A stretch of DNA of 45,167 bases from positions 18,721 to 63,887 of the forward strand of contig JAUMUJ010000003.1 of the NCBI GenBank assembly GCA_030530785.1, written 5' to 3'. Every line of letters begins with the position of its first letter. The first letter of the stretch is position 1. The notes beneath the pieces are model-generated. The model saw only the letters and a list, made by a program, of their open reading frames with translations. It was not told the DNA's origin and searched no databases. Both the position numbers and the translations under genes were made by a program. The stretch comes from Moraxella sp. (GTDB taxonomy: Bacteria; Pseudomonadota; Gammaproteobacteria; Pseudomonadales; Moraxellaceae). Of the stretch, positions 1-45,167 are shown piece by piece.

Positions 1-39
1 ACACCCAAAACAAAGCCGCAAATTTAAAACCAAAAACAA

Positions 40-633
40 ATGCAAAACAAAACCCAGGGGGGGGGGGGGTTAAATCTGGTTAATTTGGGAGACATTTGTC
101 AATCATATATCGGACTAACTTATAAACCTGAACATATAAATGATAATGGCATTCTCGTGCTACGCTCATCAAATATTAAAAATGGAAAATTAGATTTTAA
201 TGACCAAGTACGAGTAAAGCTAAATATTAACGACAAGTATTTTGTTAAAAATAAAGATGTTTTAATTTGCGTTAGAAATGGAAGCAAAAAATTATTAGGT
301 AAATCTGCTTATTTAGATAACCTAAATGAACCGATGACATTTGGGGCATTTATGGCAATTTGTCGTAGTGATAAATTTAGCAAATGGATTTACCTATGGA
401 CACAAAGCAAACACTATGCAGAACAAATAGAAAAAATATCATCAACTGTTTCTATTAACCAATTAACTCAAAAAACCTTATTATCATTTAAAATACCAGT
501 CTTACAGTCATATGATGAAATGAAAAAAATAATCGCAAAAGCCGAACTCTACGAACAAAAAATTGAAATTCATACAAAAGTTATAAATGAAAGCCAAAGA
601 AAGAAAGAGGCAATATTAGCAAAATACCTATAA
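40..633 (+). CDS. hsdS: Type I restriction specificity subunit, TRD2 part (phase-variable, 5' part outside window)
   Basis: This is the C-terminal half of a type I restriction-modification specificity subunit, which selects the DNA sequence methylated and cut by the HsdMRS complex. The stretch from LVNLGDI through GLTYKP, VLRSSNI, RNGS and TFGAF is a typical target recognition domain, followed by the helical conserved spacer that ends in KEAILAKYL. A run of 13 G (57-69) lies directly in front of it. In this frame a TAA sits at 25-27, so only the ATG at 40 could start this reading. Both other frames are open from the window edge to the tract. Loss of one G would join frame 3, and gain of one G would join frame 2, to the domain. 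The gene is therefore probably a full-length hsdS in an OFF or truncated state. The true upstream frame cannot be decided here. Confidence 0.8.
   Translation: MQNKTQGGGGLNLVNLGDICQSYIGLTYKPEHINDNGILVLRSSNIKNGKLDFNDQVRVKLNINDKYFVKNKDVLICVRNGSKKLLGKSAYLDNLNEPMTFGAFMAICRSDKFSKWIYLWTQSKHYAEQIEKISSTVSINQLTQKTLLSFKIPVLQSYDEMKKIIAKAELYEQKIEIHTKVINESQRKKEAILAKYL
57..69 (+). repeat. Poly-G tract of 13, phase-variation switch in hsdS
   Basis: Thirteen consecutive G residues lie inside the hsdS reading frame, between the two target recognition halves. Mononucleotide G tracts of this length are established slipped-strand switches in Moraxella and Neisseria contingency genes. A second run of nine G (644-652) lies just after the hsdS stop codon and is non-coding. 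Confidence 0.8.
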
Positions 634-659
634 AGACAAAAATGGGGGGGGGTAGCCAC

Positions 660-1472
660 CTACCCCACCACCCCACGCCACACCATCTGACCCCCCACCA
701 CCAACAGCAAACACCCAAACGCCCGTTTCAACATCTGAGCGGGCAAAACATGGCTTAATTTTGCCCCCACTTTTGCCATGATAAAGCTGACAATGCTGAT
801 ACTGACAAATGCCCCGATATGCACAAAACCCACCGTTCCTGCCACATCAAGCTCGCCAACAGCCGATTGCCCGAACCACATAAAGCCCAACGCCCCCGCA
901 ATGGCAATGGGCAGACCGCACGCCGAACTTGTGCCGACCGCCTGTTTCATCGGCACGCCACTCCCTGACAGATACGGCACGGTCAAGCTCCCCCCACCAA
1001 TCCCAAAAATCGCCGACATCAGCCCAATCACAACGCCTGCCATGCTTTGGACATGGTCTTTGGGCAAAGGTTTGTTTGGGTTTTCTTTATTGGGGAAAAA
1101 CAGCATTTTTATCGCCATCAACACCGCCCCACCACCGATAATCGCCTGCAATGCCTTGCCATCTATCATGGTTGCCACCCACGCCCCGACCAGCGAGCCT
1201 AGCACCAACCCCTTTGCCATGTTTTTAAAAATATCCCAACGCACACCCCCACGCTGATGATGAGCTGACATGGAGCTGATGGACGTTAAAATAATGGTCG
1301 CCAATGCCGTCCCCACCGCCACATGAGCCACGACATCGGCAGGCATACCATAAGCGGTCAAAATCCATACCAACGCAGGTACGATAATCAGCCCACCACC
1401 CACGCCAAATAGCCCTGCACACACCCCCGCAAACGCTCCTGCCGCCACAAACCACAGATACATCTGATACAT
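660..1472 (-). CDS. Sulfite exporter TauE/SafE family membrane protein
   Basis: This is an integral inner-membrane protein of the TauE/SafE (DUF81) family, whose members export or import small sulfur-containing or organic anions; its substrate is unknown. Two halves each begin with a glycine-rich motif after a hydrophobic segment (GLFGVGGGLIIVP near the N terminus and AIFGIGGGSLTVP in the second half), the internal duplication typical of the family. About eight hydrophobic segments are visible. The frame is open further upstream, but the ATG at 1472 has a GTGGA ribosome-binding sequence at good spacing and leaves about 270 residues, the usual family length. The gene is convergent with hsdS and divergent from birA. 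Confidence 0.85.
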   Translation of the reverse strand: MYQMYLWFVAAGAFAGVCAGLFGVGGGLIIVPALVWILTAYGMPADVVAHVAVGTALATIILTSISSMSAHHQRGGVRWDIFKNMAKGLVLGSLVGAWVATMIDGKALQAIIGGGAVLMAIKMLFFPNKENPNKPLPKDHVQSMAGVVIGLMSAIFGIGGGSLTVPYLSGSGVPMKQAVGTSSACGLPIAIAGALGFMWFGQSAVGELDVAGTVGFVHIGAFVSISIVSFIMAKVGAKLSHVLPAQMLKRAFGCLLLVVGGQMVWRGVVG

Positions 1473-1544
1473 TTTACATTTTCCACTTAAAATTATGTTA
1501 TTATAGCCCATTTTTATCCGTTTTTAAAAACCCAAAACCACCCC

Positions 1545-2405
1545 ATGTCAGATTTTTTGACCGCCACTGCTCACACCCATTTTGATACCATTGACAGCAC
1601 GAACACCCAGCTTATCCGTGCCATCGCAGACGGCACGTACCCCCATACCACCCCCCACCTATACACAGCAAGCCACCAGACAGCAGGGCGTGGACAGCAT
1701 GGGCGGACGTGGGTGAGTGGTGTGGACAATGTTTTTTTGAGCTTATATGTTCCCATTGGACATGGGGTGTATGAGCCACACGCACTGTCAGGAATGCTTT
1801 CACTGACGGTCGGATATGAGCTTGCCAATTTGCCCATCATGCAAACCATCAACGCCCACCGCCAAACGGACAATCTGCCCCCCATTGGCGTAAAATGGGC
1901 AAATGACGTGGGAGTTTATGATGATAAAGCAGGATTTTTTAAAAAATTGGCGGGTATTTTAATTGAGCCTGTTTTTAAAACATTGGATAAAAATACCCCA
2001 GATAAAAATACATTGGTGGGCATGGTCATCGGCGTGGGCTTAAATGTCGGTCATTCGCCTGTGATAAAAGACGGTCTATACCAAACAACCTGTTTAAAAG
2101 AATTATCTGATATAAAAACAACCGCCCAAGATTTATATATCCCGATGGCAAATGCGATATTTCAAGCAGTGCAAACTTGTAATCATTTAAAAAATGAAAT
2201 AAATATCAGGCAATTTATTATTGATTTTAATAAAAATCATATATTGCAAGGTAAAAACATTCATATTTTTATACAAAATAACATGACCGATGTTTATGCT
2301 AAGGGTAAATGTCTTGGCATTGGCAATCAAGGCGAATTGTTATTAAATGATAATGGCGATATTCAGCCGATATTTGCAGGTATGGCAAAAATCATTTCGC
2401 ATTAA
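1545..2405 (+). CDS. birA: Biotin--[acetyl-CoA-carboxylase] ligase
   Basis: Biotin protein ligase activates biotin with ATP to biotinyl-AMP and transfers it to the biotin carboxyl carrier protein of acetyl-CoA carboxylase. The protein shows the substrate-binding signature STNTQ near the N terminus, the GRGQHGRTW loop that holds biotinyl-AMP, KWANDV, and KLAGILIE. It has no N-terminal helix-turn-helix domain, so it is the monofunctional class and not a repressor of the bio operon. coaX follows after a 12-base gap, an arrangement common in gamma-proteobacteria, and the two are probably cotranscribed. Toward the C terminus the coding sequence becomes noticeably more AT-rich. Confidence 0.93.
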   Translation: MSDFLTATAHTHFDTIDSTNTQLIRAIADGTYPHTTPHLYTASHQTAGRGQHGRTWVSGVDNVFLSLYVPIGHGVYEPHALSGMLSLTVGYELANLPIMQTINAHRQTDNLPPIGVKWANDVGVYDDKAGFFKKLAGILIEPVFKTLDKNTPDKNTLVGMVIGVGLNVGHSPVIKDGLYQTTCLKELSDIKTTAQDLYIPMANAIFQAVQTCNHLKNEINIRQFIIDFNKNHILQGKNIHIFIQNNMTDVYAKGKCLGIGNQGELLLNDNGDIQPIFAGMAKIISH

Positions 2406-2417
2406 AAGGCAAAAATC

Positions 2418-3140
2418 ATGAAAAAACTTTGGTTGGATTTGGGCAATACCCGCCTAAAATATTGGATTGTGGATAACGACACGATTATCGCCCATGACGC
2501 AAAAGAACACCTAAAAGCCCCCAATGAACTGCTACTTGGACTGCTTGGCACGCTCGCAAGCTTTGAGCCTGAATTTGTGGGGATTTCTAGTGTACTTGGT
2601 GATAAGATTAACAGTGCAATCAGTCAAACCCTACAAGACTTTAACGTATCTTTTGAATTTGCCACCGTCAATGCCAATCACGCACTATTATCAAGCCATT
2701 ACGACCCCAAAGAGCTTGGCGTGGACAGATGGCTACAAATGCTGGGCGTGGTAGATAGCACCAAAAAACAATGCGTGGTGGGCTGTGGCACGGCTTTGAC
2801 GATTGATTTGATAGAACATGGCACGCATTTGGGCGGATATATCCTGCCCAACGTCTATATGCAACGCCACGCCCTATATGCAGGCACTCAGCAGATTGCG
2901 GTCAAGGCGGGACGGTTTGACAGCACCGAGCTTGGACGGACGACCTTTGATGCGGTCAATCACGGCGTGCTGTTTGGCGTGGTGGGGGCGGTGCGTGCGG
3001 TGCGTGCGGATTATCCTGATTTTGAGATGACGCTAACAGGAGGCGGGGCGGACATGATAAATGCACAGTTTGATGATGCTTTGGCGGTGGAAAAGGAGCT
3101 TTTACTTGGTGGGCTTAGACGGTATTTTATTTATCATTAA
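2418..3140 (+). CDS. coaX: Type III pantothenate kinase
   Basis: CoaX phosphorylates pantothenate with ATP, the first committed step of coenzyme A synthesis. Visible family motifs are the N-terminal phosphate-binding DLGNTRLKYW, GVDRW, the central VGCGTALTIDLI, and GGYILPN, followed by the C-terminal TLTGGGA phosphate-binding segment. The length of 240 residues is normal for the type III family, which is unrelated to CoaA. It follows birA closely. Confidence 0.93.
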   Translation: MKKLWLDLGNTRLKYWIVDNDTIIAHDAKEHLKAPNELLLGLLGTLASFEPEFVGISSVLGDKINSAISQTLQDFNVSFEFATVNANHALLSSHYDPKELGVDRWLQMLGVVDSTKKQCVVGCGTALTIDLIEHGTHLGGYILPNVYMQRHALYAGTQQIAVKAGRFDSTELGRTTFDAVNHGVLFGVVGAVRAVRADYPDFEMTLTGGGADMINAQFDDALAVEKELLLGGLRRYFIYH

Positions 3141-3189
3141 AATTAAGGGTGATTTTTTATGATAAATCGCCCATTGATGGAGCATAACC

Positions 3190-3639
3190 ATGTGTTACGA
3201 ACTTATCATCAGCACCAATTATGAAAATGATTTAAAAGCATTTAACCAACATCATCTTTTGTATTTTGAAAAATTAGAAAAACAGGATTATTGTCATAAC
3301 TTACATTATCCGCATCAATACCGTATCGCCACCATGCGTCCTGATTGTTGTAGCTGTTCTGTTCGTATTTTTGGCGATGACATGGCGGGCAGTTTTGAAT
3401 ATCAATTTGTGCCGTTTCAAGATTGGTGCGAAACATTAGATGAAAGTTTTGACAATGTCGTTTATTTATTTGATGTCATTTCAAATTTGGTGAATCAAGG
3501 TCATGATGTGGATAGTTTCGTGGCGTGGAATGGTAATGAAAATAATAAGCCAATTAAAATAATGAATATCAATACCAATGACATCATCAAAGAACATTTT
3601 GCATTTTTTGAAAATGTTTATTTTTATTATGAAAAATAA
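3190..3639 (+). CDS. Hypothetical protein, paralogue of the gene at 17106
   Basis: I do not recognise a named family. The 149-residue protein begins MCYELIISTNY, contains a cysteine cluster CCSC before VRIF, and ends with a segment VNQGHDVDSFV. The gene at 17106-17561 has the same layout (MCFEVILSTNY, NCGCNFRIY, VNQGYHLDSYV) and is a clear paralogue. There is no signal peptide or membrane segment, so the protein is probably cytoplasmic. It lies alone between coaX and a degraded toxin/IS region. Acidic, aromatic-rich small proteins next to toxin debris are often immunity proteins, but nothing in the sequence proves that role. Confidence 0.7.
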   Translation: MCYELIISTNYENDLKAFNQHHLLYFEKLEKQDYCHNLHYPHQYRIATMRPDCCSCSVRIFGDDMAGSFEYQFVPFQDWCETLDESFDNVVYLFDVISNLVNQGHDVDSFVAWNGNENNKPIKIMNINTNDIIKEHFAFFENVYFYYEK

Positions 3640-3693
3640 ACTTTCAAGCAATTCTGAGATGTGCAATATTTTTAAAATCATCTTATATCCTAG

Positions 3694-3801
3694 ATTTATC
3701 TCTTAAAGACAGGCAATAAACTTTTGTCAGAAAATAACTCTTGGCAAATTATTCAGTCGGTTCAAATCAGTCAAGAGCCAATCACAGAACATACCACTTA
3801 A
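3694..3801 (+). pseudogene. Possible Hint-domain remnant of a polymorphic toxin
   Basis: This 36-codon open stretch without a start codon reads like coding sequence: KTGNKLLSENNSWQIIQSV, followed by a segment ending in QEPITEH. The pattern of a GxKLL turn, a W-x-x-V/I-Q-S-V strand and an EP[LI]T segment resembles the end of Hint (intein-like) modules in large secreted toxins, where it is usually followed by AYNLTV. Here it stops instead. It sits 25 bases before the IS630 left end. This is inference from a short sequence. Confidence 0.35.
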
Positions 3802-3826
3802 CAATACTTTCTTTATTATTATACTA

Positions 3827-4760
3827 AATTCACCCCAAAACCCTACAACTCTATGCTATCATATCTCCATTATGGCATATTCATTAGAACTCAAACAAAA
3901 GGCATTAGTCTACTTAGACCAATGTGGCAACATTAGTGCAGTTTGTACTGCCTATGATATTTCAAGAAGCACCTTGTATGCTTGGATTAAAAAACAAGAA
4001 CAAGGAGATTTGTCTTGTCAAAGTGGTGGCAGTCGTGGTTTTAAGGTGGATAGAGATAAGCTTAAAACCTATGTAGAGCAAAATCCTGACGCTTACTTGC
4101 ACGAAATTGCCAAAGTGTTTGATTGTGGCACAAGCACCATCTTTTACGCCTTGCAATCTCTTGGTATCACACATAAAAAAAGACCACAACCTACTTTGAA
4201 CAAGACCCAAACAAGGTCAAAGACTACCAAGACAGATTAAATGGGTTACAAAGCACCCAAGACTGCGAGCTTATCTATATAGATGAGACAGGCATTGACA
4301 CTTATCTACACCGTGCTTATGCAAGAAGTTTAAAAGGTCAAAAAGTCTATGATAAGGTCAGTGGTAAATACTATCAACGAGTATCTTTGGTGGCAGGACA
4401 AATAGGCAACAAAGCCAAACACTTGATTGCACCACTTCTTTAATAACAATACAATGACAAGCAGTCTATTTGAAACTTGGTTTGAACAAATGCTACTGCC
4501 TTGTCTTGATAATCACACCAAACAAACAGGTAGATCTTGCATTGTTATCCTGGATAATGCAAGGTTTCACAGAATGAAACACTTGCAAGAGATTATCAAT
4601 AACACAACATACAACCACATTATCCTACCACTACCACCTTACTCACCTGAACTAAATCCCATAGAACACACTTGGGCAACCATTAAGAAATGGCTGAGAA
4701 GTCATTTGTCAAAGTTTGATAGTGTGGAAGATGGGTTGGTGTATTATTTTGGGGTGAATT
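3827..4760 (+). mobile_element. IS630-family insertion sequence, about 0.93 kb
   Basis: Perfect 14-base terminal inverted repeats bound the element: aattcaccccaaaa at 3827-3840 and its reverse complement at 4747-4760. Between them is a broken DDE transposase of the IS630/Tc1-mariner type. A TA dinucleotide lies directly before the left repeat, as expected for this family. The right flank starts GATTATA rather than TA, so the target duplication is not clean. The stop codon of the transposase overlaps the right repeat. Coding-like debris lies on both sides. Confidence 0.85.
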
Positions 4761-4762
4761 GA
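3872..4762 (+). pseudogene. IS630-family transposase, frameshifted
   Basis: The first part (3872-4240) encodes an N-terminal helix-turn-helix (SRSTLYAWIKKQ). The catalytic part starts in the -1 frame after a seven-A run at 4175-4181 and contains the first catalytic aspartate in IYIDETG. Such a -1 slip on an A tract is a known way for IS630 members to make the full transposase. A second frame change near 4440, after HLIAPLL, returns to the first frame for VILDNARFH and SPELNPIEH, which hold the other catalytic D and E. That second break lies in a ctt-ctt-taa context, is not a typical slippery site, and probably inactivates the gene. All three DDE residues are present. Confidence 0.75.
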
Positions 4763-4919
4763 TTATATAAATAGCGGGAAGTATGAGACTTGGTGTATAA
4801 CAACCGATGAAGCTATTAAGAAAAGATGAGAGGCTTACCTTAAATACAGTTCAAATTGGGCTTCTGGTAGCTTTAAGGTTGTATACAATAAATTTACCCC
4901 AAGAGCAAAAAGAAAATAA
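4761..4919 (+). pseudogene. C-terminal gene remnant with one in-frame stop, right of the IS
   Basis: Directly after the IS630 right end one frame reads SGKYETWCITTDEAIKKR, a TGA at 4827-4829, then EAYLKYSSNWASGSFKVV and a basic end before TAA at 4917. The composition is that of real protein, with two Trp and balanced charge, and a single stop interrupts it. With the Hint-like scrap on the other side of the IS, it may be the toxic C-terminal end of a polymorphic toxin. I do not recognise the domain. Confidence 0.35.
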
Positions 4920-5025
4920 TTAGTGATGATAAAGTTAGACGAGACATACCAGATTATACCGTATAATGCAAAAAATCAGTTGTTTTTATTTGCAAAGCAA
5001 TAAGATGAAAAGCATATAAATTGCC

Positions 5026-6612
5026 TTATAATTTAATCTCCCCCCACCCAATTCCAAACTTTGCCAAATATTTTCTTAACCTATCAGTGTCATTACCACT
5101 TGCTTTATCAAGCCGTGAATGGTTAAATAACGCCCGTCCTGCACTTGCCATTGTGGGGTGGGTTTGGCAAAGTTTAATGACAGAGAGCAATTGCATTTTA
5201 TCAAACTCATCAATGTCTTGGGTATGGATTTTGGCATATAGAGCAGAACTGATGTTACCATGTTTATCCGTGTTCGTCTCATCGGTCTCCCACAGTTCGT
5301 CCAATCGCCCAATCTCATCAACAACCAGTTTTTCATCAATAATCCCATTGCCCGCAAGCGTGGCAAGGCGTAAAATACTCGCCGACAAATCCCGAAAATT
5401 ACCCGACCACACCGCACGAGAACTCATCGCATACGCCAAATACCGCTCGTAGGCACTGGGGCGAAACCGCACCGCACGCCCAAGCTCTTGGGATACCGCC
5501 ACAAGCTGATAAGCGATGTTGGGAGCGATGTCTTCACGGCGGTCAGCCAAAGCGGGCAGAGTGTATTGCCACACATTGATACGAGCATACAAATCTTCAC
5601 GGAACGTCCCTGCCCGTACGCACGCTTTTAAATCCTTATTTGTCCCTGCAATGAGCCAAAAATCACTGTGTACAAGCGTATCCGACCCCATCGGATAAAA
5701 CGCCTTGTCTTCTAAGGCGGTCAAGAGCATTGCCTGTTCGTCCGCTCCAAGCTCGCCAATCTCGTCCAAAAACAGCACGCCCTTATGAGCGGTTAAAAGA
5801 TAGCCATCTCGTGCCGTCATCGCCCCTGTGAACGCCCCTTTTTTATGCCCAAACAGTGCCGAATATGCCATATCGCCCCGCAACGTAGCACAGTTTACGT
5901 CCACAAACCACCCAGAGACGAGATGACGAGATTTTTTCAGCTCAAAAATCCGCCTTGCCAGCCGAGATTTGCCCGCCCCTGTCGCCCCCATGATGAGCAT
6001 GGGCGAATTTGAGCCGAGTGCGACCTGCTCTATCTGCCTGATAAGGCGGTTAAAGGCGGGATTTTTAGTTTCTATGCCTGTTTTTAAAAATTTGACCGCA
6101 TCGCTTTTGACCTTATCCAAGCGACTGGCAAGAGCATCATAGCGAGCCAAATCAAGGTCTATCACTTCCACACCGCAATCTGTCGTGTCGCCTTTTGGTG
6201 GGGCGGTTTGTAAAATGGTGCTGGGAATCTGTCTGCTTTCTACGAGCAAAAACAGACAAATCTGAGCCACGTGCGTGCCTGTGGTGATGTGGGTAAGATA
6301 ATTTTCTTTTTCAATATCAAAAAGATAGCTGTCCGCCCATTCGGCAAGTTTATCATACACCTCCCCAAAATCCCAAGGATTGGCAAGGGGCATATGGATA
6401 AGATTGACTGTGATGTCGGGGCGTATTTCCTTAATGTCTGCCACGACTTGCAGGGCGAGCCGTTCGTATTGTGGGGCGATAAACATCTCCACACGGTCAA
6501 ACGCCATCACCTTATGGACATTGACATTGGGTCGCCATTTGGCGTGCCGTCTTTGGCTAAATCCATCATCTAATACCGTGCCAAGAAAGCCTATCATCAC
6601 TGATTTTTTCAT
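5026..6612 (-). CDS. rtcR: RtcR, sigma-54-dependent activator of RNA repair genes
   Basis: This 528-residue protein matches RtcR. An N-terminal CARF-like (CRISPR-associated Rossmann fold) sensor occupies roughly residues 1-180. It is followed by an AAA+ sigma-54 interaction domain with Walker A GATGAGKS (209-216), GAFTGA (259-264) for contact with sigma-54, and Walker B VLFLDE (279-284). A C-terminal DNA-binding region ends the protein. RtcR normally activates rtcBA, with its CARF domain keeping it inactive until an RNA-derived ligand binds. Here no rtcA or rtcB is present. The gene is transcribed divergently from a kinase-ligase/phosphoesterase operon that has a good sigma-54 promoter, so that operon is the likely target. 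All motifs needed for activity are intact. Confidence 0.93.
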   Translation of the reverse strand: MKKSVMIGFLGTVLDDGFSQRRHAKWRPNVNVHKVMAFDRVEMFIAPQYERLALQVVADIKEIRPDITVNLIHMPLANPWDFGEVYDKLAEWADSYLFDIEKENYLTHITTGTHVAQICLFLLVESRQIPSTILQTAPPKGDTTDCGVEVIDLDLARYDALASRLDKVKSDAVKFLKTGIETKNPAFNRLIRQIEQVALGSNSPMLIMGATGAGKSRLARRIFELKKSRHLVSGWFVDVNCATLRGDMAYSALFGHKKGAFTGAMTARDGYLLTAHKGVLFLDEIGELGADEQAMLLTALEDKAFYPMGSDTLVHSDFWLIAGTNKDLKACVRAGTFREDLYARINVWQYTLPALADRREDIAPNIAYQLVAVSQELGRAVRFRPSAYERYLAYAMSSRAVWSGNFRDLSASILRLATLAGNGIIDEKLVVDEIGRLDELWETDETNTDKHGNISSALYAKIHTQDIDEFDKMQLLSVIKLCQTHPTMASAGRALFNHSRLDKASGNDTDRLRKYLAKFGIGWGEIKL

Positions 6613-6650
6613 GGATAATCTTCCAAATCTTCGTCAAATTCACACACACA

Positions 6651-6789
6651 TTAAGCTATGGTTTCATTCATCTCTTCAATGGTTGCCCCCTTGTTCGGCG
6701 GTTAAAATACCAAAAACATCATCAAATCGCCCTTTGGTCGTGGGCGAATTGTGAATTGGTATGTCGGTTTGCAAAAAGTCTGCATTCAT
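6651..6789 (-). pseudogene. Frameshifted AbrB/MazE-type antitoxin remnant
   Basis: From the ATG at 6789 the frame reads MNADFLQTDIPIH, then KGRFDDVFGILTAEQGG and a premature stop. Removing one base from the five-C run at 6686-6690 restores QGATIEEMNETIA followed by TAA at 6651-6653. The tail FGIL-x(3)-G-x-x-[IL]-EEM-x-E-x-I is typical of the C terminus of AbrB/MazE-like antitoxins. No toxin gene follows; rtcR begins 38 bases later. The gene is probably a dead toxin-antitoxin scrap. A sequencing error in the C run cannot be excluded. Confidence 0.45.
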
Positions 6790-6801
6790 TTTTTAAATTT
6801 T

Positions 6802-6839
6802 CCTATAATTTTAGATAGAAATCTATCTTTTATTATAGG
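6802..6839. promoter_or_regulatory. 38-base palindrome, candidate RtcR upstream activating site
   Basis: The arms cctataat (6802-6809) and attatagg (6832-6839) are perfect inverted repeats, and an inner pair agatag/ctatct (6813-6818, 6823-6828) continues the symmetry. The centre is about 150 bases before the predicted start of the operon, the usual distance for an enhancer bound by a sigma-54 activator. It also lies just upstream of the dead antitoxin start, so an old antitoxin operator is the alternative. Confidence 0.45.
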
Positions 6840-6905
6840 TTTTTACAAGAATATTGACAAGGTGATTTTTGTTTTTAACTAATTTAAAAATTTTAATTTA
6901 TTAAA

Positions 6906-6918
6906 AATCAATCAGTTA
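6906..6918 (+). promoter_or_regulatory. IHF binding site, perfect consensus match
   Basis: AATCAATCAGTTA fits WATCAANNNNTTR at every fixed position. It lies between the palindrome and the -24 element, where IHF bends DNA to bring a sigma-54 activator to the promoter. The surroundings are very AT-rich, which raises the chance of a random match. Confidence 0.55.
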
Positions 6919-6946
6919 AATACTATTTTTGGCAAATTTTACCAAT

Positions 6947-6963
6947 TTGGCACGACATTTGGA
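6947..6963 (+). promoter_or_regulatory. Sigma-54 (-24/-12) promoter of the RNA repair operon
   Basis: TTGGCACGACATTTGGA matches the YTGGCACG-N4-TTGCW consensus with one mismatch, GG instead of GC in the -12 element. The -24 GG is at 6949-6950 and the -12 pair at 6961-6962, which puts the transcript start near 6974, almost exactly at the 5' end of the tRNA-like RNA. The divergent rtcR gene encodes the matching type of activator. Confidence 0.75.
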
Positions 6964-6976
6964 TAATCAAAAGCAT

Positions 6977-7206
6977 GGGCACGCTGACACAAACGGAGCG
7001 TCATCGCCAAAAAGGTGTACTTATGGGCGACAGCGTAAAAGCTGATACCATAGGCAAGCAGGTTATTTAGCACGGTTACGGATTGCAGGTGCTGGCTGGG
7101 GTAAGCAGTCAAACACTGGCGCACTTTTTCCAATAAATGACTTGGCTGTGCGACTAAAAACGACAGTTATGGTATTTTGCGGGTTCAAATCCCGTCGTGT
7201 CCACCA
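6977..7206 (+). ncRNA. tRNA-like leader RNA with a large insertion, ending in CCA
   Basis: The 3' end is textbook tRNA: a T-arm with stem gcggg/cccgt (7179-7183, 7191-7195) around loop ttcaaat, then acceptor strand cgtgtcc (7196-7202), discriminator A and CCA (7204-7206). The 5' end gggcacg (6977-6983) pairs with that acceptor strand over 7 bases with one G-U. Canonical spacing follows: two linker bases, a D-like arm gac/gtc (6986-6988, 7000-7002) with GG in its loop, one base (A7003), and a five-pair stem tcgcc/ggcga (7004-7008, 7026-7030). The anticodon-position loop is 17 rather than 7 bases, and about 148 bases (7031-7178) replace the variable loop. That insert can form hairpins at 7031-7044, 7069-7093, 7106-7118 and 7120-7152. 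It is not a normal tRNA. An integration-site scrap of a tRNA 3' end is the main alternative. Confidence 0.55.
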
Positions 7207-7224
7207 AATTTTTAGGAGAGTACA

Positions 7225-8736
7225 ATGCAAAAATTCATCTTAATTCGGGGTCATCAAGGCTCTGGCAAATCCACCTTCGCCGATGAAAAAATCGCCGAAT
7301 TTAAAAAAGATTATCCAAATGGCGAAATTGTTCATATTGAAAATGACAAACTCTTAACCGATGAAAATGGCGTATATCATTGGTCGCCAGAACGTATTGA
7401 TAAAGCAGTACGCATGGGGCAATCAATGATGAAAAATGCCTTTGATAAAGCCAAATCCAATCCAAATTTGGATATACTGGTAATTAACTCCAACACCAAT
7501 CAAAAATCATCAAGCTGTATTCACCTATTACAATCGGCTCGTAAACGTGGATTGGTAACAGAAATTTATCGTCTGCATAATTTTTTTGATAATGTGCATA
7601 ATGTTAAAAGAGCCGATGTATTATCCGCTTATGTCAAATTAAACAATAATAAACTGCGTGATGAAATTCATATAGAGCCAATTTACCCAATGAGCGATGA
7701 TATTAAACAAGAGCTTGAAAAAATAAGTACATTTAATAATCAAGACATTCCCTTTGATGAAAACCGTCAAAGCTATATCAGTGATGAGTATTTACAATAT
7801 GGTAAAAGAAATTTTATTATCAAACAATCAAAAACCTATCCAGAGCTATTTGTTTTAAAATATAAAAGAGATGTATTTTTTAATAATACTTTTGATAATG
7901 CCCTGCTTGAAATGCGTGGCACAGTGATTGATGAATATCATAATATCATCGTTCGCCCCTTTAAAAAGGTCTTTAATTATAATGAACGCATCGCCAAAAA
8001 ATCCAAATATCCGATTACCATTGATGATAGCCATCTTGTGGATGCCGTCTTAAAGGTTAATGGCTTTTTGGGTGTATGCACTTATGTAGATTTACCAGAG
8101 ACACACCCAAACCATCATGCCAGTTTTAATAAAAAGGTGCTGTATTCCACCACAGGGTCATTAGACAGTAATTTTGCCAAGATGAATAAGGATCATTGTG
8201 AAAAATATGAACCCTTATTTAAACAATACCCCAATCATACTTTCTTGTTTGAGATTACCGATGAAAAAGACGTGCATATCATCAAAGAAACCTTTGGCGA
8301 GACTTTAATTGGGATAATTGATGTGGCAAGTGGGCGACAATTTAGCGAAAGCGAGATTGATGATATAGCTAATGCGTTTAATGCCAAGCAAGCTAAGCTA
8401 GGCAATGATATTAAAATTATCCGTCCAAATATTATCAAAAATATCACTTTTGGTGAATTAAAAAAACTGTTAAAAAACGTAGAGCACGAAGGATTTATGG
8501 TTTTTGACAGTGCCAGCCAAGAGCTGTTATTTAAATTAAAATCACCATATTATTTGATTTCTAAGTTTTTGGGGCGTAGCAATGCAGGTAATATTGGGCG
8601 TAAACTTGACAAACGCCACGTTGATGAAGAATATTATCCGTTGATTGATTATATCAAAGAAAATAAAGAGATGTTTAATAATTTATCAGAATTGGATAAG
8701 ATTACATTTATTCAAGATTTTTTGAAACAAATTTAG
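7225..8736 (+). CDS. Polynucleotide kinase - RNA ligase fusion (RNA repair)
   Basis: This 503-residue protein joins two RNA repair activities. The N terminus is a P-loop kinase (GHQGSGKST, residues 9-17) of the T4 polynucleotide kinase type, expected to phosphorylate 5'-OH ends. The C-terminal part resembles T4 RNA ligase 1. It has an upstream RG element (E229-M-R-G232) with VRPFKKVFNYNE, nucleotidyltransferase motif I K277-V-N-G280 (the lysine that takes AMP), motif III TFLFE (339-343), motif IV EGFMV (422-426) and motif V FKLK (436-439). KxNG instead of the usual KxDG also occurs in fungal tRNA ligase. No phosphatase domain is seen; the next gene may supply it. AGGAG at 7214-7218 is a strong ribosome-binding site. 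The gene begins 18 bases after the CCA end of the tRNA-like RNA. Confidence 0.85.
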   Translation: MQKFILIRGHQGSGKSTFADEKIAEFKKDYPNGEIVHIENDKLLTDENGVYHWSPERIDKAVRMGQSMMKNAFDKAKSNPNLDILVINSNTNQKSSSCIHLLQSARKRGLVTEIYRLHNFFDNVHNVKRADVLSAYVKLNNNKLRDEIHIEPIYPMSDDIKQELEKISTFNNQDIPFDENRQSYISDEYLQYGKRNFIIKQSKTYPELFVLKYKRDVFFNNTFDNALLEMRGTVIDEYHNIIVRPFKKVFNYNERIAKKSKYPITIDDSHLVDAVLKVNGFLGVCTYVDLPETHPNHHASFNKKVLYSTTGSLDSNFAKMNKDHCEKYEPLFKQYPNHTFLFEITDEKDVHIIKETFGETLIGIIDVASGRQFSESEIDDIANAFNAKQAKLGNDIKIIRPNIIKNITFGELKKLLKNVEHEGFMVFDSASQELLFKLKSPYYLISKFLGRSNAGNIGRKLDKRHVDEEYYPLIDYIKENKEMFNNLSELDKITFIQDFLKQI

Positions 8737-8744
8737 GATTAACC

Positions 8745-9407
8745 ATGATTTATTTTACTTCCGATTGGCATTTTAGCCATAAAAATATTGTTAAATTTTG
8801 CCCAACCTTTCGTACGGCTTTTGATGATATTGATGATATGGATAAAGAGTTGGTGGCACGCTGGAATGCCAGCATCAACCCTGATGATACAGTGTATAAT
8901 TTAGGTGATGTATCATTTAGTCATGATTTAAAAGCGATTGAAAAAACGCTATCGACTTTAAATGGCAAACATCATCTGATATTGGGCAATCATGATGGTC
9001 TCATCGCCCGCCATAAAGAGCGATTTTTAAAGACCCTCAAAAATGATGGCAATCCCATACTGTCATCAGTGCAGGATTATTTAAAATTAAGTTTTAAAGA
9101 ATTAAAACGCACACTTATTTTATGTCATTATCCCATTGATGAATGGGACGGCTGTCATAAGGGATATTATCATCTGCATGGGCATATTCATGACCGCATG
9201 GCAAAGATTAAGGGTAAAATTTTAAATGTGGGCTTGGATTTGCATGGCAGGTTTTTAACGCTTGATGATATTGATGAGTTTTTAAAAGATTTGCCCAATG
9301 TGTCGCATTTTGGCAGTCATGATGAGATTATTTTAAATGATGATGTGATGACAAATCATTTATTAATTAAGCATGAATTGAAAAAAATAAATGGCTTGAT
9401 TGAATGA
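8745..9407 (+). CDS. Calcineurin-like metallophosphoesterase
   Basis: This 220-residue protein has the full metal-binding set of calcineurin-like phosphoesterases: DWH (7-9), GD (54-55), GNHD (81-84), CHYP (127-130) and HGHIH (145-149). The layout with SDWHFSHKNI near the start fits the small cytoplasmic COG4186-type enzymes. It begins 8 bases after the kinase-ligase stop codon. In this context it is a good candidate for removing the 2',3'-cyclic phosphate or 3'-phosphate left by RNA cleavage, so that kinase, ligase and phosphatase complete the repair. That role is inferred from position. A decayed duplicate of its 3' part lies at 10621-10728. Confidence 0.88.
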   Translation: MIYFTSDWHFSHKNIVKFCPTFRTAFDDIDDMDKELVARWNASINPDDTVYNLGDVSFSHDLKAIEKTLSTLNGKHHLILGNHDGLIARHKERFLKTLKNDGNPILSSVQDYLKLSFKELKRTLILCHYPIDEWDGCHKGYYHLHGHIHDRMAKIKGKILNVGLDLHGRFLTLDDIDEFLKDLPNVSHFGSHDEIILNDDVMTNHLLIKHELKKINGLIE

Positions 9408-9445
9408 TTTATTTGGTATATGATAATCTAAACATTTTGGAGCAA

Positions 9446-10333
9446 ATGATGAAAGAGCAAGAATTTATTCATACCCTTTTAACCAAAAACCCTTATTTTA
9501 ATGTGTCTGGCATTACTTCATCAGAAGCCAATTATATCTGTGAACGCATTAAAGAAACCTTAAAACCCATTCAAGATGAAATCAATGGGTTAGAGACGCA
9601 CACTGCCACTTTGGACGGTGAGCCATTGGATAGCTTTAAAAAGGTAGAAAATATTGACGATAAATTAAAGCTCATTGGTGAGCTGTATGCCATTTCTGCC
9701 TTTTTGCGTACCGCCATCAAAGAAAAAGAAAAGCGTATCAATATCATCAATGACAAAATTCGTGAAATTCGCCAAAAAGAAGACGCTCTATTAGAAGACA
9801 TTGACATGAAGATATTAGATAAAATTCGCCGTGTGGATATGGACGATTTTCTTTTAACGTTACCATTATCTGATGTCATTACCTACAAAACTGCCGAATC
9901 TCGGGCATCACACATTGGCAAATTTATTCATAATTTTGATGACATTCGCCACAAACTCACTAAACAAGAACACATTAGTTTTAAACAGGTGGGCGAAAAT
10001 CAAGTTTTTAAAATTCATCACACGCCCTTGTATGAGATTGATGAATTACAACAAACACAAAATTATCTTTTGGCAGAACATAGAGAACATGAAAATACGG
10101 TAAACTTTTATAAAGCCAAATTTCGTGATTTTGAAAACCAAGCCCAAGTGTGTTATGAAGAAACTTTAAATCAACTGCACAATGAAAGAAACACCATCTT
10201 AAATGAGCGAGTAAAAGCAAAAACACAAGCATTAACCGCAGTAAAATCCCAAATTGCCAATTTTAAAATTATCATTCCTAATGAATTTAAAAATACCATT
10301 GACGAATTATTAAAAAAAAGACATAAAATATAA
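9446..10333 (+). CDS. Coiled-coil protein of unknown function, third gene of the RNA repair operon
   Basis: I recognise no family. The protein of about 295 residues is mostly charged and helical, with probable coiled coils around EKEKRINIINDKIREIRQK in the middle and HREHENTVNFYKAKFRDFE toward the end, and has no signal or membrane segment. The frame opens at 9404, overlapping the phosphoesterase stop codon, but GGAG at 9439-9442 sits in front of paired ATGs at 9446 and 9449, so I start it there. Close coupling to the two repair enzymes suggests a partner that binds RNA or holds the enzymes together. This is inference from context only. Confidence 0.75.
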   Translation: MMKEQEFIHTLLTKNPYFNVSGITSSEANYICERIKETLKPIQDEINGLETHTATLDGEPLDSFKKVENIDDKLKLIGELYAISAFLRTAIKEKEKRINIINDKIREIRQKEDALLEDIDMKILDKIRRVDMDDFLLTLPLSDVITYKTAESRASHIGKFIHNFDDIRHKLTKQEHISFKQVGENQVFKIHHTPLYEIDELQQTQNYLLAEHREHENTVNFYKAKFRDFENQAQVCYEETLNQLHNERNTILNERVKAKTQALTAVKSQIANFKIIIPNEFKNTIDELLKKRHKI

Positions 10334-10377
10334 TTCCTGGGATTGGTTAAATTTGACCTATAAGTTTAATCATACCC

Positions 10378-10612
10378 AAAACCAAAGTAGCACAAGGCAA
10401 AATTAATATGGCTAGTAGCCTCCCGCAGAAATGCAACGAATTTGGGATTCGTCTGATAAATGTTCGCCCTATTTTTAACCGTTAAGGTTTGCCAATTTAG
10501 CCAAAAAATTGGAAAACTTTTAAGGTTTTGTTTTTGACTTTATCTTTGCAAAAATAGGGGTCTTGGTTTTTGTTTTTGGCATTAACTGCGTGCCTTGTGT
10601 TACTTTAACTTT
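10378..10612. repeat. MITE-like imperfect palindromic element
   Basis: The outer arms around 10378-10406 (core gtagcacaaggc) and 10581-10612 (core gccttgtgttac) are imperfect inverted repeats. Inside them cgccctattttta (10465-10477) and aaaaatagggg (10550-10560) form another inverted pair. There is no coding potential. The size of about 235 bases and the nested symmetry suggest a miniature inverted-repeat element or a long structured RNA. No second copy is seen in the window. Confidence 0.4.
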
Positions 10613-10620
10613 TATTGTCT

Positions 10621-10728
10621 GCATAGCAAAAAGATCAAAGGAAAAATTTTAAATGTCCATCATGATTTTCATGGTAGATTTTAACGCTTGATGAGCTTTT
10701 AAAAGATTTACCCAATGTGTCGCATTTG
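10621..10728 (+). pseudogene. Decayed second copy of the phosphoesterase 3' region
   Basis: This stretch aligns with 9196-9310 of the metallophosphoesterase gene. Shared blocks include aaattttaaatgt, ttttaacgcttgatga, ttttaaaagattt and cccaatgtgtcgcattt, with small deletions and frame breaks between them. A further match, attgaatgattt near 10791, corresponds to the end of the same gene. It is a relic of a duplication or rearrangement of the repair operon and cannot encode a product. The remaining bases to 10895 show nothing else. Confidence 0.75.
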
Positions 10729-10900
10729 CAAACATAACCGCCTCATAAATGAACACACAAACGCCAAGTAGAGACGACCGCTCTCACACGATTGAATGAT
10801 TTTTGTACCCTAACACACTTTTGGTTTTACAGCAAGCACTTGGTTAATTTTTTATTGAGCTTATACTTCTTAATCTCTTTTCTGCAACACATTTATTGGG

Positions 10901-10906
10901 TATAAT
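10901..10906 (+). promoter_or_regulatory. -10 element before the dsbC-like gene
   Basis: A perfect TATAAT lies 26 bases before the chosen ATG at 10932. The -35 region is weak. Confidence 0.45.
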
Positions 10907-10931
10907 AGCCATTTTTAGCAGTATCATCGTC

Positions 10932-11750
10932 ATGAAATTTTTAAAAACCACCTTATTGATTGCCACTTTGTCCGCTTTGAGTGCTTGCAACCAAAGCACG
11001 CCTGCCGACCATGCAGACAAATCCACAACAGCACAAAACACCAAAGCCCCCTTAGATAACCACCCTGCCCAAAACAGCGACCCTAACCACCAAGCCGACA
11101 TCGCCAAAGCCCTACAAGACAACCTAAACGCATCAGGCATCGATGTCCACGTTACGTCTGTCGTCCCCACCCAAATGCCCGACATCTACTGGGCAAGCGT
11201 GGACGGGGCATCACCTGTATTTGTGGACAAAACAGGCAAATATATCGTTGATGGCACCATCGTGGAACTTGGTGGGGAGCGTCCTGTGGACATCACGGTC
11301 AAAATTCGCTCTACTGCCGCCCAAAAAGCTCTATCAGCGGTAGATAAAGCCACCATGATAACTTTCCCCGCCAAAGATGAAAAAACATCCATCTATGTTT
11401 TTAGCGACCCCACCTGCCACTATTGCCAAAAGCTCCATGATGAAATCAATGACATTAATGCGGGGGGTATTACCGTCCACTATTTGGCATGGCCTCGTGG
11501 CGACAGACCTCTACCTCTTGCCGAAGCGGTGTGGTGTAGTGATGACAAGAAAGACGCCATCACCCGAGCCAAAAAAGGCGAAAACATCACCACACCTGCC
11601 TGCACCAACCCTGTCAAAGACCATGTGACACTTGGTTACAGCTTAGGCATCACTGGCACACCTGCCATCTTTGGTGAAAATGGCGTACAACTTGGCGGTT
11701 ATCTGCCCGCTCCCGAACTCATCAAATCCGCCATCACTAACAAACAATAG
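10932..11750 (+). CDS. dsbC: DsbC-family thiol:disulfide interchange lipoprotein
   Basis: DsbC-type proteins isomerise wrong disulfide bonds in periplasmic proteins. The protein starts MKFLKTTLLIATLSALSAC, a lipoprotein signal with cleavage before Cys19, so it is probably membrane-anchored instead of soluble. A hydrophilic linker rich in Asn, Asp and Gln follows, then a DsbC N-terminal dimerisation-like region, then a thioredoxin fold with the active site DPTCHYC and the cis-proline loop TGTPAIF. Two further cysteines (VWCSDD and PACTNP) match the structural disulfide of DsbC. The frame opens earlier, but the ATG at 10932 gives the signal peptide. A terminator at 11761-11784 ends the unit. 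Confidence 0.9.
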   Translation: MKFLKTTLLIATLSALSACNQSTPADHADKSTTAQNTKAPLDNHPAQNSDPNHQADIAKALQDNLNASGIDVHVTSVVPTQMPDIYWASVDGASPVFVDKTGKYIVDGTIVELGGERPVDITVKIRSTAAQKALSAVDKATMITFPAKDEKTSIYVFSDPTCHYCQKLHDEINDINAGGITVHYLAWPRGDRPLPLAEAVWCSDDKKDAITRAKKGENITTPACTNPVKDHVTLGYSLGITGTPAIFGENGVQLGGYLPAPELIKSAITNKQ

Positions 11751-11760
11751 CCCCACCATA

Positions 11761-11788
11761 AATAACCGCCAATAAGCGGTTATTTTTT
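11761..11788 (+). terminator. Rho-independent terminator after dsbC
   Basis: The arms aataaccgc and gcggttatt (11761-11769, 11776-11784) pair perfectly around caataa and are followed by T residues. It overlaps the end of the convergent membrane-protein gene. Confidence 0.8.
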
Positions 11789-12145
11789 CTTTGTTCTCAT
11801 TTGCATTAGTTGTTTCATATTAAAAATAATAAGCAGTAACGGCGGAAGGTAAAAGAACAACAATATTTTAAGTGTAAATAGCAAGCCCGATATTAAGGCA
11901 AACGCAATTCCAAGAGGAGAAGTGAGAACAATAATAGAGTTTAACACCAAAAATAAAATATAATACACTATTTTATTATATTTATTGGGATAAAAATAGG
12001 TAAAAACGCTATATCCCGCTATCCCGATTATCATCAATATAATCTCTAAATCAAAATAAGATAATTCTTCAAATAGAAACTCTTTTATAGTAAAAAATAC
12101 CCATATCGGATTTAAAATATATAATATTATTGGTTTAGTTTTCAT
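11780..12145 (-). CDS. Small hydrophobic membrane protein, unknown
   Basis: This 121-residue protein has about four hydrophobic segments and a basic tail ending in RTKKK. I recognise no family. It is the last gene of a minus-strand block (14150 to 11780) of AT-rich small genes whose codon use differs from the neighbouring housekeeping genes. Small multi-span proteins are common among immunity proteins against pore-forming or membrane-acting toxins; that reading rests on context only. Confidence 0.6.
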   Translation of the reverse strand: MKTKPIILYILNPIWVFFTIKEFLFEELSYFDLEIILMIIGIAGYSVFTYFYPNKYNKIVYYILFLVLNSIIVLTSPLGIAFALISGLLFTLKILLFFYLPPLLLIIFNMKQLMQMRTKKK

Positions 12146-12178
12146 AATACTTCCTAGTTTAGATTAATTTGCTTTTAA

Positions 12179-12772
12179 CTATCTCACGATCCCCGCATTT
12201 TCAAAGCGTAACCCTTTTATATCGTTAGCTTTCGCCCATTGCACAAAAGTATCGGTGCAAAAATAACAATTGTTAAATTTTTTATCTCTAAAAACGGGAT
12301 TTCTCATCAAAATTTCCTTATCAAATGCAAATTTTCCTTGCAGTTGAGGAAAAACGGGTTTAGTAAGGCTTTTAGGCATATGCTCTGCCGCCCAAAGCTC
12401 ATAGGAGCTATACCAAAAGCTCTGTGTGATAGCAGGAATGCCTCCTAAAATATTGACAAAAACAAATTTTTCTTTAATCTCGGGAGTATTTATGAGCAAA
12501 AGCTCCGCCGTAACATCAAACTCGTTAATCATTTTTTTGGCTAAATCCTCCCAAATAAGCAAAATTCCGTTAAAAAAACAGCTCGCATTAAAATCCTCCC
12601 GCTTTCCCTTTCTCTCTTTTTTTGTTTTTGGATAGTAGATGACCCAAGTAGGCTCTACCCACTGCTTAAATGACTCTCCCTCTTTATCCAAAGTTGCAAT
12701 ATAATCATCTTGTGTTTCATGAATCAAATATAAAAATTCGTCAAAATTTGATTTAATCTCATATACATTCAT
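12179..12772 (-). CDS. Hypothetical protein, possible Imm11/DUF1629-type immunity protein
   Basis: This 197-residue cytoplasmic protein begins MNVYEIKSNFDEFLYL and ends with a segment (FVQWAKANDIKGLRFENAG) that resembles the closing GLxFE element of the Imm11/DUF1629 family, whose members are encoded beside polymorphic toxins. The length also fits that family. The match is by eye and weak. The gene lies 15 bases after the 106-residue gene upstream and is probably cotranscribed with it. No toxin gene is next to it, so it may be an orphan immunity gene. Confidence 0.65.
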   Translation of the reverse strand: MNVYEIKSNFDEFLYLIHETQDDYIATLDKEGESFKQWVEPTWVIYYPKTKKERKGKREDFNASCFFNGILLIWEDLAKKMINEFDVTAELLLINTPEIKEKFVFVNILGGIPAITQSFWYSSYELWAAEHMPKSLTKPVFPQLQGKFAFDKEILMRNPVFRDKKFNNCYFCTDTFVQWAKANDIKGLRFENAGIVR

Positions 12773-12787
12773 ATTATTTGCCTTATT

Positions 12788-13108
12788 TTAATTAAATTGA
12801 TCGCTTATATCCTCCCAGTCGTCATAGCTAAGAGCTTCATCGTGATACAAAGCCTTAAAGATATCTATGCTATCTTCGGCGGCATCAAAATGCTTTTTAA
12901 AATGCTGAAAATTTTTATTATCCTCCATATAAAGCCTTACTTTCACAACAAAATCGCCGTTTATTTCTGCTATTTGAACATAATCTGGATGCTTACTATC
13001 GGATAAAACCAAAAACTCTTCTTCATAAATGCCTTCTTTTAATAAATTTTCTAAGTCCTGCCAAGAAATTTCTTCATTTTCTCTAAATGCCGTGTTAATT
13101 AGTTTCAT
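12788..13108 (-). CDS. Small acidic hypothetical protein
   Basis: This 106-residue protein is strongly acidic, particularly in its second half (HFDAAEDSIDIFKALYHDEA) and in its end DDWEDISDQFN. It has no signal or membrane segment. I recognise no family. Small acidic cytoplasmic proteins in clusters like this are often nuclease inhibitors, because they mimic nucleic acid. It sits directly between the ankyrin lipoprotein and the Imm11-like gene, with gaps of only 12 and 15 bases. Confidence 0.65.
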   Translation of the reverse strand: MKLINTAFRENEEISWQDLENLLKEGIYEEEFLVLSDSKHPDYVQIAEINGDFVVKVRLYMEDNKNFQHFKKHFDAAEDSIDIFKALYHDEALSYDDWEDISDQFN

Positions 13109-13120
13109 ATTTTATCTCCT

Positions 13121-13915
13121 TTAATAATTAGTATCATATCTTTTCGGTTTTTTTTGCTTACTTTGTTCGCTTTCTTTTATAAAATTTGGCGTTTCGGGAG
13201 GAAAACTAACCCCTTTTTGCACCAAAAAATCTCTTACTTTTTTCCATTCGGCCAGAGTTTGCTTTTGTGCTAAAATATTTTTTTCGATTTGCTCAGGCGT
13301 GATATTTGGATAAATTTCCCGTAGTCGGGCTTGGGTGATAGGCGTTTCCCGCTCATCAATATTTTTATGAACTAAATATGCAACAGACAGCCCATTATTG
13401 TTTTTTACCTCAAAATCAGCTCCCTTTTCCAACAAAAAAAGCGTATTTTTCGGAGCAATTAAAGCCGTTTCTAAAATTAGATATCTGTTTTCTTCTTCTA
13501 TTTTAGCATTAACATCAACACCGCTGTTTATTAGAAGTTTAAAGTTTTCGTGGCTGATGTCATTAACGGTTTCAAAAATCATCGGAACTCTGGTTTCGCC
13601 AAGTTCGTCATACACAAAAGCGAAATTCGGGTCAAATCCGCCATCTAATAACGCTTTTAGCATATCGGATTTAGGGTGTACTAAAATATAAATCAAAGGC
13701 GAAAAATGCTCTTTTTTATTTTCACGAACCGCCGGATTTGCTCCGTTTTTTATTAAATCAGTGATGTTTTGTAAGTCTTTGGGGTTAAACTCTCCGTTTT
13801 TTTGCTCATTTTTAATGGCGATATTAACCGCTTCGCTAATGGTTTTTGTATTTTTTTGCTCACAACCTACCATAACAATCATAGATAACATCACACCTAA
13901 AATCAACTTTATCAT
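13121..13915 (-). CDS. Ankyrin-repeat lipoprotein
   Basis: A lipoprotein signal with lipobox MVGC at residues 15-18 starts this 264-residue protein. Ankyrin-type repeats follow, seen as DLIKNGANPAV, ALLDGGFDPNFAF, LLINSGVDVNAKI and LLEKGADFEVKNNNG, each with the helix-turn-helix spacing of about 33 residues. A basic, lysine-rich C terminus (SKQKKPKRYDTNY) ends it. It is anchored in the envelope and probably faces the periplasm. Ankyrin-repeat proteins recur as immunity proteins in polymorphic toxin loci. Their presence with other small unknown genes supports that role here but does not prove it. Confidence 0.8.
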   Translation of the reverse strand: MIKLILGVMLSMIVMVGCEQKNTKTISEAVNIAIKNEQKNGEFNPKDLQNITDLIKNGANPAVRENKKEHFSPLIYILVHPKSDMLKALLDGGFDPNFAFVYDELGETRVPMIFETVNDISHENFKLLINSGVDVNAKIEEENRYLILETALIAPKNTLFLLEKGADFEVKNNNGLSVAYLVHKNIDERETPITQARLREIYPNITPEQIEKNILAQKQTLAEWKKVRDFLVQKGVSFPPETPNFIKESEQSKQKKPKRYDTNY

Positions 13916-13925
13916 ATTTTCTCCT

Positions 13926-14150
13926 TTATTTTTTCTTGGTTTTTAAATCATTTTTTATCTGATGTAAACTGTCAGAAATCACACTGACAAGCCATATTGC
14001 CGACATCAACATCAATATGCCGTCTAAATCCATCGGGGTATGCCTTCTTAGGTTTTTTTCAAAAAAGAATATATAAAGAATATAGCCACAAATGATAATC
14101 TTACCTATCGGGGCTAAAATACCTGTGAGTGATTTGTCTTTTTTATTCAT
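13926..14150 (-). CDS. Small two-span membrane protein, unknown
   Basis: This 74-residue protein has two hydrophobic segments (PIGKIIICGYILYIFFF and LMLMSAIWLVSVI) and a lysine-rich tail ending in KTKKK. I recognise no family. It is the first gene of the five-gene minus-strand block and is 10 bases from the ankyrin lipoprotein. Confidence 0.55.
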   Translation of the reverse strand: MNKKDKSLTGILAPIGKIIICGYILYIFFFEKNLRRHTPMDLDGILMLMSAIWLVSVISDSLHQIKNDLKTKKK

Positions 14151-14555
14151 GTTTTGTTTTTTATTTTTTTATAAATTACATCAAGTGATTTGTCATGTTT
14201 TATCATGTTAATGATGGTCATGGTCTTATTCATATGATGGTAATACAATCATGTGGCATTTTTGTCAAAAGCATCGCCAAGTTTTCACCCAAAAACAGCG
14301 TTGGCGATTTTAAACGCAAGACCATCACAGACACAACCCTAAATTAAGGTAAATCCTGTAAATTTCATCATGCCATCTTTACCACAAGTTTGATGACGTT
14401 TAAGCCAATTTTAGCACAAATCCACCAAAAACACCCACACCGCCATCACGACATTTTGATAAAATATTTTGTAAACACCCTAGCATAAGATAAAAAGTTG
14501 TGGTAAGTTAGACGGTTTAACCATCATACTTTATTATTTTTTGTTGGAGTTTTTT
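14151..14555. other. Intergenic region without a recognised gene
   Basis: The 405 bases between the immunity-like block and hom hold no open frame that looks coding on either strand and no clear RNA gene. The region is AT-rich and presumably contains the two divergent promoters, but I cannot place them with confidence. GGAG at 14546-14549 is the ribosome-binding site of hom. Confidence 0.5.
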
Positions 14556-15878
14556 GTGAGTAAATCCATCAATCTTGCCGTACTCGGTCTGGGTACGGTT
14601 GGCACAGGCGTGGTTCATCTGCTAAAAGACAACGTCCAAGAGCTGACCCGCCGTACAGGTTATCAACTAAACATCACCCACGTTGGCACACGCCGACATC
14701 GCACCGACATTGACCCTGCCATCACCCAAAGCGATGATTTGTTGGCGATAGCGTCATCGGACGATGTGGACATTGTCATTGAAGTTATCGGAGGCACAGA
14801 CGTTGCCAAAGACGTGATTATCCACGCCATCAAACATGGCAAGCACGTGGTTACCGCCAACAAAGCCTTGCTTGCCAAGCACGGCAACGAAATTTTTGCT
14901 TTGGCAGAACAGCATGGCGTGCAGGTACGATACGAAGCAGCGGTGGCAGGAGGCATTCCCATCATCAAAATCATTCGTGAAGCTTTGGCGGCCAACAAAA
15001 TTGACTGGGTGGCAGGGATTATTAACGGCACGGGCAATTTTATCTTATCAGAAATGCAGTCTAAAAACCGCAAATTTAGCGATGTGCTTGCCGAAGCCCA
15101 AGAGTTGGGCTATGCCGAAGCTGACCCCACCTTTGATGTGGAGGGTATTGACGCTGGGCATAAATTGTCCTTGCTTGCGTCCATTGCTTTTGGCATACCA
15201 TTACAGTTTGACAAGGTGTATTGTGAAGGCATTACCAAAATCAGCCTACAAGACGTGGTCTATGCCAAGGAGTTAGGCTACACCATTAAGCACTTAGGCT
15301 TTGCGTTTCGCCGTAAAAATGGCTTTGAACTTCGGGTACACCCCACGCTGATTCCCAACAGCACCCTGCTTGCCAATGTCAATGGCGTAAAAAATGCCGT
15401 GATGGTGGATGCTCACCCCTTAGGGCAATCGCTGTACTATGGCGATGGGGCAGGGGCAGGGGCGACAGCATCTGCGGTGATGGCAGATGTGATGGATTTG
15501 ATTTACGTCATAGAAGCCACACCTGATAATGACACCGACACGCTCACTGACGTGCCACATCTTGCCTTTATCCCAGAACAGCTCTCTGACACCCGCATAC
15601 TGCCTGCCGATGAGATGACCTGTGGCTACTATCTGCGTTTAACGGTCAAAGACGAGCTTGGTGTGCTGGCGGACACCACTCGCATTTTAAGCGAAAACGG
15701 CATTAACATTGATGCCATCATGCAACGAGACGCTCACAAATCAGGGCTCGTGCCTGTCATTATCCTAACCCTACCTGTGCTAGAAAAACAGATGAATAAA
15801 GCCATCAAACAGATAGAAGCCCTATCAGCGGTGGCAGAACCTGTGGTTCGCATTCGTTTGGAAAGTTTAGACGAATAA
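14556..15878 (+). CDS. hom: Homoserine dehydrogenase
   Basis: Hom reduces aspartate semialdehyde to homoserine with NAD(P)H, the branch to threonine, methionine and isoleucine. The N-terminal Rossmann motif GLGTVGTG binds the cofactor; TANKALLA, EAAVAGGIPII and GILNGTGN-type (here GIINGTGNF) segments form the catalytic domain; and a C-terminal ACT domain starts around YYLRLTVKDELGVLADTT and probably senses threonine. I chose the GTG at 14556: GGAG lies 7 bases before it, and the next residues SKSINLAVLGLG match the family's start. Length is about 440 residues, normal for the monofunctional enzyme. A terminator follows. Confidence 0.95.
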   Translation: MSKSINLAVLGLGTVGTGVVHLLKDNVQELTRRTGYQLNITHVGTRRHRTDIDPAITQSDDLLAIASSDDVDIVIEVIGGTDVAKDVIIHAIKHGKHVVTANKALLAKHGNEIFALAEQHGVQVRYEAAVAGGIPIIKIIREALAANKIDWVAGIINGTGNFILSEMQSKNRKFSDVLAEAQELGYAEADPTFDVEGIDAGHKLSLLASIAFGIPLQFDKVYCEGITKISLQDVVYAKELGYTIKHLGFAFRRKNGFELRVHPTLIPNSTLLANVNGVKNAVMVDAHPLGQSLYYGDGAGAGATASAVMADVMDLIYVIEATPDNDTDTLTDVPHLAFIPEQLSDTRILPADEMTCGYYLRLTVKDELGVLADTTRILSENGINIDAIMQRDAHKSGLVPVIILTLPVLEKQMNKAIKQIEALSAVAEPVVRIRLESLDE

Positions 15879-15883
15879 TTCAT

Positions 15884-15910
15884 AAAAATCGGGCAAATGT
15901 CCGATTTTTT
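15884..15910 (+). terminator. Rho-independent terminator after hom
   Basis: The arms aaaaatcgg and ccgattttt (15884-15892, 15901-15909) pair around gcaaatgt and run into T residues. Confidence 0.85.
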
Positions 15911-15950
15911 AATGCCAATCTAACACATCTTCTGTTAAAATTACCCCATC

Positions 15951-16190
15951 ATGTGCCAAAAACTTTTAAATCAATCCATCATTTATCAAGGCGAAACGTT
16001 ATTTTTTACCCATTTTTGGGTGGATAGTGAGCTGTGTTTATGGATTGATAACGCCAAACAAATCAAAATGCCCAAGATGGAGTTTGTCGGCGGTTATCCA
16101 AATGAGTGCTGTATTTTTATTAAAAATTTAAGCGATGAAGAGTGCCTAAGCACCACCAGCTTAACAGGCGAAGCTATATTTACAACCTAA
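15951..16190 (+). CDS. Small hypothetical protein
   Basis: This 79-residue protein starts MCQKLLNQSIIYQGETLFF and contains VGGYPNECCIFIKNLSDEE. I recognise no family. It has no signal or membrane segment. There is no clear ribosome-binding site before the ATG, which lowers confidence in the start. It precedes the ADP-ribosylglycohydrolase gene by 19 bases and is probably cotranscribed with it. Confidence 0.5.
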   Translation: MCQKLLNQSIIYQGETLFFTHFWVDSELCLWIDNAKQIKMPKMEFVGGYPNECCIFIKNLSDEECLSTTSLTGEAIFTT

Positions 16191-16209
16191 CACATCAAAG
16201 AGGACAGCC

Positions 16210-17103
16210 ATGACCCTACAAAACCGCTCACAAGGCTCACTCATCGGACTTGCCATTGGTGATACGGTGGGTATGCCCGTAGAATTTCAAGTCAAAGACC
16301 GCTTTGAGCCCATCACCGATATGGTGGGTGGCGGTGTCTTTAACCTTAAAAAAGGACAATGGACGGACGACACGTCTATGGCATTGTGCTTGGCGGACAG
16401 CCTTGTGGCGTGTGGTGGCTTTGACCCTACCGACCAGATGGCACGCTACCTTCGCTGGTATGAGCGGGGCGAAAATTCGGTAACGGGCAGATGTTTTGGC
16501 ATGGGTAAAACGGTTTTACAAGCCTTAACGCTGTCCAAATATGTCGGAGCTTATGCAGGTTCGGACAATCCCAAAAGCTCTGGCAATGGCTCGCTTATGC
16601 GACTTGCTCCCGTACCGATTTTTTATCATGATGATTTACAAAAGTGCCTAGAATACGCTGTGCTAAGCTCAAAAGTTACCCATGCCAGTCCCGACTGCCT
16701 GTCCGCCTGTGCCTATTTTGGCGAAGTGCTGTATCACGCCCTGCATGGCGAAACGGATAAAAACAAACTGCTTACCCCCACCAGTGGCTACCCCTTTTCG
16801 CCCAACGTACAAGCAGTCATAGATGGCAGTTTTAAAACCAAAAGCCGTGATGAGATTTTTGGGACGGGCTATGTGGTGGATAGCCTAGAAGCAAGCCTTT
16901 GGGCGTTTTATCATACGGATAATTTTAAAGATGCGATATTAAATGCGGTCAATCTGGGCGATGATGCCGACACCACAGGGGCGATTACAGGACAGATTGC
17001 AGGGGCGTATTATGGACTGTCTGGCATTCCTAAACATTGGGTCAATGAGGTGTATTGGTGTGAGCATATTTTGACTTTGGCAAAAAGATTGGCAAAGGCG
17101 TAG
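16210..17103 (+). CDS. ADP-ribosylglycohydrolase family protein
   Basis: Members of this family (DraG/ARH-like) remove ADP-ribose from proteins or nucleic acids using two metal ions. The protein has the metal-binding motifs WTDDTSMALCLADSL near the N terminus and NLGDDADTTGAITGQIAG near the C terminus, plus GNGSLMRLAPV in the middle, all as in DraG. The length of 297 residues is normal. It is followed after 2 bases by a paralogue of the small gene at 3190. Its substrate is unknown; with no nitrogenase genes here, a housekeeping or anti-toxin role is more likely than nitrogenase control. Confidence 0.9.
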   Translation: MTLQNRSQGSLIGLAIGDTVGMPVEFQVKDRFEPITDMVGGGVFNLKKGQWTDDTSMALCLADSLVACGGFDPTDQMARYLRWYERGENSVTGRCFGMGKTVLQALTLSKYVGAYAGSDNPKSSGNGSLMRLAPVPIFYHDDLQKCLEYAVLSSKVTHASPDCLSACAYFGEVLYHALHGETDKNKLLTPTSGYPFSPNVQAVIDGSFKTKSRDEIFGTGYVVDSLEASLWAFYHTDNFKDAILNAVNLGDDADTTGAITGQIAGAYYGLSGIPKHWVNEVYWCEHILTLAKRLAKA

Positions 17104-17105
17104 CC

Positions 17106-17561
17106 ATGTGTTTTGAAGTCATTTTAAGCACAAATTACCCTGATGATTTATCAAAATTTGATACAGTTGGGGTGTATTTTGAGAAAATAGACAATCATAA
17201 AATGCTAAAATATCCCAATCATTATAGAGTGGCGACTTTTTTACCCAAAAATTGCGGTTGTAATTTTCGCATTTATGATGAAACGACACTTACTCGTGAT
17301 TTAGAACACAATCCAAATGCCCTACAAGAATGGCATGATGAAACAGATGATTGTGATAATGTATTAAATACAAAATTTTTATTTCAAATCATCAAAAATA
17401 TGGTTAATCAAGGCTATCATCTTGATAGTTATGTGAATGATTGGGACTTGGTTGCATTGTTAGATGAGCCACCAAACAAATGTCTTGATATTGATGTCAA
17501 TCATATAAAGAAAGATGATTTTTTATTTTACATTGGACACTATTTTGATTTTAAAAAATAG
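17106..17561 (+). CDS. Hypothetical protein, paralogue of the gene at 3190
   Basis: This 151-residue protein shares with the 3190 gene the start MCFEVILSTNY, the central NCGCNFRIYDE (cysteine pair before an R-I-aromatic strand) and VNQGYHLDSYV near the end. I recognise no named family. The gene directly follows the ADP-ribosylglycohydrolase and is likely in the same operon. Codon use is AT-rich compared with dapE downstream. It is probably cytoplasmic. Confidence 0.7.
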   Translation: MCFEVILSTNYPDDLSKFDTVGVYFEKIDNHKMLKYPNHYRVATFLPKNCGCNFRIYDETTLTRDLEHNPNALQEWHDETDDCDNVLNTKFLFQIIKNMVNQGYHLDSYVNDWDLVALLDEPPNKCLDIDVNHIKKDDFLFYIGHYFDFKK

Positions 17562-17591
17562 CGTCTTAATGAAGCAAATTAAGGAACAATA

Positions 17592-18770
17592 ATGACCCCC
17601 ACCCTATCCCTATCCACCGCTCTATTAAAAGAGCCGTCCATTACCCCCAATGATTTTGAGTGCCAAAATATCTTGGCAGAATTTTTGGGTAACTTGGGCT
17701 TTGATTGTGAATTTTTATACTTTGGCAACCCTGATGATACAGGCAAAAACACCCAAGTCAAAAATCTCTATGCCAAGAAAAAAGGCTCTGACCCCACCGC
17801 TCCTCATTTGTGCTTTGCAGGGCATACCGATGTTGTGCCTGTGGGCGATGAAAGCCTATGGACGTATCCCCCATTTTCGGCAACGATTGCTGATGGCTAT
17901 CTGTGGGGGCGTGGTACAAGTGATATGAAAACGGCAATTGCTTGTTTTTGTGTGGCGTGTGAAAATTTTATCAAAACACACCCCAACCACAAAGGCGACA
18001 TCTCTCTACTTATCACCGCAGATGAAGAAGGCGTGGCGATTAATGGCACAGTCAAAGTGGTAGAAGAGCTTGCCAAACGGGGCGAGCGTATGGATTATTG
18101 CTTGGTGGGCGAGCCGTCCAGCACGGCAACACTTGGCGATGTCATCAAAAATGGCAGACGTGGCTCACTCAACGCACGCCTGACCGTAACGGGCAAACAA
18201 GGACACATCGCCTACCCACATCTGGCGGTCAATCCCATGCACGAGCTTGCCCCCGCCCTTGCCGAGCTTGTGGCGTGTGAATGGGACAAAGGCAACGACT
18301 ATTTTCCTGCCACCAGTATGCAAATCTCCAACATAAACGGTGGTACGGGGGCGACCAACGTGATAGCAGGTAGCGTGGACGTACTGTTTAATTTTCGCTT
18401 TTGTACCGAAAACACCGCCGAGAGCTTACAGGCAAAAACCCATGTCATTTTAGATAAGCATTTTAAAAACAAGAAAGCGACCTATCAGATAGAATGGAGC
18501 TTATCAGGCGAGCCATTTTTGACCCCAAAAGGCGAGTTTGTGGATGCGGTGGTGTCCGCCATCAAGGACATTACAGGCACGGACAGCAAGCTATCCACAT
18601 CGGGAGGAACATCGGACGGGCGGTTTATCGCTCCGATTATGAATGCCCAAGTGGTTGAGCTTGGCGTATTAAACGACACCATTCATCAGATTGATGAAAA
18701 AGTAGCAGTAGATGATTTGGAGAAATTAACACTGATTTATGAAAAAATTTTACAAAAGCTGACTGCTTAA
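17592..18770 (+). CDS. dapE: Succinyl-diaminopimelate desuccinylase
   Basis: DapE hydrolyses N-succinyl-LL-diaminopimelate to diaminopimelate and succinate, a step of lysine and peptidoglycan precursor synthesis. It is a two-zinc M20 enzyme: [18 protein letters not shown] and the catalytic ADEEG are all visible, followed by a dimerisation domain and the C-terminal [12 protein letters not shown] substrate loop. The length of 392 residues is normal. It ends at a terminator at 18775-18803. Confidence 0.95.
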
Positions 18771-18774
18771 ACAC

Positions 18775-18803
18775 AAAAAGACGGTATAAAAACCGTCTTT
18801 TTT
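18775..18803. terminator. Bidirectional terminator between dapE and iscX
   Basis: agacgg (18779-18784) and ccgtct (18793-18798) form a stem with A residues before and T residues after, so it can work for both convergent genes. Confidence 0.8.
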
Positions 18804-18807
18804 ACCA

Positions 18808-19008
18808 TCAATCCAACTCATCAAGCCATGCCATCTGAATGGCTTCTAAGATGGCTTCGTTAGACTTATCAGGTTCACCCACAAAACCATCAAGCTCGCA
18901 CACATAACGATGCAAGTCGGTAAAGCGGATATACTGAACATCCACATCAGGGTATTTTTCGGATAAGGCGATGGCAATGTCTAGGGTGTCGTGCCAGTTC
19001 AGCGTCAT
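18808..19008 (-). CDS. iscX: Fe-S cluster assembly protein IscX
   Basis: IscX is a small acidic protein that binds the cysteine desulfurase IscS and modulates iron-sulfur cluster assembly. The 66-residue protein begins MTLNWHDTLDIA and carries the family elements YPDVDVQYIRFTDLHRYV and the closing EAIQMAWLDE. The frame opens earlier (19056), but the ATG at 19008 has AAAGGA at good spacing and gives the family length. The isc operon itself is not in the window, so iscX stands alone here. Confidence 0.92.
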   Translation of the reverse strand: MTLNWHDTLDIAIALSEKYPDVDVQYIRFTDLHRYVCELDGFVGEPDKSNEAILEAIQMAWLDELD

Positions 19009-19218
19009 TATATTTCCTTTATCACAAAGGTTTGTCCTATCATAACACAAAAACAAAAATTATGACAAGCCAAATGCACGTTATTGATGGCAGAATTAAA
19101 GTCATGCGAAGTATTTTTTAATTTAAAAAATAAAATGAAAATATAAAATTATTATAATTTACTCAATAATTATTTGCTCTTATCATACCCTCCATCTTCA
19201 ATAAAAGAGGTAGCCATC

Positions 19219-20754
19219 ATGACCGACACCCCAAAATGCCCCTACTTAGGCACACCCTTAACCATGAACAACGGAGCTTTTGTTGCTGACAACCAAAATT
19301 CACTTACCGCAGGTTCTCGTGGCCCACTGCTTGCCCAAGATTTATGGCTTAACGAAAAACTTGCCAACTTTGTCCGTGAAGTCATTCCTGAACGCCGTAT
19401 GCACGCCAAAGGTTCTGGGGCGTTTGGTACATTTACCGTAACACATGACATTACTCGCTATACTCGTGCCAAATTATTTAGTAAAATCGGCAAAAAAACC
19501 GAAATGTTTGCTCGCTTTACTACCGTAGCAGGTGAACGTGGGTCGGCAGATGCTGAACGTGATATTCGTGGTTTTGCTCTAAAATTCTACACCGAAGAGG
19601 GCAACTGGGACATGGTGGGTAATAACACGCCTGTGTTCTTTTTAAGAGACCCTAAAAAATTTCCCGATCTAAACAAAGCGGTCAAAAGAGACCCACGCAC
19701 CAATATGCGGTCAGCCACCAACAACTGGGATTTTTGGACACTCCTGCCCGAAGCACTTCATCAAGTAACGATTGTCATGAGCGACCGTGGCATTCCTAAA
19801 TCTTATCGCCATATGCACGGCTTTGGTTCTCACACTTACAGCTTTATCAACGCCAATAATGAACGTTTTTGGGTAAAATTCCATTTTCACACCCAGCAAG
19901 GCATTACCAATTTGACAGATGCCGAAGCCGAAGCCATTATTGCCAAAGATCGTGAGAGCAATCAACGAGACTTATTTGAGGCTATTGAACGTGGTGATTT
20001 TCCAAAATGGAAGATGTACATACAAGTCATGCCAGAACAAATGGCAAACGAGGTAGACTTCCACCCCTTTGATTTGACAAAAGTTTGGTCAAAAAAACAA
20101 TTTCCACTCATTGAAGTGGGTGAATTTGAGCTCAATCGTAATCCAGAGAACTTCTTTTTGGATGTGGAGCAATCTGCCTTTGCCCCAAGCAACCTAGTTC
20201 CTGGCATTGGTGTGTCTCCTGATAAAATGCTCCAAGCTCGCCTATTTAACTATGCTGACGCACAACGTTATCGTTTGGGTGTCAATCATCACCAAATCCC
20301 CGTTAATGCCCCACGTTGCCCTGTGCATTCCAATCACAGAGATGGACAGGGGCGAGTGGATAGCAACTATGGCGGTCGCCCACATTATGAACCAAACAGT
20401 TTTAGCCAATGGCAAGAACAATCCCAATTCGCCGAACCGCCACTTAAAATCAACGGTGATGCCAAGCATTGGGATTTTCGTGAAGATGATGATGACTATT
20501 TTAGTCAGCCAAGAGCATTATTTAACCTAATGAGTGATGAGCAAAAACAAGCTCTGTTTGATAACACCGCCAGAGCGATGAGTGATGCACCAAACTTTAT
20601 CAAATATCGCCATATCCGTAACTGCCACGCCTGCCATTTTGATTATGGCACAGGGGTTGCCAAAGCCTTAGGTTTGACACTAGAAGACGCCATCAAAGCG
20701 TATGAGTCTGACCCCGCCAAGCACTTGGCAAGCTGTCTGCCACCCAAAATGTGA
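19219..20754 (+). CDS. katA: Catalase (monofunctional haem catalase)
   Basis: Catalase splits hydrogen peroxide to water and oxygen. The protein of 511 residues has the distal histidine His62 in [13 protein letters not shown], Asn135 in [11 protein letters not shown], and the proximal haem tyrosine in [14 protein letters not shown]. The small-subunit length and RRMH signature fit clade 3. I start it at the ATG at 19219, after GAGG in aaagaggtagcc; the longer frame has no family counterpart. The C terminus contains NCHACH, a cysteine/histidine pair I do not recall as standard. A terminator lies at 20778-20807. yaaA, another peroxide-protection gene, is the next housekeeping gene. Confidence 0.95.
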
Positions 20755-21142
20755 TTTGTCAGCGTTGAATTTTTGACAAAAAACCACTTCTTATGGGGTG
20801 GTTTTTTATTTTCTGGTTACTTCTCTTGTCTTAATTGGTGTTTAGCTGACCAAGACAGGGCATTATCAACAAAACTTACTCACACTAACCAAGCTCAATA
20901 TACGTTTTTTAATAAAAGATTTATCAAATGACACTTAGAGTTAAAAACTGGTCATCGTCATTCAAAGTGAAAGCATAAAGCACACCAAAACCGATTACAT
21001 GATTTAGAAATGATGGTAAAACTTAGGTAAAATTTATCACACATTTTTATGATTGTATGACAAATCACATCACTTTATTCATACTCACCACACAATAATG
21101 GTTTATCATATGTCCAATCCCATTTTTCCTTTTAAGGTTTAT
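20755..21142. other. Intergenic region after catalase
   Basis: Apart from the catalase terminator these bases contain nothing I can identify. There is no convincing small gene, and the frame open from 21053 lacks coding character before 21143. Confidence 0.5.
20778..20807 (+). terminator. Rho-independent terminator after catalase
   Basis: aaaaaaccac and gtggtttttt (20778-20787, 20798-20807) pair around a ten-base loop and end in T residues. Confidence 0.85.
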
Positions 21143-21409
21143 ATGAAAACCAAAATCATCACCACATCAGCCATCGTTGCCATGCTTGCCATATTCGGTA
21201 CAGCCCATGCCGACACCACCAAACCCACCAAAGCCGATACCCAAGAATGCAAGCCACCGCATGACTTTAAGGGTAAAGGCGAAAAACCTGCCAAAACTGG
21301 CGACCGCCCCGAACCCCCAAAAGATGCTAATGGCAAACCCATGCCACCCAAAGATGGCAAAAAGAACAGTTGTCCGCCACCAAAAGATGGTCAAACCCAA
21401 AGTAAATGA
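21143..21409 (+). CDS. Small secreted Lys/Pro-rich protein
   Basis: A clear Sec signal peptide (MKTKIITTSAIVAMLAIFG, cleavage after AHA) leads into a mature peptide of about 65 residues that is low in complexity: Lys, Pro, Gly and Asp dominate, with repeats such as PPKDANGKPMPPKDGKK and two cysteines (ECKPP, SCPPP). The longer frame from 21053 adds no plausible start; the ATG at 21143 gives the signal peptide. It is probably periplasmic and disordered. A terminator at 21413-21440 ends it. I recognise no family; similar small Pro-rich periplasmic proteins are usually uncharacterised. Confidence 0.7.
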   Translation: MKTKIITTSAIVAMLAIFGTAHADTTKPTKADTQECKPPHDFKGKGEKPAKTGDRPEPPKDANGKPMPPKDGKKNSCPPPKDGQTQSK

Positions 21410-21412
21410 CAC

Positions 21413-21440
21413 AATCCGCCCATGTTGGGCGGATTTTTTT
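21413..21440 (+). terminator. Rho-independent terminator after the Lys/Pro-rich gene
   Basis: aatccgccc and gggcggatt (21413-21421, 21427-21435) pair around atgtt and are followed by a T run. Confidence 0.88.
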
Positions 21441-21521
21441 AATGTTAGGGTTTGATGATTTTAAATTGAAAAACACCAACATTCACTTTATAATAAAATT
21501 TTTTTTATCACAGAGCAAATC

Positions 21522-22304
21522 ATGTATTGTCTTATCTCTCCTGCCAAAAACCTAGACGAAAAAACCACCCCACCCTTTCATTTGGACAGTCATTTAAGCA
21601 ACCCCATCCTTATCAATCACGCCATAGAATTAATGAAAACCCTAAAAAACAAAGACGTGATAGACTTGCAAGAACTCATGGGCATATCTGCAAAAATCGC
21701 CGAACTGAATGTCATACGCAACCAAAACTGGGTCTATCCTTTTGGCGATAATAAAAAGCCCGCCATTTATTTATTTGATGGAGATGTCTATACAGGGCTT
21801 GACGCTTATTCTTTAAATGTTGATGAGATTTTATATTTAAATCGGCATTTAGGGATTTTATCGGGGCTATATGGCATTTTAAAACCACTGGATAATATGC
21901 TTGCCTATCGGCTTGAAATGGGCACAAAATTAAAAACCTCTCATGCCGATGATTTATACGGCTATTGGGGCGACACCATCACAGACATCATCAATGATAA
22001 TATCAAAAACAGCGGTTCGGACATATTGATAAACCTTGCATCAGGCGAATATTTTAAAGCAGTAAATACCGCTAAAATTCATGCAGACATCATCACGCCC
22101 AAATTTTTAGACCAAAAAAATGGACAATACAAAATCATAAGTTTCTATGCCAAAAAAGCCCGTGGCATGATGATGAATTATTGTGCCAAAAACCAAATTG
22201 AAGACCCCAATGAGCTAAAAAACTTTGACATGGACGGTTATTATTTTGATGAAAAAGCAAGCAGTCATGATGAATGGGTATTTAAACGGGACGAACGGTA
22301 TTGA
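21522..22304 (+). CDS. yaaA: Peroxide stress protein YaaA
   Basis: YaaA (DUF328) lowers free intracellular iron and protects DNA from hydroxyl radicals during peroxide stress. The 260-residue protein starts MYCLISPAKNLDE and contains YLFDGDVYTGLDAYSLN, GILKPLDNMLAYRLEMGTKL, NLASGEYFKAV and YAKKARGMM, all family signatures. The length is typical. It lies close to catalase, a matching function, though separated by the secreted protein gene and its terminator. Confidence 0.93.
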   Translation: MYCLISPAKNLDEKTTPPFHLDSHLSNPILINHAIELMKTLKNKDVIDLQELMGISAKIAELNVIRNQNWVYPFGDNKKPAIYLFDGDVYTGLDAYSLNVDEILYLNRHLGILSGLYGILKPLDNMLAYRLEMGTKLKTSHADDLYGYWGDTITDIINDNIKNSGSDILINLASGEYFKAVNTAKIHADIITPKFLDQKNGQYKIISFYAKKARGMMMNYCAKNQIEDPNELKNFDMDGYYFDEKASSHDEWVFKRDERY

Positions 22305-22412
22305 TGATTTTTTAGACAAAAAATTTATCACTTCGTGGGGATTTTTATCCCCATTTCGGCACAAAAAATGCTAAAATAAAGCGAATTTTTTTACTCAATG
22401 ACAGGTAACATC

Positions 22413-23507
22413 ATGGCAAAATCCCCAAAAAATAAAGACAGCGACAGCACCGAATTTAACAAAGAAAAAGCCCTAGAAGTCGCCCTTGCTCAGATTGAAA
22501 AAGCCTTTGGTAAAAACACCATCATGAATTTAGGCGATGAGTCCATCAAAGTGGACGTAGAAACCATTCCCACAGGCTCACTGGGGCTTGACATCGCACT
22601 TGGCATCGGTGGTTTACCCAAGGGGCGTATCATAGAGATTTTTGGTCCTGAAAGCTCAGGAAAAACCACACTGACCCTACAAGCCATCGCCGAATGCCAA
22701 AAGATGGGTGGAAAATGTGCATTTATTGACGCAGAACACGCCCTAGACCCGATTTATGCCAAAAAACTGGGCGTAAAACTGGACGAACTGATGGTCTCAC
22801 AGCCTGATAACGGCGAACAAGCCCTAGAAATCGTGGATATGCTTGTGCGTTCTGGGGCGGTGGACATGATTGTCGTGGACTCGGTAGCCGCCTTGACCCC
22901 AAAAGCCGAGATTGAAGGCGAAATGGGCGACAGCCACATGGGACTGCAAGCCCGCCTGATGAGCCAAGCCCTGCGTAAAATCACCGGCAACGCCAAGCGT
23001 GCCAACTGCATGGTTGTCTTTATTAACCAAATCCGCATGAAAATCGGTGTGATGTTCGGTTCGCCTGAGACCACCACAGGCGGTAATGCCCTAAAATTCT
23101 ATGCGTCCGTGCGTATGGACATTCGCCGTATCGGCTCGGTCAAGGACAAAGATGAAATTTTGGGTAATGAAACCCGTGTTAAAGTCGTCAAAAACAAAAT
23201 GGCCCCCCCATTTCGCCAAACCGAATTTGAAATTCTCTACGGTCAAGGCATCAACCGCTTGGGCGAGATTGTGGATTTGGGCGTGGAGATTGGTGAGATT
23301 GGCAAATCTGGGGCATGGTACAGCTATAATGGCTCAAAAATCGGTCAAGGTAAAGCCAATGCTTGTGCATTTTTGGCAGAAAATCCCGACATCGCCCAAG
23401 AGATTGAGCAAAAAATCCGTCAAGCCAAACTCGCCACCACCGAAGTTAGCCCCACAGCCGATGATGGCGATGACGTGCCAGAGTATGCAGAGGGCATGGA
23501 CGAGTGA
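22413..23507 (+). CDS. recA: Recombinase A
   Basis: RecA forms filaments on single-stranded DNA and carries out strand exchange in recombinational repair and natural transformation. The Walker A motif GPESSGKTT, the Walker B region [14 protein letters not shown], the L1/L2 DNA-binding loops ([33 protein letters not shown]) and an acidic C terminus are all present. I use the ATG at 22413 (AGGTAA before it) rather than the one at 22398, because MAKSPKNK is the usual kind of start. Length is 364 residues. No LexA-box-like sequence is evident upstream. recX follows after four bases. Confidence 0.97.
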
Positions 23508-23511
23508 TGTT

Positions 23512-24456
23512 ATGGTCAAACCCATAAATATCCAAACCTTAGATGACATCTTAGCAGACATGGAGCAATCTGTGTCTGCTAAAACTTTTGATAAAAAGAA
23601 CGAAAACACGGATAATCAAAATAATAAAAAAACCGATAAAGCGGACAATAAAAACAGCAATACACACCAAAAATCTAATAAACCAAAAATTTTAACCAAT
23701 ACCGCCAAACACCCCTTTAAAAAATCTAAAAAATCAATTAAAAATACCCAAAATCTCAATTCCCAAACCAACATACCAACACCCCCACACAAACACAAAT
23801 CCCAAACAAGCGATGACAAACCATCTGCGGTGGATTTATTATTAAAAGACGACAGCCAAACGGTGTTTGACGATAATTCTTTAAAACTATTAAGCCAAGT
23901 TGAGATAGAAAAATTAGCACTGCCAGACAAAGCCACCCGCCACCTAAGATGGCTTGCTTTTTATTATTTATCAAAAAAAGAACTGTCCCGCCACGAGCTT
24001 AAAACCAAGCTCATCGCCAAAGACTGCGACCCTGTGGCGGTAGATGAGCTGCTTGACGAATTTGCCGAAAAAGACTACCAGTCGGACACACGCTGTGCCA
24101 CCATGATGGTGCGTGAAGCCGTGCGTAAGGGGCGTGGCGTGCGATACATCACAGAATCCCTAAAAAAAGCAGGGCTTGATATTAAGGATTTTGGGGGCAT
24201 GGACGAACTTGTCGCCATGAGTGATGTGGACAGCGTGGCAGACGGCACAATATTGGACGATGACGACAAAAAAGATGATGAGATAAACTGGCTGAAACTC
24301 GCCGTAGAAGCTCGCTGTAAAAAATACGGCGACACAATCCCCAAAGACCCCAAAGACAAAGCCCGCCAACTGCGATTTTTGCAGTATCGGGGCTTTGATG
24401 TGGGGGTATGTTTTGATGCGTTAAAGATGAGCCTAGATGACTTTGATGAACATTAA
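23512..24456 (+). CDS. recX: RecX-type regulator of RecA with long N-terminal extension
   Basis: RecX binds RecA filaments and limits their extension. The RecX core of three-helix repeats starts near residue 135 (RHLRWLAFYYLSKKELSRHEL) and continues through KGRGVRYITESLKKAGL to ARQLRFLQYRGFDVGVCFDAL. The first 130 residues are an extension rich in Lys, Asn and Gln that looks disordered, and an acidic insert (ADGTILDDDDKKDDE) interrupts the core. At 314 residues it is about twice the usual RecX. The frame is open far upstream through recA, but the ATG at 23512, four bases after the recA stop, is the natural start. Confidence 0.85.
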   Translation: MVKPINIQTLDDILADMEQSVSAKTFDKKNENTDNQNNKKTDKADNKNSNTHQKSNKPKILTNTAKHPFKKSKKSIKNTQNLNSQTNIPTPPHKHKSQTSDDKPSAVDLLLKDDSQTVFDDNSLKLLSQVEIEKLALPDKATRHLRWLAFYYLSKKELSRHELKTKLIAKDCDPVAVDELLDEFAEKDYQSDTRCATMMVREAVRKGRGVRYITESLKKAGLDIKDFGGMDELVAMSDVDSVADGTILDDDDKKDDEINWLKLAVEARCKKYGDTIPKDPKDKARQLRFLQYRGFDVGVCFDALKMSLDDFDEH

Positions 24457-24528
24457 AAAAAAATAAAAATTTGCCCTAAGCCTAAGTTTGTCAATTTTTT
24501 AAAATGCCTTTAAAAACCGATATCAGAA

Positions 24529-25104
24529 CTAACTTGATGATTTTGCTTTATTTTTTAGTTTTATCATCAGCCAAATAAACACCACCACCCCAATCAAGGC
24601 CACACCGCCTGCCACCACAGGAGCAAAGATAGCAAGTGCCGACAACCCCACCGCTGTCCCCGTCTCAGCAAGCCCAATGACAGGATTGGCGATCCCTGCG
24701 GTCGTGGCGGTAGAGACCGCTCGGGTGGTGGCGGATGTGGCTTTGATGGCAGTTGCTGTGCCACCCCCTGCCACGATTGCAAGTGTCCATGTTAAGGCAG
24801 GATTTAGCTCGGTTAAGCTCCCTGCCATCGCCACCGTCCCTGCCACACCTGCCAACGGCACAGCGATGGTATCTAGCAGATTGTCCACAAAGGGTATCAA
24901 ATATGACAAGGACTCAAAGATACTGGCAGTTGCCAAAATCACCAAAGCGGGTGTACTGCCTAGCCACGCCCAACTTTCATTTAATGGCAAAATTCCAAAA
25001 TAACTCGCCAGCGACATACCAAATAACGGCACAAAGACCCGAAAGCCTGAACTTGCTGACAGCCCAATACCCAAGCATAGACTCATTATCATCTCTGCAT
25101 TCAT
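24529..25104 (-). CDS. DUF4126 membrane protein
   Basis: This 191-residue inner-membrane protein matches the DUF4126 family in its start (MSLCLGIGLSASSGFRVFVPLFG), the FVDNLLDTIAVPLAG segment and the A/T-rich repeat TSATTRAVSTATTAGIANP, followed by a long C-terminal hydrophobic stretch and a basic tail. The family function is unknown. About five membrane segments are visible. Confidence 0.82.
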   Translation of the reverse strand: MNAEMIMSLCLGIGLSASSGFRVFVPLFGMSLASYFGILPLNESWAWLGSTPALVILATASIFESLSYLIPFVDNLLDTIAVPLAGVAGTVAMAGSLTELNPALTWTLAIVAGGGTATAIKATSATTRAVSTATTAGIANPVIGLAETGTAVGLSALAIFAPVVAGGVALIGVVVFIWLMIKLKNKAKSSS

Positions 25105-25171
25105 CGTTTTCTCATAAGGTTAGATTTTGGGATATTATAACGCATTTTTTGTGATGATTTTGTCTTTGCCA

Positions 25172-25203
25172 TAAAAAAAATCGGACAATTTGCCCGATTT
25201 TTT
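25172..25203 (-). terminator. Terminator at the end of the DASS transporter gene
   Basis: aaaaaatcgg and ccgatttttt form a stem just downstream of the DASS stop codon, with A/T runs on both sides, so it acts on the minus strand. Confidence 0.8.
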
Positions 25204-25210
25204 ATAAGGC

Positions 25211-26665
25211 TCAGTAGTATCCAAGCACTTTCCACCAGATGAGACCCACGCCAATCCACACCACCAGATTCACGACACTCATCACAAAGCCGACTTTCCA
25301 CCATTCGCCAAGCGTACTGTAACCAGAACCAAAGATGACGGGAGCAGTCCCTGTGGCATAGTGCGTTAATGTCATCATCAAACTGCTGGTCGCCGCCAAA
25401 ATCAGAGCATACAACATGGGCGGTGCTCCCAAACTGATACCCACCACATAAAAAGCGGCAAGCATGGCGGTAATATGAGCGGTCGTACTGGCAAAGAAAT
25501 AGTGGGCATACATATACACAAGTGTCAAGATAGCCACTGCTCCTACCCAGCCCACACCTGCATGACCGATAAGCTCCTTAATAGAATCTGAGAACCAAGT
25601 AATCAAGCCCAGTTTATTTAAAAACGACGCCATCATTACCAAAGCCCCAAACCACACAATGGTATCCCACGCAGATTTTTCTTTTAAGACATCTTCCCAC
25701 GTTAAAACACCTGTTAATAACAAAGAAGTCAGACCCAAAAAGGCAACTGCGGTGGCATCAAATTTAGGCATACCAGAAAATAGCAAAGCAGGAATGTTTG
25801 CCCAAAGCAATAACATAACACCAAAGACCACCAACATAATCTTTTCGTCTTTGGATAATTTACCCATAGCGTCTAGGTTTTCTTTGGCAAAATGCTTGGC
25901 ATTCGGGGTTTCTTTAATTTCAGGTTTGGTCAGCCAAAAAATCACCAACGGCATGAGCAAAATACATGCCATACCAGGCAAGAACATCGCCACCGCCCAA
26001 GTCGTCCAAGTGATGGAAATGTCGCTGTCGGTGGCTTTGGCAATCACATCAACCACCATCGGGTTAGGGGCGGTCGCCGTGATAAACATGGCAGACGTGA
26101 TGGGATTGGTGTGGTAGTTTACTTGCGATAAATATCGGGCGATACGATGCCGTGTCTCGTCCGCTTTGGAGTTGAAGCTGTCGGCAATAGAACGCATGAT
26201 GGGGTGAATAATGCCCCCGCCCCGAGCAGTATTAGACGGTGTAACAGGTGCAATTAACAGCTCTGCCAATGCCAAAGCATAGCCGATACCGATGGTCTTT
26301 TTACCAAAAATCTCAATAAAACGATAGGCGATTCTCGCTCCCAATCCCGTTTTTATCAGCCCCCGTGAAATCATGATGGAAATCCCGATAAGCCATATCA
26401 AAGAGCTAGAAAAACTAGACAGAGCGTCGTTCATTGCCTGCTTTGGTGTGTCAGCCGTAACCCCCGTTAAGGCCACCAATGTTACCGAAATGATGGCAAT
26501 CGCCCCAATGGGAAGCACTTTACCAATGATGGCAACGATTGTCCCCACAAACAATGCCAACAAATGCCACGCATCAGACGTAACCCCTTCGGGTGCAGGA
26601 ATCACAAACCAAATCAGTAAGGTTATCGCCACCGCAATGATGGCAGGTATCGGTTTAAACGGCAT
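25211..26665 (-). CDS. DASS-family anion:sodium symporter / dicarboxylate transporter
   Basis: This 484-residue inner-membrane protein belongs to the divalent anion:Na+ symporter family (SLC13, CitT/SoDiT1-like), which takes up dicarboxylates such as 2-oxoglutarate, malate or succinate, or exchanges them. Signatures are the two SNT-type hairpin loops, APVTPSNTARGGGIIHP in the first half and LTHYATGTAPVIFG in the second, plus the family helices (IVWFGALVMMASFLNKLG). About twelve membrane segments fit. The exact substrate cannot be told from sequence. A terminator follows at 25172-25203. Confidence 0.9.
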   Translation of the reverse strand: MPFKPIPAIIAVAITLLIWFVIPAPEGVTSDAWHLLALFVGTIVAIIGKVLPIGAIAIISVTLVALTGVTADTPKQAMNDALSSFSSSLIWLIGISIMISRGLIKTGLGARIAYRFIEIFGKKTIGIGYALALAELLIAPVTPSNTARGGGIIHPIMRSIADSFNSKADETRHRIARYLSQVNYHTNPITSAMFITATAPNPMVVDVIAKATDSDISITWTTWAVAMFLPGMACILLMPLVIFWLTKPEIKETPNAKHFAKENLDAMGKLSKDEKIMLVVFGVMLLLWANIPALLFSGMPKFDATAVAFLGLTSLLLTGVLTWEDVLKEKSAWDTIVWFGALVMMASFLNKLGLITWFSDSIKELIGHAGVGWVGAVAILTLVYMYAHYFFASTTAHITAMLAAFYVVGISLGAPPMLYALILAATSSLMMTLTHYATGTAPVIFGSGYSTLGEWWKVGFVMSVVNLVVWIGVGLIWWKVLGYY

Positions 26666-26880
26666 AATACCCCCTAAAAATCAAACGATAAATCCTTATA
26701 AAATTTAAGGATTTTTTATAAAAAAATGCCTAAGAGTTCACCAAAACACGCCTAAATGAAAGTTTTGATGAGCCCTTAGGCAACAGGTGTTTATCTTTAT
26801 GGTAAGATTATAGCAACATGGTAGCCAACTTGCAAAGACAAACTTAGCCACTAATACCGCTAAATTATCCACCCATCGGA

Positions 26881-27591
26881 TTAAAAGGCTTTTTGAAATT
26901 GAGCTAAAATTTCGCTAATCTCGTTGTTGGCTTCTTGTTCATTTTGTAGGTTGCCTTGTGGGGTCAGGTCATTGACCACTTGGGGCAACAGCTCGGCAAT
27001 GCCTTGACAGACTTGACTTTGGTCAGCACCCACTTGGCGACAGACATTGTCAATCTGCTCTTGACCGAACAGTCCCAAAATATCTCCTGCGTCCAATCCA
27101 TCATTATTGGTGTCAATATTTACCCATGATTGGGCTTTATTGCCCAAGCCGTTATTATTAAATTTTGCCAACAGACCCGACAGACCGCCGTTACTTTGGA
27201 TAAGCCCAAGCACAATCGGCAACAGTGCTAGCAGTAACGCTCCTTTATTAAAACCACCTTGCTGATTTTGTGTACCAAAGCCCGCACTCGTGCGATTACC
27301 CCCCATCTGACTGGCGACCACACTGCCAAGTATGCTTCCCAAATCGCCCGCTCTGGGCTGTTGTCCACCGCTTAGCACACTGCCCAACACACCACCCAAG
27401 CCTGCATTGGTTTTGTTACCACCCATCTGACTGGCGATCACGCTACCTAGCACACTGCCCAGATTGGCGTTATTTTGACCACCTGCCAAAGAACCAAGCA
27501 GTCCGCCTAAGTTGCCCTGCTGGGGCTGGGGCTGATTACCTGTTACGGCATTGGTGATGACTTTGGTTACGATATTTTGTAAAAGACTCAT
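26881..27591 (-). CDS. DUF937 (YidB-like) domain protein with internal repeats
   Basis: This 236-residue protein has a glycine/glutamine/asparagine-rich N-terminal half with a repeated unit, LGSVIASQMGGNKTNAGLGG and LGSVVASQMGGNRTSAGFG, then a hydrophobic stretch (KGALLLALLPIVLGLIQSNGG) and a C-terminal DUF937-like region ending QEQIDNVCRQVGADQSQVCQG. The segment DTNNDGLDAGDILG resembles a calcium-binding dockerin/EF-like loop. The function of the family is not established. The repeat differs in few positions at DNA level, so it could change copy number by recombination. Confidence 0.78.
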   Translation of the reverse strand: MSLLQNIVTKVITNAVTGNQPQPQQGNLGGLLGSLAGGQNNANLGSVLGSVIASQMGGNKTNAGLGGVLGSVLSGGQQPRAGDLGSILGSVVASQMGGNRTSAGFGTQNQQGGFNKGALLLALLPIVLGLIQSNGGLSGLLAKFNNNGLGNKAQSWVNIDTNNDGLDAGDILGLFGQEQIDNVCRQVGADQSQVCQGIAELLPQVVNDLTPQGNLQNEQEANNEISEILAQFQKAF

Positions 27592-27737
27592 GGCGTCTTC
27601 CTATGATTAAACAAAAAAAATACGCTGTTATTTTATCAAAATAATATCATCTTGATAGCACTTTCTAAAAATTGTTACAAATTTATAAACCCTTTGATTT
27701 ATGGTAAAATAGGTCTATTTTTTAGTTGGGGTAATTT

Positions 27738-28640
27738 ATGGCAGGCAGTTTGCTTCTTTTATTAGACGACATCGCCACCGTACTAGATGACATCTCCGTT
27801 TTAACCAAAGTCGCCACAAAAAAGACCGCTGGTGTGCTTGGTGATGATTTGGCTCTAAACGCCCAACAGGTAACAGGCGTGCGTGCCGACAGGGAGCTTG
27901 CGGTGGTGTGGGCGGTTGCCAAAGGCTCTTTGGTAAACAAGTGTATCTTAGTACCCGCCGCCCTTATCATCAGTGCCATCGCCCCCATACTCATCACGCC
28001 TTTATTGATGGTGGGTGGACTGTTTTTATGCTTTGAAGGTTCTGAAAAAGTCGTTCATAAATTTGCCCCACAGCTGTTATCGCACGACCTAGACGATGAT
28101 AACGCCCACCAAGCTCGCCTGCAAGCCAACGCTGACGAAGCAGACCTTGTGGAACTTGAAAAAGACAAAATCAAAGGAGCAATCCGCACCGATTTTATCT
28201 TATCTGCTGAGATTGTCGTCATCTCACTGGGTACGGTCGCCACCGCCACACTCACCCTAAAAGCACTGACCCTGTCTGTCATCGCCATCATCATGACAGC
28301 AGGGGTTTATGGCTTGGTGGCATTGATTGTAAAAATGGACGATGTGGGCATACACCTGTCGCAAAAAAGCGATGGTTTTCGCCAAAAATTAGGTTCACTC
28401 TTGCTCGCCTTTGCCCCAAAACTCATGAAGTTTTTATCCATCGCAGGCACGCTTGCCATGTTCTTGGTCGGTGGCGGGATTTTGGTACACGGCGTGGGCG
28501 TACTACACCATCAAGCCGAGCATTTGGCACATTTATCGGGTGTGTTTGGCGGTTTGACCGAGAGCTTGTATCATGGCATGGCAGGCTTTATCGCAGGCTG
28601 TGTCATCGTTGCCATCGTGGCAATCGTCAAAAAAATATGA
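27738..28640 (+). CDS. DUF808 (YedI-like) inner-membrane protein
   Basis: This 300-residue protein matches the DUF808 family from its start ([20 protein letters not shown]) through [20 protein letters not shown] and [20 protein letters not shown]. At least five membrane segments follow, and histidines cluster near the end ([15 protein letters not shown]). The family is widespread in proteobacteria and its function is unknown. It lies alone before rpsU. Confidence 0.88.
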
Positions 28641-28647
28641 TTTAACC

Positions 28648-28675
28648 TTGTATTTTATCCAAAAACTGCTATAAT
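28648..28675 (+). promoter_or_regulatory. Sigma-70 promoter of rpsU
   Basis: TTGTAT at 28648-28653 and a perfect TATAAT at 28670-28675 are 16 bases apart, and lie about 110 bases before the rpsU start. Confidence 0.6.
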
Positions 28676-28785
28676 GTCAGGCTCATTTTGTCCCAATCTG
28701 AGCTGATGCCCACGCCCCAAGACCGTGAAGCTATATATCAATAACACAGCCAGATTTTGTCCGAAGTCTTGATATGGAGTAAACT

Positions 28786-29001
28786 ATGCCCTTAGTAAAG
28801 GTCAAAGAAAACGAACCTGTGGATATTGCCATCCGCCGTTTTAAGCGTGCTTGCGAAAAAGCAGGTGTGCTGGCTGACGTACGCAAAAAAGAATTTTACG
28901 AAAAGCCCACCCAAGAACGTAAACGCAAAAAAGCAGCCGCCGTTAAGCGTTATAAGAAAAAAGTATGGCGTGAGCAAGTACGCACCGTGCGTAAATACTG
29001 A
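28786..29001 (+). CDS. rpsU: 30S ribosomal protein S21
   Basis: S21 is a small basic ribosomal protein needed for translation initiation on many messages. The 71-residue protein reads [20 protein letters not shown] at the start and has the family's Lys/Arg-rich end. It has its own promoter and terminator; the usual macromolecular-synthesis partners dnaG and rpoD are not beside it. A degraded copy of its 3' end and terminator lies at 29962-30024. Confidence 0.96.
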
Positions 29002-29004
29002 TTT

Positions 29005-29028
29005 AAAAACCCCAATTTTGGGGTTTTT
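29005..29028 (+). terminator. Rho-independent terminator after rpsU
   Basis: aaaaacccc and ggggttttt (29005-29013, 29020-29028) pair around aatttt. Confidence 0.88.
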
Positions 29029-29059
29029 CTGTGTCCTTTATTTTTTATGAGCATTCTTT

Positions 29060-29875
29060 ATGCATACTGACACACCATACAGACCTGCCTTATTTTTTAC
29101 GTTGTCTTTGCTAATTCCTTGGGGGTTGTGGTTGTCGGTCGCCCATTTAAGCCATCAACCAGCATACGAAGGCAGTCCATTACTGACCGTGCTGATATTG
29201 GCAGGGTTATTTGTTCCTTGTGTGGTGAGCTTGTGGTTGGTGCGTCAGAACTCTCATCTGTTTGCTGACACCATGCCCAGATTTTTCCGACTGTCAGGCT
29301 TTCCCGGACGCTATCTGTGGCTGGCCATATTACTCCCGCCACTATCTTTGGTGGCAGCTCAGCTCATCTCTTTATTATTTGGGTATGAAGCAACACAGTT
29401 TTATATATCAGGTCAAGCGTCTTTTAGTTCCACCATTTTAAACCCTTGGGTGGCTGTGTCTTTGGCGGCAGTGGTAGAAGAGTGGGCATGGCACTCTTAT
29501 GGCACAGACGCTCTGCTGGCTCGTTTTAACCTTTTTGTAACGTCATTGATTTTTACGGCGTATTGGGCAATATGGCATTTACCATTGGGATTTATTAAGG
29601 GCTATTATCACAGCGAATTGATTGCATCTGGTTGGCCATATACTGTCAACTTTGTGGTCAGTATGATTGTTTTTGTGATACTGATGAACCATCTGTACCT
29701 AAAAAGCAATCGCAGTATCGCCATTGCTTGCTTGTTTCACTTATCCGCCAATGTCGGCAATGAAATCTTTGCCACCCACCCTGACAGCAAAATAATACAA
29801 ACAGTCATTTTAATGGTCATTGCCGTATTTCTCGTCATCAAAGAGCGACAACTGTTTTTTAAAAAGCCACAATAA
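29060..29875 (+). CDS. CPBP-family intramembrane glutamic endopeptidase
   Basis: This 271-residue membrane protein has about seven hydrophobic segments and the CPBP (Abi, CAAX-protease-like) motifs: the glutamate pair in AAVVEEWAWHSYG, the second motif in YWAIWHLPLGF and a final histidine in CLFHLSANVGNE. These residues form the active site of Rce1-type proteases. The motif-1 arginine normally written EExxxR is replaced by a tryptophan/histidine context here (EEWAWH). Family members modify peptides such as bacteriocins or act in immunity. It is the first gene of the accessory stretch between rpsU and thiS. Confidence 0.82.
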   Translation: MHTDTPYRPALFFTLSLLIPWGLWLSVAHLSHQPAYEGSPLLTVLILAGLFVPCVVSLWLVRQNSHLFADTMPRFFRLSGFPGRYLWLAILLPPLSLVAAQLISLLFGYEATQFYISGQASFSSTILNPWVAVSLAAVVEEWAWHSYGTDALLARFNLFVTSLIFTAYWAIWHLPLGFIKGYYHSELIASGWPYTVNFVVSMIVFVILMNHLYLKSNRSIAIACLFHLSANVGNEIFATHPDSKIIQTVILMVIAVFLVIKERQLFFKKPQ

Positions 29876-29884
29876 TCTTTATGG

Positions 29885-29965
29885 CATACCGCTTGCACCG
29901 CCGTCTGTGATGGTGGTGTTTGCCAAATGTACCCGTCCACCACAAATCGCTCTGCTGTCTATGGT
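29885..29965 (-). pseudogene. Decayed thiS fragment
   Basis: On the minus strand one frame reads HLANTTITDGG, matching the ThiS segment RLTDTIITDGM of the intact gene at 33316, and another frame of the same bases ends TAVQAV, matching VVQAVGGG. DNA blocks such as accgcttgcacc and tctgtgatg are shared. Frame breaks and deletions make it non-functional. Confidence 0.5.
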
Positions 29966-30024
29966 GCAAGAGGTATGTGCTGTACGTAAACACTAAGTTT
30001 AAAATCCCAATTTCGGGGTTTTAT
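29962..30024 (+). pseudogene. Decayed copy of the rpsU 3' end and terminator
   Basis: The sequence aligns with 28970-29028: the codons around cgtgcgtaaatac reappear as tgtacgtaaacac, followed by a degraded aaaatccc-aattt-cggggtttt hairpin. It shows that the accessory insertion between rpsU and thiS involved a duplication of the rpsU end. Confidence 0.65.
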
Positions 30025-30157
30025 CTCACACCCCTGTCATTATGAATAATTTTTATACAATTTATCAATATATATAAATAAAAATCATTTGTAATTAAAT
30101 TCTTTTTGAATAACAATAGGCTCATAGCTCAAAAGTTTATCAAAGAGAAGCCTTGTT

Positions 30158-30730
30158 ATGACCACCAACCGAAAGTGCAAAGACAAAAATGTTAAGGCAA
30201 CTGCCCTACAACTTAAAAAACGTCCAAGTTGGGCAAAAGTGTATGCAGGATACCCCAAAAGAGTATCACGGGATTTTTTAATTCCGCAAGACTTAGAAAG
30301 CAATCAAGTCTTTGAACTTATTTTTGGAAAAAATTACAATAAGACGAAATTTACGAACGCTTGTGCAACAAGGGTTTCTCTCGGTTTATTAAATGCTGGA
30401 TTAACCATTTCTCCACGAGCATTCTTGATACAAGATAAATCCCACCCACATGCAGGCAAGGGCATTGAAACGATTGCCTCCACCCTTAGAGATCCATTAG
30501 TCAAACCACATTATTGGGGCGAACCAGATGTTATTATTTGTAATGCCAATAACTTAGCCAAAGTTGCCAATATTATCGGCAACAGAAATGGGGTCTATTT
30601 TATATCTGGCAATTTTAGTGGCGTATCAGGTCATGCAACACTGTGGTTAGGTGCATATAGAAATGTTATTGGTAGCAATAATTATATCACCACAGGCAGA
30701 ACCGTCTCTTTTTGGGAATTGTCAGCATGA
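30158..30730 (+). CDS. Tae4-like type VI secretion amidase effector
   Basis: Tae4 effectors are cysteine peptidases that cut the peptidoglycan peptide (gamma-D-glutamyl to diaminopimelate) in the periplasm of a rival cell. This 190-residue protein shows the family's RPSWAKVYAGYP start, the catalytic cysteine in FTNACATRVSLGLLNAG, the hinge GNRNGVYFISGNFSG and the catalytic histidine in SGHATLWLG. It has no signal peptide, as expected for a T6SS cargo. No hcp, vgrG or other T6SS gene is in the window, so it is an orphan effector or is delivered from genes elsewhere. A lipoprotein gene overlaps its stop codon (ATGA) and is probably the immunity gene. Confidence 0.8.
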   Translation: MTTNRKCKDKNVKATALQLKKRPSWAKVYAGYPKRVSRDFLIPQDLESNQVFELIFGKNYNKTKFTNACATRVSLGLLNAGLTISPRAFLIQDKSHPHAGKGIETIASTLRDPLVKPHYWGEPDVIICNANNLAKVANIIGNRNGVYFISGNFSGVSGHATLWLGAYRNVIGSNNYITTGRTVSFWELSA

Positions 30731-30891
30731 AAGTGATCTTGGTATGTATTTTGGCTTTGATGTTTAGTGCCTGCACTTCCCATGCTCAGTCAATCTCCCT
30801 AAAACAGGTTCAAGAAAAACTTAAATCAGATGAAGTGGCGTTAGGCGAGTTTATTGCTTTGGGTAAACTACAGTTAGCAAAAAACATATAA
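30727..30891 (+). pseudogene. N-terminal part of a lipoprotein, probable Tae4 immunity gene, split by IS607
   Basis: The ATG overlaps the effector stop codon. The frame encodes a lipoprotein signal (MKVILVCILALMFSAC) and then SISLKQVQEKLKSDEVALG, and stops at TAA 30889 after only 54 residues. Adding one A to the six-A run just before the stop keeps the frame open to the IS607 end and, across the element, into the open frame at 32840-33222. A periplasmic lipoprotein right behind a Tae4 gene is the position of its immunity protein. The gene looks broken both by the IS and by a one-base frameshift. Confidence 0.55.
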
Positions 30892-30922
30892 AATATATAA
30901 TCCACTTTTACTGCCCAAATCT

Positions 30923-32131
30923 CTACCAACAGGGGGTAAGTCTTTGAACAGATGGCGTACTGCACACCTCTACTAGGTTAGACCAAATTTGGTCATTCCA
31001 AGCTTCTTGGCTGGTTAAGTATTTTCTTAGAATGTTTAATGAGCCATTAATATCGGCATTGATAAGGTTGCCTTGTGCGGATTTGAACAGTCCACGCTTT
31101 ACTCGTTTGCCTTGGTATTTACTGTGTTTTTGTACAGGTTCGTTATCAAGAAATGAGCATTTTGAAGTGTAGCTTTCTTCTGTCAAGACAACACGAATAC
31201 CAACTTGTTTGCACTTGTAGGTCAATTGACTAATTAAGTCATTAAAAGGTATCTGTACAAAGTTTTGATTGCTTTGTTTGCCAAGCTCAATGTTTTGTTT
31301 TTGACCGACATTTTTACCGATGACTAGAGTGGTAATGTCGTGCAAAACCAGGTAATTCACGATTTGGCGAGAAACTTTATGCAAGTAGGTTTGAAGTTTG
31401 TTTTTTCTTTTTAGAAATAGATGGTGCAATCGTTTTTTATTTTGCTTTTGCCCTGTGTCCAGTTTGGATTTTTCTTGGGCAAGTTGTTTATTAAAATACT
31501 GATTCACAGATTTGATGGGCTTGCCATTGTAGATGATGGGTTTTGCGACATTTGATGTTAAGGTTGCTAGATTATTTAGACCAATATCAATACTGGCATA
31601 TTTTTGATTATTTGCTTTTAGTGTTTGATAAGTTGATTTATAACCCACTTCTACAACAATATGATTTCCCTTTGGTACAACACGCACAAAGTTAATTAGG
31701 GATTTGTCAAGTTTGGTTTTGATAAAGATGTTGGTTTTGGATAAGTGAATAAAACCTTGCTTTTTAAAGGACAATGCCCCTTTTTCATAATGGACGACTT
31801 GCCGACCTTTTTCTTTATGCAGGTATTTGGGGATTTTGGCGTTTAAGCCCTTTTTTATCAACCCAAAGAATGAGCGGTAATTTTTATCAACAAGCTGTTG
31901 TGTGTGCTTGGCAACTTTGGCAGGTAAAACCCTATAATCTACTTGATTGCCATGAGTAAAAAGCTTATTGACTGCGTTGTAATTTAAAAATGAGCCATCT
32001 TTAAAAAACTCTTGACGGACAGCATACAAAGTGGCATTGTAGAGATTTTTTGATAAAAAGCATAGCTTATCCAAATCATCAAAGTATTGATGATTTGGGC
32101 TGATGATGTGTCTTTCTACCAAGTAATCCAT
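30923..32131 (-). CDS. tnpB: TnpB, RNA-guided endonuclease of an IS607-type element
   Basis: TnpB is the compact ancestor of Cas12. It uses a guide RNA made from the element's 3' end to cut the empty donor site and favour retention of the transposon. The RuvC residues are visible: aspartate in YASIDIGLNNLATL, glutamate in VVLTEESYTSKCSF, and aspartate in LINADINGSLNI. The zinc ribbon between the last two is degenerate: only one cysteine remains in the usual four-cysteine region. Length is 402 residues. The stop lies 8 bases inside the proposed element end, so the guide would read from bases just left of 30914 on the minus strand, in the split lipoprotein gene. Confidence 0.88.
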   Translation of the reverse strand: MDYLVERHIISPNHQYFDDLDKLCFLSKNLYNATLYAVRQEFFKDGSFLNYNAVNKLFTHGNQVDYRVLPAKVAKHTQQLVDKNYRSFFGLIKKGLNAKIPKYLHKEKGRQVVHYEKGALSFKKQGFIHLSKTNIFIKTKLDKSLINFVRVVPKGNHIVVEVGYKSTYQTLKANNQKYASIDIGLNNLATLTSNVAKPIIYNGKPIKSVNQYFNKQLAQEKSKLDTGQKQNKKRLHHLFLKRKNKLQTYLHKVSRQIVNYLVLHDITTLVIGKNVGQKQNIELGKQSNQNFVQIPFNDLISQLTYKCKQVGIRVVLTEESYTSKCSFLDNEPVQKHSKYQGKRVKRGLFKSAQGNLINADINGSLNILRKYLTSQEAWNDQIWSNLVEVCSTPSVQRLTPCW

Positions 32132-32133
32132 TG

Positions 32134-32772
32134 TTAGTCTGCTTTGATTTGCTCTTTAATTTTACTGCGTAAGCCGTACATTTTTCCACTAAATGAGTGA
32201 ATGATTGAAACAATGTCTTCTGCCAATTCTTCATTCATTGTTTTATCCAAAACATCATCAGAGATAATAATAATTTGAGTATTGTGTTTATCGCAAATGG
32301 CTTTAATGTAATTAAAACCAAAACGAGTGAGACGGTCTTTGTATAAAATAAATATTCTATCTATTTTGTTGTCTTGCACCATTGTAATGAGTTTGTTTAA
32401 AGATTTGCGATTATCATTTAAGCCACTACCTACATCAGATAAAATCTGTAAGTTTTTTGGATTTTGGTGAATGACAAAAGATGAAATAGCCGTAATTTGT
32501 CTATCCAAATCGCCCCTTTCTTTTTGTTTGTGGGTGGAAACACGAGCATAGATGACATCAGAGCGATTTTCTTGTTCATAAAGCACACCAATGGTGCGTA
32601 AATGGTGAATAAGACTTTCACGAGTGATAAGACGGCGATTGGTTTCAGAACGAATGGCAACAAGCCGTCCATCTCTTGTCATATTTTGCACGGTTGGTAA
32701 TGATACACCGAGCAAAGCTACTACATCACGAGGTTTGTAGAAGTCTTTGTTTAGGCTTGAAATTGGTATCAT
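32134..32772 (-). CDS. tnpA: IS607-family serine recombinase (TnpA)
   Basis: This 212-residue serine recombinase moves the element by cut-and-paste through a covalent 5'-phosphoserine. A MerR-like helix-turn-helix (KPRDVVALLGVSLPTVQNM) stands first, then the catalytic domain with the serine in VIYARVSTHKQKERGD, followed by KDRLTRFGFNYI. This N-terminal DNA-binding order is the hallmark of IS607 enzymes. The two-base gap to tnpB suggests cotranscription. Confidence 0.9.
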   Translation of the reverse strand: MIPISSLNKDFYKPRDVVALLGVSLPTVQNMTRDGRLVAIRSETNRRLITRESLIHHLRTIGVLYEQENRSDVIYARVSTHKQKERGDLDRQITAISSFVIHQNPKNLQILSDVGSGLNDNRKSLNKLITMVQDNKIDRIFILYKDRLTRFGFNYIKAICDKHNTQIIIISDDVLDKTMNEELAEDIVSIIHSFSGKMYGLRSKIKEQIKAD

Positions 32773-32839
32773 TGAATGCTTAATATGTTTTATAATTAAA
32801 CATATTGTATATTATTTGAAATCTGTTTTCAACACTGCC

Positions 32840-33222
32840 TAGATAGTTATTTTCATCAAAATAATGGTGCAAAACCTAATGAACTGTTTATGATGGGCTA
32901 TACCACAACTTTTAATGGACTGACAGCATTTACTCGTTTAGTGGACGAACAAAAGTTATTTGACACATTTAATACAACGACCGCAACTGTCCAACTTCAA
33001 AAAAGCATTGACCCTGTTAGTACGTGTCATATGCTGTATGAAAAACACGGTCAAAACCTATATCAAAGTTTTATCATGCAAAAAGATAATTATATTCAAA
33101 CAAACCTCAAACACCCATCGGAGCAAACTTACCACCAACAAAACATACAAGATTATCTGCAATACGGTAAACTAGATGCCAGACGTTTTAGTGAAAGCTG
33201 TCAAACGGTGGATTGTCAATAA
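32840..33222 (+). pseudogene. C-terminal part of the split lipoprotein / immunity gene
   Basis: The frame is open from within the right end of the IS through codons for HQNNGAKPNELFMMGYTTTF, then TAFTRLVDEQKLFDTFN, and on to a stop at 33220. It lacks its own convincing ribosome-binding site. Joined across the IS core with one base added in the six-A run near 30880, it continues the lipoprotein that starts at 30727, for a total of about 190 residues. I recognise no family in it. Confidence 0.5.
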
Positions 33223-33315
33223 CCTTTGTCAATTTAGATACGTGGAGTGCATACCGCACTAGAATTTACATCAATCAGATGAGTGTATAAACGCACCCTG
33301 TAATGACTGCTGGTG

Positions 33316-33513
33316 CTATCCCCCACCCACCGCTTGCACCACTTCTACCCTCATACCATCTGTGATGATGGTATCGGTAAGGCGTGTTTTGGGAATGAGT
33401 ATGCCGTCCACTTCCACCGCAAATCTCCCTGTTGTTAGCCCTTGACTGTCTAAAAGTTCAAGTAGTGTTTGGCAAGTGGTGTGCATGGGCGTGCCATTTA
33501 AGATAATATTCAT
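33316..33513 (-). CDS. thiS: Sulfur carrier protein ThiS
   Basis: ThiS carries sulfur as a C-terminal thiocarboxylate to the thiazole synthase ThiG in thiamine synthesis. The 65-residue beta-grasp protein starts MNIILNGTPMHTTCQTLLEL and ends AVGGG, exposing the required terminal Gly-Gly. It overlaps the DUF423 gene by 4 bases. thiG, which often follows thiS, is not here; the downstream side is the accessory insertion, and a decayed thiS fragment sits at its other end. Confidence 0.88.
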   Translation of the reverse strand: MNIILNGTPMHTTCQTLLELLDSQGLTTGRFAVEVDGILIPKTRLTDTIITDGMRVEVVQAVGGG

Positions 33514-33878
33514 ACATTGTCCTTTTTTAAGGTACTAAACGCAAGCAAAAGCCAGCCGATAATCATGAGTGTGCCACCGATGGGCGTGATTGCCCCGAGC
33601 CATCTGGGCAACCCAAGTGCCATCAAATACAGCGTGCCACTAAATATGACCACACCGATTTGTAAGCACAAGGCAACTTTGGCAACATGGTGGCCCAATT
33701 TTTGTAACACGCCCAGTGCCAGCAGTCCCAAAGCGTGTATAAATAGATACAGCGTGGCGGTTTGCCAAATCTGTTGAGCATAAACATCTGCCATCTTTTT
33801 TAAGCCATGAGCCCCAAATGCTCCAAGTGCCACCGCCAGTGCCAAATTAAGGGCAGAAATTTTAAGCCAATTCATCAC
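33510..33878 (-). CDS. DUF423 (YgdD-like) membrane protein
   Basis: This 122-residue protein has four hydrophobic segments and the DUF423 signatures LGAFGAHGLKK near the start, the segment IWQTATLYLFIHALGLLALG, and FSGTLYLMALGLP. The function of the family is unknown. It lies between rpoH and thiS in what looks like one transcription unit. Confidence 0.88.
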   Translation of the reverse strand: MMNWLKISALNLALAVALGAFGAHGLKKMADVYAQQIWQTATLYLFIHALGLLALGVLQKLGHHVAKVALCLQIGVVIFSGTLYLMALGLPRWLGAITPIGGTLMIIGWLLLAFSTLKKDNV

Positions 33879-33887
33879 AGTTCATCA

Positions 33888-34928
33888 TCAGTCATCAAAA
33901 ATCATGGTATTCATCGTCATGGCTTCTTTGATTTTGTCCATGGCATTTTTTTCAATCTGACGCACCCGCTCGGCTGAGATATTATACACCGCCGCCAGCT
34001 CATGTAGGGTGGCTTTTTGGTCGGCAAGCCATCTTTGGGTAATGATGTCTCGTGAGCGGTCATCAAGGTTTTGCATGGCAGACTGTAAAGCGGTGGTGGT
34101 GTTCTCTTCCCAGTCGGCATCTTCTACAACATCGGCAGGGTCTATGGCATCTTCTAAAAACAACTGTGGGGCATAGCGTCCGTCATCTTCGTCCGTGTCT
34201 TGCATTTCAAAAGACGCATCATAGCTGGTCAGACGGCTTTCCATTTCTAAGACTTGCTTAACCGTTACGCCCAAATCTTTGGCAATGGCAGTCGCTTCGT
34301 CTAAGGTAAGCTGATTGGACGATTTTTTTAGGCTACGCAAATTAAAAAACAGCTTGCGATGGGCTTTGGTGGTGGCAACTTTGACAATCCGCCAATTTTT
34401 GATGACAAATTCATGAATCTCCGCCTTTATCCAATGCACCGCAAAACTGACCAATCGCACGCCTTTGGTAGGGTCAAAGCGTTTGACCGCCTTCATCAAA
34501 CCCAAATTCCCCTCTTGGATAAGGTCAGCCTGCGACAAGCCATAGCCCGAATAACTGCGAGCGATGTGTATCACAAAACGCAAATGACTCATGACCAATA
34601 GCCGTGCCGCTTCCACGTCTCCTTCGTGGTAGTAGCGTTCGGCAAGCTCTTTTTCTTCGCTGGGGGTTAAGATGGGGATTTGATGAACAGTGTTAATATA
34701 CGCCCCCAAGTTCACACCTGGTGCGGTCAGGTGGGTGGGCATGGCAGGCACTAGGTCTTTGGTGGCGACATCGTGGGAAACTTTATTATCGGTGCGGATA
34801 ACGATGGGGCGAGCGATGTCTTCGTCAAAATCATCATACTCATCAAAATCCACATCAAGCTCATCGTCATAATCGCCAAAGCTGTCATCTTCGGCATGGT
34901 TGTATGGTTTGGTCATTGTATTTTGCAA
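33888..34928 (-). CDS. rpoH: RNA polymerase heat-shock sigma factor RpoH
   Basis: RpoH directs RNA polymerase to heat-shock promoters. Conserved region 2 is seen in [38 protein letters not shown] and [19 protein letters not shown], followed by the RpoH box ([20 protein letters not shown]). Region 4 ends with the helix-turn-helix [20 protein letters not shown]. At 346 residues it is longer than usual (about 285), because the first 60 residues are a very acidic Asp/Tyr-rich extension. An internal start after that extension is possible, but the ATG at 34928 is in frame and no better-supported start is obvious. Confidence 0.93.
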
Positions 34929-35030
34929 TTAAAAAAATTATCCTATTGTAAGGCTTTGATGAGCGAAACGCTAGGGGATTTTTAAAATTGATAAACAATT
35001 TAACAATTTTTGATGGTTGAGAAAAACAGC

Positions 35031-35360
35031 TTAACCAGACTTGATGATGATAAAATGATAAACGCCGTCATCTGCCCACGTCTGCACTGTCAGGGCTTGT
35101 TTTTGGCAAAAGGCGACAAGGTCAGTTTGGCTGTTTTTGTCGCTGGCAATCAAGTACAAACCCTTACCATCTGGCACGCCACGCAAGGCGACTTTTGCTT
35201 TTAATAAGGGCATGGGGCAAGACAGCCCCCGTGCGTCAAAAACGGCACAGATTTGTCCATAAGACAGCCCTTTATCTGCCAAATTTTGACAAATGCTCAA
35301 AAGTTCATCATCAAGCGATGAGGCGAGTTCATCGCTTAGGGCAAAAAAGTCATTCACCAT
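35031..35360 (-). CDS. TusA-like sulfurtransferase domain protein
   Basis: The C-terminal 70 residues are a TusA/SirA fold with the active-site cysteine in ARGLSCPMPLLKAKVAL, the CPxP signature. This domain relays sulfur in tRNA thiolation or related pathways. The first 35 residues are an extension not seen in plain TusA. The gene overlaps the upstream lipoprotein gene by 11 bases and closes a four-gene minus-strand unit. Confidence 0.85.
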   Translation of the reverse strand: MVNDFFALSDELASSLDDELLSICQNLADKGLSYGQICAVFDARGLSCPMPLLKAKVALRGVPDGKGLYLIASDKNSQTDLVAFCQKQALTVQTWADDGVYHFIIIKSG

Positions 35361-35745
35361 AGACTTTTATACCTTGCACAAAGGCACAGCCCTTTTGACG
35401 ACCTGCCAATACCATCGCATCATGTTCGCCATAGAGCCGAGCTAGGGTGTTCTTTTTGGCTTGGCGTTGCCCACTGCCCACGCCTGTTCCCACAGAAATG
35501 GACGGATAAATCCCACCCCGACCTGCCGAGATGCCCACACCCACGCCCGTACCTAGCGAGATGCTTTGATTTTCGGTGTCTTTGGCAAGTTTGCTGATAC
35601 GAGCAACCTCTGATTGTAAGGTAGCACAATCATGGTGCTGATAGTTGCTGGGGTTGATGTATTGGGGAGCAATCGTACCTGTACTGGCACAGCCTGCCAA
35701 CGCAAGCACGCCTGCGATGGCACTCAAATGAAGTGATTTTTTCAT
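35350..35745 (-). CDS. Small glycine-rich lipoprotein, unknown
   Basis: A lipoprotein signal (MKKSLHLSAIAGVLALAGC) is followed by a mature part with a glycine-rich middle (GTGVGVGISAGRGG) and two cysteines (HHDCATLQ, QKGCAFVQ) that could form a disulfide. I recognise no named family. It is anchored in the envelope. It lies between the BolA-like and the TusA-like gene. Confidence 0.75.
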   Translation of the reverse strand: MKKSLHLSAIAGVLALAGCASTGTIAPQYINPSNYQHHDCATLQSEVARISKLAKDTENQSISLGTGVGVGISAGRGGIYPSISVGTGVGSGQRQAKKNTLARLYGEHDAMVLAGRQKGCAFVQGIKVYGE

Positions 35746-35757
35746 AAATTTTCCAAA

Positions 35758-36078
35758 CTAATCTTTGTGTTGCCCTGCACAGTTTGGGCTGTCAGGAGCA
35801 GACACTAACGCCTGCCACTCATCGGGTGTATAAGCATGAATGGCTAAGGCATGGATACCGCCCCCATTGGTCATCAAAAAAGGTCGTGCAATCGCATAGA
35901 CTGCCTGATGGCGAGCAGTTAGGCGTTTGCCCACAAACTCATCAGAGACGATGACTAATTTAAAATGACTCTCTTTGCCATCATAATATCCTGCGTGCAT
36001 TTGGCTTTCATTATCTAAGGTCAAATGCATAGGACTTAGAGCAGACAGAGCGTTTGTTAAAAGATTGGCGACAGTCAT
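35758..36078 (-). CDS. BolA-family protein
   Basis: BolA proteins bind [2Fe-2S] clusters together with monothiol glutaredoxins and may act in cluster delivery or regulation. The protein of about 106 residues has the family core HAGYYDGKESHFKLVIVSDEF followed by GKRLTARHQAVYA and GIHALAIHAYTPDEW, which contains the conserved histidine and the end of the fold. I use the ATG at 36078, one base after the stop codon of the M48 protease gene; the longer frame only re-reads that gene. Confidence 0.9.
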   Translation of the reverse strand: MTVANLLTNALSALSPMHLTLDNESQMHAGYYDGKESHFKLVIVSDEFVGKRLTARHQAVYAIARPFLMTNGGGIHALAIHAYTPDEWQALVSAPDSPNCAGQHKD

Positions 36079-36079
36079 A

Positions 36080-36913
36080 TTAACGCTTATTGATGGCAGA
36101 TTGGTATAAAGGATTGACGGAAGGTAGCAAGGCTTGGATCTGCTTGATGCGACTTTCACTGCTGGGGTGCGTGCTTAAAAACTGTGGTGGACTACTGCTT
36201 CCATCAACTCGTTGCATTTTTCGCCATAGGGTAATGGCAGAGCTTGGGTTGTAGCCTGCCCGTGCCATCAATTCAAGTCCGATTTTATCCGCTTCGGATT
36301 CTTGGGTGCGTGAATGAGGCAAATCCAATCCCACACTGCCCGCCAAACTGGCAAGCTCTGCCTGACCTGACGACAAACCCAAAGCGGCAGACGCAATGCC
36401 TATCATGCTACTGGTCGCCACGCTACGGCTCATTTTTTCACGGCTATGCTCCCGCAAGGCGTGTGCCATCTCATGCCCCATGATGGCGGCAATCTCAGCA
36501 TCGCTAAGCTGTAATCTGTCTATAATACCACTATAAAACACAATCTTACCACCTGGCATGACATAAGCATTGATGGTGTTATCCTTAATGGAATGCACTT
36601 CCCATCGCCACATACCCGCATCAGGACGATAGATGGTGGTGTGTGGAATTAGGCGGTTGGCAATGCGTCTTAGGCGAGCGACTTGGGCGGTATCCACGTC
36701 AAGTTTGCCCGCTTGTCTGGCTTGGGCAAGGGTTTGTTGATAGGCTTGATTGGATAATGCCAATATTTCTTCGCTAGACACAAGCAACAACTGCTTGCGG
36801 TTTGCCCCAACCGCCCCCGCTTCGGTGGTACTAGAACAACCCGACATCGGCAAAATCAAGCTGGCACTTAATAAGCCCACACATAAGGATTGTTTGTTGA
36901 TGGTGAATTTCAT
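36080..36913 (-). CDS. M48-family metalloprotease, lipoprotein
   Basis: This 277-residue zinc protease has a lipoprotein signal (LPMSGC lipobox) and the active site MGHEMAHALREHSREKM (HExxH), with the third ligand glutamate in SEADKIGLELMARAGYNP. It is the LoiP/BepA-like type without large extra domains, probably periplasmic and membrane-anchored, and works in outer-membrane protein quality control. The BolA-like gene follows after one base. Confidence 0.92.
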   Translation of the reverse strand: MKFTINKQSLCVGLLSASLILPMSGCSSTTEAGAVGANRKQLLLVSSEEILALSNQAYQQTLAQARQAGKLDVDTAQVARLRRIANRLIPHTTIYRPDAGMWRWEVHSIKDNTINAYVMPGGKIVFYSGIIDRLQLSDAEIAAIMGHEMAHALREHSREKMSRSVATSSMIGIASAALGLSSGQAELASLAGSVGLDLPHSRTQESEADKIGLELMARAGYNPSSAITLWRKMQRVDGSSSPPQFLSTHPSSESRIKQIQALLPSVNPLYQSAINKR

Positions 36914-37068
36914 GTTAATATCCTTTTAAGATTTTTATGCACAAGATTAACACCAAAGTACCACTATTGGCAAGCCATCTATACAAAAAAGTACAAATTT
37001 TTTATAGACTTGTAATTTTTGTAAACGCACCCCACCTTAAAGCCATCTGTTTATTTTCAGGAAAAACC

Positions 37069-37227
37069 ATGCACCAGCAAATTCCAGAGCCACCTCAGCT
37101 CCCTGAAGATGATGAATGCTGTCAAAATGGCTGTGATGAGCTGTGCGTCTTTGAAATCTATAAACTGCAAAAAGCCAATTATGATGCCAAATACGCCCAA
37201 GCCCACACAGATGCCACTGATGATTAA
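37069..37227 (+). CDS. Oxidoreductase-like domain small protein
   Basis: This 52-residue protein has the short cysteine motif CCQNGCDELCVFEIYKL preceded by prolines (PEPPQLPEDDE), which is the oxidoreductase-like domain found also in eukaryotic mitochondrial proteins. The role is unknown; metal or cluster binding by the four cysteines is plausible. I start it at the ATG at 37069, with AGGA upstream. Its end overlaps the end of the convergent HlyD gene by 4 bases. Confidence 0.75.
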   Translation: MHQQIPEPPQLPEDDECCQNGCDELCVFEIYKLQKANYDAKYAQAHTDATDD

Positions 37228-38393
37228 CGCTCGCCCAAGCCTTCTGATAAGGTTTTGGTAATCGGCTTGGTCAAATAAGACAACACCGTCCGCTCCATCG
37301 CCTTGATGTCCACGCTGGCGGTCATACCTGGTTTGATGACGATGTCTTTGGCACGGTTTTCATACTGAGCCCCTGCGATGCGAATTTGCACCCGATAGTA
37401 AGGCTCTTCACCTTGTGGGGTTTTTTCCATCAAGGTGTCGGGCGAAATATAGACCACTTCGCCGTCCATCGCCCCAAAGATAGAAAAGTCGTACGCATCT
37501 AGCTTCACACTGGCGGTCTGACCTTCTTTGACATAGGCGATGTCCACAGGTTTTACCTTAGCTTCCACAATCAAATCACTGCTAGTAGGAAGCAGTTGCA
37601 TGATGGTCTCGCCCGCTCGCACCACCCCGCCGATGGTCGTTACGGCAATGTTATTGACTTTACCGTCTGTGGGAGCAAACAGACGTTTTTCTTCTAACAC
37701 TTGGGTACGGTCTCTTAGTTGCTCTTGCTCGGCTTGGAGTTCTTCTTGGGCTCGGGTCAGTTCGGTTTGAGCGTCTTCAAAGTATTTGTTGCGTTTGTTG
37801 GTGATTTGGGCTTGTATGTCCGCTACTTGACGGCGAAGCTTAATCACATCCGCTTGACTGACATCACCATATTTTAATAATGGTTCATTTAAAGACAGTT
37901 CTTGTTCAGCAAGTCTGAGCATATTTTCAAGCGATGACACGTCCTGCTGAATGGCTTGACGGCGACGGTTATAAAGCTCGGTTTGGTTATGGACGTATTC
38001 GGGATATTTTTGAACATCTGCCCCAAATTTTAAAGGTTTATCAAAAATCTCCGCTTCTAATCGCACCACCTTTGCTTGCAAGGCGGCCACTTTGGTGGCA
38101 GAATTATCCAAAGACGCTTTTGCCCGTTCTTCTTCTAGCACCGCCAAAAGGTCGCCCTTTTTGACATCATCGCCCTCTTTGACCAAAAGCTCAGACAGTA
38201 CGCCCTCGCCCACCGCTTGAATTTCTTGGGTTCTGGCGGACGCAATAACGGTGGCGGTCGCTCGGGTTACTTGGTCAATCTTAGCAAACGATGCCCACAC
38301 CACCAAGATAATCAGCATCAATAACGTCACCCAAATAATCAGGCTAAACTTACCTGTCTCGGGTTTGGTTGGTCGGTAATTATATTCACTCAT
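37224..38393 (-). CDS. Type I secretion membrane fusion protein (HlyD family)
   Basis: The periplasmic adaptor links the inner-membrane ABC exporter to the outer-membrane TolC-like channel. The 389-residue protein has one N-terminal membrane segment (FSLIIWVTLLMLIILVVWAS), a lipoyl-like region (TQEIQAVGEGVLSELLVKEG), a long alpha-helical hairpin in the middle, and the C-terminal beta-barrel (VIKPGMTASVDIKAMERTVL). It is the last gene of the tolC-like/ABC/HlyD operon. Confidence 0.93.
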   Translation of the reverse strand: MSEYNYRPTKPETGKFSLIIWVTLLMLIILVVWASFAKIDQVTRATATVIASARTQEIQAVGEGVLSELLVKEGDDVKKGDLLAVLEEERAKASLDNSATKVAALQAKVVRLEAEIFDKPLKFGADVQKYPEYVHNQTELYNRRRQAIQQDVSSLENMLRLAEQELSLNEPLLKYGDVSQADVIKLRRQVADIQAQITNKRNKYFEDAQTELTRAQEELQAEQEQLRDRTQVLEEKRLFAPTDGKVNNIAVTTIGGVVRAGETIMQLLPTSSDLIVEAKVKPVDIAYVKEGQTASVKLDAYDFSIFGAMDGEVVYISPDTLMEKTPQGEEPYYRVQIRIAGAQYENRAKDIVIKPGMTASVDIKAMERTVLSYLTKPITKTLSEGLGER

Positions 38394-38411
38394 AAACGAT
38401 TTCCATCAAGG

Positions 38412-40577
38412 CTATTTGTCTTGGATTAGCGGTTGGCTTTGACCTGATATTTGTTGGCGGTCGTGAGCGTTTTGTTCGTTTTTCATCAGCTGATTAAGCA
38501 CCATCTGTTTTGGCCCGTCCATCACTACTTGACCATTTGCCATGATGATGATGCGATTTACCAATGCCAGTAGCTCCATCTTATGCGTTGAGACGATGAG
38601 CGTTTTTGACGGGTCTTTTAACTCTTCGGCAATCACCCTTAGGCACTGCTGGGCTTGCTGATTATCCATAGAAGCGGTTGGCTCGTCCATGAGCCACACC
38701 GATGGTTCGGTCAGCACCAAACGGGTAAATGCCACCAGCTGTTTTTGACCACCCGACAAGCCCTTACCCCCTTCACTGATGGGCAAATCCAAGCCATTAG
38801 AATGCCCCGATACCAAGCGAATGAGTCCTGTACGATGCAAGGCTTTGTTCAGTACGTCATCACTGGGAGTTGGCATACCGATGAGCAAGTTTTCTCTTAG
38901 TGTGCCTTGAAATAGACGGTGGTCTTGTTGCAGATAACCGATTTGGTGATTTAATGACTCACGGCTAATGTGGCTCATGTCTAGCCCATCTACTAACACA
39001 CTGCCTGATGTCGGAGCATAAAGTCCCGACAGCATTTTTAATAAGGTGGATTTGCCTGAACCGATAGACCCTAAAATCGCCACCCGCTCGCCTGCATTGA
39101 TGGTCAATCTGGGCACATCCAACGCCAAACGGTCGTTTTCTCCGTATTTAAATTGCAGTCGGTCGCACTGATAGTTGCCATAAATACGGCTGGGCGACAA
39201 GGGGTGGCTGACGTTATCATTATCTTGGGCAAGCTCAAACAGTCGCTCAATGTTCATCTGGGCAGCTTTGGCGTGTGAGTGCTGAACCAACAAGTTTGGC
39301 AAGCTCATAATCGGCGCTAAAATCCGCCCACCCAAGATGGTACACGCAATCAGCCCCCCTGTGGTCATGTCCTTTGACATGACGACATACGCCCCTACGA
39401 TGACAATGCCAATGTAGCTGACCTGTTGGAGCATCTGTACGCTATAAGTCAGATTGTCGTTAATGCGACGCATTTTTAGGTCATTTTTGGTGGTGGTGTC
39501 CATGACGCTGAGCCATCGGGACAAAAATTTCCAGTTACCTGACCCTGCCTTAATGGTCTCCATGCCCTCAACAGTTTCTACCAAAATCCCCGTTTTTAGA
39601 TAAGATGCCGCCGCCCCCTCGGCTGCCACCGCATCCATTCTTTTACGACTGTTTAAGCCCAAAAACACCCCGATAAATGCTGCCGTAACTGGCACTAACG
39701 CCACCCAAGGCGAACCGATGGTGGCAATGATGGTGATGAATAATAAACTCATCGGCACATCAACGATGGTAAACAGACTGCTGGCGGTAAAAAAGCTTCG
39801 CACCTGCTCATAGCCTCTAAGCTGTGCTACCAAACTGCCCACCGTGCCAGGCATTTGGTCAATTCGCACTTTTAATAGACGCTCAAAAATCTTGCGAGAC
39901 AGACCTTGGTCTAGCCCGATGACCAGCTTATCCATAACCTTAGAACGGGCAAACTTCATGCCAAGCTCAAATAAAATAATAAGTGCCACACCCGATGACA
40001 AAATCACAAGCGTGTGCTTACTGCTGGTGGGAATGACACGGTCATAAACCTGCATGGAAAACAAAGAGATGGCAAGAGCAAGCAAGTTAATGATTAAGGA
40101 AGCCACCACCGTCTCTGCCACCACCCATTTGTACTGGCGTAATTGCTGATGGAGCAATTGGGTAAACGTGATGTTTTTTTGGGCAATATGTTCATCGGTC
40201 AGGGTAATTTTTGCCACAAAATCTAGGTCAGACGTACGGCAAGTAAACTTCCCCTTTTCTTGTTCAAAGGTCCAAAGCCCCGACTGCACCTGTGCCACAA
40301 TCCGTCCATAACCCAGCTCAGTATGATGTGCTAACAGTGGCATATACGCAGGGTCAGGCTCGCTTAGAATAAAGGGCAAATCAGCGATGCCCAACACCGA
40401 CAGCAACACCAAAAGCTGTCCTTCGGGGTCGTGAATCTCTTCAAGCCCACCAACCGCCGAATGTAGGCGGTTATTATCCACAGGCACGCCTTGTTCTTTT
40501 AACAGCGTGGCGGTGGCATAACCCAATTCGCTTAAATTTTGTCTAATACTAATGGCACTCGTCTGTAAAGAAGACAT
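38412..40577 (-). CDS. Type I secretion ABC transporter (LapB/RtxB type)
   Basis: This 721-residue protein is the energy-providing exporter. It has an N-terminal C39-like domain without the catalytic cysteine (LapB-type, residues about 1-130), six membrane helices, and an ATPase domain with Walker A GSIGSGKST, signature LSGGQKQL, Walker B SVWLMDEPTASMD and switch histidine STHKMELL. The C39-like domain in such transporters binds the substrate's C-terminal signal rather than cutting it. The gene lies 18 bases from HlyD and 25 from the TolC-like gene, so it is the middle of the operon. Confidence 0.94.
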   Translation of the reverse strand: MSSLQTSAISIRQNLSELGYATATLLKEQGVPVDNNRLHSAVGGLEEIHDPEGQLLVLLSVLGIADLPFILSEPDPAYMPLLAHHTELGYGRIVAQVQSGLWTFEQEKGKFTCRTSDLDFVAKITLTDEHIAQKNITFTQLLHQQLRQYKWVVAETVVASLIINLLALAISLFSMQVYDRVIPTSSKHTLVILSSGVALIILFELGMKFARSKVMDKLVIGLDQGLSRKIFERLLKVRIDQMPGTVGSLVAQLRGYEQVRSFFTASSLFTIVDVPMSLLFITIIATIGSPWVALVPVTAAFIGVFLGLNSRKRMDAVAAEGAAASYLKTGILVETVEGMETIKAGSGNWKFLSRWLSVMDTTTKNDLKMRRINDNLTYSVQMLQQVSYIGIVIVGAYVVMSKDMTTGGLIACTILGGRILAPIMSLPNLLVQHSHAKAAQMNIERLFELAQDNDNVSHPLSPSRIYGNYQCDRLQFKYGENDRLALDVPRLTINAGERVAILGSIGSGKSTLLKMLSGLYAPTSGSVLVDGLDMSHISRESLNHQIGYLQQDHRLFQGTLRENLLIGMPTPSDDVLNKALHRTGLIRLVSGHSNGLDLPISEGGKGLSGGQKQLVAFTRLVLTEPSVWLMDEPTASMDNQQAQQCLRVIAEELKDPSKTLIVSTHKMELLALVNRIIIMANGQVVMDGPKQMVLNQLMKNEQNAHDRQQISGQSQPLIQDK

Positions 40578-40602
40578 AAGTTTCCTTATTTTTCAATCTC
40601 AC

Positions 40603-42096
40603 TCATGGCTCGGTTGGCTCTACCGCCACACCCTCGCCACCATCTATGTCGGTATCTATCTGGGCATCATTGTTGGCAAAAGCCGATTCATCAAGCGTCC
40701 ATTCAGGCAGCGGCTCATCATGTGCCGATGGGGTAATTTTTGGGCGTGCCAATTTGCCTTTTTGGCTTTGTGTCCAATCCACAAATGCCCGATAAGGACG
40801 AAACTCCGTTACAGGCTCAATGATGGATTTGTGTCCTTTTTGCCAAGGCATCGCCCCAAAATCCACTTGTAATTTATAAAAACTTGCCACCATCTGGCTT
40901 TGCACTTCTAAGAGCTGACGCTGATAATCGGACAATTCACGCACCGCATTTAGCACTTCTAGCCACGATTTACGCCCTGCAATGAACTGCCGACCGTACG
41001 AATCCACGACAATCTGAGCCCCATCAATGGCAGATGTCAAAGAACGCTCTTTATCTTTGGCGGAGATAAACTCCTGATACTGCGTCTGCAAGCTCTCCAT
41101 GACGTTACGGCGGGCGGCCTCTTGGCTTTGGGATAAACTCAACGCCCGTGCCTGTGATGCCCGAGCCAGTGCCATGTTAGAAAAGCCCGCCCCTGGGTCA
41201 TAACTCATGCCTGCCGAAAAATCCCCCTTATCGCTTCGCTGTTCTAGCTTAAAGGTGTGCTGATATTGCACATACATACTCGGATAACGGCTGGCAAGCT
41301 GAGATTTGGCTTCTTGTTTGGCGGATTCTACTTGATAAAACTGTCGTACCACGCTCGGGTGGGTCGCCCCCGAACTGTTAAACACCATGCTTTCAAAATT
41401 GGCTGACTGCGTTTTGGCATAGTCGGTCAGCATATTTAAGGTGATGTGATACTCTTTTGTGCCGATACTCTCCCCGACCAGCTGAGCCAATCTTGCTCCT
41501 GCCACCCGCTCTTGCTCTAATGCCCCTTGATAAGAATTGTAATCTTGTAAAATGCGGTTTTTGACCAAATCCAGCTCAATGCGTGCAGAAACACCATGCT
41601 CCACCCGCCGTTTCATCATCGCTTCAAACTCACGCAAGCGTTCAAGATTGGCCGTGTATAGCTCCTGCAAAGCGATGGCATAGATGTAGCTTTGCCAAAT
41701 ATCAATGGTATTTTTGGCAACGATGTTTTGTTGGTCAAAAATGTAAGCCGTTGCCGCTTTTTCGTCATAAATGCTTTGGTTAATGTTGGCGGTCAGCCGA
41801 CCTGCCGTCCACACAGGCTGTCTGATGGTAACGGTACTAATCACGCCATCTTGACTGTCATGCCCTGCACTGACGGTGGGTGTCGCCCATAGGCTCAGTT
41901 TGGCGGCTTTTACACCCTCCTGAGCTGCCAATTCATCGGCACGAGCAGAGTTCACCAACGGGTGTGTATTGGTCGCCTTGATGATCAGCTCATCAATGTT
42001 CAACGGGTTTACCTCAGCAGACGCACCCCATGATGTCATGATTATCACAATGCTCAGCCAAAGTTTTGAAATTTTTGTTGTCAGCACAACGATCAC
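40603..42096 (-). CDS. TolC-family outer-membrane channel of a type I secretion system
   Basis: The 497-residue protein has a signal peptide (cleavage near WGASA) and two internally similar halves of long amphipathic helices, as in TolC/LapE. Segments such as NPLNIDELIIKATNTHPLV and RQFIAGRKSWLEVLNAVREL are typical. It forms the outer-membrane tunnel for the adjacent ABC/HlyD pair. A C-terminal acidic tail extends past the usual barrel region. It is the first gene of the operon; the upstream gap to 42309 holds a terminator. Confidence 0.9.
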   Translation of the reverse strand: MIVVLTTKISKLWLSIVIIMTSWGASAEVNPLNIDELIIKATNTHPLVNSARADELAAQEGVKAAKLSLWATPTVSAGHDSQDGVISTVTIRQPVWTAGRLTANINQSIYDEKAATAYIFDQQNIVAKNTIDIWQSYIYAIALQELYTANLERLREFEAMMKRRVEHGVSARIELDLVKNRILQDYNSYQGALEQERVAGARLAQLVGESIGTKEYHITLNMLTDYAKTQSANFESMVFNSSGATHPSVVRQFYQVESAKQEAKSQLASRYPSMYVQYQHTFKLEQRSDKGDFSAGMSYDPGAGFSNMALARASQARALSLSQSQEAARRNVMESLQTQYQEFISAKDKERSLTSAIDGAQIVVDSYGRQFIAGRKSWLEVLNAVRELSDYQRQLLEVQSQMVASFYKLQVDFGAMPWQKGHKSIIEPVTEFRPYRAFVDWTQSQKGKLARPKITPSAHDEPLPEWTLDESAFANNDAQIDTDIDGGEGVAVEPTEP

Positions 42097-42264
42097 CGAT
42101 TATATTTATGGTCAATACATCTGTTTATCATAGCAAATTTTACGCCAAATTACTGCAACGCTTGTCCCATCTATTCTGACTTTGAGCCAGTTTCTGTTAG
42201 GCTTTTTACATCTTTCCCCTAATCACTAGCAAATATCATACCAAAAACCATCACTTCATCACAA

Positions 42265-42298
42265 AAAAGCCCGCAAGCGAACCTGCGGGCTTTTTTAG
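42265..42298. terminator. Strong terminator between adhesin and secretion operon
   Basis: aaaaaagcccgcaagc and a matching gcgggctttttt form a long GC-rich hairpin with A and T tails. It lies just downstream of the adhesin stop codon on the minus strand. Confidence 0.88.
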
Positions 42299-42309
42299 TT
42301 AGGTTAATG

Positions 42310-45167
42310 TTACAAGATGGCGTTGGCTTTTAAGAATGCATCTAGGTCGGTGTACGACTCAGTCATATTCTCAAAGGTAATGCTGTTGCCACCACCATCG
42401 GCTGTGGTAAAGCTGAGCGTCTTAGTGGTGTCGTTCCAAGCCATGTTGCTGACACTGTCTTTGCCTGCCCATGCTGGGTTATCCAGGTCAAGACCTAAGT
42501 TTTCGGCATTGACATCAATCACATCGCTAAACACAATCTTATCTACACCCACTTGGAAGTCTTTGATGACATCAGCATCATTATCCTTTTGAGTGCTGTA
42601 AATGAAGCGGTCGCCACCGTCACCACCGATGAGCGTATCGTTACCGCCACCACCATAGATATAGTCTCTGCCATCAGAGCCTGTGAGAAGATCCTGCTTA
42701 TGATCGTGATGACCATTCTCGTGAGCGTAATGACCAACCACCACATCGCCTGTGCGGACATTCCAAACATCATCTATCATCACGATGTCTTGTAGGTCAT
42801 TTAGGCTAAATGAGCTGTCCTTAATCATCAAAGTGTCGGTCAGATCTAAGGTTTGCCAAGTATCAGAGTCGCTTGACTTATACTCAAAATGTAACACCCC
42901 ATTATGACCCTGCTCCCAGTAGAGTATCTCAATAGGTATTAAGCCACCCTTAATAATGGCAACACCATCAGCAGCACTTACGGCTCTAGCTCGGTTATTG
43001 TCATACTCAATCACAGACTGACCATCCAACATCAAGCGGAAACCATCATCAGAGGTTACTCTAAAATCATAGTTACCAGGCTCTAGATAGATTTGACCTG
43101 TGATACGATAACCTGCATCTGTAGTATGACCAATACCTGCCTCGCTAACAATAGACCGACTGTCAGTATTACCCTCAAAAGAAGTGAACTTATACAAGTT
43201 GCTATTGTCAGCATTCAATACACTGGCATCGCCACCTGCTGGCACATCAATGTTGTACCCCATATGATTGGTAACACCATCATAATTAATTTTAGTAGCA
43301 GTAAAGCGAGCATCAGGTACACCCTGAGAAGCAGGAGTACTGGTACCTACAATATCAGAACCATTACGTCCATCAATGATACCCTCCATGTCAGCAATAA
43401 ATGCAAGATTACCATAAGCAGTATCATCAGCATAGACCTTATTACCTGCTACTACAGTATCATTATAACCATAGTACTCGGCATTTAGACCTAAGGCACT
43501 GCCATCAATGGCTTGTAGGCTAGATGTACCCGTAATGGAGATATTACCATCGGCATCTTTGACATACACATTCCACGTTTGTACAGACTCCATACCATCG
43601 CCATCACCGTCCACCACTCTGTAAGTCATTTGCTCTTGGTAGGTGTTTTTACCAACGGCTGACGCATAGCGGTACTCAGCAGTATTCATGTTCACCGCCA
43701 GTCTGCCACCTTGCTCGGTGATGATGCCGATGACTGAGCCTGCAATGGTGCCTGTGGGCGTGGTGATGGTGTTATTACCATCAAAGGTGTAGGTCTGACC
43801 TGCGATGGTAATTTGCTGAACATAACCACCATCTGCACCAAAACCTGTCAGTTGACCTGCAATGGTATGGTCATCAATAAATACTGAGCCATCGCCTGTG
43901 GCGGTTACACTTTGGATACTGTATGTGGTATGCTCTGCTAGGTTTTGTGCTAAGCCTGATGTATCCGTTGCTGCCGAACCGTCCATATCAGTTAATGTCG
44001 TACCATCATAAGCAATTGGGTCAATCGCCGTGGAGTCTTCACCAATATGAGCCGAGTAAGCATAGGACTTAATGTTATTTTCAATCAACCATTGTGTCCA
44101 AATGGCTTCTTCTTCTGGGCTGATGTATGGGCTGTCTGAACCTGTATTTATCGCACCAGATAAAGAAGTGCCGTCACCCATAGACACGTTTGGATGTCCG
44201 TCTGTTAAGAATACTGAGATGTTATTGGCATCGCCATCGGTAAACTTACCAGTGTGAGCAAAGGCCTCCATCATGTTCGTTAAAGCATCTTCGTAGTTGG
44301 TGGATGCACGAATGATGTCTTTATGGTTGGTGGCATAATCCACCATACCATCAATCTGAGCCAATGCCTCAGATGCGGTCATCCACGTATCACCGACAAT
44401 GCCTGCGGTTTGGGCAAACAGCACCAATTTCACCATCACTTGGTTGTCGCCAGCACTGTACTGGTTAATGGTGTCTTCCAGAGCTTTTTTGGCAACTTCA
44501 AGACGAGACACCACATTGCCATCAGGGTCAGTATAAGTTGCCTCCATACTACCTGACACATCAAAACCTACCAACAAGTTGGTCTTGATAGGCTCTCTTT
44601 GTAGCACTACGTCCACCACTGCATTTTCTTCAATAGATGGCATATCATCTTCAACCGCCACAGTAAATGATGTGGTAGCTTCTGCAACACCATCAGATAC
44701 TCTGATGTTAAAGCCAAGATTTAAGATGTCCTCAATGCTGTTTTCTGGGTGCGAGATGGGCTGATGAATGGTTACGGTGTAGTCTGCACCAAACTTATCA
44801 CCACCCATTGCCACAGGGTCAGCAACTTCAATGGTGATGACGTTTGCCCCACCGGCACTGCCCACCAGCGTATTACTGTTCGCATTCCAAGCCCACGCCA
44901 CAGGTGTGCCGTCCAACGTATTGATACTGCTCGTACCCTCCAAAGTGACGGTAAAGGTGTCGCTGTCAGGGTCGGTAAATACCAAGCGACCCGTGGCTGA
45001 CGCTGAGTCTGTGGTGTCAGTTGGTACACCTTTGGTATCACGGATACCGCCTTTTAGACCCTCTTCGGAGATTGCCACGTTTGCCGCCCCGTCAATGCTT
45101 GGGGCAATATTAGTTGGCGTAACTGGCGTGGTGGACGTATCTTTAATCTCAGTACTAACACGATTTT
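42310..45167 (-). CDS. Large RTX adhesin, 3' part (VWA, PA14, RTX, T1SS signal); runs off the window
   Basis: The frame is open to the window's right edge, so only the C-terminal 950 or so residues are visible. In order they hold repeats of the cadherin/VCBS kind (45060-44660), a von Willebrand A domain with the MIDAS motif DVSGSM (about 44580-43960), a linker region, a PA14 domain (about 43490-42830; FRVTSDDGFRLMLDGQSVI), and one RTX calcium-binding segment GGGGNDTLIGGDGGDRFIY (about 42650-42600) followed by the T1SS secretion signal. It is probably a surface adhesin of the BapA/LapA type, exported by the T1SS genes beside it. Confidence 0.9.
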   Translation of the reverse strand, partial: NRVSTEIKDTSTTPVTPTNIAPSIDGAANVAISEEGLKGGIRDTKGVPTDTTDSASATGRLVFTDPDSDTFTVTLEGTSSINTLDGTPVAWAWNANSNTLVGSAGGANVITIEVADPVAMGGDKFGADYTVTIHQPISHPENSIEDILNLGFNIRVSDGVAEATTSFTVAVEDDMPSIEENAVVDVVLQREPIKTNLLVGFDVSGSMEATYTDPDGNVVSRLEVAKKALEDTINQYSAGDNQVMVKLVLFAQTAGIVGDTWMTASEALAQIDGMVDYATNHKDIIRASTNYEDALTNMMEAFAHTGKFTDGDANNISVFLTDGHPNVSMGDGTSLSGAINTGSDSPYISPEEEAIWTQWLIENNIKSYAYSAHIGEDSTAIDPIAYDGTTLTDMDGSAATDTSGLAQNLAEHTTYSIQSVTATGDGSVFIDDHTIAGQLTGFGADGGYVQQITIAGQTYTFDGNNTITTPTGTIAGSVIGIITEQGGRLAVNMNTAEYRYASAVGKNTYQEQMTYRVVDGDGDGMESVQTWNVYVKDADGNISITGTSSLQAIDGSALGLNAEYYGYNDTVVAGNKVYADDTAYGNLAFIADMEGIIDGRNGSDIVGTSTPASQGVPDARFTATKINYDGVTNHMGYNIDVPAGGDASVLNADNSNLYKFTSFEGNTDSRSIVSEAGIGHTTDAGYRITGQIYLEPGNYDFRVTSDDGFRLMLDGQSVIEYDNNRARAVSAADGVAIIKGGLIPIEILYWEQGHNGVLHFEYKSSDSDTWQTLDLTDTLMIKDSSFSLNDLQDIVMIDDVWNVRTGDVVVGHYAHENGHHDHKQDLLTGSDGRDYIYGGGGNDTLIGGDGGDRFIYSTQKDNDADVIKDFQVGVDKIVFSDVIDVNAENLGLDLDNPAWAGKDSVSNMAWNDTTKTLSFTTADGGGNSITFENMTESYTDLDAFLKANAIL

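What the first reader, a model, noticed from the sequence alone, without database searches (positions are those of the whole stretch)
5026..10333. RtcR-linked RNA repair operon without rtcA/rtcB: kinase-ligase, phosphoesterase and coiled-coil protein
RtcR (intact CARF sensor and GAFTGA motor) is divergent from three genes that together could heal and seal cleaved RNA: a 5'-kinase fused to a T4 Rnl1-like ligase, a calcineurin-like phosphoesterase (possible 2',3'-cyclic phosphatase) and an unknown helical protein. RtcR is known for control of the RtcB/RtcA pathway. Here it appears tied to a chemically different, phage-T4-like repair route, and the leader carries a tRNA-like RNA. This could be a stress or anti-nuclease tRNA repair module, for example against PrrC-like or colicin-like anticodon nucleases.
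Basis: partly seen in the sequence, partly recalled or inferred. Interest (0 to 1): 0.92.

Follow-up and report, generated by a model that had tools for sequence, protein, structure and literature searches.

The report
T4-like RNA repair operon under RtcR
In some Moraxella bacteria the broken-RNA sensor RtcR sits next to a phage-T4-like RNA repair kit instead of its usual partners, and the operon begins with a tRNA-shaped RNA that also sits beside RNA ligase genes in other proteobacteria.

Summary
RtcR (5026-6612, -) faces a sigma-54-type promoter and three genes: a 5'-kinase/Rnl1-like ligase fusion (KL), a calcineurin-like phosphoesterase (MPE) and a coiled-coil protein. It is a conserved unit: 7 of 22 same-genus genomes have RtcR, the same 7 have KL, and all 7 are divergently linked with the promoter kept, in two flanking contexts. 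Of the family's 70 other RtcR-bearing genomes, 64 show RtcB in the stretch fetched; KL is in 0 of 65 loci. RtcA is absent from all 10 KL genomes, so KL+MPE probably replaces RtcB+RtcA, though an rtcB persists elsewhere.
The leader holds a 230-nt tRNA-like RNA (6977-7206): cloverleaf, encoded CCA, enlarged 'anticodon' loop, long variable domain. Thirteen strong copies were found (3 before KL, 10 with RtcB); 28 of 38 pairs show double changes in 11 sequences. It reaches no Rfam 15 threshold. In one genome it follows four YrlA Y RNAs before rtcB.
Proposed mechanism: damage-induced heal-and-seal RNA repair with a tRNA mimic. Enzyme activities and induction are inferred. The PrrC/colicin trigger is unsupported either way.

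The parts
5026..6612 (-). rtcR: CARF + AAA+ (GAFTGA) + HTH sigma-54 activator, sensor of broken RNA
   Evidence: NF038308 718 bits over cut-off 650; PF06956 and PF00158; PADLOC RtcR model 6e-227
6813..6828 (.). palindrome AGATAGAAATCTATCT, possible RtcR binding site about 135 bp upstream of the promoter
   Evidence: similar ATAGA-N6-TCTAT palindromes in L018 and L019; none in L014, L016, L017 and only unlike ones in L015 by the same scan; tentative
6948..6962 (+). sigma-54-type promoter TGGCACGACATTTGG
   Evidence: TGGCA[CT]-N5-TTG at this place in all 7 RtcR-KL loci; RpoN gene present in the genome
6977..7206 (+). tRNA-like RNA (TLR): acceptor 6977-6983/7196-7202, D stem 6986-6988/7000-7002, anticodon-like stem 7004-7008/7026-7030 with 17-nt loop, hairpin 7031-7044, helix 7045-7052/7168-7175 closing a long variable domain, T arm 7179-7195, A73 7203, CCA 7204-7206
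   Evidence: 6-sequence alignment 227 of 227 cells paired, 15 of 38 pairs with double changes; 11 sequences 98.3% paired, 28 of 38 pairs with double changes; de novo RNAalifold recovers the cloverleaf arms
7225..8736 (+). KL: N-terminal polynucleotide 5'-kinase-like domain (P-loop GHQGSGKS) fused to T4 Rnl1-like ATP-dependent RNA ligase (K277 = predicted nucleotidyl lysine)
   Evidence: hhalign to T4 Pnkp E 4e-6 and T4 Rnl1 E 4.8e-5 with K277 opposite K99; ligase motifs invariant in the 10 aligned KL proteins
8745..9407 (+). MPE: calcineurin-like metallophosphoesterase, predicted 2',3'-cyclic phosphate / 3'-phosphate healer
   Evidence: phrog_547 6.9e-45; SDxH, GD, GNHD, HYP, GHxH motifs, invariant in the 10 aligned MPE proteins; PDB 1xm7 E 3.5e-10 over residues 1-93
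9404..10333 (+). CC: 309-aa helical protein of unknown role (an internal ATG at 9446 fits homologues better)
   Evidence: no family match; present with RtcR-KL in 7 of 7 loci but interrupted in 2, L015 and L016; not found in the 3 KL loci without RtcR

Best explanation
This is a damage-induced RNA repair operon in which the usual RtcB/RtcA pair has been replaced by a T4-like heal-and-seal set. Proposed steps. (1) A nuclease breaks tRNA or another RNA, leaving 2',3'-cyclic phosphate and 5'-OH ends (inferred, from published work on Salmonella RtcR). (2) Cyclic-phosphate RNA fragments bind the CARF domain of RtcR, which activates RpoN-dependent transcription from the promoter at 6948-6962 (inferred; the parts are shown). 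No RtcA is needed when cleavage itself leaves cyclic phosphate. (3) The transcript starts about 3 nt before a 230-nt tRNA-like RNA and continues through KL, MPE and CC (position shown; start site predicted). (4) MPE opens and removes the cyclic or 3'-phosphate, the KL kinase phosphorylates the 5'-OH, and the KL ligase seals with ATP (inferred from families and conserved motifs). MPE would also destroy the RtcR ligand and so switch the response off, the opposite of RtcA. (5) The tRNA-like RNA is a tRNA mimic that most likely occupies the tRNA-cleaving nuclease or a tRNA-handling repair enzyme as decoy, scaffold or sensor substrate (inferred; weakest step).
For: Co-occurrence: RtcR and KL in the same 7 of 22 same-genus genomes, adjacent and divergent in all 7 with the promoter conserved. 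The unit is kept in two flanking contexts: coaBC/fadD/rph (L014-L016) and dsbC-like/hom (window, L017-L019) (gene names are mine, from the sequences). KL and MPE lie together in 10 of 10 full-length KL loci, including 3 in genomes without an RtcR match. Replacement of RtcBA: RtcB in 59 of 65 other RtcR loci fetched (5 of the 6 misses are stretches of 2.2 kb or less, the sixth, L136, is a full 10 kb), RtcA in 55, KL in 0. RtcA in 0 of 10 KL genomes and 3 of 3 controls. Shared accessory parts with the family's RtcB-type operons: a ~270-aa Cys-rich protein in 3 KL loci resembles proteins of RtcB-type loci (best E 1e-20), and DUF6847 in L017. Shared RNA: the TLR stands directly before KL in 3 loci and with RtcB in 10. 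Catalytic residues. MPE and Rnl1-type ligase genes are also adjacent in Vibrio phage K354. [quoted passage not shown]).
Against: No activity or expression data. The 6 of 7 KL-linked RtcRs placed in the tree form one clade, on a long branch that the tool flags, so the 7 loci may reflect one founding event. KL exists without RtcR in 3 genomes. An rtcB is present in all 10 KL genomes (with stops in one), so repair may not depend on KL alone. The TLR is missing from 4 of 7 RtcR-KL operons and all 3 KL-only loci. The iScience abstract says RtcAB are required for RtcR activation in E. coli (PMC9650030, abstract start and passages seen), which this system cannot meet with RtcA. MPE is under Pfam's cut-off, so its substrate is a guess.
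Confidence: 0.7

Rival explanations
1. KL-MPE is a phage-derived or anti-phage nucleic-acid repair cassette whose link with RtcR is incidental. RtcR here controls mainly the tRNA-like RNA, and the enzymes repair DNA or phage-damaged RNA under other control.
For: Relatives of the ligase half and of the phosphoesterase are common in phages (610 and 1,456 records of 50,697). KL-MPE occurs without RtcR in three genomes.
Against: The sigma-54-type promoter begins only about 51-56 nt before the KL start codon in the loci that have no TLR (L014-L017), so RtcR presumably drives KL there. No phage record covers 80% or more of KL, and no IMG/VR relative was found with two conserved kinase-half peptides.
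Confidence: 0.15
2. The tRNA-like RNA is a substrate of the neighbouring ligase: its enlarged anticodon-like loop or variable domain is cut and must be resealed, so that the RNA reports repair capacity or matures only by ligation.
For: 13 of 13 strong copies are linked to an RNA ligase gene, KL or RtcB. The loop is about 12-19 nt with a conserved A-rich 5' part.
Against: No splice-like boundary or shared cleavage motif was identified. Removing the insert does not leave a canonical 7-nt anticodon arm (by eye). The Salmonella YrlA mimic was reported not to be cut (PMC7790460, passage seen).
Confidence: 0.2
3. The tRNA-like RNA is a cis-acting leader that controls KL translation or transcript processing and has no role in trans.
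For: It ends 18-23 nt before the KL start codon in 3 loci and within about 75 nt of the rtcB start in 4, L129, L187, L188, L192.
Against: In L040-L044 it lies downstream of rtcB, and in L186 inside a 13-tRNA array. It has an encoded CCA end like a mature tRNA.
Confidence: 0.2

Closest known systems
[quoted passage not shown] coli, Salmonella)
   Same: RtcR divergent from a sigma-54-type promoter; a tRNA-mimic RNA in the operon, as in the rsr-yrlBA-rtcBA type; the family's own RtcB-type operons also share accessory genes (DUF6847, Cys-rich protein)
   Different: ligase is a PNK-Rnl1 fusion plus MPE instead of RtcB plus RtcA; no RtcA or Rsr found in the genome
Phage T4 PseT (Pnkp) and RnlA (Rnl1) tRNA repair
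   Same: same chemistry predicted: 5'-kinase, Rnl1-type ligase, phosphate removal
   Different: kinase fused to ligase; the 3'-healing function would be a separate calcineurin-like enzyme, not the phosphatase half of T4 Pnkp; chromosomal and RtcR-linked
Bacterial Pnkp1-Rnl-Hen1 complex (PMC4411300, abstract and outline seen)
   Same: bacterial heal-and-seal repair of ribotoxin-cleaved RNA
   Different: no Hen1 match among the operon's proteins; different domain order
YrlA Y RNA (Rfam RF02553)
   Same: tRNA-mimic RNA before rtcB in RtcR operons; stands beside the TLR in L188
   Different: TLR does not match RF02553 even at E 10 (window) or E 1 (four loci); TLR has acceptor stem and CCA at its ends, whereas the YrlA modules in L135 and L188 read T arm before D arm (by eye)

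Membership tests
RtcR transcription activator | CARF-AAA+-HTH, equivalog score, GAFTGA loop, divergent target operon with sigma-54 promoter, RpoN in genome | tested here: met
[quoted passage not shown]
   literature only (PMC7790460)
rtcBA operon | rtcB in the operon | tested here: not met
   the only RtcB match of the genome is on another contig
rtcBA operon | rtcA in the operon or genome | tested here: not met
   0 of 10 KL genomes, 3 of 3 controls; the window's assembly is 87% complete
T4 Rnl1-type RNA ligase | family profile and nucleotidyltransferase motifs | tested here: met
   PF09511 over cut-off; R231, K277, E343, E422, K437, K439 opposite T4 R54, K99, E159, E227, K240, K242 (K277 by hhalign, MAFFT placed it one residue off); essentiality of the T4 residues is recalled
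T4 Pnkp | N-terminal P-loop kinase | tested here: met
   hhalign E 4e-6 over residues 1-122; phrog_505 8.4e-6
T4 Pnkp | C-terminal 3'-phosphatase half | tested here: not met
   KL aligns only to T4 Pnkp 1-113 of 301
calcineurin-like metallophosphoesterase | metal-binding motifs and profile match | tested here: met
   motifs; phrog_547; against: below Pfam Metallophos_2 cut-off (14.6 of 27 bits)
2',3'-cyclic phosphatase | activity on RNA 2',3'-cyclic phosphate | not testable with these tools
   inferred from context only
Pnkp-Hen1 repair system | Hen1 2'-O-methyltransferase | tested here: not met
   no such match in the three operon proteins; genome not searched for Hen1
YrlA Y RNA | match to RF02553 | tested here: not met
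   none for the window leader at E 10 or for four other TLR loci at E 1; positive controls L135 and L188 match
YrlA Y RNA | Ro/Rsr partner in the genome | tested here: not met
   0 TROVE matches in the own genome
tRNA | cloverleaf with 7-nt anticodon loop, callable by ARAGORN | tested here: not met
   cloverleaf and CCA present but loop about 12-19 nt and a long insert; ARAGORN none
tmRNA | RF00023 score and tag reading frame | tested here: not met
   17.9 bits against 47 needed; ARAGORN calls no tmRNA

The most novel reading that the evidence does not exclude
The leader RNA founds a previously undescribed family of tRNA-mimic RNAs (full cloverleaf, CCA end, giant variable domain) that accompanies RNA ligases of two unrelated chemistries, RtcB and PNK-Rnl1, in gamma- and betaproteobacteria. 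Together with Y RNAs it shows that a tRNA mimic is a recurrent working part of RtcR-type repair, acting as decoy or sensor for the RNA-cutting nuclease or the ligase.
Probability: 0.55. Interest if true: 0.85.

Novelty: new variant of a known kind. Interest (0 to 1): 0.74.

Why it matters
RtcR is known for control of RtcB/RtcA. Here the same damage sensor faces a different chemistry, which implies that the signal (RNA with cyclic phosphate ends) and not the ligase type is what evolution conserves. Because MPE would erase the RtcR ligand while RtcA makes it, the two versions should have opposite feedback, a direct test of how the response is switched off. The tRNA-like RNA is a concrete new handle on an open question stated in the literature: what the tRNA mimics in these operons do.

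Tried and rejected
Single-sequence folding gave no clear support: z -2.24 for the window RNA but -0.23 and -0.57 for L018 and L019; covariation was needed. Whole-genome searches with the covariance model are noisy: 211 of 249 family genomes matched at E 0.01. In 369 genomes of the class 15 matched at 1e-8, of which the own copy and 3 others were strong; the other 11 were not counted, including L189 (35.9 bits, at a contig edge) and L190 (a tmRNA gene). Five further weak genome-wide matches were fetched (L167-L171): those in L167, L168, L169 and the weakest of three in L170 are tmRNA genes, the other two of L170 and that of L171 are unresolved. L160 (30.7 bits, shortened, just after rtcB) was not counted. 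RNAalifold on all 11 sequences (MAFFT) did not recover the 8-bp variable-domain helix or the ACUAAAAA hairpin; on 6 it did. PDB sequence search found no relative of KL at E 1. PADLOC gave RtcR/CARF models and two weak mad8 matches (E 0.007-0.009), no other defence gene. PrrC-like genes: the 18.7 kb left of the window was read as an ORF list only; an hsdS-like ORF lies at the window's left edge (by eye), but no anticodon nuclease was searched for by profile. The RtcR tree used 35 of 43 candidate rows; 8 were not extracted by my motif filter, L017 among them. The idea that the TLR codes for a peptide was dropped because reading frames shift between close homologues (by eye).

Papers: PMC7790460 sections 13 and 15 and passages; PMC9650030 start of abstract and passages; PMC11090510 and PMC7824862 passages; PMC4411300 abstract and outline; the rest as search listings. 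Burroughs and Aravind 2016 and Chen et al. 2014 are not held; what they say is recalled, and they may describe part of this. No paper on RtcR with a kinase-ligase or with this RNA was among the rows listed by searches.
Full report
WHAT IS THERE. The window belongs to a Moraxella relative: the 5 named matches to KL are M. lacunata, M. caprae, M. boevrei and two Moraxella sp.. RtcR at 5026-6612 (-) is a full equivalog. Opposite it lie a sigma-54-type promoter (6948-6962), a 230-nt tRNA-like RNA (6977-7206), KL (7225-8736), MPE (8745-9407) and CC (9404-10333). KL starts with a P-loop kinase region that aligns with T4 Pnkp residues 1-113 (hhalign E 4e-6) and ends with an Rnl1-type ligase that aligns with T4 Rnl1 (E 4.8e-5), K277 facing T4 K99. 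In the 10 aligned KL proteins the P-loop core and the ligase motifs are invariant (the last P-loop serine is T in one). MPE keeps the calcineurin-type metal motifs in 10 of 10. CC has no known relative in the libraries searched.

IS IT A UNIT. KL was found in 11 of 249 genomes of the family at E 1e-10; 10 are full length and one (G020) is a ligase half inside a 781-aa ORF. RtcR was found in 77 of 249. In the window's own genus both are in the same 7 of 22 genomes, always divergent neighbours, with the promoter conserved in 7 of 7. RtcR-KL loci lie in two flanking contexts, and KL-MPE lies in three more loci, L020-L022, whose genomes have no RtcR match. MPE accompanies KL in 10 of 10. The 6 of 7 KL-linked RtcRs placed in a tree form one clade (100/100), on a long branch that the tool warns about, so the association probably arose once and was kept; counts of genomes are not independent events. 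In 369 genomes sampled from the class, none but the window's own has KL at E 1e-20. The unit is therefore rare.

REPLACEMENT OF RTCB/RTCA. Of the 70 RtcR-bearing genomes outside the genus, 65 loci were fetched with the side upstream of rtcR (a second RtcR copy of G233 was not): RtcB in 59, RtcA in 55, DUF6847 in 38, KL, MPE and CC in 0. Of the 6 without RtcB, five stretches are 2.2 kb or shorter and one (L136) is a full 10 kb, so it is a true exception in that stretch. The remaining 5 (L040-L044) also carry RtcB. RtcA is absent from 10 of 10 KL genomes and found in 3 of 3 controls. RtcB is present in 10 of 10 KL genomes (with stops in one) against 2 of the 9 KL-less same-genus genomes tested out of 15. 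In the window's genome it stands on another contig without rtcA or rtcR beside it; the neighbourhoods of the other nine were not mapped. No sigma-54-type site precedes it by pattern; among 11 rtcB loci scanned two had one loose match each in the upstream stretch. KL operons also share smaller parts with RtcB operons: a Cys-rich protein of about 270 aa (L014, L017, L020 against L040, L041, L108, L121) and DUF6847 in L017.

THE tRNA-LIKE RNA. It was first seen in the window and two relatives, then by BLAST in five RtcB-type operons and on a plasmid, then by a covariance model built from six sequences. Thirteen strong copies (55 bits or more) are known here: window, L018, L019 before KL; L129, L187, L188, L192 directly before rtcB; L040-L044 after rtcB; L186 in a 13-tRNA array behind rtcB. 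Six of the 13 trained the model, so their scores are by construction. All 13 are linked to an RNA ligase gene. RtcR is seen beside 10; none was found in L186, L187 or L192, where L186 is cut by its contig end. In the genome-wide search, copies over 70 bits were in 8 genomes, all among the 77 with RtcR and none among the 172 without (Fisher 6e-5, kinship ignored). It is nevertheless patchy: 9 of 77 RtcR genomes at 55 bits or more, and 3 of 7 RtcR-KL operons.

Its structure is a tRNA cloverleaf: 7-bp acceptor, 3-bp D stem, 5-bp anticodon-like stem with a loop of about 12-19 nt, a short hairpin whose loop begins GUAA, a long domain with the conserved core GAGGAUGCAGGUGCUGGCU...CACUGGCGCGCG, a T arm of 5 bp and 7 nt, and an encoded CCA. 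On six sequences aligned by MAFFT 227 of 227 cells pair and 15 of 38 pairs have double changes, against 6.3 in shuffles (0 of 500). On 11 sequences aligned to the model 98.3% pair and 28 of 38 have double changes, against 13.2 (0 of 500; this alignment leans to the structure). Independent RNAalifold runs recover the cloverleaf arms; that on 11 sequences misses two helices of the variable domain. Single sequences are not unusually stable. In all three KL loci that have it, the RNA begins at +4 of the start predicted from the promoter, although the sequence between differs. It does not match YrlA, while YrlA-like copies in Rsr-containing operons do. In L188 the order is RtcR, Rsr, four YrlA, TLR, RtcB, RtcA, so the two mimics are different RNAs in one operon. 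No copy was found in phages, E. coli or plasmids other than that of Eleftheria terrae at BLAST sensitivity.

HOW IT PROBABLY WORKS. [quoted passage not shown] The Moraxella system, lacking RtcA, would respond to cyclic ends directly. KL and MPE give a complete set for converting cyclic-phosphate/5'-OH breaks to sealed RNA. Adjacent MPE and Rnl1-type genes in Vibrio phage K354 suggest that the pairing is used elsewhere. The role of the tRNA-like RNA is open: decoy, scaffold or ligase substrate. For YrlA, a competitive-inhibitor role has been suggested in print (PMC7790460).

VERDICT. The finding is real and better supported than a reader could know. As an operon it is a new variant of RtcR-controlled RNA repair; its leader RNA is, as far as Rfam 15 and the searched papers go, undescribed.

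Noticed in passing
window 10630-10727: A decayed duplicate of part of the MPE gene (77% identity over 108 nt) lies downstream of CC, a likely scar of recombination in the operon.
   Followed up: partly
L020 10030-10700, L021 9685-10300, L022 9580-10200: The three KL-MPE loci without RtcR share a different upstream stretch with a motif like CTGAGCTACGACCCCGCC; possibly another regulatory RNA (by eye).
   Followed up: no
L186 940-4317: An rtcB gene is followed by an SPFH-type protein gene (by eye) and an array of 13 tRNA genes with the tRNA-like RNA inside it, suggesting that spare tRNAs are supplied together with repair.
   Followed up: partly
L131, L132, L133, L135 leaders: Rsr-rtcB operons with several tandem YrlA-like RNAs whose tRNA modules differ in sequence (by eye; Rfam run on L135 only).
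   Followed up: partly
L043 and L044, about 7954-8247 and 7420-7748: Copies of the tRNA-like RNA with an inserted segment of about 60 nt near the D loop that shares sequence between the two genomes (by eye).
   Followed up: no
G000 C43 (L001, L197) and 9 other KL genomes: An rtcB in genomes without rtcA tracks KL: 10 of 10 KL genomes against 2 of 9 KL-less same-genus genomes tested.
   Followed up: partly
window 3872-4762: Pieces that look like a transposase pair stand beside rtcR (by eye).
   Followed up: no
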